From Acidobacteriota bacterium (GTDB lineage Bacteria; Acidobacteriota; Terriglobia; Bryobacterales; Bryobacteraceae), in contig JACTMJ010000018.1 of NCBI GenBank assembly GCA_014584705.1, forward strand, positions 1 through 64,000: a DNA stretch of 64,000 bases, given 5' to 3'. Shown here in pieces: positions 1-64,000 of the stretch. The notes under the pieces are model-generated. The model was not told the origin of the DNA, did no database searches, and worked only from the letters and a program-made list of their open reading frames with translations. Numbering within the stretch: the first letter of the stretch is position 1; each line of letters opens with the position of its first letter. The position numbers and the translations under genes are program-made.

Positions 1-263
1 TTGAAGGCGTTTTGGGAGGAGGCGGCTTTGCCTTCGGGGGTGCGGGGTCCGGTGGAGCGGAGGGCGTTGGCGCGATTTTGCGAAACGAAGCCATCGCTTG
101 TGGGGGCCTGATTGGCGACAGGCTGGGCCTCCGCGGACTGCGCGGCTGGCGGCTCGACTGGCCCGGCTTGCGCGCTCGGCTGGGGCGGGGTGTTCCGGGC
201 GTTGGTGTGCATGCGGGCGTATTTCGATTTGCGGGCGACGTTGCGTTTGCGGCTGGCTTTCAT
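1..263 (-). CDS. STGPRTPEGK-family protein of unknown function, N-terminus only
   Basis: An open frame starts at an ATG at 263 and runs off the left edge of the window, so 87 codons are visible and the C-terminus is missing. It opens with a basic stretch (MKASRKRNVARKSK), passes through a Pro/Ala-rich linker and reaches NALRSTGPRTPEGKA followed by SSQNAF. That block marks a family of uncharacterised proteins that I recall as multicopy in acidobacterial genomes. A Shine-Dalgarno AAGGGAG sits 8 bases before the ATG, which fixes the start. A 7-bp inverted repeat (288-294/307-313) lies just upstream in its leader. The function is unknown; the basic N-terminus could bind nucleic acid, but that is a guess. 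Confidence 0.75.
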   Translation of the reverse strand, partial: MKASRKRNVARKSKYARMHTNARNTPPQPSAQAGPVEPPAAQSAEAQPVANQAPTSDGFVSQNRANALRSTGPRTPEGKAASSQNAF

Positions 264-1277
264 GCGGTCTGCTCCCTTCGAGGTCGAGGGTGGCGGTATG
301 GAGGTTGCCACCCGCACGATTGTAGGGTTGCGATGCGTGGAATCGGACGGTGCGGGGCGGTTTCGGATTGCGGTGAGGGAGCGGGAATACCGTGGAATCA
401 GGGATTTGCGGAGATACTGCTGCATTGTCGGAACTGCGGTGACCGGGTTGGCGGGCGAGGCCGATTTGGGGTGGGATTCCGGTGGCGAGGGCGGCACGGA
501 GGCGTCGCGCCGGCCAAACGGGGCCGTCGCGACATGGTCTCGCTGACGCTCGGGCTGAGTTGTTGGTGCGGGGCGCGGTCCCTGGGCTTGCGCCCAGGGC
601 TGGCTTATGTCGCCCGTTGGGCTCTCGGCGCGGGTGGCGGAGGCGTCCTACGCTCGGGTAGAGATCGTGCCTGTTAGGAGGCCGGCGGCTTACACCCTAA
701 CTTAATCTTCGGACGCCATCGGCGAGGGTTCGATGGGCTTTGGCCAGGCGACTCGCGCCCAAGGGCGAGACCGCAAAGGAATGTGTGGTTCCCGCTGGAA
801 TCCGCGCTTGCAGCGTGGAGGCGGGGAACCGCAATGCAGGCCCGGGACAACGAGTCGAGACCATTGGTCCCAGCCGAGCGGTGACGAGAGCGTTGCTTCA
901 ACCTCACAGGTTCCGCCACCGGCAGGACTCGGGGGATCTCTGTCTCCCCTTGACAGATACCTATCATGAATGTCCCCGAAACTCGTCCCGAAATTCCTGT
1001 TTGTCGGTCACGCGATTCAGCGCGCGCTGAGTTGTCTGATGGGCCTGAAGGCAGGCCGAACATATCTTGCATCGAGAACATCCTTTGAAAACGCCGCTGA
1101 AATCGGATAGCGACAGCAATGGCCCCGGCAAGTGGTTTTTTCTGTGCTAGGATCGATCTACCGGAAATGGAAAAAGGGGCTTGTGCTCGCTTTCAAGCTT
1201 GGAAGCTTTACTTTGGAGGACGTGCCCCTTGTTAGATCGCGGACTTGTTATCCTGATCAAAACAATAGCAGACCTGA
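264..1277. other. gene-free stretch with short hairpins
   Basis: I find no convincing gene here. The frames that stay open on either strand encode Arg/Gly/Pro-rich strings typical of GC-rich shadow translation and lack ribosome sites. Visible structure is limited to the inverted repeat at 288-313, the perfect hairpin at 580-599, and an AT-richer 150 bases before the gene at 1278 that probably holds its promoter, although no clean -35/-10 pair stands out. Confidence 0.5.
580..599. repeat. perfect 8-bp inverted repeat with TTGC loop
   Basis: CCCTGGGC and GCCCAGGG flank a four-base loop. Similar 'CCCTGGGCTTGCGCCCAGGG' palindromes recur in intergenic DNA of planctomycetes and acidobacteria in my recollection, so this may be one copy of a dispersed palindrome. 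It has no T-run and is not a standard terminator. Confidence 0.4.
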
Positions 1278-2846
1278 ATGATCGATGTCAATGACCAGTA
1301 TGACGCGTTGGTAGGTGCTCGCCTGCTTGATTTCTTCGGTACGAGAACGCATTGGCATCGCCGACTCTGGACAATCGGGCTTGTCCTGACACTCAAAGAG
1401 CTCCTGGAGGCCTCAAGTGCTGTTCGATCGTCGATACTATTTCAGAATTCTGTAGAAGATCTGTCTCGGTCCGCAATGGCGCTCGCCGGCCGTGACCCTG
1501 GCGTGGGTGGAAAGCAGCAACTCGAATCCCTCCAACGGTCCCTCCGATCAGAAGTCCGCTATCAAGGGATGGACTACATGGTCGTTGATCAACTCAGCGC
1601 CGAGATCGCTTTCTTGTACCTTACGCGATGGGCATCAGCACTTCGGACTCCTGCTCGACCTGCACCCGAGCGGACCGCACGAGCAATCGCTAGCTACCTG
1701 CTCGATAGCGGGTTCAGCCAGAGCTTCCTCCATCGCTGGTGGTCTTACAAGCTTCGCTACGAACCTGGCACGCGACCGCTTGCGGACATGGTTGACGACG
1801 CTCACACGCTCGCGATGTCCCCAATCAAGGAGTACGAGGTCCTCGTCGCTTTCAGCGCATTCACCAAACGCAGGGATGGGATGCCTGCGGGCTGGCAAAG
1901 CGCGTCAGCAGTTTCTGATTGGCTCAAAACAAGGAACTTCGACGTCACCGAAATCAGGCAGCAGGGCGGCCTACTCTTGCGCGTTGCGGCTCGTGATCCG
2001 CACGCCGCAATAGAGTGTACGCGAGATCGACTAGAGGGTATGGCGGCGCGGGTCCGCGTCGGGTCAAGTCGTAAGTTCGAATTGCTGAAGACGGCGTGGA
2101 TCGATGGGGAAGCGAAACCATTCAAGTTGGCTGACGACGGTCGAGACGTTTACGTTCACTCGCTTGATCGCACGAATCAGCTATACACCAATGAGCCATA
2201 CAATCGTGTCGATGCTGGCATCGAGCTTCTTGAACCTCTCGCATCGGCAGCGCCGCCAACAGCTGTTGCAACGGGTTGGGCGGCGTTCGAGGCGCTCTTG
2301 AGCGAGCCTGGCAATCACGCAGTGGTCGCTGATCGTATGGGGGCTATCGTTGCATGCTCTTTTCCACGGGCAGAGCTCACCGTCTTGTCGTATCAAGCCG
2401 CCAAAGCGGATGAAGAGCTACGTGTTCGTCTCGATCCTTGCCCGACAAACCGTGACCGAGCAAGTTTGATGGCGGACGAAATCACCACGAAGCCGACGAT
2501 TACGTTGCCCGATCATTCCGATCGTGCCGCTTACCTCCGACTAAAGAAGTTGCTGACCGATCCGCACCCGGCACTCAAAGACATCGAAGGATATACAACA
2601 TCAGTTTTCCGACGGTTGTATCGGCAACGAAATCTGGTTCTCCACGGTGGAATCACCAACAGCGTCGCTCTCCGCGCAAGCCTTCGTACCGTTACACCCC
2701 TGGTAGGAGCAGGAATGGACCGCATCGCTCACGCTTGGTACATCGACAAACTCTCACCATTGGAACTCGCTGCGCGAGCGCGAATCAGCCTAGACACCGT
2801 TGGCACGCCACACGCCAGGAAATGCGTTGACCTTCTTGGAGGTTGA
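1278..2846 (+). CDS. large protein with C-terminal HEPN (Apea-like) domain
   Basis: This 522-residue protein has no signal peptide or membrane segment. I do not recognise residues 1-320. The C-terminal part (about 330-500) is helical and contains RNLVLH at residues 451-456, which matches the RNxxxH active motif of HEPN ribonuclease domains, in a setting (FRRLYRQRN...HGG) like the Apea-like HEPN group. HEPN proteins commonly cut RNA in phage defence and toxin systems, so an RNase role is plausible but not shown. Codon use looks less GC-rich than in the flanking genes, and the 3' end abuts a dead integrase on the opposite strand, so horizontal acquisition is likely. No partner such as an antitoxin is visible next to it. 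The ATG at 1278 lacks an obvious ribosome site, so the start is uncertain. Confidence 0.75.
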   Translation: MIDVNDQYDALVGARLLDFFGTRTHWHRRLWTIGLVLTLKELLEASSAVRSSILFQNSVEDLSRSAMALAGRDPGVGGKQQLESLQRSLRSEVRYQGMDYMVVDQLSAEIAFLYLTRWASALRTPARPAPERTARAIASYLLDSGFSQSFLHRWWSYKLRYEPGTRPLADMVDDAHTLAMSPIKEYEVLVAFSAFTKRRDGMPAGWQSASAVSDWLKTRNFDVTEIRQQGGLLLRVAARDPHAAIECTRDRLEGMAARVRVGSSRKFELLKTAWIDGEAKPFKLADDGRDVYVHSLDRTNQLYTNEPYNRVDAGIELLEPLASAAPPTAVATGWAAFEALLSEPGNHAVVADRMGAIVACSFPRAELTVLSYQAAKADEELRVRLDPCPTNRDRASLMADEITTKPTITLPDHSDRAAYLRLKKLLTDPHPALKDIEGYTTSVFRRLYRQRNLVLHGGITNSVALRASLRTVTPLVGAGMDRIAHAWYIDKLSPLELAARARISLDTVGTPHARKCVDLLGG

Positions 2847-2849
2847 GCT

Positions 2850-3271
2850 TCTTTCGGACGGACGTGGCAAGGGCTCATTGGCCAAGATGAGTCCGAGAAG
2901 GACGACGGTGGTCCCACTATCGACGTCGAGTTCATTCCAAGTGGTTGCCCGGTATTCACTGGCCGCATTCCAGTAGTCACGCAAGGGCGAGGAGCGGCTT
3001 GTGCGGATTGTCCGTGATGGTCTTGACGGACGTTCTCGCCTGTTCTACTGAAATCACTGCCGTACGGCCATGTTCTTGACTAGGAAGAGCACGGAATTCG
3101 CTGGCCTAGTAAGCAGTCGGCCCCAAGCACAGCCTGTTTCAATGCCGAGCGCAAGACGCCGTGGGTGTAGCGGATCGACCTCGCGGGAAAGGTTGTGGTG
3201 CAGTAGTCCTCTGTAATCCCAGAAGCTCTTGTCATCCTTTCAGGACTGAAGGAAGTGTAACCACACCGCAA
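2850..3271 (-). pseudogene. tyrosine recombinase/phage integrase remnant
   Basis: Read right to left, pieces of an integrase appear in changing frames. About 3195-3125 gives RSIRYTHGVLRSALKQAV, typical of the core-binding domain. A shifted frame continues WGRLLTRPANSV. Bases 3062-2976 give VEQARTSVKTI then LLALA and a stop. 2980-2963 gives TTGMRP, which holds the catalytic box I Arg. A further shift gives SEYRATTWNELDVDSG. At least four frame disruptions are needed to join them. The part carrying boxes II and III and the catalytic Tyr is absent; the similarity fades where the convergent HEPN gene stops at 2846. It marks a former mobile element. Confidence 0.8.
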
Positions 3272-3442
3272 CGCGATGGCTACTGATGCGCTCGGTGTTG
3301 GTCAGTTACCAGCTAGCTGCAAAGCGCGATGGCGCCCTCAAGGTTGGCAAGGAAACTGCCGCCGCCCTCCGTCTTACCGGCGAGTTCTTAAGAGTCTCAA
3401 TTGGGCTGCATGCCGTGAGCCGTGTGACCGGCCTTCAGCAGC

Positions 3443-3658
3443 TCAGAGTAAATTGCGCGCGATGAGAAATTTGAAGGAGGGGAGCATCAACTGCCTAGCT
3501 GTTGCACTAGCAGCGGCAGCAAGTGCAATCTTCGGCTCGCATCCCACGAGCTTGCGAAAACGATGGTCGAGCTGGGCGTCCTCAAACCGGCAGCCTGCAA
3601 GTTTCCAGTCCAGTGCGGTGGCATGCGGGATTGTTGCGACCGAGAATCGTTGGAGCAA
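3443..3658 (-). pseudogene. possible IS4/Tn5-like transposase N-terminal remnant
   Basis: The minus-strand frame contains DWKLAGCRFEDAQLDHRFRK followed by LV, which resembles the W-x-EF-x-DAxL-x-xRR-x-x-RLV start of Tn5/IS4-family transposases. The similarity stops after about 25 residues, and the following sequence does not continue the family pattern in any frame. The stretch lies in the same gene-poor, less GC-rich patch as the integrase remnant. It could be chance, so I hold this weakly. Confidence 0.25.
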
Positions 3659-3827
3659 TTCTTCCGAAACGATTGCGCATTCCCTTGTTTCGGCATTCTT
3701 GTCTTGACATATTACGGCCTACCCCCAACTAACTCCACAGACTTGAGGGTTATTGAAAGAGTGGGCGAACGCTTGCCATTCGCGTAACGGGAGATGATTT
3801 TCAAGAGAGAGTGATAGACTTGCGGGC

Positions 3828-4178
3828 ATGCCGCTTTATGCCTGGGAGGCGATCCCGCTTGAGGAACTGAATCCGCTCCTTGCGCGAAAAGTGATCCATG
3901 GGGTGCAGACCACCGTTGCGCAAATTTTCCTGCGCGCGGGCGCGGTGGTGCCGGAGCATCAACACCGTCATGAGCAGACGACCTTGCTGCAATCCGGCAG
4001 GATCGTCTTTTTCCTGGAGGGTGGGGAGGTGACTCTGGTGGCCGGATCGGTCCTCAACATTCCGCCGCACATTCCCCATAAGGTGGTGGCTCTCGAGGAC
4101 AGCGTTGCTGTTGACGTCTTCTCGCCCACGCGGGACGATTGGCAACGGGGCGACGACGCCTATCTCCGCCAGGCCTAA
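3828..4178 (+). CDS. small cupin-domain protein
   Basis: This 116-residue protein is a single cupin barrel. The metal-binding motif 1 is visible as PEHQHRHEQ and the second half as PHIPHKV; the His and Glu ligands are intact, so it can bind a divalent metal. Such one-domain cupins act as small isomerases, dioxygenase-like enzymes or sensors, and nothing here separates these. It stands alone between the decayed mobile patch and the kinase at 4593. There is no strong ribosome site before the ATG. Confidence 0.85.
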   Translation: MPLYAWEAIPLEELNPLLARKVIHGVQTTVAQIFLRAGAVVPEHQHRHEQTTLLQSGRIVFFLEGGEVTLVAGSVLNIPPHIPHKVVALEDSVAVDVFSPTRDDWQRGDDAYLRQA

Positions 4179-4592
4179 GAGCGCTGGAAGGGCGGCTGCT
4201 CCCTCTGCCTTCGTTCAGTCGCGAATGGTACTTTCCCACGCGACCCACCCGGTTTTCAGGGCCGAACCAAGGTTAGAAAGTGTTGCATCTATCGAGTTAG
4301 AAGAATCAATAAATCCCTTCACGAAACAGCCGCTTCCGCCCCTTCGTTCGCTCTGAAAAGCCTCATTTTCCGTGCTATTTTCCAGGAAAGAGAACAGTTA
4401 CGGTGAGTTTTGTTCTCGTTTTTATCGGGAGGATCCTCAAGGAAGAGGGAATTTGGATCTAGTACCTTCAAAACGTATAGTACCGTTTAACATTTTGTGG
4501 CATAACTAGAGAGACGGGAGGCGAGGGCACTCCCGATTCCTCCGGCGGAAGCGGAACCGGAAGCGGGTCCGCGAAGCTCAAGGGAGATATCC
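4179..4592 (+). other. intergenic stretch and leader of the kinase gene
   Basis: There is no gene. It is AT-richer than the surroundings. It holds a terminator candidate at 4390-4423, an imperfect direct repeat of TAGTACC around 4458-4485, and a hairpin with CGGGAG/CTCCCG arms around 4515-4536 in what is probably the leader of the gene at 4593. AAGGGAG lies about 7 bases before that gene's ATG. Confidence 0.5.
4390..4423 (+). terminator. rho-independent terminator candidate
   Basis: GAGAACA (4390-4396) pairs with TGTTCTC (4411-4417) across a 14-base loop and is followed by GTTTTTAT. The stem is AT-rich, so termination may be weak. It would end transcripts from the cupin gene. Confidence 0.45.
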
Positions 4593-7364
4593 ATGCGGAC
4601 TTATCGAATCCATTTCCTGGCTTTCCTGGCACTCACACTCGGATCGATCACGGCACCTTTCCTCTTCGCTCAGGTCGGCGATGAGAGTGTCGCGCAACGC
4701 GTCGGCGTTCCCGTGGAAGGAGGCTACACCGAAACGACGGCACGGTGGCTCCCGACGGTGCGCTATCTGGAGAGCGAGGTTCGCGGAATCCGCTTCACCC
4801 TGACGCCCGTTCCCGCGGATAAACTGCTGGTGAGCGTGCAACGGGGTGAAGTGGAGTTCGCGATTGTTCCGCCCGCCCGCTTTCCCGCCCTCGCGATGCA
4901 CAGCAATGCGTCCGCCATCGCTTCGGCGGCGATCGAAGGAACCGGCGGAGAGGTTGTGTCGTTAACGAAGGGTTCGCTGCTTGCTCTCAAGGACCGGACG
5001 GATCTCACGAGCATTGCCTCGGCGAAAGGGAAGCGGGTGCTCGCCTTGGGAGCGGACTCGCTCATGGGTTGGATTGCGCCCTCGGCGAGGCTTCGCGCCG
5101 CCGGAATCGATCCGGATACGGACCTGCCCGATCTGCATTTCGCGAACGATGCCAAGTCGATCTTTGACGCATTGAATTCCGGAGTGGTCGATGTGGCCTC
5201 CATCGGGAACGCGGATCTGATCGCCGCCGCGCGCAGTGGAAAGATCCAACTCTCAAACTTCCGGGTGCTGCAAGAGAGCACCAGTATTCCGATGGACGCG
5301 AAGGCGGAGCAGGGTAGCACGCCTGCCTATCCCCTGGAAGCCTTTGTGAAGACATCCGCCGCCTCCGACAAACTCGCGCAGCGTGTGGCCGATGCGCTCT
5401 ACCGAATGAACTCCTCGAACGGGGCGGGCAAGTCTGCCATGCAATCCGCCGGCAATTTCGGCTGGACCGTTCCTCAAAACTACTCGGCCGTGGAGGCGGA
5501 TTTGCGTGCCGCGGGGTTGGACCCGGCGCTTGCCGATGGAAGCACGGCACCGAAAGAGAATCTGCTGAACTCGAAATACTGGCCCATTGGCATGGGGATC
5601 CTGATTGCGATCATCGCCTCAACTTCCGCCGTGCTGCTCTACCGGCGAATGCGGGCGCGGGTGAAGAGCACGGAAGAAACGCTCGACGCCGCGAAGCAGG
5701 ATCTGGCGCAATCCCAGCAGGCGCTGGCCCGCTCGGGAGAGATTCGCGCGAGCCTGCTCTCGAATTTCCGCCAGGACTTCCGTACGCCGCTTTCCGCGTT
5801 GCTCGAAATCTCCCGGCTGTTGCGCACCACGCAACTGAGTTCCGCGCAGGCCGAGTACGTAAACGCGATTCGTGAGATGGCGCACAACCTGATGGGGAGC
5901 ATCGGCAATGTTACGGATTTCGCGAGCCTCGAAGCGGGCGCCCTTCACACGGAAAAGCGGGACTTCGACCTGATGGAAGTGGTGGATAACGCCGTTCTCA
6001 ACGTCTACGAACAAATGGGCGAGCACTACGCCGAACTTTCCGTGCAAGCCGATACGCAGGTGCATCGCTGGCTGAACGGAGACGCGGTGCGGCTGCGGCA
6101 GGTGCTGCAAAACCTCCTGCACAATGCGATGAAGTTCACGCGCTCCGGCGATGTGCTGCTGCACATCAGCCGCGAGGACGATCAGGCGGAGAGCACGTCG
6201 GTGCGGTTCACGGTGATCGATACGGGCGTCGGGATGGATTCGAAACAGGTGAAGAAGATCTTTGAACCATACGTGGTGCAGCCAAGGGGCAAGCAGGTTT
6301 CACGCGGCCTGGGTTTGCCATTGTGTAAGCGCCTGGTGGAACTGATGGGCGGCACCATTAGCGCCGAGAGCGCCTCCGGGAAGGGTTCTCAGTTCAGTTT
6401 TGTCCTTCCGTTCCGCAAGCAGGCCCAGCCTTCCGTGATGCTCGATGACGATGTGAGCCGTATCCGCGGAAGCCGTGTGCTCTTGATCGGCGGAAGCGAG
6501 ATTGGACGGCGGATCCTGCAGTATTACCTCCATAGCTGGGGTGCGTACGTCGTGTACGCGGACCGTTTTGAAGCCTCGCTCGATGTCATGCGGGACGCGA
6601 TCGACAAGAACCAGAAGTTCGACGTCGTGCTTTGTCCCGCCTTCGTGGCGGATCGCAACGCGGTGGAACTCGTGGCTACGGTCCGCGACCGCCCGGAACT
6701 GGATGGAATTCCATTCGTCGTCATCGCCTCCCGGCAGGAATGCGAAGCGCTGCCGCAGTTGGAGCAGTTGGCCGGACTCATCCGCATTGAACGCCCGGTG
6801 CGGCGTGGCGATCTGGTGCTCAAGATGTCGGAGGCGCTTCGCATGGAAGTGCCGGACCGGCTCTGGAAAGATCCTTCCGACTACGATCGCGAAGAGATCT
6901 ACAAACTCGACATCGAATTCTCCGATTCGAAGATCAAGCGTGGGAGCGTACTGGTGGCGGATTCGAACTCCATTCATCAGCGCGCCGTGGCGCTCGTGCT
7001 CGACCGCATGGGCTACAACGTCGACACCGCCATCAGCGTTGCCGAGGCGACCAAGCGCCTGCAATCGACGCGCTATGACATCGCCTTCCTCGAAACCCGT
7101 CTCACTGACGGCGATACCTTCAAACTCGTGGGCGAGTTGCGCGGCCGGGAGAACAAGGCGACACGCCTCCCGATCATCGGCATGCTGGCCGAGGCGCAGG
7201 AAGGCGAGCGCGAGCACTGTCTGCTGGCCGGCATGGACGACTCCATGCTGAAACCGCTCGATATGGAAGCCATCGCGCGCACGATGCGCCGCTGGACGCG
7301 CAAGCAGCCACAGCGCCAGAACGCGACAGATGCTGGAATGCGCCATCGCGAGATGACCGCGTGA
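4593..7364 (+). CDS. degenerate hybrid sensor kinase with PhnD-like sensor and two pseudo-receivers
   Basis: The 923-residue protein has a signal peptide, a periplasmic PhnD-like substrate-binding region (about 35-290), one membrane helix (about 329-350), a coiled coil, a HisKA-like region, an HATPase domain and two receiver-like domains. The ATPase keeps its N box (QNLLHNAMKFT), DTGVGMD and RGLGLPLCK. The H box reads FRQDFRTPL, so Gln394 replaces the phospho-accepting His. In the first receiver the Asp position is Pro682 (VVLCPAF), and in the second it is Glu834 (AFLETRL). ATP binding may persist, but normal phosphotransfer through this protein looks impossible. It could act by conformation or by heterodimerising with another kinase. 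AAGGGAG about 7 bases upstream supports the start. The sulfatase gene follows after 97 bases. Confidence 0.9.
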   Translation: MRTYRIHFLAFLALTLGSITAPFLFAQVGDESVAQRVGVPVEGGYTETTARWLPTVRYLESEVRGIRFTLTPVPADKLLVSVQRGEVEFAIVPPARFPALAMHSNASAIASAAIEGTGGEVVSLTKGSLLALKDRTDLTSIASAKGKRVLALGADSLMGWIAPSARLRAAGIDPDTDLPDLHFANDAKSIFDALNSGVVDVASIGNADLIAAARSGKIQLSNFRVLQESTSIPMDAKAEQGSTPAYPLEAFVKTSAASDKLAQRVADALYRMNSSNGAGKSAMQSAGNFGWTVPQNYSAVEADLRAAGLDPALADGSTAPKENLLNSKYWPIGMGILIAIIASTSAVLLYRRMRARVKSTEETLDAAKQDLAQSQQALARSGEIRASLLSNFRQDFRTPLSALLEISRLLRTTQLSSAQAEYVNAIREMAHNLMGSIGNVTDFASLEAGALHTEKRDFDLMEVVDNAVLNVYEQMGEHYAELSVQADTQVHRWLNGDAVRLRQVLQNLLHNAMKFTRSGDVLLHISREDDQAESTSVRFTVIDTGVGMDSKQVKKIFEPYVVQPRGKQVSRGLGLPLCKRLVELMGGTISAESASGKGSQFSFVLPFRKQAQPSVMLDDDVSRIRGSRVLLIGGSEIGRRILQYYLHSWGAYVVYADRFEASLDVMRDAIDKNQKFDVVLCPAFVADRNAVELVATVRDRPELDGIPFVVIASRQECEALPQLEQLAGLIRIERPVRRGDLVLKMSEALRMEVPDRLWKDPSDYDREEIYKLDIEFSDSKIKRGSVLVADSNSIHQRAVALVLDRMGYNVDTAISVAEATKRLQSTRYDIAFLETRLTDGDTFKLVGELRGRENKATRLPIIGMLAEAQEGEREHCLLAGMDDSMLKPLDMEAIARTMRRWTRKQPQRQNATDAGMRHREMTA

Positions 7365-7461
7365 CGCGCGGCCGGCACGCAGGCAATTCGGGTTCGGCCG
7401 CCACACGGCGCAGCCTGCCGCGCTCCCCCTGCGCGGCGAGGTTGTGATACGGTTTCCGAAC

Positions 7462-9048
7462 ATGGACAAGGCACGGACAAGACGCAGTTTTCTCGGGGCA
7501 GGTGTGGCGGGATTCTCCGCCCTCGCCGCGAATTGCTCACTCAACAAGCGGGAAGCGAAGAAGGCTCCGAATATTCTGTTCGTGATTGCCGACGACTGGT
7601 CCTTTCCCCATGCCGGCGCTTACGGCGACCGTGGCGTGAGGACCCCCGCCTTCGACCGGATCGCGCGCGAGGGAGTGCTCTTCACGAATTCCTTCTGTGC
7701 CTCGCCTTCCTGCACGCCGTCCCGGAGCGCTGTTCTCAGCGGACGGCCCATTTACCAGTGCGGGGAAGCCGGTGTGCTTTATGGAAGCATCCCCACAAAC
7801 CTGCCTCTCTTTACGCATGTTCTCGAAGATGGCGGCTATTTCGTCGGCTACACGGGGAAGGGATGGGGACCGGGCGATCCTGGGGCGCTGGGGATGAAGC
7901 GGTCTCCTACGGGGAAGCCATTTCAAAGCAGGCGCCACCCCGCTGGAATCCGAGCCGGTCTCGATGCGCGCGATTACGCCGCCAACTTCGCTGACTTTCT
8001 GGCGGAGCGTCCCAAGGAAAAGCCGTTCTTTTTCTGGCTGGGCAGCACGGAACCGCACCGCGTGTATGCTCCCGGCGCGGGGCTCAGCATTGGCAAGAAG
8101 CTTCGTGATGTGAAGATGCCGGCGCAATGGCCGGACGTAGAAACCATCGAGAGCGACATTCTCGATTACTATTCCGAAGTGGAATGGCTGGACCAGCAGG
8201 TGGCCAAAGCGCTCGATGCTTTGGAGAAGACCGGGGAGCTTGAGGACACCGTTGTGGTGATGACCAGCGACAACGGCATGCCGTTTCCGCGGGCGAAGGT
8301 GAACCTCTACGACGCGGGAACGCACATGCCGCTGGCAATTCGCTGGGGAAAGCGAGCGCCGGGCGGCCGGGTAGTGGATGATTTCGTGAGTCACACGGAT
8401 TTTGCCGCTACTTTTCTGGACGTGGCGGGATTGTCCCCGCTTCCGGGGTCCAACGGGAGGAGCCTGCTGCCGCTGCTGACGTCCTCGAAGAGCGGCAGCA
8501 TCGATCCCAAACGGGAGCACGTGGTGACCGCGCTCGAGCGGCACACGATGTGCCGGCCGGATGGAGCTACCTACCCGATGCGGGCCTTGCGAACCGCCGA
8601 CTTCCTCTATATCCGGAATTTTGAGCCGGATCGCTGGCCTACCGGCGGACCCGATTTCATCTCTTCCAACAAGAGGACGCACGGCGATGTGGATGCCTCG
8701 CCCACCAAGGATTTCTTCCTCGATCCGGTGAACCAGGAGCAGTACCGGACCCTATATGAGTTGGGGTTTGGCAAGCGGCCCGCCGAGGAACTCTACGATG
8801 TGCGGAACGATCCTGATCAGGTGAAGAACCTGGCGGGGAGCCCGGCATCCGTGGCAACGCTCAGCCGGTATCGGGACCACCTTGAGACGATCCTGCGCGG
8901 AGACGGAGATCCTCGGATTGAGGGGAAGGACCCGTGGCAAGCGTATGTGTACCACCAGACCACGGGGTACGGCGCCAGCATGAACCGGTCGCTCACGTCG
9001 GAAGAGCGCGAGAAGGCGGCGGGGGCAGGGCCGCATAAGCCGGAGTAG
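7462..9048 (+). CDS. exported arylsulfatase (heparan N-sulfatase-like)
   Basis: This is a member of the alkaline phosphatase/sulfatase superfamily. The N-terminus has a twin-arginine-like RRSFLGAGVAG followed by LAANC, so it may be a Tat-exported lipoprotein. NILFVIADD supplies metal ligands. CTPSR holds the Cys (residue 84 from this ATG) that is converted to formylglycine, and TSDNG supplies the second metal cluster. The closest match by eye is the SGSH/heparan N-sulfatase type. It would remove sulfate from a sulfated glycan outside the cytoplasm. An in-frame GTG at 7444 is an alternative start; neither start has a well-placed ribosome site. It lies between two sensor kinases, and a sialidase-like gene is 8 kb away. 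Confidence 0.9.
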   Translation: MDKARTRRSFLGAGVAGFSALAANCSLNKREAKKAPNILFVIADDWSFPHAGAYGDRGVRTPAFDRIAREGVLFTNSFCASPSCTPSRSAVLSGRPIYQCGEAGVLYGSIPTNLPLFTHVLEDGGYFVGYTGKGWGPGDPGALGMKRSPTGKPFQSRRHPAGIRAGLDARDYAANFADFLAERPKEKPFFFWLGSTEPHRVYAPGAGLSIGKKLRDVKMPAQWPDVETIESDILDYYSEVEWLDQQVAKALDALEKTGELEDTVVVMTSDNGMPFPRAKVNLYDAGTHMPLAIRWGKRAPGGRVVDDFVSHTDFAATFLDVAGLSPLPGSNGRSLLPLLTSSKSGSIDPKREHVVTALERHTMCRPDGATYPMRALRTADFLYIRNFEPDRWPTGGPDFISSNKRTHGDVDASPTKDFFLDPVNQEQYRTLYELGFGKRPAEELYDVRNDPDQVKNLAGSPASVATLSRYRDHLETILRGDGDPRIEGKDPWQAYVYHQTTGYGASMNRSLTSEEREKAAGAGPHKPE

Positions 9049-9182
9049 CCGCGCGAGCGGGGGCGTGCTTTCGCGGGGCGTCTGGGGTTCCGGGGAAAAG
9101 CGGTTGCGCTTCGCGCGAGCAATTCGGGATCCGCCCTGTTGTTTTGGCCCCGTTCGGTCGATGAGTCCTACAGATACCTCGG

Positions 9183-12100
9183 ATGGACTCTAAGGCGAAA
9201 TCCCGATCGGCGAGGCGGGCGCTGACACTGGGGCTGCTCGTGCTGTGCCTGGCGGCATGGACGCTGGCCTCCAGCGGACGGTATAGCTTTCGCATCTATG
9301 AGAACCCGGATGGGCTCAAGGATCTGGTGATCCGGGACCTGCTGCGGGATCGCGCGGGCTTTCTCTGGATCGCCACGCATACCGGGCTCTACCGTTTCGA
9401 CGGACGGGAATTTCGCCACTACACCACGAGGGACGGGCTGGCGGACAACTGGATTACCAATCTGGCGGAGAACGCGGATGGCGGGCTGTGGGCGGTAACG
9501 CTGAAGGGCCTTTGTCGCCGCGCGGGCAACCGGTTTGAGACGGTGCTGGCGGAGCGCCCGTGGCTCCGGTTTCGCCCCAATACGGGTACGCCGCTGGCGG
9601 CGGACAAAGAGGGGAACCTGTTCTTTTCCACGAACGATGGGCTCTTCGCGGTCTGGCGGCACACCGCCGGCGATGCAGCCCCGATGGCTCCGCCGGTGCG
9701 CTTTGAGCGGCTTGGCGAAACGGACGGCGAATTCAGCACCACGAGCGGGCTGTTCGTGGACCGGGAGGGAGCGGTTTGGTATACCGCGCCGGGAGGCGTT
9801 CTGGTGAGGCGGTTGGCGCGGGACGGCCGCCGAGTGGAGGTGGATTCGTCGCTGCCGCCGGAGGTCTGGGTCTCCGTGCTTGAGGACCGCAAGGGCGGCA
9901 TATGGCTGGCTGGCGTTTCCGGGAGTGTGTATGCCAGACCGCCGGGGAGCCGGCGGTTTCGCAGAATGCCGGTGGTGTTTAGCGGCCGGGGAAGGATGTC
10001 GGTGACGCGCGGGAACGAGATTCTTATTCCCGCGTCGTCGGGTTTCTCCGTCGTGGAGGGCTATGGCGCCAAGGCGGAGAAGATCGAAGCGGCCAGCGGC
10101 CTTCCCGGAGAGGTCATCGAGTGTTTCCTTGAGGACGATGACGGCGCGCTGTGGATCGGCTCCGTAGGGACGGGACTGATTCGCTGGATGGGCGGGCGGG
10201 CGTGGCGCCAGTGGAGGCTCGGCGACGGATTGCCGGGGAATTTTGTCACCCAGATTTCCAGAGCGCCGGATGGAACGGAATGGGTGAGCACGCTGAAAGG
10301 GCTGGTGAAATTTGCACCGCCGGAAGGGGAAGGCGACGGGCCGCCGTTGCCTGGGGACGGAAAGGGGCGACTCTGGCTGACGCCCCGCCAAGTCCCGTTG
10401 CGTTCCGATTTGGGGAAGACGCCGGCGGTGTATGCCGTGGGTGCCGGGCTCCAGGGAGAGGTCTGGCTATCCCTGACGCCCGGGAGCGTGCATGTGCTCG
10501 AGCCGGGCACGGGCAAGCTCGCGCAATACGGGGCGGCGAGGGGATTTCTCTTAGGAATTGTTTGCCAGTATCTGGCGCATGACGGCGCGGTGTGGATTGC
10601 CCATACCAAGGGGCTTGGCCGGGTACGGGAATCGGATGGAAAGCGCGTCTACGAACGAATCTGGCCCTCGGACGGCGAGGCGAACGTCTATCGTCTGGGC
10701 ACCGATTCGAAAGGCGCGATCTGGGCCGCCACCTCGCGTGGATTACTGCGCGTCGATTCACAAGGAATGCGCCTATTCGACAGGCGAAACGGCTTGCAAC
10801 AGGATGACGTATTCGGGCTGAGCGTCGCGCTGGACGACTCGATATGGATTCACTACCGCCTTTCCCTGGGGGTTTCTCATGTGATGACGGACGCGCCGGA
10901 ACTCCGCGTCCGGCATTACCGGGAAGCGCAGGGACTTGCTTCCGACAAAGTGCTTTCGATCGCCACCGATGCGAAACGGCGGGTATGGGTGGGCACGGAG
11001 TTTGGCCTCAGCGTCCTCAACGGAGACCCGCCATGGATCACTTTCAACCGGGATCATGGTCTGGTCTGGGACGATTGCAGTTTCGCGGCGCTGGAGGCGG
11101 ACCCGGACGGCGCGATCTGGGTTGGCACCAGCCGGGGCCTATCCCGCTTCGAAGCGCCGGATCGGATCGCTCGGGCCGTTCCGCCCGTCGCCTTCACCGC
11201 GTTGCGCTCCGGAGGAGTGCTGGAGGAAGCGGTGACGCCCGGCGTGCGGGTGAAGACTTCGGAGGAGTTGCGCATCTCTTACGCGGCGCTGCGTTTCTCC
11301 AACCAGAGCGCGATTCGCTTTCGCTATCGCCTCGTCGAAGATGGCGCGGCCGGCAGCGCGGGGTGGGTCGCCACGCGGGACCGTGAAGTGAATTTTGCGC
11401 GGCTCAGCCCCGGCCTTCACCGGTTTGAGGTGGAGGCTAGCGAAGGGGGCGGGCTTTGGTCGCAGGCCTCGGCCATCGAGATTCTCGTCCCCACCCCGTG
11501 GTGGCGGCAGTGGTGGGCGATCGGCCTGATGATCTGGGCGGTTTTGGCGCTGCTGCGCGTAATGTGGAAGTGGCGCTACCGCCGGATGATTCACAGGCAG
11601 AATCAGCTCGAAAGCGCGGTGGGCGAGCGCACGCGGGAACTTGAAGTGCAGCGGGAGCGCGCGGAGGCGGCGAGCCGGTTCAAGGACCAGATTCTGGCCA
11701 ATGTCTCCCACGAGATCCGAACGCCGTTGAACGGAATCGTGGGCTTCGCCAGCCTGATGCTTGAATCCAAGTTGGACGACGATCAGCGGGACCAGTTGCG
11801 AACGGTTTACGCGTCCGGCAAATCCCTGGTGGATATCATCGAGGACCTGCTGGATTTCGCATCCATTGAGGCCGGAGATCTGAAGTTCGAGGAGACCGCG
11901 ATCTCGCTTACCGAAGTTGTGGACCAGACGACGCGCACCTTGCGGTATGAGGCGGACCGGCAGGGTCTCGAATTTCACAGCCACTGCGCGCAGGATATTC
12001 CCGCGCTTCTCTTGGGGGATGGCCACCGAGTGCGCCAGATCCTCCTGAATCTGCTCGGGAACGCGATCAAGTTTACGGAGGCGGGCTCGGTGGAGTTGCG

Positions 12101-12953
12101 GGTACGGTGCGCGCGAACGCCCGGCGATGCGGCTACCTTCCCGACGCTTGGGGAGGGAGAGCCGGAGCGGGTTTGGATTGAATTTGAAGTGAGCGACACC
12201 GGCATTGGCATCTCCGCGGCGCATCTGGAGCAAGTTTTTGACCCATTCCGGCAGTTGGACGGAAGCTCACGACGCGTCTACGGAGGAACCGGACTCGGCC
12301 TTGCCACGGTTCGGCGCATCGTGGATGGAATGGGCGGGCGGATTCGTGTTGCGAGCGAACCGGGCCGGGGATCCACATTTTGCGTGGAGGTGCCACTGAA
12401 GATTCCCTCAGCCAGCCCGGAGGAGCCGCTCGCCGTTACCCAGACGGCGCCGAAGAGCGACGTTCCCGCCATTCGGCGCGTACTGATTGCGGAGGACAAC
12501 CCGGTGAACCAGAAACTGCTCCACCGGATTCTGGCTAAGCGCGGCCTTGAAATGGTTACGGTCGCCGACGGAAAAGCCGCCACCGACGCAGTAGCGAGCG
12601 AGCCATTCGATCTCATCCTGATGGACATCCAGATGCCGGTAATGGACGGCATTCAGGCCACCCGCCTAATTCGGGAGCGCGAGCGGGAATCCGGCTCGCG
12701 GCGGATTCCGGTGATCGCCGTTACGGCGAATGGCATGTTCCAGTGCCGCGAGGAATGCGCCGCGGTGGGAATGGACGGATATGTGGTGAAGCCATTCGGA
12801 CCCGCGAACCTGTTCGACGCGATTGACAATGTGCATCGAAGAATCGCCGACGCCACCGGCATTTCCGAAACGGAGACCACGATCTCCGCGGAGATCTCCG
12901 CGGAGCGCCGAACCGCGAATGGGGAAGCAGGGCGGGGCCCTCGGTGCAATTGA
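9183..12953 (+). CDS. hybrid two-component sensor with Reg_prop propeller
   Basis: The 1256-residue protein has an N-terminal signal anchor, a long periplasmic series of two-component-regulator propeller repeats (about 35-690, with units such as GLYRFDG and WIGSVGTGLIRW), a Y_Y_Y-like domain (about 700-770), a membrane helix (about 778-798), HisKA, HATPase and one receiver. The phospho-acceptor His843 is intact in VSHEIRTPLNG. The ATPase has DTGIGIS and GTGLGLATV. The receiver keeps Asp1148 in LMDIQMPVMDG. Unlike the Bacteroides HTCS proteins it ends after the receiver with no AraC domain, so it should pass phosphate to a separate regulator. Such sensors usually detect glycan fragments, in keeping with the sulfatase just upstream. 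Confidence 0.92.
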   Translation: MDSKAKSRSARRALTLGLLVLCLAAWTLASSGRYSFRIYENPDGLKDLVIRDLLRDRAGFLWIATHTGLYRFDGREFRHYTTRDGLADNWITNLAENADGGLWAVTLKGLCRRAGNRFETVLAERPWLRFRPNTGTPLAADKEGNLFFSTNDGLFAVWRHTAGDAAPMAPPVRFERLGETDGEFSTTSGLFVDREGAVWYTAPGGVLVRRLARDGRRVEVDSSLPPEVWVSVLEDRKGGIWLAGVSGSVYARPPGSRRFRRMPVVFSGRGRMSVTRGNEILIPASSGFSVVEGYGAKAEKIEAASGLPGEVIECFLEDDDGALWIGSVGTGLIRWMGGRAWRQWRLGDGLPGNFVTQISRAPDGTEWVSTLKGLVKFAPPEGEGDGPPLPGDGKGRLWLTPRQVPLRSDLGKTPAVYAVGAGLQGEVWLSLTPGSVHVLEPGTGKLAQYGAARGFLLGIVCQYLAHDGAVWIAHTKGLGRVRESDGKRVYERIWPSDGEANVYRLGTDSKGAIWAATSRGLLRVDSQGMRLFDRRNGLQQDDVFGLSVALDDSIWIHYRLSLGVSHVMTDAPELRVRHYREAQGLASDKVLSIATDAKRRVWVGTEFGLSVLNGDPPWITFNRDHGLVWDDCSFAALEADPDGAIWVGTSRGLSRFEAPDRIARAVPPVAFTALRSGGVLEEAVTPGVRVKTSEELRISYAALRFSNQSAIRFRYRLVEDGAAGSAGWVATRDREVNFARLSPGLHRFEVEASEGGGLWSQASAIEILVPTPWWRQWWAIGLMIWAVLALLRVMWKWRYRRMIHRQNQLESAVGERTRELEVQRERAEAASRFKDQILANVSHEIRTPLNGIVGFASLMLESKLDDDQRDQLRTVYASGKSLVDIIEDLLDFASIEAGDLKFEETAISLTEVVDQTTRTLRYEADRQGLEFHSHCAQDIPALLLGDGHRVRQILLNLLGNAIKFTEAGSVELRVRCARTPGDAATFPTLGEGEPERVWIEFEVSDTGIGISAAHLEQVFDPFRQLDGSSRRVYGGTGLGLATVRRIVDGMGGRIRVASEPGRGSTFCVEVPLKIPSASPEEPLAVTQTAPKSDVPAIRRVLIAEDNPVNQKLLHRILAKRGLEMVTVADGKAATDAVASEPFDLILMDIQMPVMDGIQATRLIRERERESGSRRIPVIAVTANGMFQCREECAAVGMDGYVVKPFGPANLFDAIDNVHRRIADATGISETETTISAEISAERRTANGEAGRGPRCN

Positions 12954-13001
12954 ACTGGCGGTGCGATTGGACTGGCGGTGCGATTGAGCTGGCGGTGCGA
13001 T
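12951..13001 (+). repeat. three tandem 17-bp repeats
   Basis: The unit TGRRCTGGCGGTGCGAT occurs three times in a row (12951, 12968, 12985) with only two variable positions. A partial copy (GGTGCAAT) ends just before the array. The first unit supplies the TGA stop codon of the kinase gene. The 17-bp period is not a multiple of three and the array is non-coding. Confidence 0.85.
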
Positions 13002-13112
13002 GGAGCCGGCCGCGGGGGCGTTGCGCTTCCATCACCAGCGGCGGATAGCCCATGGAGAGCGGATGGCCCGTGGAAGAATTCGGCCCACTTTGAAATGATG
13101 GAAGCGGCACTC

Positions 13113-14060
13113 ATGGATCAACCTGACCTTCCCGTTTCCGCGACCACGGCCCCGCAACCGGACGGGGAGCTTCGCTTGGCCGACGCCCCGAAGGCCGGGA
13201 GCCCGGCGTTTCGGGCCATTCTGCAGGTGCTGGTGTTTGTGGTACTGGCCACCGTCGCAATGCAATTGTTTTCATTCCTGGCCACGGTGATTCCAAACAT
13301 CCTTCTGGTTTCCGCGGTGACCGTATTCCTGGGAAGCCTGTCCGCAACGGCGCTGGCGATGCGCATCTTCCAGCATGCGTCCCTGCCGGCGGTGGGGCTG
13401 CATTGGAATCCGGTGGCCAGCCGCAATCTGGCGATTGGCCTGTTGCTGGGGGTGCTGGCCGGGATCGTGGTTACGCTGCTTCCGATGACGTGGGGCGCCT
13501 TGCGCTGGGAGGCGACGGGCGATGCTTTTTCCTGGGGGGCACTGTGGGTTTTTCTGGTTCTGATTCTGTTCAGCGCGATCGGCGAAGAAGTGCTGTTTCG
13601 CGGATTCCCTCTGCAGCGGTTGCACGAAACCTTCGGCCCCATTCCCGCCGTCCTGATCACGAGCCTCGTATTCGGCTGGATGCACTCGAGCAACCTTTCG
13701 TTCACCTGGCTGGCGTTTACCAATACCGTCCTATGGGGAGCGGTGTTTGCGTGCGCTTGGCTGAAGAGCGGCGATCTGTGGCTCCCCATCGGGTTGCACA
13801 CCGGCTGGAACTGGGCGCTCCCCTTGTTGGGCGTGGAGTTGAGCGGGTTTACACTGGAGATAACCGGCCACCGCCTGGTGGGGGAAGGCACTCTCTGCGA
13901 TGGGGGTGCGTACGGCCCCGAGGCGGGCATCCTGACGACGATGGTTGCGCCGGTGCTGCTGTACTTGCTTTGGCGCGCCCCGATCCGGCGAAGTGCCTGG
14001 CATCCGCCGGCGCTCGCGCGGGCTGGGGAAAGCGGAAACATCGAGGATAGGCAACGGTAA
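13113..14060 (+). CDS. CPBP-family intramembrane metalloprotease
   Basis: The protein has several membrane helices and the three CPBP/Abi motifs: EEVLFRG, FGWMHSSN and HTGWN, which supply the Glu, Arg, His and Asn of the active site. The family includes the eukaryotic CAAX protease Rce1 and bacterial membrane proteases of mostly unknown substrate. I chose the ATG at 13113 because GGAAG lies 8 bases before it; the frame is open upstream to 12978 but that part runs through the tandem repeats. The exported protein at 14073 follows after 12 bases, so the two are probably cotranscribed. Confidence 0.88.
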   Translation: MDQPDLPVSATTAPQPDGELRLADAPKAGSPAFRAILQVLVFVVLATVAMQLFSFLATVIPNILLVSAVTVFLGSLSATALAMRIFQHASLPAVGLHWNPVASRNLAIGLLLGVLAGIVVTLLPMTWGALRWEATGDAFSWGALWVFLVLILFSAIGEEVLFRGFPLQRLHETFGPIPAVLITSLVFGWMHSSNLSFTWLAFTNTVLWGAVFACAWLKSGDLWLPIGLHTGWNWALPLLGVELSGFTLEITGHRLVGEGTLCDGGAYGPEAGILTTMVAPVLLYLLWRAPIRRSAWHPPALARAGESGNIEDRQR

Positions 14061-14072
14061 AGGGGCGAAGCG

Positions 14073-14900
14073 ATGAATTTCCGGCCCATTCGATTTGCCG
14101 CCGCTGTGGCCGCCGCGATGGCGGCGATCGCCATGGCGATGTTCCCTCCGGTGCTGCTGGGCGACAACCCGCGGCAGTTGCGCGACGAAGATAAGGTTGT
14201 GTTGCTGCGCGGTCTGATGGCGGAGTACGCAACCTCGAAAATCCTGATTCCCCGTTCCAAGAAGGCGCTTGCCATTGAACAGGACGGGCGCTACAGCCAG
14301 GAGCAATGGGATGCGGCCAACAACAAGAATGGGGTCGCCGCCCGCGCGGGAGATCTGGTCCAGTTTACGAAAGTGGAGATTAAAGACAACCAGATTGAGT
14401 TCGAACTGAACGGCGGGATGGGCGGGCGCAAGTGGTACCACGGCCTGGAAGTGGGAATGGGCGGTTCCGGCCGCTCCATGCCGGTGGCGCGACAGGGAAT
14501 AAGTTCCCCAGGCGGCACGAAGCTGGTGCTGCGATTCTCGAAAGAGGATCCGCCCCGGACGGTGGAAGAGGTGAAGGAGTTACTCGGCGATGTCTTTGAC
14601 TTCAACCAGCGCTCCGCTTCCGAGCAGTACATGGAAAGCCTCACGCCGGAAGTGAAGGCGGCAATTGAGGAAAAGAAGGCTATCAACGGTATGGACCGGG
14701 ATCAGGTGACCCTCGCATTAGGGAAACCGGTGCGGAAGGTGAGGGAAACCAAGGACGGGATCGAACTGGAAGATTGGATTTACGGCCGCCCTCCGGGCAA
14801 GATCGTCTTTGTCACTTTCGACGGGAACGAGGTGGTGGAAGTGCGCGAGGAGTGGGCGGGAATGGGCCAAACCGCGCCCAAGGTGGTGGTGCCCCATTAA
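14073..14900 (+). CDS. exported protein with BamE/SmpA-like C-terminal domain
   Basis: The 275-residue protein starts with a hydrophobic signal segment (AAAVAAAMAAIAMAMF). The middle (about 30-190) is rich in charged beta-strand-like sequence and I do not recognise it. The C-terminal part (about 205-265) has INGMDRDQVTLALGKPVRK and EDWIYG, the pattern of the small BamE/SmpA lipoprotein fold, in which a 'GM...V...LG.P' helix is followed by a strand ending in a W/Y. GGGG at 14062-14066 lies just upstream of the ATG. It probably acts in the periplasm. The exact function is unknown. Confidence 0.75.
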   Translation: MNFRPIRFAAAVAAAMAAIAMAMFPPVLLGDNPRQLRDEDKVVLLRGLMAEYATSKILIPRSKKALAIEQDGRYSQEQWDAANNKNGVAARAGDLVQFTKVEIKDNQIEFELNGGMGGRKWYHGLEVGMGGSGRSMPVARQGISSPGGTKLVLRFSKEDPPRTVEEVKELLGDVFDFNQRSASEQYMESLTPEVKAAIEEKKAINGMDRDQVTLALGKPVRKVRETKDGIELEDWIYGRPPGKIVFVTFDGNEVVEVREEWAGMGQTAPKVVVPH

Positions 14901-16043
<1,143 letters not shown>

Positions 16044-16097
16044 TCTCCGGGAACACCAGAGTTTTCTTCGGTCTTAAAATCCCTCGATCGAAGCCAA

Positions 16098-16134
16098 GGG
16101 CGGGAAGAGCAAGCTGCTTCTTCCCGCCCGTTTT
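16098..16134 (+). terminator. rho-independent terminator of gap
   Basis: GGGCGGGAAGA (16098-16108) pairs perfectly with TCTTCCCGCCC (16119-16129) across a 10-base loop and is followed by GTTTT. Confidence 0.85.
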
Positions 16135-16171
16135 CGTTCCGGAGGGGCGGGGGAGCGGCACACCGGCGGAT

Positions 16172-16528
16172 TCAGGCCGTCCGTTCCTCCGTGATGGGCG
16201 GCGTGAACGGCACGCCGATGAAGTCCCGATAGGCGGCATCGAGCACCACCATGTTCTGGCGGAGCCGCGTTCGGGCCCACCAGGAGACTCCCGCGAAGAA
16301 CCCACCGGCAATGATCAGCACAATGCCGACCAGGATGATCAATCCGATAATCCCAACCGCAAGCTGGAGACAACCGATCGCAAGCGGGATAAGCAAGAGT
16401 TTGCGCACCAGGTCCATCTTGGAGCGCAGATCCATATAGCGGGTACGCAGCACTTCCTGATCCATGGAATTGGCCTGCTTGAAGTAGCCGATCACCATAC
16501 TCTTATCCATTTGGGCGAAAATGTTCAT
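16172..16528 (-). CDS. small two-helix membrane protein
   Basis: The 118-residue protein has a charged N-terminal helix (about 1-45, with MDQEVLRTRYMDLRSK), then two closely spaced hydrophobic segments (about 46-85) and a short cytoplasmic tail. I chose the ATG at 16528 because GAGGAC precedes it by about 7 bases; the frame is open upstream to 16618. It resembles small uncharacterised proteins seen in acidobacteria. It converges on gap and has no obvious partner. Confidence 0.65.
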   Translation of the reverse strand: MNIFAQMDKSMVIGYFKQANSMDQEVLRTRYMDLRSKMDLVRKLLLIPLAIGCLQLAVGIIGLIILVGIVLIIAGGFFAGVSWWARTRLRQNMVVLDAAYRDFIGVPFTPPITEERTA

Positions 16529-16720
16529 CGGGTTGTCCTCGGACTCTGGTTCAGATTGTATCGGGCACGGAACAAGTGCAACACGGTACAGATTGCGAAT
16601 GCAAGCGTTGGCCAGCAAGGGGGATGGAAGGAAAGTGCGGGGCGGGAAGCGCGGCCTGGAATCCGCTGGCGGGCGCGCCCGGCCCTTGACGGGGCCAGGC
16701 GCGCCGCAAGGCGGGTTTTT

Positions 16721-17818
16721 CTACGGCTGCCAGATGGTGACGCCGATATAGCGCTCCTTTTCGGACGAATCGTTGTAGTAGTAGACACTCACGACTTTGC
16801 CGTCCGGCCGCTGCACGCTGCGGGGATAGCCGAGATCCCAGTTTCCGGCGTCCGCGCGGAGCACGATATCGTCGCTCCAGGTCTTGCCCTGGTCGCTGCT
16901 GAGGCGGGCGCGAATGCCGTAGGGTTCGGCGCGATAGCCATATACCAGAGCGAGCCGGCCATCCTTCAGCTTGATCATGGAGGCGGGATTGCCACGCCCG
17001 GAATTCGGCACAGGGGTGGAGACATGCTGCCAGGTAGCGCCGTCGTCGTTCGATCCATAGAGATCAATGAATTGCCGGTGACGAATGGCGGTGAGGAATT
17101 TGCCCTTTCCGAGACTTAACGAGGACGGCATAATCGCGAAGTCGTTTCCTTCCGGTTCAGGGCCGACGAAAGAGAGCATTTTCCAGGTCTTCGCGCCGTC
17201 GGTGGTGCGAACGGCGATCACGCGGCCCTCCCGGGAGTTCGATTTCGCGGCCGTCAGAAATACCGTCATTTCCTTCTTGCCGCCGATGATGTAGTCCGTG
17301 CGCGCCGCGATGCCGGGCTGGCCGAAGTTGGGCAGATTGCACGGTCCTTCCCAGTTGTGGCCCTTGTCGTAGGAGTAGTAGTAGCGCGACGGCCCTACGT
17401 GGATATCCGCCATGCGGGCCGTGAAGATGAAGCCCGGCTTTGAGAAGTCGAGCCCGCCCGGACAGTCGAAGGCTTCCTTGCCTTCGCCGCCCGCGGGAAC
17501 GCCGGCCACCTTCACGCTGGGGGGAGGCTGCAAGCTTTTCGGCCGTTCCAGCTTCCACGTTTTGCCTCCGTCCAGGCTCCGGGCCAGGACGTGTTCGGCG
17601 GGTTTCGAATAATCGATGGCATGGCCACGTTCGTTGAGTTTGAAATAGCCCAGTTCGAATCCAACCAGGATTTCGTTGCCCCAGGACCAGATGCCGTGGT
17701 TTGCGGGCCAGCCTCCGTAGCGCCCCGCCTCTTTGTAGAGGACGCCATTCTCAATCGAGTGGTTCTGGCTGAAAGCCGCCACGCAGAACAAGAGGAAGAG
17801 TAAAGGAGTTATTTTCAT
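16721..17818 (-). CDS. exported sialidase-like BNR-repeat protein
   Basis: A signal peptide (LLFLLFCVAAFSQ) is followed by a six-bladed sialidase-type propeller. At least five Asp-box (S-x-D-x-G-x-x-W) motifs are visible: SLDGGKTW, SYDKGHNW, TTDGAKTW, SNDDGATW and SSDQGKTW. The family contains sialidases and many related glycan-binding or glycan-cleaving proteins. I do not see enough of the arginine triad to claim sialidase activity. An in-frame ATG at 17833 is an alternative start. It may work with the sulfatase at 7462 on host- or plant-type glycans, but they are not linked in an operon. Confidence 0.8.
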   Translation of the reverse strand: MKITPLLFLLFCVAAFSQNHSIENGVLYKEAGRYGGWPANHGIWSWGNEILVGFELGYFKLNERGHAIDYSKPAEHVLARSLDGGKTWKLERPKSLQPPPSVKVAGVPAGGEGKEAFDCPGGLDFSKPGFIFTARMADIHVGPSRYYYSYDKGHNWEGPCNLPNFGQPGIAARTDYIIGGKKEMTVFLTAAKSNSREGRVIAVRTTDGAKTWKMLSFVGPEPEGNDFAIMPSSLSLGKGKFLTAIRHRQFIDLYGSNDDGATWQHVSTPVPNSGRGNPASMIKLKDGRLALVYGYRAEPYGIRARLSSDQGKTWSDDIVLRADAGNWDLGYPRSVQRPDGKVVSVYYYNDSSEKERYIGVTIWQP

Positions 17819-18010
17819 GACAATGGCTCTCATTCTATCTGCTTCCGATCTCTTTCCGAAGCACTCGCGGGGATGACTCTCAGAAGGCTCCCGATTGTTG
17901 ACTGCGGCCACGCGGATGCACGAAGCATCACGAACGGGCGATACTACAGATAGGGAGTCCCCTGGCAGCCGTCCCGTCCGCGGACAGCGCGGAACCGCTT
18001 TGCGTCCACG

Positions 18011-18604
18011 ATGATCGGAAAACTCTTCAGGCTGCGCGCGAAATCGAATCTCATGAGTGAACGGAACGACCCGACGAACGCACAGTTTGTCCCCACTGAC
18101 GAAGACGGAATCCTGAATGAATCAGGCGAAGGTGCCGGAGCAGCCGGTGATCCTCCGCAGGAGCTTGGTGATCGGCTCGAATCGGAGAATGCCGAACTTA
18201 GGTCGCAACAACTGCGTCTGAGAGCCGAGTTTGAGAATTTCCGCCGGCGGGTAGGACGCGAGAAGGAAGAAATCGCTGACCACGCAAAGATGGAGATTGC
18301 CAAGGCAATGCTGACCGTGGTTGACGACTTTGAGCGGGCACTGTCCGTGGAATGCGCGGATGCCAGTTACGCCAAGGGCATGGAAATGATCTACACGCGC
18401 CTGATGGATACACTCAGCAAGCAGGGAGTGGAGCGCATCGAGGCCGAAGGGCAGCCTTTTGACCCGAACCTGCATCATGGCATTGAGATGGTCAAGACCG
18501 CGGATACACCGGATCACACCGTGCTTCAGGTCTATCAGCAGGGCTACCTTTACAAAGGGAAGCTGCTGCGGCCCTCGGTGGTGAAAGTGGCGGTTGCTCC
18601 GTAG
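18011..18604 (+). CDS. grpE: nucleotide exchange factor GrpE
   Basis: GrpE releases ADP from DnaK. The protein has a disordered acidic N-terminus, a long coiled coil (about 55-110, with RAEFENFRRRVGREKEE), and the beta-wing domain ending in VLQVYQQGYLYKGKLLRPSVVKVA. The ATG at 18053 (MSERNDP) is an alternative start; neither start has a strong ribosome site. dnaJ follows 99 bases downstream, forming a heat-shock unit without dnaK. I see no CIRCE inverted repeat upstream, so HrcA control is not supported here. Confidence 0.95.
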   Translation: MIGKLFRLRAKSNLMSERNDPTNAQFVPTDEDGILNESGEGAGAAGDPPQELGDRLESENAELRSQQLRLRAEFENFRRRVGREKEEIADHAKMEIAKAMLTVVDDFERALSVECADASYAKGMEMIYTRLMDTLSKQGVERIEAEGQPFDPNLHHGIEMVKTADTPDHTVLQVYQQGYLYKGKLLRPSVVKVAVAP

Positions 18605-18703
18605 CTAGGGTTGTCCCGGCGCCCCGGCGGGGCAGCCGACTCCGTGGGCCGAATCCAGGCCCAGGGGAGTTCTTGCAGACAGGAAAGGTTCATACGAGGC
18701 GCA

Positions 18704-19828
18704 ATGGTGTCAAATCGCGACTATTACGAAATTCTGGGAGTTCGGAAAGACGCCAGCGAACAGGAGTTGAAATCGGCGTATCGCAAGCTGGCGATGACCT
18801 ATCACCCGGACCGCAATCCGGGCGACCACACCGCGGAGGAGAAGTTCAAGGAGGCCGCGCAGGCCTATAGTGTGCTGAGCGATCCGCAGAAGAAGAGCGC
18901 CTATGACCGCTACGGTCACGCCGGGGTTTCGAGCGCCTCCAGCGGACCGCAGGATTTCGACCCCTCGATTTTTGCGGATTTCAGCGATATCTTTGGCGAT
19001 TTCTTCGGCTTCGGCGACCTGTTCGGTGGCGGGAGTCGCCGTCGGAACAGGCAGGTGCGCGGAGAGGATCTCCGCTATGACCTGGAGATCGGCTTCGAGG
19101 AAGCCGTCTTCGGTACCACGGTGGAGATCAAGGTGCCTCGCCACGAGAGCTGCGAGAGCTGCAAGGGCACCGGCGCGGCCACGGCCAATGGCATCACCAC
19201 CTGCTCCACTTGCCGCGGGACCGGTTCGCAGACCATCCAGCAGGGCTTCATCACGATGCGGCGTCCGTGCGGGCAATGCGGAGGCACCGGGCAGATTCTG
19301 CGCGACCCCTGCAAGACCTGCCAGGGCCGCCGGTTCGTAAGGAAGGAACGCACCCTCAAGGTGAACATTCCGGCGGGTGTCGATGACGACACGCGCTTGC
19401 GCCTGCAGGCCGAGGGGGAGGCCGGCATGAACGGCGGACCGGCCGGCGATCTGTATGTCGTGCTGCGCGTCGCGGAACACGCCCTGTTTGAGCGCGAGGA
19501 AACAGACCTCCGCGTGCATGTGCCCATCAACATCGCCGATGCCGCTCTTGGCGGAGAGATCAAAGTGCCTACGCTCGAAGGCGAGGAGACGGTAAAGGTG
19601 CCGGAGGGCACACAACCCGGCACCCAGTTCCGAATCCGGAACAAGGGGGTTCCGTTCCTGAACGGGGGCGGCCGGGGTAACCTCTACGTCCACCTGGATG
19701 TGCATGTCCCGGAGAAACTGACGCGGGAGCAGCGGAAGCTCTTCGAACAACTGCGAGAGGTGCTTCCTTCGGCGGATGCGCCGAAGGAGAAAGGCATCTT
19801 TGAACGGGTGAAGGATTACTTCCTTTAG
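18704..19828 (+). CDS. dnaJ: chaperone DnaJ
   Basis: This 374-residue type I J-protein delivers clients to DnaK and stimulates its ATPase. It has the J domain with HPD (YHPDRN), a Gly/Phe-rich stretch ([13 protein letters not shown]), and four zinc repeats: [27 protein letters not shown] and CKTCQGRRF, the last lacking the usual final Gly pattern. The client-binding C-terminal domains follow. The frame is open upstream to 18611, but the ATG at 18704 gives the normal family start ([10 protein letters not shown]). It is the second gene of the grpE-dnaJ unit. Confidence 0.97.
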
Positions 19829-19850
19829 GATCCGCGGGCGTCGGGGCCGA

Positions 19851-20012
19851 TTACGGCAGGTATCGTTCCATCCGAAGCCCCTGGTAGAGCATCAGCAGCC
19901 CCAAGGCGGACAGAAGGAACGGCCGCAAGCGGAATGGCTTCAAGCCTCCGCGAAACTGGAAGCCGCCCCAGAGCAGCAGGATTGCGCCGATACCGATGTA
20001 GAGGATGCCCAC
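19851..20012 (-). CDS. 53-residue two-helix membrane protein
   Basis: The frame is open further upstream, but GGGAGGCG lies 8 bases before a GTG at 20012, which gives a compact protein. It starts GILYIGIGAILLLWGG, has a short polar turn, then a second hydrophobic segment (FLLSALGLLMLYQG) and a basic end. It is tail-to-tail with dnaJ, with 22 bases between the stops. The function is unknown. An ATG at 20075 would give 74 residues. Confidence 0.5.
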   Translation of the reverse strand: MGILYIGIGAILLLWGGFQFRGGLKPFRLRPFLLSALGLLMLYQGLRMERYLP

Positions 20013-20327
20013 GGAAATTCGCCTCCCGGTTGAGACCTTATCATCGCACGGCGGTTCCCATCCCGGAAATGGCATTTCCACCCGGCGGGACGGGAGTTTG
20101 CCCTTGAGGTCCCTTTCGGCGCGGACCGGTTCGCGACTGTGCGCGAGGAAGACGCGTTGCGGGCAGGGTGGGCCCGGAGGGGGCTGTGGTAGACTACGCG
20201 CGAGTGTCCGGAGCACCAGGCTCCTTTCCATTCCGGCGCTCGCGTCTCGGTCAAAAAGGAAATGGGTAATCGGGAAGTTTACTCCCCGTGTGTCTGTCGT
20301 GTACGGTTTTATTATTGAACTAATACG
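20013..20327. other. intergenic stretch before the acetyltransferase
   Basis: I see no gene. The last 80 bases are AT-rich (GGTTTTATTATTGAACTAAT runs up to the ATG) and probably hold the promoter of the gene at 20328. Confidence 0.4.
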
Positions 20328-21005
20328 ATGAAACGAATCGTTACCGACGTGATTCGCTCCGTCAATTACAACTATAGGAATGGCGGCCTGCGGCAGATTG
20401 GCGAGAGAATTATATCCAGGTTTACTCAGTTATTTATAGACAGGACGGATTACCTTATATATCAAAGGACCCCGGGGCAGCCCTCCGGCGGCGCGGCGCT
20501 GGCGCTGCGGCGGGACGAATTGACCTTCGAAGAGTTAGTGGAACTTCGGTACTTTAAGGCGCTGTACTACCCGGAGGGGATTCGAGGGAGGTTTCAGGCG
20601 GGCGAGCGCTGTCATGGGTTTTTTCTGGAAGATAAGCTCGCAAATATCGCCTGGAGCACGCGCGACGTGCTGAAGGTGGATCCGCACCTTTCCATTGAAT
20701 GCGCGGATGGAGTGGGTATTTACGATTGCTGGACGATGGCGGAGTTTCGGGGGCGGGGCATTTATCCGGAAACCCTCCGCATGCTTCTGGCCATGTTCGA
20801 GGGAGAAGGATACAAGAATGTCCTGATCGCGGTCGACCCCGATAACATCCGCTCGATCAAGGGAATTGAGAGAGCCGGTTTTCTGCCGCTCAAGCGCGTG
20901 AAGACCACTGTAAGGCTTGGAAAACGGCTTGTTCGTTCAGAGCCGTTTTCACCAAGAATTGCAGACGGCAGCGCAACCGCCCCCGCCACTAACCCTGCGC
21001 CGTAA
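20328..21005 (+). CDS. GNAT-type N-acetyltransferase
   Basis: The 225-residue protein has a GNAT core in its C-terminal half: a strand (GVGIYDCWTMAEFRGRGIYP) containing the RGRGIY acetyl-CoA pyrophosphate loop, then VLIAVDPDNIRSIKGIERAGF, the usual 'N..S....E..GF' end. The N-terminal 90 residues are unusual and basic. The first 150 bases are clearly more AT-rich than the rest of the gene, so the 5' end may come from a different source. The substrate is unknown. Family members near glycan loci often acylate sugars. Confidence 0.8.
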   Translation: MKRIVTDVIRSVNYNYRNGGLRQIGERIISRFTQLFIDRTDYLIYQRTPGQPSGGAALALRRDELTFEELVELRYFKALYYPEGIRGRFQAGERCHGFFLEDKLANIAWSTRDVLKVDPHLSIECADGVGIYDCWTMAEFRGRGIYPETLRMLLAMFEGEGYKNVLIAVDPDNIRSIKGIERAGFLPLKRVKTTVRLGKRLVRSEPFSPRIADGSATAPATNPAP

Positions 21006-21040
21006 GGAGGACCGGGGAATCCGTCAACGGGCGGTGGGCG

Positions 21041-21673
21041 TCAACGTTTGGTAACCAGACAGATTGCGACGTCCGCGAGGAGGTTGGGCCACCTGGTGAC
21101 GCGGCGATGTCCGGCCAGGAAAATCCTGTTCTCAATGTGCCAATTCTCTTCGGCAATCAAATCCTCGAAGTCGGCAATGGAGAGCACGCGGATGTTCGGA
21201 GAGTTGTACCAGGAATAAGGCAGAAATTTCGTTCTGGGCGCCTTGCCGTGGAACAGCAGAGAGACGCGGACGCTCCAATGGGCGAAATTCGGAAAGGTGA
21301 CCACCACCTTGCGTCCAATTCGGAGCATCTCCGCCATGACCTCGCGGGGGTGCTGCGTTTCCTGCAGAGTCTGGCTAAGCACGACGACATCGAAGGCGTC
21401 GTCCGGGTATGCCGTGAGGCCTGCGTTGATGTCCCCCTGGTAAACGGAAAGCCCCTTGGAGATGGCCTTATGGACCTTGCCGGACTCGAGTTCGATGCCA
21501 CGGCCCTCCACGCCTTTGTTTTCCGTGAGCCAGTGCAGCAATTCGCCCTCGCCGCATCCGACGTCGAGAACCTTGGCGCCATTGGGAACAAGGGCGCTGA
21601 TGATGGTGTAATCTTCGCGCCCGAGAAGGGACGGCGCGATACCGGGAACCGGCGTTTGTGCTGTGGCGATCAT
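21041..21673 (-). CDS. metW: MetW-family methyltransferase-like protein
   Basis: MetW is a class I SAM-binding fold found next to MetX and thought to support or stimulate homoserine acylation. Motif I is VLDVGCGEGELL, followed by GIELESGKV and the family-typical LSQTLQETQHP and FPNFAHWSVR. Its ATG overlaps the metX stop by 4 bases, so the two are translationally coupled. Confidence 0.95.
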   Translation of the reverse strand: MIATAQTPVPGIAPSLLGREDYTIISALVPNGAKVLDVGCGEGELLHWLTENKGVEGRGIELESGKVHKAISKGLSVYQGDINAGLTAYPDDAFDVVVLSQTLQETQHPREVMAEMLRIGRKVVVTFPNFAHWSVRVSLLFHGKAPRTKFLPYSWYNSPNIRVLSIADFEDLIAEENWHIENRIFLAGHRRVTRWPNLLADVAICLVTKR

Positions 21674-22815
21674 CGCCGAACCTTCTCCCTCATCGCGGGA
21701 GCGCGATTGGCACGGGCTTCGCGATTGCGGTGTACGCTTGAGAGGAAACCGTGAACCACCTCGGTTTGCTGGGCCACATCCACAAGAAAGGCGTCATGGC
21801 CATAGTTGGAATTCAGCTCCACATACGCGACGTCGTGATTACGGCTGCGCAACAAATTGACAATCTCCAGCGATTGGTAACTGGGGTATAGCCAGTCCGA
21901 CGTATAGCTGATCAGCAGGAATCGGGTATCGGATTCCTTTAGATTCGCGAGATTCTCGCTGGCGAAGAGATCGTAGTAATCCATCGCCTTGGTGATGTAG
22001 AGATACGAATTGGCGTCAAAGCGATTGACGAACTGGCTGCCACGATGGCGGAGATAGCTCTCCACCTCGAAAACATCGGAATCCTCGTCTTCGAGCGACG
22101 CCTTCTCGCGAAGCCGGCGGCCGAACTTTTCGCGCATGGATTCATCGCTCATGTAGGTGATGTGGCCCACCATACGCGCGACGGCAAGTCCGCGGCGGGG
22201 CGGATTCAGGCCGTAGTAGTCTCCGCCGTTCCAATCGGGGTCCGACATGATGGCCTGGCGCCCCACTTCGTTGAAGGCGATCTGTTGCGCGCCGTGGCGG
22301 CCGGTGCTGGCGATCGGTATGGCGGAGAGCACGCGGTCCGGATAGGAGACTGCCCATTCGAGCACCTGCATGCCGCCCATGGATCCGCCGGAGACGGCGA
22401 GCAGGCGTTCCACTCCAAGAGCGTCGAGCAGCTCTTTTTGCAGCCGAACCATATCGCCGATGGTCGTCGCCGGGAAGCTCATGGCGTACGGACGGCCGGT
22501 TTCCGGATTGATGGAAGAGGGTCCGATAGTGCCGCGACAGCCCGCAAGGACATTCGAACAAATGACACAGTAGCGGTTGGTATCGAAGGCCTTGCCGGGC
22601 CCGATCATGCGGTCCCACCAACCGAGCTTGCCATCGGCGTCGCTGATGCCCGCCGCGTGGGCGTCACCGGTAAAGGCATGCTCCACGAGGATGACATTCG
22701 AGGCGTTGTCGTTCATCTCGCCGTACATTTCGTAGGCCACCGGGACCGGTGACAACGTAACGCCGCAATCGAGACGGAACGACGGAATGATAACGGTTTG
22801 CGAGTGAGTGATCAT
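21670..22815 (-). CDS. metX: homoserine O-acyltransferase MetX
   Basis: This alpha/beta hydrolase transfers an acyl group from acetyl-CoA (or succinyl-CoA in some MetW-linked enzymes) to homoserine, the entry to methionine synthesis. The nucleophilic Ser is in SGGSMGGMQ. Asp and His of the triad are in SYTSDWLYP and NYGHDAF. The lid region has the usual NPPRRGLAVARM. The start is uncertain: the ATG at 22815 matches the family length, while 22842 and 22908 are in-frame alternatives. I looked for a SAM riboswitch upstream and did not find one. Confidence 0.95.
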   Translation of the reverse strand: MITHSQTVIIPSFRLDCGVTLSPVPVAYEMYGEMNDNASNVILVEHAFTGDAHAAGISDADGKLGWWDRMIGPGKAFDTNRYCVICSNVLAGCRGTIGPSSINPETGRPYAMSFPATTIGDMVRLQKELLDALGVERLLAVSGGSMGGMQVLEWAVSYPDRVLSAIPIASTGRHGAQQIAFNEVGRQAIMSDPDWNGGDYYGLNPPRRGLAVARMVGHITYMSDESMREKFGRRLREKASLEDEDSDVFEVESYLRHRGSQFVNRFDANSYLYITKAMDYYDLFASENLANLKESDTRFLLISYTSDWLYPSYQSLEIVNLLRSRNHDVAYVELNSNYGHDAFLVDVAQQTEVVHGFLSSVHRNREARANRAPAMREKVRR

Positions 22816-23093
22816 CCCTGGAACTAAGGCTAATGATAGCATTCCGGACGATTCGGATCGGCATTTCAGCAGCGAACGGGCGCGGGCGGAGGTTGGGTTG
22901 TCGCTCAATGATGTCGGGCGGATAGCGGGCCGGCAATTCTATCCCGCGGGATTCGAATTCGGGTTTCCGTCCGGGTGTGGATGAAGGGCTTTTGAGGTCC
23001 GCTGTAAATTCAGTGGGGCACGTCGGAATTGCCTTGTAATTACTTCCGATCTGTGCCAAATAAGTACTAGAGCTACCTAGGAGGTGATGTGCG

Positions 23094-23321
23094 ATGACGA
23101 CAAGCGAAGTCATCTACGGTCACGCCATCATCTTAGACGATGCCAGGCGTGACATCCATCTTAAACTTCTCCATGATCGAGACGATCTCTTTCGTTGGTA
23201 CACCGAAGACGGCGTCGGGATGCAGGAAGACGGTCGGACGGTAGGCGAGGCGTGGAACATGCTGGTTCACGCTTCCTACAACACCGATTGGCGGCTGCGC
23301 TTTCTTGACGACTGGGAATAG
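23094..23321 (+). CDS. 75-residue acidic protein of unknown function
   Basis: An almost ideal ribosome site (AGGAGGTGAT at 23080-23089) precedes the ATG, so this short frame is very probably translated at a high rate. The protein is acidic, rich in Asp and Trp, with no Cys, no signal peptide and no membrane segment. It ends in WRLRFLDDWE. I do not recognise a family. It is divergent from metX, and the candidate structured RNA at 23400 starts 79 bases after its stop. Confidence 0.75.
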   Translation: MTTSEVIYGHAIILDDARRDIHLKLLHDRDDLFRWYTEDGVGMQEDGRTVGEAWNMLVHASYNTDWRLRFLDDWE

Positions 23322-23399
23322 GGCCAGTCGTCCACCACTCCAGAGTGAACCTGTCCAGCGGTAAACCGCCCTTCCGGCGGGGAACCACGGATTTCGAGC

Positions 23400-23491
23400 A
23401 GACCGGATACCCAGGCCATCGGGTTGTTTTGCACGGTGACGTGGATTCCGCGATTGGCTGACCTGCGGAAGCGATTTCTGGGTACCGGTCT
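23400..23491 (+). ncRNA. candidate structured RNA, three-way junction with two GNRA loops
   Basis: AGACCGGATACCCAG (23400-23414) pairs with CTGGGTACCGGTCT (23478-23491): 14 base pairs with one bulged A. A second helix stacks directly on it: GCCATCG (23415-23421) with CGATTGGC (23451-23458), one bulge. Inside is CACG-GTGA-CGTG (23432-23443). On the 3' side is TGC-GGAA-GCG (23464-23473). Both hairpin loops are GNRA on the plus strand only, which suggests plus-strand transcription. It lies in the 295-base gap between the 75-residue gene and the HDOD gene. A T-run follows at 23520. I do not recognise a known class, and the position suits either a leader of the HDOD mRNA or a separate small RNA. 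Confidence 0.5.
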
Positions 23492-23616
23492 GCTTCGTTC
23501 GCTTTTGTCGCTCCAGGGCCTTTTTTCAAATCTTTGCGTCCTTGTATCTCAAGTTTTTTCTCCGCTCCGCCGATGAAAGTGGGTAGCACCGCAATGGCGG
23601 ATAAAGGAGGACTGGG

Positions 23617-24507
23617 GTGCAGGTTTTATCACAGGCTATAATCGCGCCAACGCCTCTCGATTTTGAACGGATGGATGTGATCTGTCGACGGCTTCCCCCG
23701 TTCCCGCCGCTGGCGTCTCAATTGATCGAGCACTTTTCGCGCCCGGATGCGGATCTCATGGACGCGGTGGCGCTGATTCGATCGGACGCCGTGTTTTCCG
23801 GGGAACTCCTTCGACTGGCCAATTCCGCCGAATTCACAAGTTATGAGGTTTTCGAAGACGTCGCGCGCGCGGTGCTCTATCTGGGCTTCGAACGGGTGCA
23901 GAGCGCGATTCGCCGCATCACTTATGCGCGTCTGATGAAGGATTCCTTCAACCATCCGTTGAGCGCGGAGATTCATCGCAATAACATGGCCACCGCCTAC
24001 CTTTGCGAACGGCTGATGGAGTGCTATGGGGAGGGCGGGGAAGCGGACGGGGTGTGTCCCTATTCGCTGGGCCTCTACCTAAAGATTGGCGCTCTTGTGC
24101 TGCTGCGCGGGTTCCCGCGCGATTATCCGCGCTTTCTCAGCGCGCGGGTTGCCAACGAGACGGAACTGCTGGCGAGTGAACGGGCAATGTTCGGCTTTAG
24201 CCACATTGAAGTCAGCACCCACCTCGTGAAGCATTGGGAGTTTCCCGACGGGTTCCAGACGTTGGTGGCGCAACATGCCGAACCGGCCGAGATCCGGCTG
24301 CCGCTGACTTCCGGAAATGCCGCGCGACTGGCTGCCCGCATGTCCGGCGCATTGGGGTATGCGTTCCTGAAGTCCCTATCCTTTGCGCCGTTCGATAGTC
24401 TGGTTTCTTCGTTACCGGACAGTGAGACCGGGGAGTTTTCGAAGAATGCCGGGGAGTGGAGAAGCCGGATCGATGCACACTTGGAGGCTCTCTCCGTGGA
24501 TGTCTGA
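23617..24507 (+). CDS. HDOD-domain regulatory protein
   Basis: HDOD domains are HD-like folds that have lost the metal-binding His-Asp pair and serve as signalling scaffolds. The 296-residue protein has the family start (LPPFPPLASQLIEHFSRPDADLMDAVALIRSDAVFSGELLRLANS, in parts) and the core LYLGFERVQSAI. The position of the HD pair reads YLKIGAL, so it is non-catalytic. There is no attached GGDEF, EAL or receiver domain. AGGAGG lies 6 bases before a GTG start. The long leader with the candidate RNA suggests post-transcriptional control. Confidence 0.9.
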   Translation: MQVLSQAIIAPTPLDFERMDVICRRLPPFPPLASQLIEHFSRPDADLMDAVALIRSDAVFSGELLRLANSAEFTSYEVFEDVARAVLYLGFERVQSAIRRITYARLMKDSFNHPLSAEIHRNNMATAYLCERLMECYGEGGEADGVCPYSLGLYLKIGALVLLRGFPRDYPRFLSARVANETELLASERAMFGFSHIEVSTHLVKHWEFPDGFQTLVAQHAEPAEIRLPLTSGNAARLAARMSGALGYAFLKSLSFAPFDSLVSSLPDSETGEFSKNAGEWRSRIDAHLEALSVDV

Positions 24508-24626
24508 TGCCGGGTGCTGCATTTGATCGGGTCGGCGATACTTTCCTTCGCGGCAAGCGGCCGGAGGATCATCACCCGGCGCTGCGCCTGCCGCTCGGGA
24601 ACTGCAAGGCGAATCCGATTTGAAGT

Positions 24627-24848
24627 CTAGTTCACGCCGGCTTCGACATCGGCGTCATCCGTTTCGCTCTCGCCGGCATCATCGGCGTCAAACCGGTCCA
24701 GTTCGTCGAATTCGTCCGTATCCTTCGAGCCGGCGTCAGGGCCGGCCAGCCTCCGTTCTTCCCGGCGCGCGAGTTTGTTCAACCGCTTCTCTTTGCGTTG
24801 CTGTTCTTTTTGTCTTTTCTGAAACGTGGTTGGACCGCGTCCTGCCAT
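24627..24848 (-). CDS. small charged protein (MAGRGPTTFQKRQ type)
   Basis: The 73-residue protein has a strongly basic first half (FQKRQKEQQRKEKRLNKLARREERR) and a strongly acidic second half (DEFDELDRFDADDAGESETDD). AAAGAGG lies 6-7 bases before the ATG. Short proteins with the same MAGRGPTTFQKRQKE start are, as I recall, conserved across acidobacteria. The function is unknown; the two-sign charge pattern suggests nucleic-acid or ribosome contact. Confidence 0.75.
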   Translation of the reverse strand: MAGRGPTTFQKRQKEQQRKEKRLNKLARREERRLAGPDAGSKDTDEFDELDRFDADDAGESETDDADVEAGVN

Positions 24849-25049
24849 GGATACCTCTTTCGGTTGGGGTTACTGAGATCTCCAAGGCGAGCGGGGCCCC
24901 ATGAGGAAACCTCAATCTTGCCAGACGGATAGGGCGCGAACGCGTCGCAACGGCTCCAGATCTGGCGGGAATACAGACGAAAGGGGAGCTCTGCCGGAGG
25001 CCCGTCAGGCCTCCAGGGCAAACGCTCCCCCTCTCTGCTTGCGAATAGA

Positions 25050-25385
25050 CTACCAGCGGCTGTCGCGACGGCCACCGCCGCCACCGCTGTTGCCACGGCC
25101 ACGGCCGCCGCCGAAGCCGCCACGTCCGCCGCCACCCTCGGGGCGGGGACGCGCTTCGTTAACGTTGATGGCGCGGCCCATCAATTCGGTGCCGTTCAGC
25201 GCGTTGATTGCCGCTTCGGCTTCCGAGGAATTTGCCATTTCGACGAAGGCAAACCCGCGCGGTTGGCCGGTCTCCCGGTCATTGATAATGTTGACGCTTT
25301 CCACGGCGCCGTAAGGGGAAAACGCATCGAGCAGTTCTTCCTGCGTCGTACGGAAGCTCAGGTTCCCAACAAAAAGCTTTGTCAC
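25050..25385 (-). CDS. RRM-type RNA-binding protein with Gly/Arg-rich tail
   Basis: A single RNA recognition motif fills residues 1-80, with RNP2 KLFVGNLSF and RNP1 RGFAFVEM, followed by a tail of [14 protein letters not shown] type. Bacterial proteins of this kind (Rbp-like) bind RNA and are often cold-induced. I chose a GTG start at 25385: GGAG lies 11 bases upstream and the protein then begins [10 protein letters not shown], the family start. An ATG-type reading from 25445 would add 20 residues without family similarity. The leader is long (about 250 bases) and contains an inverted repeat at 25561-25631. Confidence 0.92.
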
Positions 25386-25560
25386 AGGGATTTGATTCTC
25401 CAAGGAAATAAAAGTAAGTCGAGGTGGATTCTGGGAGGTAACCAAAGCGAGGGAAGGATCTATTGTGGGAACTCAACTCAACGACTCGGGACGCTCAAAG
25501 GAAACTAACTCGACATCTTAAGCATAGCATGGAAAGCATTATTCGCTAAGCGGTAAATCG

Positions 25561-25631
25561 CAATTGGCGCGCGCGACCTCCGAAGGGCCGAACCCCGATG
25601 TGGTTTCGAAGCCAACCGGCGTCGCCAATTG
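25561..25631. repeat. 9-bp inverted repeat enclosing a second hairpin
   Basis: CAATTGGCG (25561-25569) pairs with CGCCAATTG (25623-25631). Inside, CGAACC (25589-25594) pairs with GGTTTCG (25602-25608) with one bulge. It lies between the RRM gene and tRNA-Arg. On the minus strand it would be in the RRM leader, where cold-shock type mRNAs often fold; on the plus strand nothing uses it. Confidence 0.45.
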
Positions 25632-25699
25632 ACGGGGCAAATGTATTCCGGAAAGTTTTAGTGGAGATTGAAGAATATCTCCTATCTGATTGGAAAGAT

Positions 25700-25776
25700 T
25701 GGTAGGCCCGGCGTGACTCGAACACGCGACCCTCTGCTTAGAAGGCAGATGCTCTATCCGACTGAGCTACGGGCCC
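25700..25776 (-). tRNA. tRNA-Arg (anticodon TCT)
   Basis: Reading from 25776, the acceptor GGGCCCG pairs with CGGGCCT, the D arm has AGCTCAG, the anticodon loop is CTTCTAA with anticodon TCT, and the T arm is GCGTG-TTCGAGT-CACGC. The discriminator is A and the CCA end is encoded. It reads AGA codons (and AGG by wobble). Confidence 0.97.
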
Positions 25777-25828
25777 AAGTGTTTTCAGCGTAACACGATG
25801 CGCTTGAATCGGTTGCGGGCTCGCGGCG

Positions 25829-26902
25829 CTACTGGGAGACCAGGATGGGGAATTGCGCCATCTCCTGCGTGGAGACCCGTTTGAGTTGGCCGCAGGCGGC
25901 GAAGATGTCGCGGCCGCGGGGCTTGCGGAGGAAGCAGGGCATGGAGCGCCGCAAGATGCTCTGGAAGCTGGCCACCCGTTCCGGCAGCGGAGTTTCAAAG
26001 GGGATGTCCGGCCCTGGATTGAGCGCGATCAGATTGACGATGGCGTTCAGGTGAGCAAGCAGGCGGACCACGCGGCGCGCGTCGGCGTCGGTGTCGTTGA
26101 CGTCCTTCAAGAGCACATACTCGAACGTAAGCCTTTCCCAGGGACGCAGCGGGTAACGGGCGCAGGCGTCGATGAGATCGCTGAGGTGATACTTTTTCGT
26201 GATCGGCATCAACTGCCGCCGGGACTCTTCGGTCGACGCATTCAGCGAAATCGCCAGTTTCGGACGTACCGGCGCGGCGGCGAGTTCTTCGAGTTTCGGA
26301 ATGATGCCGGAAGTGGAGAGGGTGATGCGTTTTTGGGAAAGCCCCACGCCATCCGGATCCACCAGAATCCGGGTGGCCTTCAGGACGCTGGGGAGATTCA
26401 GCAGCGGTTCCCCCATCCCCATGAAGACGATGTTCACCCGGTCCAGACCGCTATTGAGCTGGTTGTCTTCGAGCGTCACCAGCACTTGCCCGACGATTTC
26501 GCCCGCGCTAAGATTTCGCTCCAGGCCCATTCGCGCGGTGAGGCAGAACTTGCAATCCACCGGACAGCCCACCTGGGTGGAAACACAGATCGTGTGGCGC
26601 TCTCCCTCCGGCATGAGAACAGTCTCGACCGTCTTCCCGTCCGAGAGGCGAAGCAGGTAGCGGCGGGTTCCATCCACGGACTCAAACCGCTGGGCGATCT
26701 GGGGCCACCCCACCACGTAATCCTCTTCGAGCGCGCTTCGCAGCGAACCGGGGAGCGTGGTGATAGAGGAAAAACTGGCGCAGCGCTGACGGTACAGCGC
26801 GGTATAGAGTTGGGCGACCCGGTAACCGGGGAGAAGCGACGACAGATGATTCGCGAAGTCGACTTTCTCCAGCCCCAGAAGTGGCTCCGGCATTCCTTTC
26901 AT
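25829..26902 (-). CDS. rlmN: 23S rRNA/tRNA A2503/A37 C2-methyltransferase RlmN
   Basis: This radical-SAM enzyme methylates C2 of adenosine 2503 in 23S rRNA and A37 in some tRNAs. The cluster motif CxxxCxxC is present as CPVDCKFC, followed by [14 protein letters not shown] and LAISLNA. The catalytic Cys near the C-terminus is in DIFAACGQL. The frame opens at 26968; the ATG at 26902 or 26893 gives the usual length, and neither has a clearly placed ribosome site. It is divergent from the LemA-like gene. Confidence 0.97.
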
Positions 26903-26982
26903 CCTAACATCGCGGCTGTCCGGCACCACGTAAGGGGCGATTGGGCGCGAGACGGGAAAACGCTTCACTACAATGAGAGTGC

Positions 26983-27657
26983 ATGCCTGGCCTTACTGCG
27001 AAGCCGACAACGCGGCCCCGCGCTTACGGGCGGCATGGGCTAGCCGCATTTCTGGCTGCGATGGTCCTTGCCGTGTCCGGTTTCCAACTGAACGAGGAGC
27101 GGTTACGGCTCGATCTGTTGCGGGACCGGATCGACACCCTCTGGTCGGACCTGGAGCAGGACTTGCAGGCGAAGGCGGCGCTGGCGACGGAACTCGTGGA
27201 AGTCGTGGACCGGGAACGCCCCAGCGTTCACGGGAAGGATTTCGTGGCGGCAAGGAACAGCGTCGCGGGGAGTTCTCAGGAACTGGGGCGGGCGTCGGAC
27301 CGGGCCGAAGCGGTGGAAGCGAATCTTAGCCTGGACCGGGCGTTGCGCCGGTTCATGGACAGCCTGGCCGGAGAGTCGATGCGCCTTTCCGGATCTCGCG
27401 CGTCGCCGGGCGTGCGCCGCGCCCAAGAGAATATCCTGGCGGCGGAGCACCGGGTGGCGCTACATCGAACGGCCTACAATGAGGCGGTTCAGCACTTTAA
27501 CACTCACCTTGCGTTGTTTCCCGCCAACTTCGCGGGTACGCTTTTCGGTATCAAGCGCTATCCATACTACATGCCGACGAATCTCCGCGATATCGTGCAA
27601 CTGCCCCCCACGCCCGTCCCCGTGCCCCGCGCGGAAGAAGTCAAGAGCGGAAAGTAG
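26983..27657 (+). CDS. LemA-like membrane-anchored protein
   Basis: The 224-residue protein has an N-terminal membrane anchor (about 18-35), then long helices with [14 protein letters not shown] and the LemA-typical C-terminal block [19 protein letters not shown] followed by [12 protein letters not shown]. LemA proteins are periplasmic-facing helical bundles of unclear function. The tail is Pro-rich. Its stop is one base from the recX stop on the other strand. Confidence 0.85.
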
Positions 27658-27658
27658 G

Positions 27659-28198
27659 CTACTCCTCGCCACCCGCGAACTCGTCGAGATCCTCGGCCAG
27701 GCGGGAATGCGCGCGGAGCGCCGTCACCGAGGCCGCGTGTCCGAAACCCGCCCTTCGCAGGCGGCCGTAGGCCCGCTGCAGCGCGCGCGGCTCTTCTAAA
27801 CCATTGCCGGATAGCATTGCGGCGAGTTTCCGCTCCAGATGGGCAAGCGCCATCGCGGTTTCATCCCGGCCCGCATAGGCGGCGTCCACGGCCTGAGCGA
27901 CGACGGAGGGGTCCAGTTCCCGGGCTTCGAGTTCCCGCGCCGCCCTTTGCCTGCCGACCAACCTGCGGCCCGCGGCGTCGGCCGCTTTCCGCTCCGCGAA
28001 GCGGGATTCGTTGAGGAAGCCGAGTTCGCGCAATCGAGCCACAACGGCATCCATTTCCTCCTCGGAGCCGGCGCGAGCCGCCAGGCGCTCCCGCAGTTCG
28101 CGCTCCGCGTAGTCGCGGGCCGCGAGCAGCCTGAACGCGCGTTCCAGCAGATCGGCGGGCTTCAGTGGATTCTTGGCGGAGGGATCGTCCTCCCTCAT
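27659..28198 (-). CDS. recX: RecX regulator of RecA
   Basis: RecX binds RecA filaments and limits their activity. The protein is built of three-helix repeats with the family pattern LLAARDYAERELRERLAARA and ELGFLNESRFAE. AAAGGAG lies 6 bases before the ATG at 28198 and fixes the start although the frame is open to 28300. recA is not in the window. Confidence 0.92.
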   Translation of the reverse strand: MREDDPSAKNPLKPADLLERAFRLLAARDYAERELRERLAARAGSEEEMDAVVARLRELGFLNESRFAERKAADAAGRRLVGRQRAARELEARELDPSVVAQAVDAAYAGRDETAMALAHLERKLAAMLSGNGLEEPRALQRAYGRLRRAGFGHAASVTALRAHSRLAEDLDEFAGGEE

Positions 28199-28381
28199 AC
28201 GGCTCCTTTCCGCCGCGGGTCCCGGCGGGCGCTTGATATTCAAGGCGGAATTGCCACTTAAGGCGATACACCGCCCGGGAAAGCTGTGCCCAATGGCCAA
28301 ACGGAGTATTCTATTGGTAGCCTATCGCGTTTCTGAGCGGGTTAAGGCCACATTCCAAAGAATCTAGCGAAGGAGAAAACG

Positions 28382-28741
28382 ATGGCAGAAGATAGCAAGT
28401 TTCCCTATTTCCTCTTGGGTTTGGGCGTAGGGTTCGTGGCCGGCATATTGGTTGCGCCTCGATCCGGAGATGAGACCATCCAGTACCTGAAGGAACGGGC
28501 CGACGAAGGGAAAGAGTATTTGAAAGATCGGGTAGGAGAGGGCAAGGAATACCTCAGCCGCCAGCAGGAAAGCCTGAAGAGTACGGCCCAGGATGCCGTG
28601 GAAAAGGGCAGGGAAGCCCTGCTGAGACAGAAGGAACAAATTGCCGCCGCATATGATGCCGGCCGCCAGGCGTACCGTGATTCTGTAGGAAATGCGGCAG
28701 CGTCGGCGGAATCCGTGCGCGGGCAGGGCGAATCCATTTAG
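28382..28741 (+). CDS. YtxH-domain membrane-anchored protein
   Basis: The 119-residue protein starts with one hydrophobic segment (FLLGLGVGFVAGILVAPRSG), the YtxH signature, and continues as a long amphipathic helix with repeated KEYLKDR/KEYLSRQ segments. AAGGAG lies about 7 bases before the ATG. YtxH proteins are general-stress envelope proteins of unknown mechanism. The next gene is also a membrane-anchored helix, so the two may act together. Confidence 0.9.
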   Translation: MAEDSKFPYFLLGLGVGFVAGILVAPRSGDETIQYLKERADEGKEYLKDRVGEGKEYLSRQQESLKSTAQDAVEKGREALLRQKEQIAAAYDAGRQAYRDSVGNAAASAESVRGQGESI

Positions 28742-28885
28742 CGAAGCAGTCGTGACGGGCGGGAGTTTCGCCGCATGAGGCGGCGTTTCCCGCCGCCGGT
28801 TCAACGGCCCGGGCCACGGCGGGCACTGGCTATTGCAATCGGCTTTGGATCTGGACCTAGTTCATACGGGAGCATCCGGTACTTT

Positions 28886-29455
28886 ATGATCGAGCAACAA
28901 TTGGCGAATACGATCGTCACGATCGCGATCGCGGTGATTGCGATTGCCGTCGCAATGCAGGCGGTCTCCGCCGTGGTGGCGGCAATTGCGGCAATGAAGA
29001 CCAAGGCCGCGGTGGAAGCGATCCGGAGCCACGTGCAACCGGTCGCGGAGCGCGCGATGGAGGTGCTCGAACAGTCGCGGAACACCGTCACGACCGTGCA
29101 TACGCGGCTCGAACCGATTCTCAGCGATGCGGCCAGCGTCACCGCACAGGCCAAGTCGGTGATGGAGAAGGCCAACCTGATCATGGAGAAGGGCCAGAAT
29201 CAGGCGACGAACCTGGATGAGGCGCTCACGGAAACCGTCGAACGCGTGCGCGCGCAACTGGGGAATGTCGAAGAGACGGTGGATCACGTTCTTCACGGTG
29301 TTCGAAGCACTTCGGACCAGTTGAACTCCGGCATTCTTACGCCCATCCGGAAGGCCAATGGATTGGTCAATGGCATTGCCGCGGCGGTCGGGTTCCTGGT
29401 GCAAGGCCGCACTACGGTCTCTCGGGCGACCCAGGACGATGCGATGTTCATTTAG
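28886..29455 (+). CDS. membrane-anchored coiled-coil protein
   Basis: One strong N-terminal hydrophobic segment (IVTIAIAVIAIAVAMQAVSAVV) precedes a long helix with heptad-like spacing (VLEQSRNTVTTVHTRLEPIL and onward). This resembles DUF948-type proteins. I chose the ATG at 28886; the frame is open to 28775 but the extra part is Arg/Pro-rich shadow sequence. A strong terminator follows. Confidence 0.75.
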   Translation: MIEQQLANTIVTIAIAVIAIAVAMQAVSAVVAAIAAMKTKAAVEAIRSHVQPVAERAMEVLEQSRNTVTTVHTRLEPILSDAASVTAQAKSVMEKANLIMEKGQNQATNLDEALTETVERVRAQLGNVEETVDHVLHGVRSTSDQLNSGILTPIRKANGLVNGIAAAVGFLVQGRTTVSRATQDDAMFI

Positions 29456-29485
29456 AAACTCCGCATTCAGTTAGGAACTTCGTAC

Positions 29486-29517
29486 GCGGGGGTGCGTGCG
29501 CATCCTCGCCCTTTTTT
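29486..29517 (+). terminator. rho-independent terminator
   Basis: GCGGGGGTGC (29486-29495) pairs with GCATCCTCGC (29500-29509), with two G-U pairs and a GTGC loop, followed by CCTTTTTT. It ends the YtxH/coiled-coil unit just before the M1 peptidase gene. Confidence 0.85.
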
Positions 29518-29541
29518 GCACCCGGCCTATATTCTGAAAGC

Positions 29542-32031
29542 ATGCGCTTGGCTGGTTCCATATTGCGCGTCGTTGCTGTCTGCCTTCTGGGCGCGGTCTT
29601 TCCGTGCATCGCACAAGATGGCGGCGTAACCGGCGTTCCGATTGGCGACGCTGTCTCGAGTTCCTCGATTCCCGGTCCGATCGCCGCGCTCGCGGAAAAA
29701 ATCCGGGGTGCGGGGCTCGACCCCACCGAATGCTACCGGGTTCGCGATCTGGACCTCACGCGAGAGGATGCCCGCATCTACCTCACCGAGGGGTATCTCG
29801 TCTTCGGCAAAGAAGTGAACGGCCGGCGATTCTCAGCGGTCTTCATTGGGGAGATTGACGGCGGTGACGCGGAGATCCTGCTGTTTCCGCCCAGCCGGTC
29901 GGAGCGGATGTCGCTGGCGAAGTTTACCGGCTCCCCCAACCTGAACGAGCATTTCCGCACGGCCGCGTTTCTGTTTACTGACGACACCTACGCGGAAGTC
30001 TTGCGCCTGCTGGAGGAAAAGGTTGCCGGACGCAAAGTGCCGGAGATGGGCGCCCTCTATACCGAGAAATACAACGAACTGATTCGGAACCTGTCCGAAA
30101 GCGTCGAACTGAGGCTGGTGAAGGATCTGGCGGAAGGCGCATCCGCGCGCCATGGGTTTTTCTACGCCACTTTGAGCGGAAACCGTCTTGGCAATTTTGA
30201 CTTTGTGCTCGACCCCATCTTGAGCCGGGGGTTGCGCATCGGCCAGTTCACGACGGAGCGGGGGCCCGTGTTCGATACCTGGACGCAGTTCGAACCGAAG
30301 AGCATCGCGAGTGGACAACGCGCGGCCCCGCTTCCGGAGTATGAAATCAAGCATTATGACCTGGACGCCACGCTGGACCCGGACCTGCTTCTGAAAGCGC
30401 GGGCACGGCTGCATCTGACGCCGGCCGCGCCTCGCGCCACCATCGCGCTCATGGTTTCGCAGAACATGCGCATCGGTTCCGCGACCGCCAAATCCGCCGC
30501 CGGAGAGGAGAAGCTGGAAATCTATCGTCCGCAGTCCCTGCGCCTGAATACCATCCGCCGGGACCAGGATTCCGCATTTCTGGTTTCGATGCCGAAGTCC
30601 GCGGTGCCCGGCCGGCCGATTGAGATCGAGATTGTATATGAAGGCCGCGTGGTGCAGGAGGCCGGGAATGATGTGCTCTTTGTGGGTGCGCGCGGAAGCT
30701 GGTTCCCCGGCGCCGTGAATCGCCTGTCCACCTACGATGTGACGTTCCGGGTTCCCAAGGGGCTGGATTTCGTTTCCACGTGGGACACCGTCGAGCGGAG
30801 TTCGGACGACACCACGACGACGTTTCACGCCTCCGTGAGAACGCCCGTGCGGACCTTCGGCTTTAACCTGGGGAAGTACAAGCAGACCACGGTTCGCATG
30901 GACGGATTCGTGGTGAACGTATTCGCCAATACCCAGGTAGAGACGGCGCTCGAACCGCGAAACCGGGTATTGATCGTCCCCACGGCACCGACGGCCCCCG
31001 GCAGACGCAGAGCGCCCGGAGTGACGATTGCCTCCGTGCCGTCGCCCACTCCGGACCCCTCGCGGAGCCTCGAAAGACTGGCGCGCGAGGTCGCGACAAT
31101 CATGGGGAAGTTCAGCGCCCTCTTTGGCCCGCCGGCGATGCGGACGGTGAATGTTTCGCCCATTCCCGGCCATTTCGGACAGGGCTTCGCCGGCATGGTG
31201 TATCTTTCCACGATCAGCTACCTGCCGGACTCCCAGCGGCCCGACAATGTGAAGGACTCCGCCAGCCAGACCTTCTACAGCAATCTCCTGCTTTCTCACG
31301 AACTGGCGCACCAATGGTGGGGCAATCTCGTTTATTGCGAATCCGATCAGGATACGTGGCTGATGGAAGGCCTGGCCAGCTACTCCGCCCTAATGATGCT
31401 GGAGGAAACGAAAGGGAAGAAGGAGGCTACCGCGCTGCTGCTTCGCTACCGCGACAACCTCCTCGCCAGTCTGGGAGACGACCGCATCGTAGACGACGCG
31501 GGCCCGATTCTCTGGGGGGAGCGGCTCATCAACTCTCGGGATCGCGATAGCTGGAATACGATCACATACGAAAAGGGCACGTGGATTTTTCACATGCTGC
31601 GAGCGAGGCTGGGCGATGAGGCCTTTTTTCGTTTGCTTCGGGAATTGCCCGCGCGGTTCGCCCGGCGGCCGCTTTCGACGAAGGCCTTCCGCCAGTTCGC
31701 CGCGGAGTTCACGTCGTCGAAATCACCGGACGCCAACCTGGAGGAATTCTTTGCCCAATGGGTGGAATCCACTGGAATTCCCCGTATCGCGCTGACAAGC
31801 AGCATTGCCGGTAAGGCACCGAAGGTTACCGTAAAGGTTGCGCTTGCGCAATCCATGGTGTCCAAGGAATTCGGAGTGACGACGCCGGTCGTGATTCGCT
31901 TCGCGCACGCACCGGCGGTGACGCACTGGGTGCATACTTCGAACGACGGTGAGGAGTTCGAATGGACATTCCGGACAGCGCCTTCCCGCGTGGAACTCGA
32001 CCCCGATTGGCTCACCCTGCGCCGCGAGTAG
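29542..32031 (+). CDS. exported M1-family metallopeptidase
   Basis: The 829-residue protein has a signal peptide (LRVVAVCLLGAVFPCIAQ), an N-terminal region of about 250 residues that I do not recognise, the M1 beta-saddle domain (about 270-440) and the catalytic domain. Zinc is bound by HELAHQWWGN, with the downstream Glu in the helix that reads WLMEGLASYSAL. The usual GAMEN substrate motif is replaced by FGQGFAGMVYLS, as in M1 members that are not classical aminopeptidase N. YEKGTWIFHML supplies the conserved Tyr. It probably trims peptides in the periplasm or outside the cell. Confidence 0.9.
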   Translation: MRLAGSILRVVAVCLLGAVFPCIAQDGGVTGVPIGDAVSSSSIPGPIAALAEKIRGAGLDPTECYRVRDLDLTREDARIYLTEGYLVFGKEVNGRRFSAVFIGEIDGGDAEILLFPPSRSERMSLAKFTGSPNLNEHFRTAAFLFTDDTYAEVLRLLEEKVAGRKVPEMGALYTEKYNELIRNLSESVELRLVKDLAEGASARHGFFYATLSGNRLGNFDFVLDPILSRGLRIGQFTTERGPVFDTWTQFEPKSIASGQRAAPLPEYEIKHYDLDATLDPDLLLKARARLHLTPAAPRATIALMVSQNMRIGSATAKSAAGEEKLEIYRPQSLRLNTIRRDQDSAFLVSMPKSAVPGRPIEIEIVYEGRVVQEAGNDVLFVGARGSWFPGAVNRLSTYDVTFRVPKGLDFVSTWDTVERSSDDTTTTFHASVRTPVRTFGFNLGKYKQTTVRMDGFVVNVFANTQVETALEPRNRVLIVPTAPTAPGRRRAPGVTIASVPSPTPDPSRSLERLAREVATIMGKFSALFGPPAMRTVNVSPIPGHFGQGFAGMVYLSTISYLPDSQRPDNVKDSASQTFYSNLLLSHELAHQWWGNLVYCESDQDTWLMEGLASYSALMMLEETKGKKEATALLLRYRDNLLASLGDDRIVDDAGPILWGERLINSRDRDSWNTITYEKGTWIFHMLRARLGDEAFFRLLRELPARFARRPLSTKAFRQFAAEFTSSKSPDANLEEFFAQWVESTGIPRIALTSSIAGKAPKVTVKVALAQSMVSKEFGVTTPVVIRFAHAPAVTHWVHTSNDGEEFEWTFRTAPSRVELDPDWLTLRRE

Positions 32032-32079
32032 GCCGTAAGGCGGATCCGCGAGATACTGGAAGGCGGAGGTTCGCAACCG

Positions 32080-32607
32080 ATGAGCGACGATCTGCGCTAT
32101 CCGATAGGACAATTCGTCTTCGACCCCGCCACCGCGGCCCAGCAACGGGAAGGGTGGATTCTTGATCTGGCCCGGATGCCGGGCGAACTAGAGAGCGTTG
32201 TCGAATCGCTCGACGACGGGCAGCTTGACACGCCGTACCGTCCCGATGGATGGACCGTCCGCCAGGTGGTTCACCACCTTGCGGACAGCCACATGAATGC
32301 GTATATCCGCATTCGTCTGGGGCTCACCGAAGAGGCGCCTCTCGTGAAGGGCTACGACGAAAAATTGTGGGCCGAATTGCCCGATTCCCTGACCGCGCCG
32401 GTGGCGCCGTCGTTGAGCATCGTGGAGGGCGCGCATTCGCGCTGGGTAACGCTGCTCAAGAAGATCGCCCCGGCGGATTTTCAGCGTACGATGATCCATC
32501 CGCAATCCGGCCCCGGCACCATCGAGAAGTATACGGGCCTCTATGCCTGGCACGGTGCGCATCACGTGGCGCAGATCCGCAATCTGCGGAAGCGGAGCGG
32601 CTGGTAA
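32080..32607 (+). CDS. DinB/YfiT-like metal-dependent protein
   Basis: The 175-residue four-helix protein has the three His ligands of the DinB/YfiT fold: one in QVVHHLADSHMN and two in AWHGAHHVAQI. It starts with YPIGQFVFDP, typical of YfiT. Relatives include bacillithiol S-transferase BstA and other thiol-dependent transferases. The substrate is unknown here. The gene starts 48 bases after the M1 peptidase stop, and GGCGGAGG lies upstream. Confidence 0.9.
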   Translation: MSDDLRYPIGQFVFDPATAAQQREGWILDLARMPGELESVVESLDDGQLDTPYRPDGWTVRQVVHHLADSHMNAYIRIRLGLTEEAPLVKGYDEKLWAELPDSLTAPVAPSLSIVEGAHSRWVTLLKKIAPADFQRTMIHPQSGPGTIEKYTGLYAWHGAHHVAQIRNLRKRSGW

Positions 32608-32639
32608 AGGAAATCGTCGTTGTGTTCGCGCCGCCCGCG

Positions 32640-33785
32640 CTATTGCCGGGGAGGTTCGGGAGCGGGTTTGGCTGCGCTCGAAACGTCCTGGGCGGGCGCG
32701 GGATCGTGGCCTGATTCCACAATCGAATCCACCAGGGTGCGAAGCCGTCCCGCCAAAGTTTCGTCAAGGGCTTCGAGCGCGGTCACCTGTTCTCTGGCAT
32801 CCGGAATTCGGCGGAGCAGAGCGTAGCTGAAGCCAAGGCTGAACCGGGCCTCGGCATTGCCAGGCTCGAAATGGACCGCGTTTTCGTAGTCGATTACGGC
32901 GAGTTTTCGCTTGCCGGACATCGCCCGCGCATAGCCCCGGTAATACCAGCCGTGTGCATCGGTGGGGTTCCTTTCGAGGAGATACGAAAGGTTTTCCTGC
33001 GCGAGGTCGTAGTGCTCCCGCCAGATATCCGTGAGGGCCTCCGAGAGCAGGCTGGCGCGAAGGCGGATTTCGGGCTGCTGCGCGGCGCGCCACTCGCTCC
33101 AGGGAATCCTTGGGGTGGCCTTCAGCCGGACGGCACGGCTCGCGGGCACGAGAGCCGCCGACGGACGTCCGAACGGATCCTCCCAAACGACAATGGCTTC
33201 AAGCGCGCGTTTCCCGCCGAGCACCGCACATCCGGCGATGGGTTCACGATGCCGGGTTTCGGCCGTGAATGCCAGCCCGAAGACCGGAATGTCGCGAATG
33301 CGAAGATCGCGCAACGGGTACGACGCGACGCCACAAGAGATCCTCAATTCAGTCGAGCCGGAATTCGATGCCTCCGACCATTGCGGAGTCTGCCCGGAAG
33401 ACGTGAATTCGGACACCGGCGCCTGGGGGGGAGTATCGCCGGAACCGGTGCGGGGGTCCGCAGGACGGTTCACGGCGATTCGTACCAGATTTCCTTCGAT
33501 GTCTTCGCCTCCCACTTCGGCCACCGTCGCCGGCATCTCCTCGGAGAACACGAGTTCCGCCCGAGCGGCATTCGCGAGCAGGGAGCGGACGGTGATGTAT
33601 GCGCCATCGAGCGGGAGTGCCCAGCCGCTTCCCGTGAGCTGGCCTTTCTCGTTGTAGGCGCGGATCGGAACGGGGCTTGGCGTTGCGGTGGCGGCAGCCG
33701 TTGCTTCCGGTTCTTGCGCGCTTGCCCGGATGAAACCTGGCGTGAAGAGCACGCATGCCAGTACCAGGAATCGCCACACCGCCAT
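32640..33785 (-). CDS. exported protein with degenerate trypsin-like domain and TPR repeats
   Basis: A signal peptide (FLVLACVLFTPGFIRASA) precedes a domain (about 45-245) that starts like the trypsin-like proteases (GSGWALPLDGAYITVRSLL) but lacks the His of the TNxHV motif, and the GxSGG position reads AGCAVLGG. The C-terminal part (about 265-350) has two tetratricopeptide repeats (AHGWYYRGYARAMSGKRKLA and EARFSLGFSYALL). It is probably a protein-binding scaffold, not an active protease. It diverges from the glycosyltransferase gene. Confidence 0.75.
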   Translation of the reverse strand: MAVWRFLVLACVLFTPGFIRASAQEPEATAAATATPSPVPIRAYNEKGQLTGSGWALPLDGAYITVRSLLANAARAELVFSEEMPATVAEVGGEDIEGNLVRIAVNRPADPRTGSGDTPPQAPVSEFTSSGQTPQWSEASNSGSTELRISCGVASYPLRDLRIRDIPVFGLAFTAETRHREPIAGCAVLGGKRALEAIVVWEDPFGRPSAALVPASRAVRLKATPRIPWSEWRAAQQPEIRLRASLLSEALTDIWREHYDLAQENLSYLLERNPTDAHGWYYRGYARAMSGKRKLAVIDYENAVHFEPGNAEARFSLGFSYALLRRIPDAREQVTALEALDETLAGRLRTLVDSIVESGHDPAPAQDVSSAAKPAPEPPRQ

Positions 33786-33905
33786 GCCTTTTAGGATGGC
33801 AGACCGGTGGCCATGGTTGCGCTGGACGGGACTCGATTGGAATTGACCAGATAGTTTTGCAGCCGGGCCTAAGGCTTCCGGCGAAAAGAGCCGATCTATC
33901 CCGCA

Positions 33906-35723
33906 ATGGCGAGGTCAAAGAAGACACACCGGGAGGGGTCAGCCACTCCGGCCTCCGCGCCGAACTCATCCGTGGAGATGGCCGCGAAGGGCGGTTCCGC
34001 CGCCGTTTCCCGTACGGATCCGCGGGTCGCCGTCATCGTGGTGACCTTCAATTCGAAGGAGCATTTGCTTGACCTGGCGTGTTCTCTTCGAGCGCAGACC
34101 CACCGGAATTGGAAGTTGATCGTGGTGGATAGTGCGTCGACGGACGCGACGCGCGGATGGCTGACCGCTCACGTTCCCGAGGCGCAAATTATCGAATCCC
34201 AGCGCAATCTGGGGTATCGAAAGGGCAATCGGCTAGGGATGGAGCGGGCGACCGCCGGCGACAGAGCGCCAGACTATCTGCTGATTCTGAACGACGACGT
34301 CGAGTTGCATCCCCGCGCCCTCGAACGCATGCTGGCGGCGGCGGAGGTTGCGCCGGAGGTGGCGATCGTCGCACCCGCAATCCTGCTGCACGGCCATGCA
34401 GGTCTCATCAACGCGGCGGGAAGCGCGCTGCTGCCCGCGGGATTCTATTCCGCGCGGGGGAAGAACCGCGACTACGAAGACTTTCGGTGGCCCGCCGAGA
34501 TCGCGGCGGCATCGGGTTGCTGCTTCCTCTATCGATGCAAGGATTACCGGCAACTCGGCGGGTTTGACGCGATCTTCGATTCGCTTCCCGGCGGCTGGCA
34601 CGCATCCGCCGAAGATCTTGACCTGTCGTGGCGGGCATGGATTGCCGGGAAACGCGTCATCTATCAACCGGATGCCATTCTCTGGCACAAGTATCGGCAG
34701 CGGCCAATGCACGCTTCCAGATTCGCGAGCCTGGTGGCCGGGCGGCTGGCCTTCCTCGCACTCAACTTTCGCGTGCGGGAGATCCTGTGTCTTCTCCCGG
34801 TGCTGGTGCTTACCGAGGCGGCGCTTGCCGCCTACAGCGCGCTGCGCGGCGTGAGTTTCCTACGTGCGTGGGTCAGCGGCTTCCGCTGGCTGTGGGGAAA
34901 CCGGAGGAGGCTCGGCGAGATTCGCGGGACTCGGGCAACGCGAAGGTGCAAGGGCGACCACGCCGTGACGCACCTGATGCAGCCGACGATTCCGCTCGCC
35001 CCTTCCGTGGAGAGCAACCCGTTGCTGCGTGCGGCGGCGTTGGTGTGGTTTGGGGCAAATGCGTGCTCATTCGCCGCGCTGCGGCTATTGGAGATCCCGC
35101 GACGCCGGAGCGGTTGGAAACTCTTCAAACCGGTCCTTGACCGGATAGCGGCCGGGGTGGCCTTGTTCCTGCTATCGCCGTTGCTGGCCGTTGTGGCGGG
35201 CGTTGTTGCCTGGAAGATTGGCACGCCCGTGCTGTTCCGGCAAACGAGAATCGGTTGGAAGGAACGTCCTTTCACTCTGTATAAATTCCGCACGATGCGG
35301 GATGGTTTCGATTCTGGCGGGCGGGCGCTGCCCGACGAAGAACGCCTCACGCCGCTCGGCCGGTGGCTGCGCTCCTGGAGCGTGGATGAACTGCCCCAGC
35401 TTTGGAATGTGCTTAAGGGAGAGATGAGTTGGATTGGTCCGCGCCCGCTGCTGCCCGCGTATTTGCCGCGCTACAGCGCCCGCCAGCGCCGCCGCCACGA
35501 GGTTCGCCCCGGCTTGAGCGGATGGGCGCAGGTATGCGGGAGAAACGCCATCGATTGGGAGAGCCGATTTGCGCTGGATCTCGAATATGTGGAGCGGCAA
35601 GGCTTCCGCTTCGACCTGCGGATCCTTGGTCTCACCGTCAGGAAGCTTCTGACCAGGGAGGGCATCTCGCATGCGGGGCACGCCACGATGGAGGAATTCC
35701 GGGGAGCGGCATCTCATGGCTGA
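33906..35723 (+). CDS. fusion of GT2 glycosyltransferase and PglC-type phosphoglycosyl transferase
   Basis: Residues about 40-290 are a GT2 (rhamnosyltransferase-like) domain with VAVIVVTFNS, the metal motif LNDDVEL and the acceptor-side EDLDLSWRAWIAGK. About 390-600 is a monotopic phosphoglycosyl transferase with a re-entrant membrane helix (VALFLLSPLLAVVAGVVAW), FRTMRDG, the catalytic Asp-Glu in SVDELPQLWNV, IGPRPLL and RPGLSGWAQV. The end (SHAGHATMEEFRG) matches the C-terminus of PglC, which loads a diamino- or acetamido-sugar phosphate onto undecaprenyl phosphate. The fusion could add a second sugar directly after loading. The next gene overlaps by 8 bases and is PglD-like. Confidence 0.9.
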   Translation: MARSKKTHREGSATPASAPNSSVEMAAKGGSAAVSRTDPRVAVIVVTFNSKEHLLDLACSLRAQTHRNWKLIVVDSASTDATRGWLTAHVPEAQIIESQRNLGYRKGNRLGMERATAGDRAPDYLLILNDDVELHPRALERMLAAAEVAPEVAIVAPAILLHGHAGLINAAGSALLPAGFYSARGKNRDYEDFRWPAEIAAASGCCFLYRCKDYRQLGGFDAIFDSLPGGWHASAEDLDLSWRAWIAGKRVIYQPDAILWHKYRQRPMHASRFASLVAGRLAFLALNFRVREILCLLPVLVLTEAALAAYSALRGVSFLRAWVSGFRWLWGNRRRLGEIRGTRATRRCKGDHAVTHLMQPTIPLAPSVESNPLLRAAALVWFGANACSFAALRLLEIPRRRSGWKLFKPVLDRIAAGVALFLLSPLLAVVAGVVAWKIGTPVLFRQTRIGWKERPFTLYKFRTMRDGFDSGGRALPDEERLTPLGRWLRSWSVDELPQLWNVLKGEMSWIGPRPLLPAYLPRYSARQRRRHEVRPGLSGWAQVCGRNAIDWESRFALDLEYVERQGFRFDLRILGLTVRKLLTREGISHAGHATMEEFRGAASHG

Positions 35724-36426
35724 GGGCAGGTGGAGCGGGCGCGACGACCGGGCCGAACCGGCCAATCTGATTGTCTATGGCTGTGGAACGCAAGGGCGCG
35801 CCATCATCGAGTTCCTTGCCGAAAGCGGGCGATATCCCAGATTGCGCCTCACCGACGATAACCGCCGTCTCTGGGGCAATTCCTGCTTCTCTATTCCCGT
35901 TTTGCCGCCGCTCGACGCCTTTGCGGATGCGGCACAGCCTTTCGTATGCGCGATTGGCGCGAACGGAGCGCGGCGGGAAACAATTATCCGGCTTCGCGAC
36001 GCGGGACATCTACCGATTGCCGTGCAGCACCCCAGCGCCATCATCGCGGCCTCCGCCCGCGTGAATGCCGGCAGCATCCTGATGGCCAGGGCGCTCGTCA
36101 ATACCGAAGCCCACGTCGGCGTCGGGTGCCTGCTCAACTCTGGCTGTGTGGTCGAGCATCACTGCGACATCGGAGACTTCGTTCACCTTGCGCCGGGCGT
36201 GCTGCTCGGCGGCGGTGTGCGTGTGGGCGAGGGAGCGTTTCTCGGGCTGGGCGCGATCGTTTTGCCCGGCTTATCTGTCGGAAGAGAGGCAGTTGTGGGG
36301 GCAGGCGCCGTTGTCACTCACGATGTGCCGCCCGGTTTTACCGTTGCCGGCAACCCCGCAAGAATCCTGCGAGACAGACCACCGGGAGAGTCCCCCGGTT
36401 TTGCCGGGATGGCAGCGGGAGTTTGA
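35716..36426 (+). CDS. PglD/NeuD-like sugar O/N-acyltransferase
   Basis: The N-terminal half is a small Rossmann-like domain (NLIVYGCGTQGRAIIEFLAE). The C-terminal half is a left-handed beta-helix of hexapeptide repeats (VVEHHCDIGDFVHLAPGVLL and onward) with the catalytic His in VEHHCDIG and the family end FTVAGNPARIL. PglD acetylates UDP-4-amino sugars; NeuD acetylates sialic acid. The overlap with the PglC-type gene favours a PglD role. GGGGAG lies 9 bases before the ATG at 35716. The dehydratase and aminotransferase of a bacillosamine-type pathway are not in the window. Confidence 0.88.
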   Translation: MAEGRWSGRDDRAEPANLIVYGCGTQGRAIIEFLAESGRYPRLRLTDDNRRLWGNSCFSIPVLPPLDAFADAAQPFVCAIGANGARRETIIRLRDAGHLPIAVQHPSAIIAASARVNAGSILMARALVNTEAHVGVGCLLNSGCVVEHHCDIGDFVHLAPGVLLGGGVRVGEGAFLGLGAIVLPGLSVGREAVVGAGAVVTHDVPPGFTVAGNPARILRDRPPGESPGFAGMAAGV

Positions 36427-36495
36427 TCTTGGAGGGAGGTCCATCGTGGAAGCTCTGAATCGCGAGACGCCAAGCACACGAAAGGAGAAACCGTG

Positions 36496-36900
36496 ATGGG
36501 CGACTTTGCGGGTTTAAGCTGCACGAAGGGGGAGTGCGAGCGTCATTTCGTGTTCATTCCCAAGTATTGAGGAAAGGTGGTTTGCGGAGAGTTGAAGAAG
36601 CATCCGAGGAGATCTTCCACAGCCTGACAACGCGGAAGGAGATCGGATTCGAGGAGGGCTGCTTGATGCCTGATCCCGTGCAGATGATGGCTGCGATCCC
36701 ACCAACGTCCGCGGCATTGCGAGTGGTGGTCTGCATCAAAGCCAAGAGCACGATTCAACCGGCTCGCAGCTACGGAAAAGGGAATCGGAACTCTACCGGG
36801 TAGCATGTTTGGGCACGAGGATACTGCCTGTCCACGGTGGGGCGAGAAGAAGCCGTGATCCGAGAGTACATTCGCCGCAATGAACAAGGGCGCTTTTGCC
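36496..36900 (+). pseudogene. IS200/IS605-type TnpA transposase remnant
   Basis: The original ribosome site (AAAGGAG at 36481) and ATG survive. The frame gives CERHFVFIPKY, a TGA at 36568, then VVCGELKKH. After a frameshift it gives EIFHSL, CLMPDPVQMMAAIPP, VVVCIKAKSTIQPARSYG, a TAG at 36801, HVWARGYCLSTVGREEAVIR and EYIRRNEQ. This follows an IS200-like Y1 transposase end to end. The HUH metal motif PDHVHM has become PDPVQM, losing both His, while the Tyr in EYI remains. It is dead in three ways. A 6-7 bp hairpin at 37362-37378 may mark its former right side. Confidence 0.85.
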
Positions 36901-37413
36901 AATTTAGTGGCCGTTCACGCCGAAGTTCGGCCATCGGGAACCAGGAGGAAAGCAGAGAGAGGGAGTTCTCCCTCCCAGACACTCCTTCCGCTCGCCGCGA
37001 GGCAGGAGGAGCAGGCTCGTTAGGCTCTGTACCCTCGACGATTCCAGCGTGGAGAAGGTGCTCGCCTGTGAAGGCCAAGCCCCGTGGGAACACGTTGCGT
37101 TGCTTTCACAGGCTCCGCTCCACCGACGAGGCGAGCGGATTCGAGCCACGGTAAGCGCGGAAGAGGCGGACCAAGAAGATCGTACGCGTCCCGTAAATCC
37201 GGGTCGCCGGCAGCCGGGCTGACTTCCGGGATGGCGGGGGTTTCAAACTTCGGCGCGTTCCGAAGATCCACGACTCGAACAACAGCGGGAGGCTTCCCCG
37301 CCGACCGGCTACCACGTACATGGCCAACATGAACCGGGGCCGCGTCAGCGACCCCGAATAGCCGCTTTGAGCGGCTCGCAGCCTGGATGACCTCCGGCAT
37401 TGCCGGGGGATCG
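36901..37413. other. gene-free stretch beside the IS remnant
   Basis: I see no gene on either strand. AGCCGCTTTGAGCGGCT (37362-37378) is a 7-bp stem with a TTG loop. It lies just downstream of topA's stop on the minus strand and could be either a terminator stem or the end hairpin of the IS. Confidence 0.4.
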
Positions 37414-40074
37414 TTACGCCTTCGCCGTTGCCTTCTTCGTGGCCTTTTTCGCCGGCTTCTTCGTTGCTTTGCGGCCCATTTTTCGTGCCGGCCGCGCGCC
37501 GCCGTCCGCGGCAATCTTCGCCGCCCGGTCCGCCAGAAGCTGCACGGCTTCTTCCATCGTGAGCGCTTCCGGCTGGGCCGTCTTCGGCAACGTGGCGTTC
37601 ACTTCGCCGTCGGTGACGTAGGGACCATATCGCCCCGTCATCACTACAATTTTCTTGCCGGTTTCCGGTTGTTCCCCCAGTTCCCTCAAGGCGGAAGGCT
37701 TGGCCGCGGCGCGCCCCCGCAACTTCGGCTCCTTGAGCAGGGCTAGCGCCTCATCCAGCGTCATGCTCACCGGAGAAAGGCGATCCATGGGAATCGAGCG
37801 GGTCTCCGTACCCGACTTTACGAAGGGTCCGAATCGCCCGTTACTGGCGATCACTTCCTCACCGGTCTCCGGATTCGTACCGAGCATCCTGGGCAACGCG
37901 AGGAGCGCCACCGCCTGGTCGAGGTCCACGGTTTCCTTCTGCATCCCCGGCAGCAGCGATGCCATCTTCGGCTTCTTGCCCTCACCGGCATCGCCGAGCT
38001 GCACGTAGGGGCCGAACCGCCCATTCTTCAAATAGACCGTCTCGCCCGTTTGCGGATGGATCCCCAGCGTGTCCCCCTCGTTCGAGGATCGGCTCAGGAG
38101 TTCTTCGGCCTTGGCGGCGTCGAGTTCGTCGGGAGCCATGTCTTCGGGGAGGCTCGCGCGCCGCTCCCCGTCGGAGAGGAACGGTCCATACTTACCGATG
38201 CGCACTTCTACGTTCGAATCGGGGCCGAAGCTGTCGGGAACAAAGCGGCAGGCTTCCCTGGGGTCAATGGATTTCTCGCCCAGAGTCACCCGTTCCCTCA
38301 GGCCCGGGAAGTCGTCGCCAAAGTAGAAGCGATGCAGATACTCTTTGTTCCGGGAGTCCCCTCGGGAGATTTCGTCCAGATCGTCTTCGAGTTCCGCCGT
38401 GAACTGGTAGTCGAGCAGCTTCTCAAAGTTCTTTTCGAGCACTGCCACCACTGCCATGGCAACGAATGTCGGCACCAGCGCCGTACCCTTCTTGAAAGCG
38501 TACGAGCGGCTCAGCACCAATTCCACGATGGTGGCCCAGGTGCTGGGCCTTCCAATTCCCAGTCGCTCCAGTTCCTTGATCAGGCTGCCCTCGGTGTATC
38601 GCGGCGTGGGCTGGGTTGCCTTGTCCAGTGCGTCGGCCTGCTGCGTCTTCAGTGACTGGCCGTTCTGCAATTTAGGCAGAACTCGCTCCTGGTCGGCAAG
38701 TTCGGCATCCGGATCGTCTTCGCCTTCGACATACGCTCTTAGGTAGCCCGGAAACTCAATGGTTTTCCCGGAAGCGCGGAGCCGCAGGTCGTCCGCGGCC
38801 ACCACGACGTTCACGAAGGTGCCTCGGGCGTCCTCCATCTGGCTTGCCACGGTGCGTTTCCAGATTAACTGGTAAAGCCGAAACGCCTCCTCGCCCAACT
38901 GCGCCCGCACCACTTCGGGGGCGGTGAATTCGTTGCCGGCGGGCCGGATCGCCTCGTGGGCCTCCTGTGCGTTCTTCACCTTGGTCACGTACTGGCGAGG
39001 CTGAGCGGGGAGATACTCCTTGCCGAAGTCCCGTTCAATCAGGGTCCGCGCGGCGCCCAGAGCTTCCCCGGAGAGCGTCGTCGAATCCGTGCGCATGTAG
39101 GTGATGAAGCCGTTCTCGTAAAGCTGCTGCGCCAGGGTCATCGTGCGCCGCGCGGAGAGCTTCAGCTTGCGGTTGCCTTCCTGCTGCAGGGTGCTGGTGA
39201 CGAAGGGGGCCGCGGGTCTGGAGGTGAATGCCTTTTCTTCGACGGATTCCACGCGAGGACGGCCATTCTCCAACTGGCTTTTCAGCGCCTTGGCGCGAGC
39301 TTCGTCCAGGCGAAGAATTGACGCCCCATTCGAAAGCGCTCCCGTGTTCGGGTCAAAATCCTTGCCCGTCGCGACCCGCTGGCTGCCCACGTGGGTTAGG
39401 TCGGCTTCGAACTCGCTCTCCGGGCTGCCGTTCTCGTAACGGAATTTTGCCTTAATGGCGAAAAAATTCGCCTGTTTGAAGCGGATGCGCTGCCGCTCCC
39501 GCTCCACCAGCAGGCGAACCGCGACGCTCTGCACGCGCCCGGCGCTCAGGCCGGGGGCCATTTTCTTCCACAAGAGCGGGCTTACTTCATAACCGAAAAG
39601 CCGGTCTACGATGCGTCTCGTTTCCTGCGCCTTCACGAGATTCTCGTCGATCGAACGGGGCGTTTCGAGCGCCTCCTGAATCGCTTCCTTCGTGATCTCG
39701 TGAAACACCATCCGGTGAATGGGAACCTTGGGCTTCAGCGTCTGCACCAGGTGCCAACTGATAGACTCTCCTTCGCGGTCGCCGTCCGTCGCGAGGTAGA
39801 CCGTGGACGCATCCTTCAGGCGGTCTTTCAGCAGCTTGACGTGGTCCTTCTTATCCTTGGGGACTACGTAAAGCGCTTCGAACTGATCTTCAATGTTCAC
39901 CCCCAGCCGCGCCCACGCTTCCTTCTTCAGGTTCGCCGGGATCTCCGCGGCGTTGTTGGGCAGATCGCGAATGTGGCCGTTGGAGGCGACCACTTCGTAC
40001 CCTTTCGGGAGGAATTTGCTGATGGTGCGAGCCTTTGTGGGGGACTCAACGATAACGAGATTCTTGCTTGCCAT
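37414..40074 (-). CDS. topA: DNA topoisomerase I
   Basis: This type IA enzyme relaxes negative supercoils. The 886-residue protein begins NLVIVESPTKARTI (Toprim), has DGDREGE, the active Tyr in FITYMRTDST, SAGRVQSVA, and several C-terminal repeats with KNGRFGPYVQLGD / SNGRFGPFVKSG / MTGRYGPYVTDG. These C-terminal repeats lack the four-Cys zinc form. The tail is a Lys/Ala-rich stretch (KKPAKKATKKATAKA) as in many actinobacterial and acidobacterial TopA proteins. dprA lies 116 bases upstream on the same strand, the classic dprA-topA order. Confidence 0.97.
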   Translation of the reverse strand: MASKNLVIVESPTKARTISKFLPKGYEVVASNGHIRDLPNNAAEIPANLKKEAWARLGVNIEDQFEALYVVPKDKKDHVKLLKDRLKDASTVYLATDGDREGESISWHLVQTLKPKVPIHRMVFHEITKEAIQEALETPRSIDENLVKAQETRRIVDRLFGYEVSPLLWKKMAPGLSAGRVQSVAVRLLVERERQRIRFKQANFFAIKAKFRYENGSPESEFEADLTHVGSQRVATGKDFDPNTGALSNGASILRLDEARAKALKSQLENGRPRVESVEEKAFTSRPAAPFVTSTLQQEGNRKLKLSARRTMTLAQQLYENGFITYMRTDSTTLSGEALGAARTLIERDFGKEYLPAQPRQYVTKVKNAQEAHEAIRPAGNEFTAPEVVRAQLGEEAFRLYQLIWKRTVASQMEDARGTFVNVVVAADDLRLRASGKTIEFPGYLRAYVEGEDDPDAELADQERVLPKLQNGQSLKTQQADALDKATQPTPRYTEGSLIKELERLGIGRPSTWATIVELVLSRSYAFKKGTALVPTFVAMAVVAVLEKNFEKLLDYQFTAELEDDLDEISRGDSRNKEYLHRFYFGDDFPGLRERVTLGEKSIDPREACRFVPDSFGPDSNVEVRIGKYGPFLSDGERRASLPEDMAPDELDAAKAEELLSRSSNEGDTLGIHPQTGETVYLKNGRFGPYVQLGDAGEGKKPKMASLLPGMQKETVDLDQAVALLALPRMLGTNPETGEEVIASNGRFGPFVKSGTETRSIPMDRLSPVSMTLDEALALLKEPKLRGRAAAKPSALRELGEQPETGKKIVVMTGRYGPYVTDGEVNATLPKTAQPEALTMEEAVQLLADRAAKIAADGGARPARKMGRKATKKPAKKATKKATAKA

Positions 40075-40190
40075 GAACGAAATGCGTGGGCGGAGACACC
40101 CTTTCTCTAAAATAGCCTAACGAACGCTGCTCAACCGGTCCGGCGGCCGAATCCGGGAACTTCCTCGTTCACGGACACGAAGTATCAAGA

Positions 40191-41393
40191 CTAGCACCAA
40201 ACTTTGGTGTATCGTTGGCCCGCGTCCTGTTTTACCGTTCCCTCCATCTCCAGCTCAAAAAGCGCGGCGATGATCTCGGAGGAACTCATGTCGGGGAAAG
40301 AGTCCAGCAAGTCGTCGAGACTCCTGCCCTCATCCACCTTGAGCGCGCGCAGAACCCGGTCTTGCGTCGGGGGGCGCGGGGGAGCGGCCTGGGTGGGCGG
40401 AGCATCGGGGGCGGAGGCCGGTTCGCCGGAGCCGTGCAAACGTTGATAAAGCGCTGCCCGGTCTTCCGGATCCAGCCTGCTCAGAATGTCCATGGCATCC
40501 TGCACCAGAGTCGCGCCTTGTTTGATTAGCAGGTTCGGTCCCCAGCTCATTTTCGACGTGATATTGCCCGGCGCCGCGAAGACGATCCGGCCCTGCTCGA
40601 CGGCGATCCGCGCGGTGATGGCGCTTCCGCTGTACTGCGCGCCTTCCACCACCAGAATGCCCCGGCTGAGGCCGCTGACGATCCGGTTTCGCACCGGAAA
40701 GTTCTGGGGATAGGAGGGCGAGCCCATCGGAAATTCCGAGAGCACAAGGCCCGCCTCGGCAATCTCGGAGGCGAGAGCCCGGTTCTCCGCCGGGTAAATG
40801 ACGTCGACGCCGCAGCCAAACACGGCAATGGTGCCGCCGCTTCCCTTGAGGGCGGCCTTGTGTGCGTAGGTGTCCACTCCGCGTGCCATACCGCTTACGA
40901 CGGCGATACCCAAATCGGATATGTCTTTGGAGAGCCGCTCGGCAACCGCCTTGCCATAAGCCGTCGGTCGCCGGGTGCCCACCACGCCAACGGAGATCGC
41001 GCTGAGAAATGCCGCGTCTCCCTTGGCATAGAGCACCAGCGGAGGGTCCGCGATCTCGCTGAGCCGCAGTGGATAGGGCGGGGTACCGATTGGAATGATC
41101 TTCGTGCCGAAATCGGCCGCTTTCTCCCTCTGAAGAATCGCTTCATCGAAGCTGCCGCCGCTCAACACGCTCTGCGCCAAGGCGCCGCTCATTCCCGCAT
41201 CTTCCAACTCGCGCCGGGAGGATTCAAATACGGCGCGGGCGGATCCAAACTGCTCGATCGCGCGCGCCCCCCGCCGCGGCCCCATCCCCGGAATCAGCGA
41301 GAGCGCCAGCGTGAACAGTTCGGCATCGGAATCGTTCACCAACGAAACGGGACTGGGGAAGTCGCTGAATAAGGTTCTCTCGGAGGATGGCAT
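40191..41393 (-). CDS. dprA: DNA-processing protein DprA (Smf)
   Basis: DprA binds incoming single-stranded DNA and loads RecA during natural transformation. The 400-residue protein has an N-terminal SAM-like helix bundle (about 25-90), the Rossmann core with VGTRRPTAYG, SGMARGVDTYAH, FGCGVDVIYPAEN, FPVRNRIVSGLS and GSAITA, and a C-terminal winged-helix DML1 domain (about 335-400). It is a full-length copy, which suggests that DNA uptake or recombination of foreign DNA is possible. topA follows. Confidence 0.97.
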   Translation of the reverse strand: MPSSERTLFSDFPSPVSLVNDSDAELFTLALSLIPGMGPRRGARAIEQFGSARAVFESSRRELEDAGMSGALAQSVLSGGSFDEAILQREKAADFGTKIIPIGTPPYPLRLSEIADPPLVLYAKGDAAFLSAISVGVVGTRRPTAYGKAVAERLSKDISDLGIAVVSGMARGVDTYAHKAALKGSGGTIAVFGCGVDVIYPAENRALASEIAEAGLVLSEFPMGSPSYPQNFPVRNRIVSGLSRGILVVEGAQYSGSAITARIAVEQGRIVFAAPGNITSKMSWGPNLLIKQGATLVQDAMDILSRLDPEDRAALYQRLHGSGEPASAPDAPPTQAAPPRPPTQDRVLRALKVDEGRSLDDLLDSFPDMSSSEIIAALFELEMEGTVKQDAGQRYTKVWC

Positions 41394-41521
41394 GCGTCTG
41401 CTAATCTAGTCGCCGGAATGCTAGAAATTCTCACGGAATCTACCGAGAAAACAAAAAAAGACAGTACGGAGCGACGCTGCCACCCTTTGGTATCGGTTGC
41501 GGGGCCGGCGGGGGGAAACGA

Positions 41522-41797
41522 TTGAAGCGCGAACCCAGCCATTTCGCGGACCGGGAACTGGTTCTCATCTATATCGCCAAGCGCCTCTCGGAGGCACTGG
41601 AGGTGGAAGAGATTTTCACCGGCGAAGGTCTTGATTACTGCGTGGAAGCCGACGAATACCACGGCGGATTCCTCTTCAGAACCACCCGCACCGGAGCGTT
41701 CTTCTACGTCGCGACGGACGAAGAAGCGCGAGCGGAGGAGATCCTCCTCCGCTCCAAACGCAAGCCGCTTTCTAAAGAATTACGCCAGCGCCATTAG
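41522..41797 (+). CDS. small conserved protein (DUF2007-like)
   Basis: The 91-residue protein has the fold pattern of DUF2007 'putative signal transducing' proteins: LSEALEVEEIFTGEGLDYCVEADE, a strand pair, then VATDEEARAEEILL. It starts with TTG, and GGGGGG lies about 5 bases upstream. No ATG alternative exists nearby. It diverges from dprA. The function is unknown. Confidence 0.65.
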   Translation: MKREPSHFADRELVLIYIAKRLSEALEVEEIFTGEGLDYCVEADEYHGGFLFRTTRTGAFFYVATDEEARAEEILLRSKRKPLSKELRQRH

Positions 41798-41813
41798 CGG
41801 GCTTCCGGCATCG

Positions 41814-44711
41814 TTACTGCACGTCCGCTTCCGGTTTCTCCTCCGGAAGCGCCTTGATAGGAACGGTCACGATGTTGCTGACGTACCAGCTCTGGAAAAC
41901 GGTCAATTGCGAAAGGGCATTCGTCGGAGCGCTCGAATTTAATTCCAGGGTGATTTCGTAGAGCCCGAACGTGCCCGGCTTCGCAACCGCGCCGATGAGG
42001 TTTGCCGTGCGCGCGGCCGCGAGAGAATCCAACTGTTCCGTCAGCTCATGGTTGGCGGAGCCGGTGTACCGTTCCCCGGTCTTGAGCAGCTTATTGTCCG
42101 CGTCGTTCTTGAGCGTGCCCAGGCCCGTGGCGTACACGACGAACATTTCGCCGGCCTCCAGGGGATTCTCGTCGGTCACGGGAGCACCCGCCACATTCGC
42201 GCCTCCCAGCGTGGAACGGCTTTGGCTAAGCGCCACGTTGTTCGATGAGGTGTTATCCACCTCGATCTTGATCTTTCCATTCATCTCCGGCCCGGCCTGC
42301 CGCGCAAACAGCACGATACGGGTGAAGAACGGTGTTTCAAACGCCTCGACGTCCGGATCCGCATTCAGCAGGGCAATCAACTTGGTCCGGATTTTCCGGT
42401 TCGTTCCGTTGATCTCGTCGAGCGTGCGGATGGCCGCATCGTCCGTATTCGGATCGTCGTCGGTGATCTCGACGATATCTTCGGTGACTACGGTGTAGCT
42501 ATACGAGCGATCCTGCACCTTCATCTTCAGGATGTCGCCGGCCTTCGCGGGACCGTCGATGAAGATCAGCGCGGAGGCACGGCTGGTGGCATGGAAGGCC
42601 ACCGCCTTCCTGGGTTCCGGCCCAAAGAAGGTGAAAATACCGGGGTTTTGCGCGATCATGGGCATCGCCACGGGCACCGATGCCTCCACCCGTCCGTCGG
42701 AGAATCTTGTCCGCACGTAGCAACTGGCGCTAAAGCTGTCCAGGAATTCGAAGGGCGCCTGCGCGTTGATCTGGCCCGGGGATACGTACAAGAGCGGCAC
42801 GGCGTGTCCGTCGCAGATGACTTCCGCACCCCCGAGTTCGCGGGGCAGGCTGTCGCCGCTCATGTCGGCAATGGCTTCTCCTTCCGCCAGGCGTTCGCCG
42901 AAGACGGAGATCAGGGAGCCTACCCCGATTTTCGCCGCATCCTTGCCGCCGCTCAGCTTGGCGCCGCTGGTGGTGGCCGAAAGCTTGGAATCCGCCGCAT
43001 CCGTGGCAACGGAAAAGGTCACGGAGTCGCCATTGGGTCCGCCCTCGCGCGCGGTGAGAATCAGGGAGCGGGAACCCACGTTCGGGGTGGCCAGAGCCAC
43101 GGGATCCCCGGCGTTCTTGTTGATCTCCGCGGCCAGACCCTGAATCGTTTCGGTGAACTTATCCACATCGGGTGATTTGAACTTGTACGAATGCTCGTCC
43201 ACCGTTTCCAGCACACCTTGCGCGTTTCGCACCTCGCGGCCGATCTTGACGGTAATCTCTTCGTCTTTCTTGAGGTTGCCGTCAAACTCAATGGTGCCGA
43301 TCGCATTTACCACCAGGCTGGCGGCATTGCGGATGGCCGCTCTGGGTACCTTCATGTCCCCGGGCGTATAGACCAGCACGCGCCGGTTAAACGGGTCGGC
43401 AACGTAGAGATTAAGCCCGTCGTGGGCAAGGCTGGTGGGCGTTCGGATGATATCCACCGCGCTGCGCAACTGCGAATTCACATCTTCGCCGAACACAGGA
43501 GCCATGTCGGAGACGATGTTGCGAAACTCGTCGGGCTGGCCGAGGATGACATCCGCGGCGCGCCCGCTCGCGATGGGAATATCGTTCCAGACCATTACGC
43601 GGTCATTACCGCCGTCGGCGACGTACAGCCGCTTGCCGTCGGAAAGCGCAAAACGGGGAAGGCTCATCGTGGAGGCGCAGCGGGCGGGGAACAGGTCCTT
43701 GCCGTCCTTGTCCTTGCCGTCCGCGGCGCACATCAGCGTGGAGTTATTGGAAATTCGCGAGGTTGGATCCGTGAGATTCGGCTGCCCTAGCACCAGGTCC
43801 GCCGGCTGGTTGTTGGAAGCCGGAATGCTGTTCCAGATCATGATGCGGTTGTGGCCGAGATCCGCCACATACAGCCGGATGCCGTCGCTCGTGACGCTCA
43901 CCGGGTTCAGCATATTTGAAGCCGAAACGGGAATGACATCGTCGAGGATATTGGATGGCCGGGTCGTGTTGAAATCCGGCTGGCCAAGCACTACATCCGG
44001 AGCCTGATTGTTTGAAGTGGGGAATGAATTCCAGATCAGAATGCGATGGAAGAGCGAGTCCGCCACAAAGAGCCGGTTGCCCTGAATCCAAACGCCCTGG
44101 GGCGCGCGCATGCGCTTGGCCGTGGGTTCGAGAGCCGTGCCTCCCTTGTTGAAATCGTCCTGTCCCAGCACAATATCGGCCGGTTTTCCGTTCTCGGTGG
44201 GAATGCTGTTCCAAATGAGGACGCGATTGTTCTCCGTGTCGGCAACCACGATTCGCTGACCATCGGAGTGGACGTAGCTTGGTTGCCGCAAACCGGTCTG
44301 GCTCAGGTTCGAATCCCGCTTGACGAAATCCGGCTGCCCGAGCACGGCGTCCGGTTCGCCGCCGCAAACCCGGCAGCGCCGGGGATCTTCCTTCGCGAAC
44401 GTCGCCGTCGGAGCGGGAAGGATGCTGCCGATGGGGTAAATCGCCACTCGGTTATTCGGCGGCAAGGCTCCCAAGCGATTTCCTTCGGCCACGAACAGCT
44501 TACCGTTCGCGTAAGCAACTCCGCCCGCAGCACCGAGGATCGAGCGGCTGGCCGGCCACTCATTCGTGTCCGCGTTAATTGGCGTGGTGTCCTGCGCGTC
44601 AAACCGGTTCTGGCCCAGGACGAATCGCGCGCCCTGACCGTAGTGGAAAGTCTGTCCGGCGGCGAGCGCCGCGAGAATCATCGAAAGAACGCTAACTTGA
44701 AGAAACCGCAT
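41814..44711 (-). CDS. secreted NHL-propeller protein with TIGR03437-type domain
   Basis: A signal peptide (LSMILAALAAGQ) precedes a beta-propeller (about 30-450) of at least six repeats of the form NNRVLIWNSIPT...ADIVLGQPDF. A TIGR03437-like C-terminal domain follows (VGSLISVFGERLAEG, YVSPGQINAQAPFE, FVVYATGLGTL), which is most common in Solibacter relatives. Two similar modules interrupt it (about 480-590 and 727-840), each ending in an 'L.AR..GP.G..I.....L..GG' string like phage tail-sheath-type proteins. AGQ may be a signal peptidase site. A TTG at 44726 is an alternative start. The propeller probably binds a ligand outside the cell. Confidence 0.88.
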   Translation of the reverse strand: MRFLQVSVLSMILAALAAGQTFHYGQGARFVLGQNRFDAQDTTPINADTNEWPASRSILGAAGGVAYANGKLFVAEGNRLGALPPNNRVAIYPIGSILPAPTATFAKEDPRRCRVCGGEPDAVLGQPDFVKRDSNLSQTGLRQPSYVHSDGQRIVVADTENNRVLIWNSIPTENGKPADIVLGQDDFNKGGTALEPTAKRMRAPQGVWIQGNRLFVADSLFHRILIWNSFPTSNNQAPDVVLGQPDFNTTRPSNILDDVIPVSASNMLNPVSVTSDGIRLYVADLGHNRIMIWNSIPASNNQPADLVLGQPNLTDPTSRISNNSTLMCAADGKDKDGKDLFPARCASTMSLPRFALSDGKRLYVADGGNDRVMVWNDIPIASGRAADVILGQPDEFRNIVSDMAPVFGEDVNSQLRSAVDIIRTPTSLAHDGLNLYVADPFNRRVLVYTPGDMKVPRAAIRNAASLVVNAIGTIEFDGNLKKDEEITVKIGREVRNAQGVLETVDEHSYKFKSPDVDKFTETIQGLAAEINKNAGDPVALATPNVGSRSLILTAREGGPNGDSVTFSVATDAADSKLSATTSGAKLSGGKDAAKIGVGSLISVFGERLAEGEAIADMSGDSLPRELGGAEVICDGHAVPLLYVSPGQINAQAPFEFLDSFSASCYVRTRFSDGRVEASVPVAMPMIAQNPGIFTFFGPEPRKAVAFHATSRASALIFIDGPAKAGDILKMKVQDRSYSYTVVTEDIVEITDDDPNTDDAAIRTLDEINGTNRKIRTKLIALLNADPDVEAFETPFFTRIVLFARQAGPEMNGKIKIEVDNTSSNNVALSQSRSTLGGANVAGAPVTDENPLEAGEMFVVYATGLGTLKNDADNKLLKTGERYTGSANHELTEQLDSLAAARTANLIGAVAKPGTFGLYEITLELNSSAPTNALSQLTVFQSWYVSNIVTVPIKALPEEKPEADVQ

Positions 44712-44801
44712 GAGAAATTTGCCCAATCTTCCATCATAGCAGCACCGAGAGGTCTGCCCGCGAATCCCAGACTCGATCGTATTTTCCCGTGAGATGCACG
44801 A

Positions 44802-46379
44802 TCACGATTTTTGTGCGAGGACGCCGTAGTCCAAATAACCGAAGAACTGTTGACGGAAACCCTCCGGCAAGGGTTTCAGTTCCGGGAATTCTCCGTCCGC
44901 CGGCCGCAAGCCGATCACCTCAATCTTTGTAAAGCCCGCTTCTTCAAGGAGATAGCGCGTAAGTTCCGAGGGGATGGGGCGCACATGCGTGGGGTCGAGG
45001 TAAAAATACGTAGCGAAGATCGCAAGGCATGCGGGGTTTGGCGTTTCCAGCACCAGTTTTCCACCCGGCCGCAACACGCGGAAGGTTTCCGCGATCAGCC
45101 GTGCCAGCGCATCCGCCGGCATGTGCTCGATCACGTGTGCGCAAACGATGCCGCCCAAGCTCTCTGGCGGCTGCTCCGCTAAAAACGAGAAGATATCCGC
45201 ATTCTGGCTTCGGTGCCCTTTCCGGGCCACGATCGCGGCCAACTCCGGGTTGGATTCCACGCCGATACCCTCGCCGCCAGCTTCGCGGAATAAATCCAGG
45301 AATTCTCCCCGCCCGCAGCCCAAATCGGCCAGTGGCGAAGAGCCTTCCAGATAGGGCAGGTAAATACGCAGCTTCCGCTTGACGTCTTCTTCCGAGCCGC
45401 GGAAGCGGTCAGAGAAGGCAAGCGAATCGAAGCTGCCCATTTCCCCGGCCACCGCGAGCGCCGCCACGGTTTCCGTCGAACCGGATTCCAATCCTGTGCC
45501 GCTTCGTTCGAGAATGGCTCCCACGCGCTGCCGAAGCAACCGCAGTTCGCGATGGATGAGCGCTTCCATCCGCGGGAGCATTTGCTCCGCGGCTTCCGTC
45601 GCTTTCACGCTCGCGCGCTCTTCCGCCAGCGTGCCACGCCGTTCCATTGCCTGCCGAAGTTCGCGCTCGACCAATCCCCATTGTTGCTGCGCGGCGTTCT
45701 GGATATCGGCCAGGGTGCGAAGCAGCCGGATATCTTCCCGCTCCCGGTCGCGCGCCCGTTGGGAGGCATCCTCTCGCAGCCGATCGAGCCCCTCATGCGC
45801 AGCCGCGACGCGCTCCCTCAGATCAGACTCAACAGCGCCCATTTCGGCGCGGAGCGAAGTTTCGATCGCCCCGGCGCTCTGCTCGAAGCGGTTGGCCACG
45901 GCGCGGATCTGGCCGCTCAAAGCGTCCGTGGCTTGCCGGAGATGCGCGTCGGTCTCTTCCCGCAGCGCCTCCGTGCCCAGCACTTCCCGCTGGAGCTTTG
46001 CCTGTTGCGCCGATAAGGCGGCGATGCTCCGGTTGACGTCGTTCAGCGCTTCGAGCGTCTCGGTGATCGCACGCACGGCGGCGGCATTGAAGTCCACCTG
46101 CTCCCGGATGAACCAGCCGAGGCTGCGAGCGATGGTTCGCTTGGCAAGCTGAATGAGGGCGTTCAGCGCTCCGCCCCGCCGCGGATTCACCTTGCCGATG
46201 GAGGCGACTTTGCCTTCGGCCGCGTCGCGCGCCTCAAACAAGGGCATCAGATCGGCCAGGGGGACCCGATCCACTATGGGATCGTCGCCTTGCGGGTGCG
46301 AAGCCGTGGGGTAGCGTTGCGCCACCCGCTCCCGGATGGCCGCGATCTCCGCCAATACGTCTTGAGTGGATTTGGCCAC
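44802..46379 (-). CDS. coiled-coil SAM-dependent methyltransferase (WbdD-like)
   Basis: Residues about 85-330 form a long coiled coil rich in Arg, Glu and Ala. About 340-520 is a class I methyltransferase: DRFRGSEEDVKRKLRIYLPY leads into motif I LADLGCGRGEFLD, then GVESNPE and CAHVIEHM. This lead-in is typical of methyltransferases that cap growing O-polysaccharide chains (WbdD), where a coiled coil acts as a length ruler. In WbdD the order is enzyme first, coiled coil last; here it is reversed. The queF gene lies 15 bases upstream on the same strand. Confidence 0.8.
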   Translation of the reverse strand: MAKSTQDVLAEIAAIRERVAQRYPTASHPQGDDPIVDRVPLADLMPLFEARDAAEGKVASIGKVNPRRGGALNALIQLAKRTIARSLGWFIREQVDFNAAAVRAITETLEALNDVNRSIAALSAQQAKLQREVLGTEALREETDAHLRQATDALSGQIRAVANRFEQSAGAIETSLRAEMGAVESDLRERVAAAHEGLDRLREDASQRARDREREDIRLLRTLADIQNAAQQQWGLVERELRQAMERRGTLAEERASVKATEAAEQMLPRMEALIHRELRLLRQRVGAILERSGTGLESGSTETVAALAVAGEMGSFDSLAFSDRFRGSEEDVKRKLRIYLPYLEGSSPLADLGCGRGEFLDLFREAGGEGIGVESNPELAAIVARKGHRSQNADIFSFLAEQPPESLGGIVCAHVIEHMPADALARLIAETFRVLRPGGKLVLETPNPACLAIFATYFYLDPTHVRPIPSELTRYLLEEAGFTKIEVIGLRPADGEFPELKPLPEGFRQQFFGYLDYGVLAQKS

Positions 46380-46394
46380 GTTGGAATTCGCCGC

Positions 46395-46799
46395 CTACGC
46401 GGGTTCGCCGGGGTCTTGCTTCCAGGAGGCGGTGACTTTCGTCGAGATTCCGCCCCTAGGCGTGAACTCGCCGATTACATGGATTTCGAGCGGATCGAGC
46501 GCCTCCACCAGATCTCGCAACATGCGGTTAATGGCGTTCTCGTAAAAGATGCCGAGGTTTCTGTACGCCAGAATGTATAGCTTGAACGATTTCAGCTCAA
46601 AGCATCGTTCCGCCGGTTTATACCGGATGGTGAGCCGGCCGAAATCGGGAAGTCCGGTTTTCGGGCAAATGGAAGTGAACTCCGGCACCACAGTTTCAAT
46701 TTCATAGCCATGAAACTGGCTAGGCCAGGTTTCGATGGGGGGCAGCGGTGCGTCGATGCCGCTGCGCGCGTGGTCGTCTGTATAGCCTGTCGTGCTCAT
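46395..46799 (-). CDS. queF: 7-cyano-7-deazaguanine reductase QueF
   Basis: QueF reduces preQ0 to preQ1 with NADPH in queuosine synthesis. The 134-residue protein is the short unimodular type. The catalytic Cys and Asp are in SICPKTGLPDF, and the NADPH-site motif is ELKSFKLYILAYRN. Its ATG overlaps the stop of the TIGR00300 gene by 4 bases, so translation is coupled. Confidence 0.96.
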   Translation of the reverse strand: MSTTGYTDDHARSGIDAPLPPIETWPSQFHGYEIETVVPEFTSICPKTGLPDFGRLTIRYKPAERCFELKSFKLYILAYRNLGIFYENAINRMLRDLVEALDPLEIHVIGEFTPRGGISTKVTASWKQDPGEPA

Positions 46800-48085
46800 T
46801 TGCCGTTCTCCCCGGCCGTCTTGCCGTCGCTATCGCCCAGGCCCAGCGTGCGGGCCATCAACTCCAGGAACAACCCAACGTCCGTAACCACGGGAAGCAA
46901 CTGTCCCGTTCCCCGGTCGGAGACCTTTGTGGCCACGGCCGGGTTGATATCCACACAGATGATTTTCACCCAACTGGGCAGCATATTGCCGACGGCGATG
47001 GAATGCAGCATGGAGCCCAGACACAGCACCAGCCCGGCGTCGCGTAACTGTTGCGCGTAGAGGTCCTGCGCCTGATTCATGTCGGTGACCGTTTCCGGGA
47101 GCGGCCCATCGTCTCTCAAGCTGCCCGCCAGCACAAAGGGAACCTCCGCGCGCACGCACTCATAGAGAACGCCCTTGGTGAGCACGCCCTGCTCCACCGC
47201 CTGCCGAATGCCGCCGCTGTGATAAATGCGGTTGATTGCCCGCATGTGGTTGCGATGCCCGTGCTCTTCGAGCCGCCCATCGGCCAGCCGCACGCCCAGA
47301 GACGTGCCGAGCAGGGCCGCCTCAATATCGTGGACGCCGAGCGCATTGCCCGCGAGCAGCGCCTGCACATACCCGCCGCGAATGAGTTTGGAAACCGCTT
47401 TCACCCCGCCCGTGTGCACCACCACCGGCCCCGCTACGAGCACCACTTTCTTTCCCGCGGCGCGGGTTTGTTCGATCAGAGCCGCCGCCTGCTTTACCGC
47501 GGTTTCCACCTGCCGCTCCGAACTCACGCCGTTCGACATGAATGCAAACGCGGACCGGTCCCGGTCCTTGGGTTCGGGAATCACGCGGACACCCCGCAAA
47601 CCCACCACTACCTGGTCGCCCGCGCGCAGGTCCCGCAGCCTTCGGGCGTAGGCCTTACCGTCCCGCACCATCAGCATGGCGTCCATGCGCTGGTCTTCCA
47701 CGGTCACCCAGCGGCCGTCGATCCGCACCATGGTCCGGTGGTTGGTGGACGAGTAAAAATCTTCCGGCGCGCAGCGATCTTTCTCCACCGTCCGCAATGC
47801 CGCATCCTGAGCGTTTACCGGATAGCAGCCGACCGTGTTGAGATTCTGCAGCAGACGTTCCATCGCGTCTTCGGTGGGGGTTTCCACGCGCAACCGCAGA
47901 TAGGAGGGGTCCTCATTCGTACGGCCAATCCGGAATTCTTCCACTTCAAAGCGGCCGCCGAACTGCACCACTTCGTCAAACACCACTTCGAGAATCTGGG
48001 AATCGATCAGGTGGCCCTGGGCTTCCACCACTTCCTGATAAGGCAGTGGACCGGCGGGCGTGCTGCGATGGTTTGCTTCGTTCAT
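46796..48085 (-). CDS. TIGR00300-family protein (LOR/SDH domain)
   Basis: This 429-residue protein matches the LOR/SDH bifunctional-domain family. The N-terminal part has LIDSQILEVVFDEVVQFGGRF, typical of the LOR/SDH domain. The C-terminal part is a Rossmann-like domain with VVLVAGPVVVHTGG, LLAGNALGVHDIE and the SLGVRLADG strand. Relatives are the C-terminal half of cyanobacterial AgrE/ArgZ and archaeal proteins reported as ornithine cyclodeaminases. An NAD-dependent ornithine-to-proline reaction is therefore possible but unproven here. I chose the ATG at 48085; the frame is open to 48199. The gene is translationally coupled to queF. Confidence 0.85.
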   Translation of the reverse strand: MNEANHRSTPAGPLPYQEVVEAQGHLIDSQILEVVFDEVVQFGGRFEVEEFRIGRTNEDPSYLRLRVETPTEDAMERLLQNLNTVGCYPVNAQDAALRTVEKDRCAPEDFYSSTNHRTMVRIDGRWVTVEDQRMDAMLMVRDGKAYARRLRDLRAGDQVVVGLRGVRVIPEPKDRDRSAFAFMSNGVSSERQVETAVKQAAALIEQTRAAGKKVVLVAGPVVVHTGGVKAVSKLIRGGYVQALLAGNALGVHDIEAALLGTSLGVRLADGRLEEHGHRNHMRAINRIYHSGGIRQAVEQGVLTKGVLYECVRAEVPFVLAGSLRDDGPLPETVTDMNQAQDLYAQQLRDAGLVLCLGSMLHSIAVGNMLPSWVKIICVDINPAVATKVSDRGTGQLLPVVTDVGLFLELMARTLGLGDSDGKTAGENGK

Positions 48086-48208
48086 GAAATTGAGGTCTCG
48101 CGACACCGCGGGCGGAGGTGCTCCCCAAAAATCGCACGCGGAGAGGGGGATAGAAACGGAGAGCGGAGTGCCGGAGAAATGGGCCGGCGCTCCGCTCATT
48201 TCACTGGG

Positions 48209-49393
48209 TCAGGCCTGCACCAGGAAGATGGGCAAGCCCACTTTGTTGGCGTAGTTGGGGCGCATCCGGTCCGCGTTATACATAGTCTCGATTTCCACGG
48301 CCCTTGGGCCCAACTTCGGATCGGGGATCGAAACCATGGCGTACTTGCCACCGGAAATCGCGGTCATCAGGCCGCTCTTGCCCTGGTGGATGGCATCGAT
48401 CGCCATATTGCCGAAAGTGGTCGCCACCATCTTGTCGATAAAATCCGGCTCGCCGCTGCGAAGGTCGTAGGTGAGGTCGCTCACCACGGTTTCTTCCTTC
48501 ACCTTGGACTTGATGTATTCGCTCAGATCTTCGCCGACGTTGGCCTTCTTGCGGTGGCCATAGGCGTCCGCCTCGCCATAGTGCTTCACTTCATAGCCGT
48601 CCCACTCGGCGCCCTCGGAGAGTACCACCAGCGAATAGTTGCTCGGGTTCAGGCTCTTATCCCGCAGCAGCAGGTCCACCAGCTTGTCGACATTGAAGCG
48701 AAATTCCGGAATGCAGCAGCGGATAGAGGTGACGTAGGCGGTGTAAAGAGCGGTGTGCCCGGCATCGCGCCCGAACACCCGGAAGATGCCGATGCGTTCG
48801 TGAGAGCCGATGGTCGTGCGCTGGCGCTGGATCGCGTCCGTGGCGCGGGTGATGGCCGTCGAAAAGCCGATGCAATACTCCGTGTTGCGGACGTCGTTAT
48901 CCATCGTCTTTGGAATCGCAATCACCTTGAAGCCCAGTTCGTGCAGGTGGGCGGCGTAGCTCAGGGTATCGTCGCCGCCGATGCACACCAGATAGTCGAG
49001 GCGCAGATCCTCGAGCGTCTTCAGCACCTTCTTGCTGAGGTCGTAGGCTTCAAACGTGGAGCCGCTCTTGGTGATCTGCCGTTTCGGGTAATCCGCCGCG
49101 TTGAGGAACTCCGGCACGGACTTCATCTTCGACGGGTTAGTGCGGCTGCTGTGGAGAAACGTGCCACCCGTGCGGTCAATGGTGCGCGTATTCTCCCTGT
49201 TCAGGGGGAGGATATAGCGCTGGGTGCTCGCAAAATCTTCGAGGTCTACATGGGTAAGGCCTTCCCAGCCCCGGCGGATACCCACCACTTCGATGTCGTG
49301 CTCGCTCCCGCGATAGACGACGCCCTTGATTACCGAATTCAAACCGGGCACGTCGCCGCCGCCCGTCAGGATGCCAATCCGTTTGATGGCCAT
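48209..49393 (-). CDS. pfp: 6-phosphofructokinase, PPi-type motifs
   Basis: The enzyme phosphorylates fructose-6-phosphate at C1. The 394-residue protein starts IGILTGGGDVPGLN. The donor-site motifs are GGDDT (Asp instead of the Gly of ATP enzymes) and PKTMDND (Lys), the pair linked to pyrophosphate as phosphate donor in the mixed-substrate group III PFKs. The assignment of PPi rests on these two residues. AAGGAGA lies 10 bases before the ATG at 49393. It lies 123 bases upstream of the TIGR00300 gene on the same strand. Confidence 0.9.
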   Translation of the reverse strand: MAIKRIGILTGGGDVPGLNSVIKGVVYRGSEHDIEVVGIRRGWEGLTHVDLEDFASTQRYILPLNRENTRTIDRTGGTFLHSSRTNPSKMKSVPEFLNAADYPKRQITKSGSTFEAYDLSKKVLKTLEDLRLDYLVCIGGDDTLSYAAHLHELGFKVIAIPKTMDNDVRNTEYCIGFSTAITRATDAIQRQRTTIGSHERIGIFRVFGRDAGHTALYTAYVTSIRCCIPEFRFNVDKLVDLLLRDKSLNPSNYSLVVLSEGAEWDGYEVKHYGEADAYGHRKKANVGEDLSEYIKSKVKEETVVSDLTYDLRSGEPDFIDKMVATTFGNMAIDAIHQGKSGLMTAISGGKYAMVSIPDPKLGPRAVEIETMYNADRMRPNYANKVGLPIFLVQA

Positions 49394-49839
49394 ACGTTGC
49401 TGTCTCCTTGGTTGCCGGCGCAATCGCCGCTCGTTCGCGGCAGGCGGCTAAGCTCACCGGTTGCGCGCATGCCCCCGTCCAATTCCGTTGGGACATGCGT
49501 GGCCGGGTATTGCGCAGGGTTCCCCGGCATTTTCCGATTGCGCCAAAGCCTATTGTATCGCCCCTCCCGGCCTGGAGTCTGCCATTTCATGGGAAAAGCT
49601 CGGCGGAGGAATGCGTGGTCGCGCAGGCGGGGCGTCAGATCATAGAGGAAGGCGCGAGGGCGGGGAACGGCGTCTGTTCGGAGGAGTGCGCGGGACGCCA
49701 GGGAACAAGACTCGGGCGCGCGTTAACTTTCCGGGTGGGAGGCTTCCGCAAGGCGTAGCGGTTCAAACCGCGCGGGATTCCGGAACATCGGTTCCGGTCC
49801 GAACTCGCGCCTTGCGCGGAAGCCTCGTATCCGGCCGCG
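49394..49839. other. gene-free stretch upstream of pfp
   Basis: No gene is supported; long frames on the plus strand lack ribosome sites and family similarity. The right-hand 85 bases hold the cruciform at 49741-49824. Confidence 0.45.
49741..49824. repeat. three-helix cruciform element
   Basis: GGCTTCCGCAAGGCG (49741-49755) pairs with CGCCTTGCGCGGAAGCC (49808-49824) with a two-base bulge. Inside are two perfect hairpins: GCGGT-TCAA-ACCGC (49758-49771) and CCGGAAC-ATCG-GTTCCGG (49780-49797). It begins 15 bases after the stop of the PEP-CTERM gene, in its 3' untranslated region. It has no T-run, so it is not a simple terminator. It could be a REP/MITE-like palindrome or an RNA stabiliser. Confidence 0.7.
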
Positions 49840-50553
49840 CTATGCGTTCTTGTGGCTCTTGCCGCGGCGTCGAAGAAGGATTGCGGCGAGCGCCGGCGCG
49901 AGCAGCGCGAGCGTCGCCGGTTCTGGCACTTCACTTCCGTTCTCAACGCCGTCGATCCACAAATCGGAGGGGGCAATATTGTCGGTGGCATTTACGACAC
50001 CGAAATACAACGTGTAGTTGCCGGTCTGAGTGATGGAGATGGTTTGGGTAGTCCAGCCACTGATATCGCTTTCGGCTGCCCGAACATCCTCAATGCTGGC
50101 CAATCGAGTGAGAACGGTGGGGTTCGATTCGAACTGGACGCCGAAGAAGGACCAATCGTCAACAGGGGCTCCCGCGTCCAGGCCAACGAAGTTCCAGCGG
50201 AACTGAAGCACATCCCCCGCATTGGCAAAAGTGCTTTGCCAGAGCAGGGCTCCGTCAGTAGGAGTTATGCCACCGTTAGAGGCAGCCAATGTTGCAGTGT
50301 CAATGGACATCTGTGTCGCTATCGTGTCGCTGGAAGTGCCCTGGGAGATCAAGCGCGCGGCGTAAAGCCCCGTGTCGGGAGAAACGAAGGCAATCTCCAC
50401 GTAACCATAGCCCGTCGAAGCGGATACGTCGCCGGTGGCGCTCCAATCGGCCAAGTCCCCGCTCTCAAACCCGCCATTCAGGATCGCTGCGCTTGCAAGT
50501 CCGGATACCAGGACGACGGACGCCAAAATACGAGAACAATATCGCCAAAACAT
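49840..50553 (-). CDS. PEP-CTERM sorting-domain exported protein
   Basis: A signal peptide (ILASVVLVSGLASA) leads to a beta-sandwich domain of carbohydrate-binding style that starts ILNGGFESGDLADW and contains DDWSFFGVQF and GNYTLYFGVVN. The C-terminus is VPEPATLALLAPALAAILLR, then RRGKS: the PEP motif, helix and basic tail recognised by exosortase. GGGAG lies about 9 bases before the ATG at 50553; a GTG at 50568 is an alternative. Sorting needs an exosortase elsewhere in the genome. Related proteins are linked to exopolysaccharide and biofilm matrix. Confidence 0.9.
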   Translation of the reverse strand: MFWRYCSRILASVVLVSGLASAAILNGGFESGDLADWSATGDVSASTGYGYVEIAFVSPDTGLYAARLISQGTSSDTIATQMSIDTATLAASNGGITPTDGALLWQSTFANAGDVLQFRWNFVGLDAGAPVDDWSFFGVQFESNPTVLTRLASIEDVRAAESDISGWTTQTISITQTGNYTLYFGVVNATDNIAPSDLWIDGVENGSEVPEPATLALLAPALAAILLRRRGKSHKNA

Positions 50554-50955
50554 GCTTTTTTCTCCCACTCCGAGTGAGATCCTCCTGTTCCGATCGTCGC
50601 TACGGTTGACACAGGTGAATCCCCGATGACGCTACACTGAATAAGCAACACTACCATGAATCATTGGCGTTGAATTTTCAATAATTTCGGAGTAAAGCCT
50701 CAAGCTGCTTCGACCTCAATCGCACAGGTTTGGAATCTTATCTGGTTGGATAAACGGGCGCGGCAAGTCTTGCGCCACGAGTCGCGAAACCCTGAAATTC
50801 CGTTGATATCCCGCCACGCGCGAGGCTCGGATTACAGTACCCCAGGGCAAATTCGAAGTCTGTTCAAAAATGAGAAAGTATTGGGTTTTGGAGGGCGCTG
50901 AACCAAAAATCCAAAGGCCGCGTGCGCTTCACTACATTTGGCCACCGCTATCGGC
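50554..50955. other. intergenic stretch between PEP-CTERM and DUF707 genes
   Basis: There is no gene. The half next to 50560-50700 is AT-rich and should hold the PEP-CTERM gene promoter (minus strand). Nothing else is recognised. Confidence 0.45.
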
Positions 50956-51867
50956 CTACTGGGCGACTTGTGGCGGATGCCTTTCTTGCTGCGTGCGCCT
51001 TTTCACCTGCTGCCAAACCGCGCTCAAGAACATTGGAACCAGATACCGCCTTCCGATCCGCATCCTGGGCATGGAGCGAAGGAGTGAAAGGACGTACAAT
51101 CCCAGGATGAGCGCACGATTCCGTACGCTCCGGCCAGAGGGAAGCACACCTTCATGGATCTCATAGCGGCGTTCCGCGATTCCGTATCTCTCTTCGATGG
51201 AATGGACTTCGTCCCAGGCCGAGAGTCCCGCACTTTTCACGACGTCATAGAACTTCCCACCACCCACGGGCCGTGTGTGCGTCATTTGCACTTCGTCGAT
51301 CACGGCGATCACAAGCCCGGCGGGTGAGAGAATTCTTGCCCAGGCAAAATCCAGGCCCCAGCCGCTGAGAACGCCATTCATCGTGGGGAGCACCGTCCAG
51401 AGGGCATCCGTGCTCAAGCAGGGCGCCATAATCTCAACGAACGAGGTGTACCGGAGTTGAAAACCCGGGCAATGAAGAGTGACCGGGTGAGAGAAGTAAC
51501 TGTCGGGCGTCAGGGAGGGCTGCGCCAGCTTCAGTTTTCGTTCCCGGCACACGTCGAACATCCGATTGATTTCCTGGCAGCGAATGCGCAGGTCCTCGTC
51601 AGGAAGCCAGACGAAGTCGTACTGGCGAATGAGATCTTCGTGCGCCCGAATGAAATCGTGGAGGCCCTGCATCTTTAGGCCCTTGCTGTCGATGCGCAGC
51701 CAATCGCCTCCCCGGAAGATGTCGGGGTCATCATCAAAATAGTTAATGATGAAGTCCCAATTCCGCGTCTCGCCCGCGCCTTCCAGCCAGCACTCGTGAA
51801 TGGAGGAATCGCCCGCTCGCAGAAGCACGAGATTGCGGCGCTGATTTCGTGACTGCGGAGAGCTCAT
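50956..51867 (-). CDS. DUF707-family putative glycosyltransferase
   Basis: The 303-residue protein follows the DUF707 pattern: NYFDDDPDIFRGGDW, a metal-type acidic motif in WLPDEDLRI, LAQPSLTPDSYFSHPVT, RYTSFVEIMAPCLS, GWGLDFAW and THTRPVGGG. DUF707 proteins resemble GT-A glycosyltransferases and occur in glycan clusters. Its start overlaps the methyltransferase stop by 4 bases, so the pair is an operon. The C-terminus is basic and amphipathic and may associate with the membrane. Confidence 0.85.
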   Translation of the reverse strand: MSSPQSRNQRRNLVLLRAGDSSIHECWLEGAGETRNWDFIINYFDDDPDIFRGGDWLRIDSKGLKMQGLHDFIRAHEDLIRQYDFVWLPDEDLRIRCQEINRMFDVCRERKLKLAQPSLTPDSYFSHPVTLHCPGFQLRYTSFVEIMAPCLSTDALWTVLPTMNGVLSGWGLDFAWARILSPAGLVIAVIDEVQMTHTRPVGGGKFYDVVKSAGLSAWDEVHSIEERYGIAERRYEIHEGVLPSGRSVRNRALILGLYVLSLLRSMPRMRIGRRYLVPMFLSAVWQQVKRRTQQERHPPQVAQ

Positions 51868-52553
51868 GCATTCCTTCCTCCGCTTTCCGCCCGCGATTCG
51901 TCATCGGCGTTGCGTGCGCAGTTCAGCACAAACTGAAATGCGAAAAGCGAAGGCCATCCGTGGGCCAGCATTCGCCGGACCGGGGAAGGGAAAACTCGCC
52001 ATGGCCCATATTCCGGCGGCATGTAGTCCCATGCTAGCACAGTAAGGCCGCAATCCCGCACGAGTTCTCCGGCAGTGTCCTTCGTAAAGAAACGCAGATG
52101 GGTCTTATCCAGGATTCCGTATTCGGTATATCGAAAAAGACCCAGCACGACCTTAATGCGCACAAAGAGGAAGAGGAAATTGGGGAGAGAGATCAGCACG
52201 CGGCCATCGCGGCTCAAATAACGCTGAAGATAGCGGAGGACCTGTTCCGGATTCCTCAGATGCTCCAGCACATCGCCAAAAATCAGAACGTCAAACGAGG
52301 CGTCCGCCTCAGGCAGTTCCGGCAATTCTTCGAGATTGGCGAGATGCACGCCGTCACAGCGGCTCCGCGCGATCTCCGCCATCTCGGGGTTAAACTCGAC
52401 GCCCACCACCCGGCATCCCAGATGCTCCCGCAACCAGGCTCCCCGCCGGCCGGTTGCGCAGCCGATATCAAGCACCCTCGATTTCGGCGGGACGTAGCGC
52501 AAAAGCACGGTATTGCCACTGCTGTCATACCAGGTCATCGCGTTGGTATTCAT
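51864..52553 (-). CDS. class I SAM-dependent methyltransferase
   Basis: The 229-residue protein has motif I VLDIGCATGRRGAWL, an acidic strand end GVEFNPE, and FDVLIFGDVLEHLRNPEQV, the Methyltransf_23-type pattern seen in glycan-modifying enzymes. LDKTHLRFFTKDTA is also typical. It is the first gene of a two-gene unit with the DUF707 protein and probably methylates a sugar of a surface glycan. Confidence 0.88.
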   Translation of the reverse strand: MNTNAMTWYDSSGNTVLLRYVPPKSRVLDIGCATGRRGAWLREHLGCRVVGVEFNPEMAEIARSRCDGVHLANLEELPELPEADASFDVLIFGDVLEHLRNPEQVLRYLQRYLSRDGRVLISLPNFLFLFVRIKVVLGLFRYTEYGILDKTHLRFFTKDTAGELVRDCGLTVLAWDYMPPEYGPWRVFPSPVRRMLAHGWPSLFAFQFVLNCARNADDESRAESGGRNA

Positions 52554-52718
52554 GGCATATAGATTCCCTGCGATAGATTTCGGTGTTGCTCACGCCAGGG
52601 GGCGGTTGAGCCGATATCCCATCCTAATTACAAACATGCATGTCTTGCTTGTCTGGTTAGACAAGCCTAACATGATTGCCAAGGTTCAGGATGTGAATTT
52701 ACGCGCGGGATCGGCCTC

Positions 52719-53522
52719 TCAGACTTCGCTGTACGGGGAACCCATTCGAATGGCGGCAGGCCGCGGCGACGGAGTGAAGCTGCGATGCGATTCGGGGGAA
52801 GGCGCTTGTGGCAGGAGATCTTCCCGCAAGTTCACGACATCTCCGCATACCCAGATGGCGGGGGATTCCACCTCGACCGCGCCTTCCGCGATGGAACCGA
52901 GCGTGGTGACCACCACACGCTCCCGGGGTGTGGAACCGCGTTCGATGAAGGCGCAAGGCTGGTGGGCGGGACGGCCGGAATCGATCAGCGCCCGCGCGAT
53001 GCGTTGGCGGTCGGCTACCCCCATCAGAATCACCAGCGTATCGATACCCAGGAAGCCATTCCAGTCCTCCCGGAAGCGGTCGCGATCCCGTCCGGTGACC
53101 ACCGCGAAAGAGCGGGCGACGCCACGAGAGGTGAGCGGAATCGCGGCCAACGAGGGAACGGCGACGGCCGAACTGATGCCGGGCACCACCTCGACGGCGA
53201 CGCCAAGGCGCGCGAGGTAAGCCCACTCTTCGCCGCCCCGCCCGAAGACCATCGGATCGCCGCCCTTCAGGCGAACGATCACGCCGCCGCGCAAGGCCTT
53301 GAGCGTGAGTTCGCCAAAGATGCGCTGCTGGATTTCTTCCGCGCAGCCCTTCTCTTTGCCGACGTAGACGAGTTCCGCACCGGGTTTGGCCAGAGCGAAA
53401 ATCTCCGGGTTCACCAGGCGGTCGTAGAGAATCACGTCCGCCTGGCCAATCAGCCGGGCGGCTTTGATGGTGAGGAGATCGGGATCGCCCGGTCCCGCGC
53501 CCACTAGGTATACTTTGGCCAT
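52719..53522 (-). CDS. cobA: uroporphyrinogen-III C-methyltransferase
   Basis: SUMT adds two methyl groups to uroporphyrinogen III to give precorrin-2, the precursor of siroheme and cobalamin. Motifs are VGAGPGDPDLLTI, DRLV, RLKGGDPMVFGRGGEE and PGISSAVAVPS. It is the last gene of the sulfate-assimilation unit; with the precorrin-2 dehydrogenase at 54272 it supplies siroheme for sulfite reductase. The sulfite reductase itself is not in the window. Confidence 0.97.
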   Translation of the reverse strand: MAKVYLVGAGPGDPDLLTIKAARLIGQADVILYDRLVNPEIFALAKPGAELVYVGKEKGCAEEIQQRIFGELTLKALRGGVIVRLKGGDPMVFGRGGEEWAYLARLGVAVEVVPGISSAVAVPSLAAIPLTSRGVARSFAVVTGRDRDRFREDWNGFLGIDTLVILMGVADRQRIARALIDSGRPAHQPCAFIERGSTPRERVVVTTLGSIAEGAVEVESPAIWVCGDVVNLREDLLPQAPSPESHRSFTPSPRPAAIRMGSPYSEV

Positions 53523-53540
53523 CGCAATTCGCCCCCGCCG

Positions 53541-54233
53541 TTACTTTGCTTCCGTGAAAGTGTGAATGCCGCACTCGAGCTTCTTGCCGCCCCAACGGCC
53601 GGAGCGGAGATCGTCGCCGCTGGGCAATGCGGTACAGGGCGCGCAGCCGATGCTGGTGTAGCCTTGTTCGTAAAGCGGAAGGGCTTCGATCTCATGGATC
53701 TTCAAATAGGCCCATACGTCCTTCCACGACCACGCCGCGACGGGGCTCACCTTAAACAGTTCCTCGCCGGTGGGAAGCCGGTGGAGTTCCGCGGCATGCA
53801 TGTTCGCGCGCGTGGGCGACTGCTCCCGGCGAAGGCCCGTGAACCACGTCTTGTAGTGGCGCAGCCCCTCCCAGAGAGGGCCCACCTTGCGAATCTCACA
53901 GCAGCGTGTGGGATTCGTCCGGTTCAGAATTCCGAACTGGCTTTCCTGCTCCGCGACGCTCATTTCGGCCTGGAGATTGACGAGGTTGAGGTTCCACTCG
54001 CGGGCCAGCTTATCGCGATAGGCGAGCGTTTCCGGGAAGTGATAGCCGGTTTCCAGGAAAAGCACCGGAATCGCCGGATTGCGTTGGAGCAGGAGATGCA
54101 GCACCGCCACGTCCTCGGCCTGAAAACTGCACGTGAAGCAGGCGGGTTCGGGTAATTCGGCGGCCGAGCGATCCACGATCGCATCGGCATCTAGGTTATC
54201 CCAGAGAGTGAGTTGAGCCTTATCCGGTAGCAT
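53541..54233 (-). CDS. cysH: adenylyl-sulfate (APS) reductase, iron-sulfur type
   Basis: The enzyme reduces activated sulfate to sulfite. The CC pair (TRCCEIRK) and the CxxC (IGCAPC) match the ligands of the 4Fe-4S cluster that separates APS reductases from cluster-free PAPS reductases. The catalytic Cys is in ECGIH near the C-terminus. The PP-loop-like start is FTCSFQAEDVAVL. AAAAGG lies 5 bases before the ATG at 54233; the frame is open to 54269. The APS specificity fits with the missing APS kinase P-loop in the CysN protein of the same unit. Confidence 0.96.
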   Translation of the reverse strand: MLPDKAQLTLWDNLDADAIVDRSAAELPEPACFTCSFQAEDVAVLHLLLQRNPAIPVLFLETGYHFPETLAYRDKLAREWNLNLVNLQAEMSVAEQESQFGILNRTNPTRCCEIRKVGPLWEGLRHYKTWFTGLRREQSPTRANMHAAELHRLPTGEELFKVSPVAAWSWKDVWAYLKIHEIEALPLYEQGYTSIGCAPCTALPSGDDLRSGRWGGKKLECGIHTFTEAK

Positions 54234-54271
54234 GCAAACCTTTTCCGGAACCGATGGGTTCCTCCCCAAAT

Positions 54272-54940
54272 TCAGACCGCCGCCGCGGCGCTTGCCTCGT
54301 GGACCCCGGCCGCCTGGAGCAGATTCTCAAACAAATGCCGGGCATCGCCAGCGCGGTCGGCTTTGAGCAGGTCGAGGATCTCGGAATCGACGATGCGATA
54401 CCAGAGGCTGCGCCGTTCGGAGAAGTCCGGCAATTGAGACGTGATGACGCCCCGGTATTCCGCCGCCAGACGCAGAAACGCCGCGTATTCCGGCCCCAGA
54501 TCGTTGCCGAAACGCTCACGCAGCCGGACGGCGAGCGCGGGCGCCGCGCCGGAGGTGCTGATAGCCAGCACCAGATCGCCCTGTCGATGCACCGAAGGGA
54601 AAATGAACTGGCAATGCGGCGGGTCGTCGAGCGCGTTGAAGAGCACGCCGTACTCTTCCGCTTCCCGGAAGATCTCCGCATTCGTGCCGCGATCGTCGGG
54701 CGCGGCGACCGCCAGAAAATAGCCCTTGAGATCGCCCGGGTGATAGTCCCGGCGGATCCATTCGATCTCGCCAAGCAGGGCGGCTTCCGTGAGTTCATCC
54801 ACCATCGTCGAGGCGAGAACCGTTACCCGCGCACCGCAGGCCGCAAGGCTCATCGCTTTTTCCGCGGCGTGCCGGTTACCGCCGATCACCAGGCAGTGGC
54901 GGCGTTCCAGGTTCAGAAAAATGGGGAAATAGCTGGGCAT
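54272..54940 (-). CDS. precorrin-2 dehydrogenase/sirohydrochlorin ferrochelatase
   Basis: This is the N-terminal half of CysG as a separate protein (Met8/SirC type). It oxidises precorrin-2 with NAD and may insert iron. YFPIFLNLERRHCLVIGGNR is the NAD-binding start; LAVAAPDDRGTNAEI, LFNALDD and ISTSGAAPALAVRLRERF are family motifs. I chose the ATG at 54940; the frame is open to 55063 but the extra part overlaps cysN. The C-terminal extension after about residue 150 is helical. Confidence 0.93.
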   Translation of the reverse strand: MPSYFPIFLNLERRHCLVIGGNRHAAEKAMSLAACGARVTVLASTMVDELTEAALLGEIEWIRRDYHPGDLKGYFLAVAAPDDRGTNAEIFREAEEYGVLFNALDDPPHCQFIFPSVHRQGDLVLAISTSGAAPALAVRLRERFGNDLGPEYAAFLRLAAEYRGVITSQLPDFSERRSLWYRIVDSEILDLLKADRAGDARHLFENLLQAAGVHEASAAAAV

Positions 54941-54962
54941 CGGACGTCCTGGCTTTCCTTCC

Positions 54963-56702
54963 CTAGATGCCTTCGCCATCGCCGGATTGCTCGTCGGCGG
55001 GCACCACGCGGTGTGCGGCCAGCAAGTCAATGGCCTTCCGCGTGGCTGCTTCGAGCGTCCCACGAAGCGTTACGGTGAGCAGCGGATAATCCCCCCAGAG
55101 GCGCGCCTCCGTGGAAGCGCCTTCGGGCGGAGGCCCGGCCAGCACCACCAGATTGGCGCCGTCGAGCGCGGCCTTCAGCCAGGCGGGCGGGGTGCGGAGA
55201 TCAAGCGTTTCCCCTTCCACCAGCAACGATTGCCAGCCCCGGTCAAAGAACGCGCGGTCAAGCGATTCCGCAAGAGTGAGGTCTTCGGCCAGCAGCACCG
55301 CGCCCCGATGGCTATGCCGGTGCTGGCGTTCGAGCGGGGTGACTCGCGACACCTGGAAGGCCAGCGCAGTCTGACGCTTGCGCCGTTCCGCCGCCTTATC
55401 CTGGCGCGTGTGGGAAACCATCCCGGCTGCCACGGTGTTGTTGCTGATGGGGTCCACCAGCACCACGGCGCCCATGGCATGGATTTCGCGGTAAGGGTCA
55501 ATGTAGAGCGGAGAGGCGGTTTCAATCGCTACGCGAGCGATCTCATTCATCGAGAGGCTGCCGGCGGAGATTTCGCCGTAAGTTTCGATATCGATGCGAT
55601 GGTGAATCTGCCCGACACGCGCGCTCACTTCCCGGGAGCCATGCCGCAGGAGATACGTTCTCTCCGCGTGCAACGGTTCGGGGCTCATCCACACGAGCGT
55701 GGCTTCAAGGTGGCGGCTGACCGACGGCGGCGCTTCCGACGTCTTAATCAGGATGTCGCCGCGGCTGAGATCAATCTCGCGATCGAGCTTCAGCGTCACC
55801 GACATCGGCGCAAAAGCCTCTTCCAGGTCTCCGTCGAAGGTGACGATGCGATCCACCACGGCTTCCTGGCCGGATGGCAGCGCCAGCAGCGAGTCCCCAG
55901 GCCTTACCGTGCCCGAGGCCACCTGGCCCGCGAAGCCGCGGAAATCGAGGTCCGGCCGAACCACATACTGCACGGGGAAGCGGAATGCCTTTGTGGGGGT
56001 GTACCGGGCAATCTCGACGTTCTCCAGCAACTCAAGCAGGCTAGGGCCCACGTACCAGGGGGTATTGGCGGAACGCGCGACGATGTTGTCGCCTTCGAGC
56101 GCGCTCACCGGGATATAGTGCAGCGTCGCACCGGGCAGATGATGCGCGAGCGCTTCGAGATCCCGGCGAATCTCCTGAAACCGCGCGGCGGAATAGTCCA
56201 CCAGATCCATCTTGTTGACGGTTACCACCAGGTGTTCAATGCCCAGTAGCCAGGAGATATAGGCATGACGCCGGGTTTGGGCCAGCACGCCGTGGCGGGC
56301 GTCCACCAGAATGATGGCGAGATCGGCGGTACTGGCGCCCGTGGCCATGTTGCGCGTGTATTGCTCATGGCCGGGAGTGTCGGCAATGATGAACTTCCGG
56401 CGGGGCGTGGCGAAATAACGGTAGGCGACATCGATCGTGATGCCCTGTTCCCGCTCGGCCTTCAGGCCGTCGGTGAGCAGGGAGAAATCGAAGTTGCCGG
56501 TGGAGCGGTTTACCTTGCTCTTCTTGACGGCTTCGATCTGGTCTTCGTACGCGCCGTTTGTATCGTGAAGCAGCCGCCCGATGAGCGTGCTCTTGCCATC
56601 GTCCACGCTGCCCGCGGTGGTAAAGCGCAGCAGATCCTTTTCGCCTTCCCCGGCCAGAAAATGGCTGACCGGGAGCAGCGCGGGTTGTTCCAGTGTCGAC
56701 AT
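54963..56702 (-). CDS. cysN: sulfate adenylyltransferase GTPase subunit CysN with a non-functional APS-kinase-like tail
   Basis: CysN hydrolyses GTP to drive APS synthesis by CysD. The G domain has GSVDDGKST, DTPGHEQY and NKMDL, followed by two beta-barrel domains to about residue 435. The remaining 140 residues start like CysC in CysNC fusions (VSRVTPLERQ...HRGAVLL) and continue LAESLDRAFFDRGWQSLLVEG, as in APS kinase. The stretch that should hold GLSGAGKST between these two parts is missing, so ATP cannot be bound in the normal way. Its start overlaps the cysD stop by one base. Confidence 0.93.
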   Translation of the reverse strand: MSTLEQPALLPVSHFLAGEGEKDLLRFTTAGSVDDGKSTLIGRLLHDTNGAYEDQIEAVKKSKVNRSTGNFDFSLLTDGLKAEREQGITIDVAYRYFATPRRKFIIADTPGHEQYTRNMATGASTADLAIILVDARHGVLAQTRRHAYISWLLGIEHLVVTVNKMDLVDYSAARFQEIRRDLEALAHHLPGATLHYIPVSALEGDNIVARSANTPWYVGPSLLELLENVEIARYTPTKAFRFPVQYVVRPDLDFRGFAGQVASGTVRPGDSLLALPSGQEAVVDRIVTFDGDLEEAFAPMSVTLKLDREIDLSRGDILIKTSEAPPSVSRHLEATLVWMSPEPLHAERTYLLRHGSREVSARVGQIHHRIDIETYGEISAGSLSMNEIARVAIETASPLYIDPYREIHAMGAVVLVDPISNNTVAAGMVSHTRQDKAAERRKRQTALAFQVSRVTPLERQHRHSHRGAVLLAEDLTLAESLDRAFFDRGWQSLLVEGETLDLRTPPAWLKAALDGANLVVLAGPPPEGASTEARLWGDYPLLTVTLRGTLEAATRKAIDLLAAHRVVPADEQSGDGEGI

Positions 56703-57667
56703 TAGAAATACCCCTCGCGCTTCTTCATTTCCATGGAGCCGTCCTGGTCGTAGTCGATCACGCGGTTCTCCCGTTCGGAGCGCCGGAAACCGAAAAGTTC
56801 ATCGATGATCTTGGGCAAGGTGTCCGCTTCGCTGCGCACCGCGCCGCTGCATGGCGTGCAGCCGAGAGAGCGCATGCGGCAGCGTACGAGTTGCGGCTTT
56901 TCGTTCGGCAACAGCTTGACGTTGCTCTGATACGGGATGAGCGTTTCCCCGCGCACTAGCACCTCGCGCTCCTTGGCGAAGTAGAGCGGTACGATCGAGA
57001 TGTTCTCGGAGGCGATGTACTGCCAGACGTCCATCTCCGTCCAATTGGAAAGCGGAAACACGCGGATGCTCTCGCCTTTATCTACCCGGCCGTTATAGAC
57101 GTTCCAGAGTTCGGGCCGCTGGTTCTTGGGGTCCCACTGTCCATGGGTATCGCGGAAGCTGAATACGCGCTCCTTGGCACGGGAGCGCTCTTCGTCCCGG
57201 CGTGCGCCCCCAAGCGCCGCGTCGTAGCCGCCCTCCCGCAAACCGTCGACAAGAGCGCGCGTACGCAACAGGCCGCAGCACTTTGACGTGCCCAGGTCAT
57301 AGGGGTTCGCACCGTCCTTGATTGCTTTCCAGTTCGTGTAAACGCGCAGGTCCGCGCCGATCTCCGCCGTGAAGCGGTCACGGAATTCGATCATTTCCGG
57401 ATATTCGTAGGTGGTGTCGATATGCAGCAGGGGGAAGGGCAGCCTGCCGGGGAAGAACGCCTTCCGCGCCAGATGGAGCATCACGGAAGAATCCTTGCCG
57501 ATCGAATAGAGCATCACCGGTTTTTCGAATTGCGCGGCCACTTCCCTGAGGATGTGGATGCTCTCGGCTTCAAGAGCGCGGAGGTGGCTCAGCCGGTAAC
57601 GGCTCGTGGATTCCGGGGGAGTGGCGACGGGGCTGCCGGACGCGGGATTGAGTGTGGCTGCGGACAT
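56702..57667 (-). CDS. cysD: sulfate adenylyltransferase subunit CysD
   Basis: CysD makes APS from ATP and sulfate. The PP-loop is [11 protein letters not shown]. Other motifs are [46 protein letters not shown] and [12 protein letters not shown]. It heads the five-gene unit. I chose the ATG at 57667; a TTG at 57679 is closer to the AGAGG at 57682-57686 and is the alternative. Confidence 0.96.
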
Positions 57668-57679
57668 GCGGTGGTTCAA

Positions 57680-58086
57680 ATGCCTCTATCTTGATCGACA
57701 TTATTGACTTTACACCGAATCGTACTCGGACTGCAATCTTTGCGCGCCTTGAGAGGTGGTTTTGCGCCCAGGCCTCGGGCGCAGCCGCCGGGCCGGATTC
57801 GCTTTCTTTCGCGACGGAGCGATTCTCGGCAGGCCCCTCCCACGGCCCGGACGCTCTTCCAGGGGATGTCCCCATTTCACGCGGACTTATACCGTGGCGG
57901 CAATTAGCGGCCCAGGGCAAGCAAGCATTTTCGATGATATAATAAAGAGATGTCGCTGGGATCGTGGTACAGTGGCGAAACTTTTTATAGTTTCTCCATT
58001 CGTATGCGAATATGGCTGGCGATTCCGATAATTCAATATGCTTGCCTAATGCAAGTTACGTATTCAAGGGGTTAATGGAGATTCAC
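57680..58086. other. divergent regulatory region with hairpins
   Basis: There is no gene. A perfect hairpin (GCGCCC 57764-57769, GGGCGC 57777-57782) lies in the cysD leader. On the plus side three hairpins lie in a row in the leader of the gene at 58087: GAAACT-TTTTAT-AGTTTC (57977-57994), ATTCG-TATG-CGAAT (57998-58011) and CTTGC-CTAAT-GCAAG (58041-58055). TATAAT at 57938-57943 is a possible -10 for that transcript, with no clear -35. Confidence 0.5.
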
Positions 58087-58806
58087 ATGAAGAAAGTGTT
58101 CCTTGGGTTACTCGCGGCGGCGATGCTGCTGCCGCTCTCCGCGGCGGCGGCCACAGACATTGTCGCTTTCCCCGCGGAACTTTCGGTGTCGTTCGACGCC
58201 ATCCCGGGCAGAGTGGTACTTGCCGGAAATCAGGTGCTGTTTTGGAGCGAATCGCCGACCTATCCTTCGGTCTATTTCGAGAAGACCAATGTACATCGGG
58301 CCACGATTACAAACGGAGTGCTGAGCGTCGAGCTGACGGAGCCCACCCAAGTCCAGACGGGCACCGCCAAACGCTTCGACTTCCGGTTGACCGGTACGAG
58401 CGATACCGCGTTGATTGACCGCTGGTTTTCGCAATCCGCTGGCGCGCCGACGGTCGCTTCCGCCGCCGCCGCCGCTGGATCTCCCGCCGCCGCCGCAGCC
58501 GCTGCCGGGGAGACGTTCACGTTCAATGCGGAGCACACGCGCCGCTTTGGCGGCAACCGGAACGGCAAGCTGGTATTCAATCAGCAAGGGGTTTCGTGGG
58601 AATCGCTCGACGATGCCACCCAGAGCCGTACCTGGCCCTATAAGTCGATTCGCCGCTTCGATCGCAGCAATCCTTACAAGCTCGATATCGACACTTTCTC
58701 CGATGGAAAGTATTCCTTCAAGCTGACTACGAAGCCGATCGGCAACGAAGAGTATACGAAGATCACGGACTATTTGGCCGCGGCCCGCACGGCAGCGCGT
58801 CAATAG
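58087..58806 (+). CDS. exported protein of unknown function
   Basis: A signal peptide (VFLGLLAAAMLLPLSAAAA) is followed by a beta-rich domain (about 25-115) and, after an Ala-rich linker (SAAAAAGSPAAAAAAAG), a second domain with FNAEHTRRFGGNRNGKLVFN and YKSIRRFDRSNPYKLDIDTF. The second domain resembles small PH-like or short-peptide-binding folds, but I do not assign it. GGAG lies 6 bases before the ATG at 58087. The frame is open upstream to 58012 through the hairpin leader. Confidence 0.7.
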   Translation: MKKVFLGLLAAAMLLPLSAAAATDIVAFPAELSVSFDAIPGRVVLAGNQVLFWSESPTYPSVYFEKTNVHRATITNGVLSVELTEPTQVQTGTAKRFDFRLTGTSDTALIDRWFSQSAGAPTVASAAAAAGSPAAAAAAAGETFTFNAEHTRRFGGNRNGKLVFNQQGVSWESLDDATQSRTWPYKSIRRFDRSNPYKLDIDTFSDGKYSFKLTTKPIGNEEYTKITDYLAAARTAARQ

Positions 58807-58839
58807 CGCATTTCCAGGAAGATCCACCCCGGTAACCTT

Positions 58840-58873
58840 CGCCGGGCTGAGACGACGGCGTCCCAGCCCGGCG
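58840..58873 (+). terminator. strong hairpin after the exported-protein gene
   Basis: CGCCGGGCTG (58840-58849) pairs perfectly with CAGCCCGGCG (58864-58873) over a 14-base loop, 34 bases after the stop. No T-run follows, so it may stabilise the 3' end or need Rho. Confidence 0.5.
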
Positions 58874-59081
58874 ATTGTCGTCCGGGGGCAGTGCCCGTTC
58901 GCCCGAGGCCCTCCAGATGGACCGGCCACGGAGCCGAATAAAACCGTCTCGCTGCGCCCGGTTGCTTGTGCCGGGCAATGCATGCGCAAAAAATACGGCC
59001 AATTCTGTAACATTTGTAACGATACAATCCGATTGGATAACTTGTGAGAGTGCCCGTTTCCGTCGCGCCGGCCCCTGTGTG

Positions 59082-59183
59082 TGGAATTACTGAACAATTC
59101 CGAACCGGAGGGTGCGATTCCCTCGCTGGTACAAAGCGAGGGGCCAATCCCCAGGCCGGGAGCAATTTGCCAATTCTGAATTG
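59082..59183 (+). other. ladder of mutually exclusive hairpins
   Basis: Successive helices overlap: GGAATT/AATTCC (59083-59101); GAGGG/CCCTC with loop TGCGATT (59108-59124); CCCTCGC/GCGAGGG (59120-59142); GGGG/CCCC (59140-59152); CAATT/AATTG (59171-59183). The second and third cannot form together, nor can the third and fourth. It lies in the 516-base gap before the FecR gene, but the best promoter for that gene is downstream of it. The GGGTGCGATTCCC and GCCGGGAG parts loosely recall pieces of a cobalamin riboswitch, but the full class pattern is not met. Confidence 0.4.
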
Positions 59184-59201
59184 TTTATTCCCTGCTATAA
59201 T
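59174..59201 (+). promoter_or_regulatory. likely promoter of the FecR-domain gene
   Basis: TTCTGA (59174-59179) and a perfect TATAAT (59196-59201) are 16 bases apart, 121 bases before the GTG start. Confidence 0.5.
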
Positions 59202-59322
59202 CGAGCCAACTCAGTTGTTTAGGCGGGTATATGCACCCCCGCTGCGCTGATGCCGCCATCATTCGGTGGCCGCGGAAGCGCGCGGAGCGTTTCCGCTTAA
59301 ATGGTGCTGGAGGATTGAACGC

Positions 59323-60201
59323 GTGCGCTTAGGCCGTACACAACCCGGGTGTGGTGGAAAGGATGCAGGCAACCGCCTGCGGCTCGCTCTGCTGCTTGCT
59401 CTGGTTTCCTCGCTTGCCGTTGCGCAGTCCTTCCCAGGCCTACCCGCCGCCTCCTCAAGAGCGGAGTCCGCGAAGGTAGTTTCCTCAACCGGCCGCGTCT
59501 CGGTAGCCAGGTCCGGCGAACTCTGGGTTTTGAACCCGGGCGATTTCGTCAAGCCCTCCCAGGAGATCGTTACGGGCGTCGACGGCTATGCGGAATTTGA
59601 ACTCTCCGATGGCAGCCGCTTTGAAGTATTTCCGAATTCCCACGTGCTCTTCCGCAGCAATAGGGGGAACTGGTTCGATGTGCTGGATATCTGGGTGGGC
59701 CGTCTGAAGGTCCACATTGAGAAGGTGATGGGCAAACCGAACCCGAACCGGATTCACACGCCCACAGCCGTTATCTCCGTGCGGGGGACGACGTTTCTGG
59801 TGGAAGTGGACGAAGATTCTGAATCAACCACCGTTTCTGTCGTTGAGGGCGAGGTGCTTGTGGAACATCGCCTTTTGCCCAACGGGAAGCAACGCATTCT
59901 CGGACCCGGCGATGAATTGCGCGTCGATAAAGACGAGCCGATTGCCCGCGCCAGGATCGACAAGGGCGGCGTGCTGCGGGCAAGCTTCCGTGCTCTCTCC
60001 GAAGCGCTGTACACCATTGCCGTGCGCACCAGCCAGAGCGGCAGTGGCGGCGCCAGCCCCGTTCCCGGCGGTGGCGGCTCTCCGTTGCCCGGCGACAAGG
60101 ATCCACCCGCGCCTCCGCCCCCGCCCTCTTCCGGTGGCGGCGGAACCGTGCCAAATACGGGCGGCGCCCCGTCTCCGCCTCCGCCCCCGCCCGGAATCTG
60201 A
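59323..60201 (+). CDS. exported FecR-domain protein with Pro-rich tail
   Basis: A signal segment (LALLLALVSSLAVAQ) is followed by a FecR/LysM-like sheet domain (about 50-190). Motifs are FVKPSQEIVTGVDGYAEFEL, PTAVISVRGTTF and VEGEVLV, the core seen in periplasmic FecR proteins and in related envelope proteins. The C-terminal 75 residues are low-complexity Gly/Pro (PPAPPPPPSS, GGGG). There is no sigma-factor gene or TonB receptor next to it, so it is probably not a classical iron-signalling FecR. GGAGG lies 9-10 bases before a GTG at 59323; the frame is open to 59266. The next gene follows after 59 bases. Confidence 0.82.
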   Translation: MRLGRTQPGCGGKDAGNRLRLALLLALVSSLAVAQSFPGLPAASSRAESAKVVSSTGRVSVARSGELWVLNPGDFVKPSQEIVTGVDGYAEFELSDGSRFEVFPNSHVLFRSNRGNWFDVLDIWVGRLKVHIEKVMGKPNPNRIHTPTAVISVRGTTFLVEVDEDSESTTVSVVEGEVLVEHRLLPNGKQRILGPGDELRVDKDEPIARARIDKGGVLRASFRALSEALYTIAVRTSQSGSGGASPVPGGGGSPLPGDKDPPAPPPPPSSGGGGTVPNTGGAPSPPPPPPGI

Positions 60202-60260
60202 CCGTAGACAGCTTTCCGACGCCTGTGCGCCCGCCATTCCATGCGAGACTGTTAGGCGTG

Positions 60261-60848
60261 ATGGCAGTTCTCCGTTGGTCCCTTCTTTCCCACTTTCGCT
60301 CGTGTGCTCTCTTGCTGGCATTCGCGTCGCTGTGTCTCGCTCAATCCGCCCCGCCCGGCGGCAACACGAGCGGCGTTGGCGCGGAGTGGAACACGAGGGA
60401 GAGCATCCTCGAAATGTCCAAGCGCATTGCCGAGGTGAAGCCTATCCTGGATCAGCTCCGCCCCAAGGAATGGGTTAACAAGGGCGCTCCGGAGGCGTAC
60501 GCGCAGCAGTTGGAATCCACGTTTGTCGAACTGCGGGGCGTCGAATGGGCGCTGAACAACCTCTCCGGCAAACCGGAGAAGCTGAGTTTCGCGCTCGATG
60601 CGTATTTCCGGGTGCAATCGTTCCGCATGAAGGTGAGTTCCATGTCGGAAGCGGTGCGGAACTACCAGAATCCCGCCGTCGCCGAATTGATCGACGCCTA
60701 CCTCACCGATAGCTCCGCCAGCCAGATTCAACTGAAGGGTTACCTTACGGAACTGGCCAGCCTCAAAGAGGCGGAACTCGACGTGATGTCCCAGGAGGCG
60801 CAACGCTGCCGCGTACAACAGATTCAGCGCGGAAACCGCCGAAATTAG
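60261..60848 (+). CDS. exported helical protein of unknown function
   Basis: A signal peptide (CALLLAFASLCLAQ) precedes a helical domain of about 150 residues with MSKRIAEVKPILDQLRPKEW, VELRGVEWALNNLS and EAVRNYQNPAVAELIDAYL. Similar proteins are known to me only as hypothetical exported proteins of acidobacteria. It probably shares a transcript with the FecR-domain gene. Confidence 0.7.
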   Translation: MAVLRWSLLSHFRSCALLLAFASLCLAQSAPPGGNTSGVGAEWNTRESILEMSKRIAEVKPILDQLRPKEWVNKGAPEAYAQQLESTFVELRGVEWALNNLSGKPEKLSFALDAYFRVQSFRMKVSSMSEAVRNYQNPAVAELIDAYLTDSSASQIQLKGYLTELASLKEAELDVMSQEAQRCRVQQIQRGNRRN

Positions 60849-60863
60849 CGGCGCACGCGGCCG

Positions 60864-62246
60864 CTATAGGTCAATCGAATATCCTTTCCGATATTCGTAA
60901 TGCAGATATTTATTTGCTTCTTCGCTATTCGTGAAGCGCTCCGTCTTTGCGTCAAACTGGAGATGCGTGCGTGTTTTATGGGCGATATTGCCGATCAGAG
61001 GGCCCACATTGCTGAGATGCCCTTCGAGCGCGGGGCAGTTCGTTTCTTTCCGGCTTTTCAGGCAATCGAGAAAATTGCGGGTGTGGAACGCCGTGCTGGC
61101 GCTCCCCTTGCCTTGCTTCGCCGCCATGGCCGGCTTGAACGATCCGCGAAACTCGCTTTCGTCGCGATCGAGCGGGCTGCGTGGCTTGGGTGCGATGGAG
61201 TGATTCCGCTCGGGCACAATCTCCCAGTTGGCATTCTGCATGTAGAGCGTTCCCAGCGTTCCCCGGAATTCCAGTTCCATATTCCTGATGTTTCCGGGCG
61301 CTCCGTTGCCGTTGTATTGCTCGTAAGAATTGAGCGACGGGGCGCCCGTGGCCGGATTGTCGTACTCCCACAGCACCACCAGCGTGTCCGGAATCTGGCG
61401 ATTGTCGTTTACCACATATTTGCCCCCCAGCGCCGTCACGGAGCGCGGTACGCCGAGCTGCATCAGCATCCGCATCGTGTCGTTGTAATGCACGCCGAAG
61501 TTGGTAAGTTGTCCGCCGGAGAAGTCATAGAACCAGCGGAAATTGTAGAACGTCTTGTTGACGTTGTAGGGCTGCGCGGGCGCCGGCCCCAGCCAGGCAT
61601 CCCAGAGTTCTTTGCTCGGCGGGGCGCTGTCGGCGGGGTTGCCGATGCCCACCGGCCAATCATTGCGCAGGTGGAACGATCTTGCCGCGGAAATCTTTCC
61701 AATCTCGCCCGCTTTCAGCATCTCGGCCAGTTTGCGAATTTCAGGAGCGCTCCGCCGGTGCAAGCCCACCTGCGTCACGGGCTTATACTTCGCCGCCGCC
61801 TCCACCATGCGGCGGCCCTCGAAGATCGTCAGAGAAAACGGCTTCTCGCAATAAATATCCTTGCCCGCCTTGCATGCAGCCACGAACATGACGGCATGCC
61901 ACTGGTCCGGCGTGCAGATCGCCACCGCGTCGACGTTCTTATCCTCCAGCAGTTTCCGGTAGTCGTGGTAACGCTTGGCAGCCCCCCGGCTGGCGGATTT
62001 CTTCGCCGCGAGATCCATGTAGTCGTCGCGCAAGTCGCAAATCGCCACCGTGGCGTTATCGCCATGTTCCAAAAAAGCGTCATGCACCTGATCTCCGCGG
62101 TTTCCAAGGCCGATATAGCCCATGGCCACCCGGTCGTTCGCACCCAGGATACGGCCATAGCTTAGGGCGGATGCGGCGATCGCGGCCTTGCCAAAACGAC
62201 GTCGGCTGAAATGGGGAGAGTTGGAGGAAGCGGTGGCTTGCGTCAT
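60864..62246 (-). CDS. Tat-exported Gfo/Idh/MocA-family oxidoreductase
   Basis: The 460-residue protein has a twin-arginine signal (SRRRFGKAAIAASALSYG) and the NAD(P)-binding fold VAMGYIGLGNRGDQVHD followed by CEKPFSLT, the EKP motif of the family. The C-terminal domain includes GGQLTNFGVHYND with the likely catalytic His. Exported members act on sugars in the periplasm of planctomycetes and acidobacteria, with cofactor folded in before export. The substrate is unknown. Confidence 0.93.
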   Translation of the reverse strand: MTQATASSNSPHFSRRRFGKAAIAASALSYGRILGANDRVAMGYIGLGNRGDQVHDAFLEHGDNATVAICDLRDDYMDLAAKKSASRGAAKRYHDYRKLLEDKNVDAVAICTPDQWHAVMFVAACKAGKDIYCEKPFSLTIFEGRRMVEAAAKYKPVTQVGLHRRSAPEIRKLAEMLKAGEIGKISAARSFHLRNDWPVGIGNPADSAPPSKELWDAWLGPAPAQPYNVNKTFYNFRWFYDFSGGQLTNFGVHYNDTMRMLMQLGVPRSVTALGGKYVVNDNRQIPDTLVVLWEYDNPATGAPSLNSYEQYNGNGAPGNIRNMELEFRGTLGTLYMQNANWEIVPERNHSIAPKPRSPLDRDESEFRGSFKPAMAAKQGKGSASTAFHTRNFLDCLKSRKETNCPALEGHLSNVGPLIGNIAHKTRTHLQFDAKTERFTNSEEANKYLHYEYRKGYSIDL

Positions 62247-62333
62247 GGCGATGAATCCTTGCCCTGATCGGTCAACCGCGATTCTATCGCACGGGGCCGT
62301 TCTCGTCTTGGCTTTCCCGGGGGCGGCCCACTC

Positions 62334-63245
62334 TTAACCGCGCTGAGTGATCGCGACGCCTAGCAGGGCGATACAGCCTCCCGCGATCAGCGCGGAGTTG
62401 ATCGTCTCGCCCAGCAGGGGCACCGCCATCAGCGTCGCCAGCACGGGCTGCAGATACGAGAACACAGCCACGCGGGAGGCGGCGACATAGTTGAGCGCGT
62501 GAAAATATCCCAGGTAGCAGAGCACCGACGGGAACACCGCCATGTACGCGATCGCCAGCCAAGCGCGCGTGGAGAGCGCACCCAGGTCAAGCGTGCCCCC
62601 CGCCCAGAAGATCAGCGGCAGCATGACAATGGCCCCGGCGAAATACGCGAAGGCGTTGATCGTGATGCTGTTGTGCCGCTTCGTGATCTGCTTGCCAAAC
62701 ACGGTAAACGCCGCGAAGGCCAAGCTCCCGCACATCGCAAACAGGTCTCCGAGCCAGTGTGCGCCGCTCGACTTTTCCGGTGTCAGTTGGATGAGCACCA
62801 CGCCGCTCAGTGCCACCAGCATTCCCAGAATCTTCCGCCCGGTCAGGCGCTCCTGCTTCATCAGGCGCGCCAGCAGCAGCACGGAAATCGGTGTTGTGCT
62901 GATAATCAAGGATCCGTGCGCAACGCTCGTATGTTCCATCGCCAGGGTAAAGAAAAGCTGGTTCAGCGTCACTCCACCCACGCCGAGCGCCACCAGGGTC
63001 CAGAAATCCGCCCGCAGGGAGCGTTTCTCCGCCGCGCTTCTTCCCGCGGAGGTAAAAATGGGCACCATCAGAAGGCCCGCCGCCAGGGTACGGAAGCCCA
63101 TGGCAAGCACCGCCGGCATCTCCTCCACCGCGTATTTCACGGCGATGAAATTCGCGGACCACATCACCGTGATGCCGAACACCATCAGGTAGATGGGCCA
63201 GTGGCTCTGGCGTACGGGAACCGCCTGGCTCATCGCGGCGCTCAT
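62334..63245 (-). CDS. EamA/DMT-family transporter
   Basis: The 303-residue protein has ten predicted membrane helices in two EamA repeats ([18 protein letters not shown] and [17 protein letters not shown]...[14 protein letters not shown]). DMT members export amino acids or other small metabolites. Its ATG overlaps the stop of the upstream enzyme gene by 4 bases, so transport of that enzyme's substrate or product is likely. Confidence 0.92.
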
Positions 63246-64000
63246 GCTTCAACCGGTTCTTTCACGTAGGTCACCTCGTCCAGCCATTCGTGATCCACCT
63301 CGAAGCCGAATCCCGTTCCTTCGGGAAGGGCGATGTTGCCTTTGGAATCCACCGTCACTTCCGGCCGAATGATGTCCCGCGTCCAGTAGCGCTTGCTTGC
63401 GGAAACGTCGCCGGGCAAAACAAAATTCGGCAATGAAGCCATCGCGATGTTGTGCGCGCGGCCGATGCCCGCTTCAAGCATTCCGCCGCACCATACCGGA
63501 ACGCCCGCCGCTTGTGCGATGTCGTGAATCTTCCGTGCGTTCGCGAAGCCACCCACTCGGCCCAGCTTGATATTGATTACGCGGGCCGCACCCATCTCGA
63601 TCGCCTGTTCCGCGTGACGCGGCGCGCGGATGCACTCGTCCAGGCAGATCGGCGTCCGGAGCGAGCGCTGCAAAGTGGCGTGGTCAATGATGTCGTCGTG
63701 GCTCAGCGGCTGCTCCACATAGTTGAGGTTGAACTCGTCGATGCGCTTCAAGTGTTCGGTATCGTTCAGCGTGTAGGCCGAATTCGCATCGGCCGTAAGC
63801 TGGATTTCGGGGAATCGCCGCCGGACCGCGCGCAACACGTCCATGTCCCAGCCCGGTTTGATCTTCAGTTTGATGCGTTGATATCCCGCAGCGAGTTCCT
63901 TCTCGATCTGCCCAAGCAGATCGTCCACGGTATCCTGGATGCCGATCGAAACTCCGCACGCGATCGCCTTGCGAGCCCCGCCGCCAATGCGCCGGTACAG
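63242..64000 (-). CDS. menC: o-succinylbenzoate synthase-like enolase-superfamily enzyme (N-terminus outside window)
   Basis: The frame is open to the right edge, so 252 residues of the C-terminal part are seen. Motifs of the MenC/N-succinylamino acid racemase group are present: the KxK bases (KLKIKPG), metal ligands in [16 protein letters not shown] and CLDECIR, and the second base in [25 protein letters not shown] and [11 protein letters not shown] are typical of the group. It either makes o-succinylbenzoate for menaquinone or racemises N-acyl amino acids. The overlapping EamA gene and the absence of men genes here favour the amino-acid role, but the window is cut. Confidence 0.9.

Follow-up and report, generated by a model that had tools for sequence, protein, structure and literature searches.

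A PhnD-like sensor protein of one Bryobacterales genus that lacks the phospho-accepting residues of a hybrid histidine kinase

What can a hybrid histidine kinase do when the residues that should carry the phosphate are gone? The question is raised by an open reading frame in the window, the 64,000-nucleotide stretch of Bryobacteraceae DNA analysed here. The frame (4593-7364, + strand) encodes 923 aa without internal stops and is closely preceded by AAGGGAGAT, a good Shine-Dalgarno sequence by eye; its features are collected in Table 1. A preliminary description had pointed to an intact reading frame with Gln at position 394, Pro at 682 and Glu at 834, and all of this is borne out by the translation. 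Pfam recognises the HisKA domain above its cut-off although the His is replaced by Gln394, which makes the product a pseudo-histidine kinase. Receiver 1 has degenerated beyond recognition by Pfam (E = 0.056) and is modelled by AlphaFold2, from an alignment of 27 sequences, as a (beta-alpha)5 fold with pLDDT of ~82-93. No Hpt domain was found in the protein with Pfam.

Table 1. Features of the pseudo-hybrid histidine kinase gene, in positions of the window.
Feature	Position	Strand	Details and basis
Pseudo-hybrid histidine kinase gene	4593..7364	+	923 aa; Pfam domains, orthologues
Shine-Dalgarno-like AAGGGAGAT 5' of ATG	4580..4588	+	Sequence read by eye
Likely signal peptide / first membrane anchor, residues 1-26	4593..4670	+	Translation, by eye
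PhnD-like periplasmic sensor domain (PF12974), residues 47-291	4731..5465	+	Pfam E = 1.1e-25
Probable membrane helix, residues ~330-350	5580..5642	+	Hydrophobic stretch, by eye
Pseudo-DHp (HisKA), residues 384-450	5742..5942	+	Pfam HisKA 386-449; conservation
CAG = Gln394 at phospho-accepting His position	5772..5774	+	His in 22/22 relatives
Thr398 = H+4 residue, retained	5784..5786	+	Alignment with relatives; role from CrdS (PMC3510030)
His431, DHp helix 2	5883..5885	+	Alignment: genus-invariant, usually Glu/Asp in relatives
CA (ATP-binding) domain, residues 496-611, N and G1 boxes kept	6078..6425	+	Pfam HATPase_c 496-608
Shortened ATP lid (11 aa vs 14) and altered G2 box	6273..6305	+	Alignment with relatives
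Pseudo-receiver 1, residues 631-745 (GG633/634, P682, A712, R734)	6483..6827	+	AF2 fold, columns, conservation
Conserved inter-receiver linker, residues 746-783 (VPDRLWKDPSDYD...)	6828..6941	+	28/38 invariant
Receiver 2, residues 784-900; S791, E834, L865, K887	6942..7292	+	Pfam (786-896), columns
GAA = Glu834 at acceptor Asp position	7092..7094	+	Asp in G001, G002

Orthologues were found in all five sampled species of one Bryobacterales genus, and the relatives in public records are Bryobacterales MAGs. Identity to the window protein (genome G000) is 91-92% in G003 and G004 and 60-66% in G001 and G002; in G002 the gene is broken between two contigs and lacks residues 516-556, and its N-terminal part is 51% identical to the window protein. 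Among 399 genomes searched at class level and 396 at phylum level, the only other full-length match was a protein of G807, a genome of a different class within the phylum; it is 28% identical over residues 35-903 and has the same domain order. The G807 protein keeps the H-box His, complete receivers and a full-length lid, and adds a C-terminal Hpt domain. This protein (G807:C80, L072) was the only active one with the PhnD-sensor/two-receiver order in the genomes sampled, and judged by its sequence it may be the active form of the architecture, either as a true orthologue or through parallel assembly. When 200 genomes of the family were searched with the sensor only, one more relative was obtained, a PAS-containing kinase in G327 with a normal His. 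The kinases matched in the window's own genome kept the His in every case with a readable H-box. Two same-genome hybrid kinases in which the His is kept, G000:C31:44078 (L006) and G000:C13:28742 (L008), appear by eye to have a periplasmic sensor of the amino-acid-binding type and a degenerate first receiver.

In the orthologues from the five species, Gln394 and Pro682 show no variation wherever the column is readable. The change from His to Gln394, being common to all five, is thus not a private mutation, and sequencing or assembly error was rejected because the independent genomes of four more species also carry Q394 and P682. An alignment artefact was rejected as well, since the flanking R-T-P and K/R-P motifs and other anchors align unambiguously with 22 relatives. 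No alternative alignment puts a His at the acceptor position, the nearest His of the DHp being His431 in the second helix. All 22 active relatives have His at 394, both receiver-2 residues and a 14-residue lid.

The preliminary description had counted three losses, of which those at 394 and 682 are genus-wide. At position 834, G000, G003 and G004 have Glu but G001 and G002 have Asp, so this is not a third shared loss. The tree divides the genus into the same two subclades and 22/22 outside relatives have Asp in the column, which makes D834E derived and recent. In another respect the count of three was too low. Receiver 1 has, in all five species, G633/G634 for the Asp-Asp pair, A712 for Thr and R734 for Lys, and with this Lys to Arg change as the fifth it lacks all five of its active-site residues. 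Receiver 2 has, again in all five species, S791 for the metal-binding second acid and L865 for Thr, and both domains are thus pseudo-receivers; G001 and G002 keep both the Asp and the Lys of receiver 2. Loss of D682 alone is unremarkable, as the receiver-1 Asp is also missing in 2/22 relatives and pseudo-receivers are said to be widespread at this location (PMC7010744). The ATP-binding boxes, previously given as intact, are so only in part: the N-box Asn and the DxGxG (G1) box are retained, but the lid has 11 residues throughout the genus against 14 in 22/22 relatives, and the G2 box GTGLGL has become SRGLGL in the window protein and GRGLGL in the sister subclade.

The gene is under strong purifying selection. 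Its dN/dS, by NG86 only, is ~0.05 overall; close species give 0.05-0.06, and the G000-G003 comparison over the full gene gives 0.06. The pseudo-DHp is identical at 67/67 positions between G000 and G003/G004, where dS is about 1 or above and near saturation, and 54/67 positions are invariant across the genus. Ordered by invariant fraction, the domains are DHp (0.81), linker (0.74), pseudo-receiver 1 (0.70), CA (0.62), receiver 2 (0.56) and sensor (0.36). High DHp conservation was rejected as proof in itself, the active kinase encoded at 9183 being equally conserved there (98.6% identical, G000 vs G003). Between G001 and G002 the pseudo-kinase orthologues are 91% identical in the DHp, 92% in the CA (partial), 91% in pseudo-receiver 1, 84% in the linker and 83% in receiver 2, whereas an active double-receiver hybrid kinase used as control gave 93, 76, 60, 24 and 71%, respectively. 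The difference is 105/115 vs 69/115 identical positions in pseudo-receiver 1 (Fisher p 3e-8) and 32/38 vs 9/38 in the linker (Fisher p 2e-7), a contrast based on one control protein, hence a small sample, with overall rates that vary between proteins. As identity in pseudo-receiver 1 and the linker exceeds that of the control, the pseudo parts do not drift, and the inter-receiver region has the look of a functional surface. These data agree with the earlier prediction that selection keeps a non-phosphorylating protein: the changes at 394 and 682 are fixed, dN/dS is low, and the pseudo-DHp, pseudo-receiver 1 and linker are the most conserved parts. Neither orthologues with the normal residues at 394 and 682 nor signs of a recent pseudogene were seen.

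The kinase at 9183-12953, a Reg_prop (propeller) hybrid kinase, had been named as first candidate for a partner. Its orthologues occur in 5/5 genomes but adjoin the pseudo-kinase gene only in the window's subclade, the two being on separate contigs in G001 and G002. At 27% identity, its DHp is no closer to that of the pseudo-kinase than are those of other kinases of the genome, and the 9183 kinase is a partner candidate without specific support. Between G000 and G003 its CA is only 67% identical, as compared with 98.6% for HisKA and 93% for the receiver. A same-genome paralogue with matching DHp as an obvious heterodimer partner was also looked for and rejected, the best being only 39%. No gene neighbour was conserved across the genus in the five genomes compared. 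Downstream lie a sulfatase and the 9183 kinase in G000, G003 and G004, an oxidoreductase and another sulfatase in G001, and a Dus gene in G002. G001 and G003 each have a divergent MFS gene, which was rejected as a shared neighbour, the two not being close homologues. The sulfatase directly 3' of the pseudo-kinase gene (7444-9048) carries a Tat-like signal (TRRSFLGAG, by eye), and the different sulfatase of G001 is two genes downstream of the orthologue. About 9 kb from the G001 orthologue is a CAP12/Pycsar-type TIR domain protein (L057:2850-4730), a possible anti-phage effector.

The closest solved structures to the model were ShkA (6qrj), followed by GacS, RetS and DivL. The sensor-to-kinase arrangement resembles that of the tetrathionate sensor kinase TtrS, and the NCBIfam TtrS model spans residues 38-594, but the score of 130.6 bits falls short of the 750-bit cut-off and the protein is not TtrS. 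The genuine TtrS is an active kinase and is not known to have receivers. RetS and GacS share the fold of the kinase region; RetS retains its His and has a sensor of another type. RetS offers a precedent as a hybrid kinase reported to block GacS autophosphorylation (PMC4866733). RcsD is described with a pseudo-histidine kinase domain within a phosphorelay (PMC3762810) and differs by a working Hpt domain, which the window protein does not have. DivL of Caulobacter, found among both the structural and the sequence matches, is likewise a HisKA-HATPase scaffold without the His that is conserved across species, and it is a precedent for a kinase-dead histidine kinase that works via a partner (PMC4211667). 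It differs in having Tyr and not Gln, PAS sensors and not a PhnD-like one, no receivers, and the known partners DivK and CckA. A ChrS variant is a further kinase-dead histidine kinase working through a partner (PMC9491836). With ShkA, the best structural match, the window protein shares the DHp-CA-pseudo-REC1-REC2 order, a degenerate first receiver and a conserved inter-receiver linker. The linker of ShkA carries the DDR lock, and its pseudo-receiver and linker motif keep the kinase inactive in the absence of bound c-di-GMP (PMC7010744). ShkA is however an active kinase with the His and the receiver-2 Asp kept, where the window protein has Q394 and E834.

Because the phosphate-carrying residues are lost and yet selection is strong in five species, signalling by binding and change of shape is probable, and the ShkA, DivL and ChrS-variant precedents favour an allosteric receptor. 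With some reservation, we therefore regard the protein as probably a pseudo-hybrid histidine kinase that senses a ligand and exerts allosteric control over another two-component protein. Its periplasmic PhnD-like domain would bind a small ligand and gate the protein; the only solved sequence match of the sensor, the phosphite-binding protein HtxB, is weak and suggests a small anion. Ligand binding would most likely alter the conformation of the DHp-CA-pseudo-receiver unit, and this cytoplasmic kinase/receiver scaffold, predicted not to autophosphorylate, would neither make nor pass phosphate. The pseudo-DHp and/or the surface of pseudo-receiver 1 and linker would bind a real kinase or response regulator, and the bound two-component partner would be turned up or down.

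The protein may still have some enzymatic activity, because it retains Thr398, the residue on which phosphatase activity depends in HisKA proteins. The main rival, which we think unlikely but give real weight, builds on this residue and makes the protein a ligand-gated dedicated phosphatase, kinase-minus and phosphatase-plus, which would dephosphorylate a response regulator charged by another kinase; Thr398 of the DHp would do the work and the CA domain would be a nucleotide-sensing regulator. This H+4 Thr is present in every orthologue with a readable column, and the DHp is the most conserved domain. CrdS offers a parallel, since its H371A mutant keeps most of the activity (partner half-life 2.6 min vs 0.7 for wild type and 53.5 alone) and its H+4 mutant loses it (PMC3510030). 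The H+4 Thr is however also found in 22/22 active relatives, and as it is universal there its retention is weak evidence that does not discriminate. A phosphatase alone would also leave the strong conservation of pseudo-receiver 1 and linker unexplained, a survey argues against phosphatase activity as the general role of His-less kinases (PMC12632262), and DivL is without such activity (PMC4211667).

It appears improbable that the protein is still a phosphoprotein, either through His431 as alternative acceptor or through an Asp-bearing receiver 2 phosphorylated by another protein. Within the DHp, His431 is the only candidate alternative acceptor. The genus has it without exception, in a column occupied by Glu or Asp in relatives, and it would stand roughly level with the lost His, as estimated by residue counting and not from coordinates; we know of no firm precedent for a His-to-His relocation. 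A non-conserved His has been proposed for RcsD (PMC3762810), and receiver 2 of G001 and G002 has its Asp and Lys. Against this, the short lid and altered G2 box do not suit normal ATP phosphotransfer, and receiver 2 is without the second acid and Thr even where the Asp remains. There is still less to recommend the phosphomimicry proposed earlier for Glu834, by which receiver 2 of the window's subclade would be held in an active-like state. The Glu is fixed at the acceptor position in three species and is itself the support for this reading, but the sister species have Asp, and the replacements S791 and L865, present in all five species, predate it, so that the usual phosphorylation switch is missing. 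Simple decay, a former hybrid kinase dropping catalytic residues through neglect, would account for the many catalytic positions gone and for D834E as a further loss within one subclade; with the frame intact in every genome with a complete gene, dN/dS of ~0.05 and pseudo-domains that exceed active kinases in conservation, we find it hardly credible.

For the allosteric receptor, a history can be proposed tentatively. A phosphorelay receptor may have been converted stepwise into a non-phosphorylating allosteric receptor with pseudo-receiver 1 and linker as output surface, and an intermediate stage may be kept within the genus, where the receiver-2 Asp is present in some species and lost in others; taken together, these two proposals are plausible, though we would not call them probable.

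The His is missing in about 0.9% of HisKA domains and the Asp in 2% of receivers, and His-less HisKA proteins are already a recognised class (PMC12632262). Few cases of either are understood. What is new here, as read from the sequences, is that a single protein under selection, equipped with a PhnD-like sensor, has lost the His, some of its ATP lid and the sites of both receivers, with the last loss step apparently in progress among sister species. The active relative and the sister species at different stages of loss make up a natural series for the function of a phosphate-free two-component scaffold, and single out pseudo-receiver 1 and the linker as the region that matters.

Follow-up and report, generated by a model that had tools for sequence, protein, structure and literature searches.

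The closest described counterparts of the element analysed here are intrinsic terminators and the stabilising stem-loops of 3' UTRs, with which it shares a GC-rich stem-loop that follows a gene on the same strand. Intrinsic terminators, however, close loops of 3-8 bases, whereas the hairpin described here consists of 18 pairs around an enclosed part of ~63 bases and is followed by a weak U-tract. 6S RNA (RF00013) is likewise rod-shaped, its ends paired and its middle interrupted, but it spans ~187 positions, as compared with ~100 for our hairpin. The c-di-GMP riboswitches are structured elements found near signalling genes, and in the present case the neighbouring gene belongs to the HD-GYP-like HDOD family; our element differs from them in that it has no match in Rfam and that a probable promoter of the HDOD gene lies downstream of it. 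REP and MITE palindromes are intergenic inverted repeats, as is the present element, which is not repeated in its genome according to a DNA search.

The element lies between a small protein gene, termed here orf75, and a gene for an HDOD-domain protein in a 64,000-nucleotide stretch of an Acidobacteriota genome (family Bryobacteraceae, contig JACTMJ010000018.1), referred to as the window (Table 1). The original prediction, made from a single sequence, described a 14-pair closing stem with one bulge, a 7-bp helix stacked on it and two hairpins with GNRA loops (GTGA and GGAA) within 92 bases. We found the closing stem with its single bulge to be present and to extend outward by 4 more pairs, to 18 (one of them G-U), while the 7-bp helix is the inner portion of the same stem and not a separate helix. 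No other stem of this type in the 64 kb is as long, and stems of at least 18 pairs occurred 3 times in total in 20 shuffled windows, i.e. ~0.15 per 64 kb; this strict count was used because a looser one, with G-U pairs freely allowed, gave stems of 18-19 pairs in three of four shuffles. By folding energy, the 92 bases have a z-score of -3.7 when read as the plus strand and of -4.2 as the minus strand. Among all 103-base windows of the stretch, 52 of 4260 fold equally well, and among those of similar G+C content 3 of 1914 do.

Table 1. Features of the region from orf75 to the HDOD gene (window coordinates)
Feature	Position	Strand	Basis or remark
orf75, 75-residue small protein gene, upstream neighbour	23094..23321	+	conserved frame
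First small hairpin, GGT-aaa-CCGCC-cttcc-GGCGG-gga-ACC	23360..23386	+	sequence reading, fold
Closing stem, 5' arm	23396..23414	+	bulged A at 23407
Inner part, variable; GNRA hairpins originally placed here	23415..23477	+	
Closing stem, 3' arm	23478..23495	+	
Predicted sigma-28 (FliA)-type promoter, TCAAGTTT-N12-GCCGATGA	23549..23576	+	consensus match, conservation
HDOD ribosome binding site, AAGGAGG	23604..23610	+	read from sequence
HDOD-domain protein gene	23617..24507	+	Pfam PF08668, E 2.5e-32

Comparison with two sister species reveals that the stem is kept by compensation. Their HDOD orthologues are 77% (G003; contig matching JADLCF010000198.1, Bryobacterales SJ214) and 75% (G004; contig matching JADYZL010000619.1, Bryobacterales SJ57) identical to that of the window. 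Between the window and G003, 10 substitutions fall within the 18 pairs: 11 pairs are unaltered, 4 have one partner changed, 3 have both, and none is broken; when the same 10 substitutions were placed at random, 5 of 200000 placements did as well, or 30 of 200000 with transition bias. In G004, 9 substitutions changed 3 pairs on both sides and 3 on one side, again with none broken. Thus, no uncompensated break of the closing helix, named at the outset as the observation that would speak against the structure, was found in either sister. These counts were made on hand-set arms, with a bulge placement which, at one of the 18 pairs, is favourable to pairing, since the counts from the alignment of the covariance model R1 (two pairs changed on both sides) depend on an alignment that is imperfect near a gap; R1 itself rests on three sequences only, of which two are close. 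Between G003 and G004 the arms differ at 1 of 36 positions and the inner part at 15 of 68, the low count in the arms having by itself a P-value of 0.06 (33 differences placed randomly over 290 bases). The G-U pairs of the stem (one in the window, three in G003, two in G004) and the scores of R1 (120.5, 112.5 and 76.9 bits on the plus strand, 37.8, 23.5 and 16.9 bits on the minus strand, for a model built from those same plus-strand sequences) point to the plus strand, to which the element had originally been assigned. We conclude that the closing stem between orf75 and the HDOD gene is a real, conserved, local structure, and probably an ordinary one.

A search with R1 of 237 genomes of the family yielded matches with E < 0.001 in three of them (the window genome G000, G003 and G004), all of one genus, and in these the hairpin is always located between the same two genes, orf75 and HDOD. 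The covariance-model search originally suggested has therefore recovered two sister species with compensatory changes in the stem, and no significant match beyond the genus; the other matches among the 237 genomes are at chance level (G079, E 0.07; G102, E 0.15). A scan of genome contigs again recovered these two sister MAGs, along with a single distant HDOD relative. All three species keep the order hydrolase/orf75/hairpin/HDOD, which in the sisters runs partly over contig ends: in G003 and G004 the contigs with the upstream alpha/beta-hydrolase gene break off within orf75, the two contigs of G003 share 127 identical overlapping bases, as adjacent assembly contigs do, and the assembly of G004 is without the middle of orf75. 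In G002 a contig edge leaves no more than the end of a related HDOD gene. In G001, where orf75 is located away from the HDOD gene, no rod was found upstream of the latter, and the upstream region shows weak local similarity to that of the window (5 of 500 shuffles were as good) and none to that of either sister (75 and 196 of 500). In the few genomes that allow a judgement, the hairpin occurs together with the orf75-HDOD neighbourhood.

The gene orf75 is itself genuine and encodes a small protein that is strongly conserved. It is present in 4 of the 237 genomes, all of one genus (the window genome, G001, G003 and G004), with protein identities of 96% in G003 and 62% in G001, and 20 of the 24 nucleotide differences from G003 are at third codon positions; a Pfam search with the protein gave no match.

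We tentatively favour, with confidence just short of even, the reading that the orf75 unit has the long stem-loop at its 3' end, as a transcript-end or insulating hairpin separating this unit from that of HDOD. It is suggested by the position of the hairpin on the strand of orf75, just past its stop codon (74 nt in the window, 70 nt in G003) and ahead of a differently promoted gene. The hairpin would be transcribed from the orf75 promoter, would end or stabilise the orf75 transcript, by ending, trimming or protecting the mRNA, and would keep the orf75 unit apart from an HDOD gene with its own sigma-28-type promoter. Since the hairpin is not a canonical terminator, termination, 3'-end protection and processing are not told apart within this reading. 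A terminator scan (loop of 3-8 bases, then 5 or more T within 8 bases) gave no site at 23396-23510. Of 8 bases in the tail that follows the stem, 3-4 are T in the window and ~5 in the sisters, and an enclosed part of 63 bases is expected to be slow to fold for the purposes of termination. These points count against the favoured reading. Canonical terminator patterns show no excess in the window as a whole (46 found versus ~60 expected in 60 kb). In G001, the orf75 orthologue is followed at the corresponding place, starting 67 nt past its stop codon, by a canonical terminator-type hairpin with a T-run (GCCCGGAT...ATCCGGGC-ATTTTG), a comparison that amounts to one case; the best match of R1 in L034 falls on this very spot (17.5 bits, E 0.04). 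The conserved stem has the appearance of an ordinary hairpin at a transcript end or in a spacer, and not that of a new riboswitch. The first small hairpin, between orf75 and the stem, is found here in all three species, in different registers.

The same rod could also be the body of a small RNA of ~100 nt that acts in trans, whether transcribed from a promoter of its own or cut out of the orf75 3' UTR. It is discrete, has paired ends and conserved arms in three species, fits the plus strand better, and its combination of paired ends with a variable middle is compatible with a stable sRNA. Against this, no sigma-70-type promoter was found just upstream of the hairpin, the part that would contact targets is the one that diverges between the sisters (15/68 positions), and outside the orf75-HDOD pair there is no significant match in the 237 genomes. 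The separate sRNA of the original prediction is thus retained among the candidates, lacks a detectable promoter, and is in our opinion unlikely. We consider it rather doubtful that the element is a genus-restricted structured RNA (an sRNA or processed 3'-UTR RNA) located between orf75 and the HDOD gene of the flagellar regulon, which would have selected ends and a fast-changing middle and would link the two units.

The interior of the stem bears on a further alternative, namely a cis-acting leader or riboswitch for HDOD on transcripts that start upstream of the hairpin. In the ensemble calculated for the window, the pairing probability is ~0.21 for the GTGA hairpin and at most 0.083 for the GGAA hairpin, and sequence comparison indicates that these are not the same hairpins in G003 and G004. 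The best inner folds differ among the window, G003 and G004; all three species have GNRA-like letters in the position of the first loop, with the flanking stem not kept. The z-scores of the inner bases (65-67) are 0.3 in the window, -0.7 in G003 and -3.5 in G004. The claim of more structure than expected by chance therefore holds for the closing stem and for the 92-base fold and fails for the inner 65 bases of the window, and the two GNRA hairpins, with their low pairing probabilities and differences between the sisters, are not sustained: the guess from one sequence was right on the stem and wrong on the inner hairpins. As the GNRA architecture is not conserved, no aptamer-like core is visible in an inner part that is variable and folds at chance level in two of the three species.

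Analysis of the region between the hairpin and the HDOD gene (start codon GTG in the window, ATG in G003 and G004) revealed the motif TCAAGTTT-N12-GCCGATGA ~55 nt past the hairpin. It is identical in G003 and G004 and is kept in 4/4 species with a readable upstream region; in G001 it takes the form TAAA-N16-GCCGAT, although the remaining region has diverged. The E. coli sigma-28 consensus, as quoted in PMC2859248, is TAAAGTTT-N11-GCCGATAA; by comparison with it the HDOD motif has boxes of the sigma-28 type and a spacer longer by one base. The pattern TMAAGN{14,15}GCCGAT has 23 matches in the window genome, versus 8 for a reversed control, and the frames downstream of them include FliM, FliF, a C-terminal stretch of FliN and CheW (by Pfam). 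Most of these matches, including those of FliM, FliF, FliN and CheW, are in stretches with at least one frame open for >200 codons, and part of them may therefore be due to chance or lie inside coding sequence. A FliA/WhiG sigma factor was found above the curated cut-off in 4/4 genus genomes searched. The HDOD transcript start, which from an assumed distance to the -10 box we take to be near 23583, probably falls ~85 nt past the hairpin, which would give a leader of ~35 nt in place of the long leader carrying the element that the original prediction had envisaged.

An HDOD riboswitch is accordingly assessed as quite improbable from the sequence: the predicted sigma-28-type promoter separates hairpin and gene in a genus whose searched genomes encode FliA, the stem interior is without a conserved core, and Rfam offers no match. 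Set against these points, the distance from hairpin to HDOD gene is similar in the three species, and in G001, which has a different upstream neighbour, the hairpin is lost or unrecognisable. Calls of riboswitches need a prior check for a promoter downstream of the element. By this analysis, a member of the Bryobacterales has an HDOD protein with a predicted promoter of the sigma-28 type, in keeping with the role in motility reported for some HDOD proteins, described in PMC6543031 as affecting flagella. The motif with the 12-base spacer appears to mark a part of the flagellar/chemotaxis regulon (L053, L058, L068, L069, L073), HDOD included; the 101-residue frame that follows it in L069 resembles FlgM (E 0.011, below the Pfam cut-off).

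A DNA-level inverted repeat without an RNA role (a protein-binding palindrome or the relic of a small mobile element with inverted repeats) is possible, at a similarly small probability, given its variable middle and the folding of both strands, and is disfavoured by the strand preference (G-U pairs in all three species, better plus-strand scores) and by its single genome copy in a DNA search, a negative of little weight, as that search missed even the sister species.

Among known elements, a REP or MITE was rejected: the DNA search gave one match in the window genome, its own, and the second place found there by R1 is at chance level (E 0.73). A search of Rfam with the element gave nothing above the gathering threshold, the best hit being a snoRNA family at chance level (E 2.9), and RF00013 did not match either, in agreement with the original remark that the element does not match the c-di-GMP-I, SRP or 6S patterns. 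6S RNA was rejected, as the RF00013 search gave no match in any of five genus genomes at E <= 10, while the family was found in 3/3 other members of the bacterial family searched, G006, G029 and G031 (L041, L042, L043). A loss or strong divergence of 6S RNA in the genus is possible; four of its five genomes (G000-G004) are incomplete. The only above-threshold Rfam match in the window is a tRNA gene at 25703-25776 on the minus strand.
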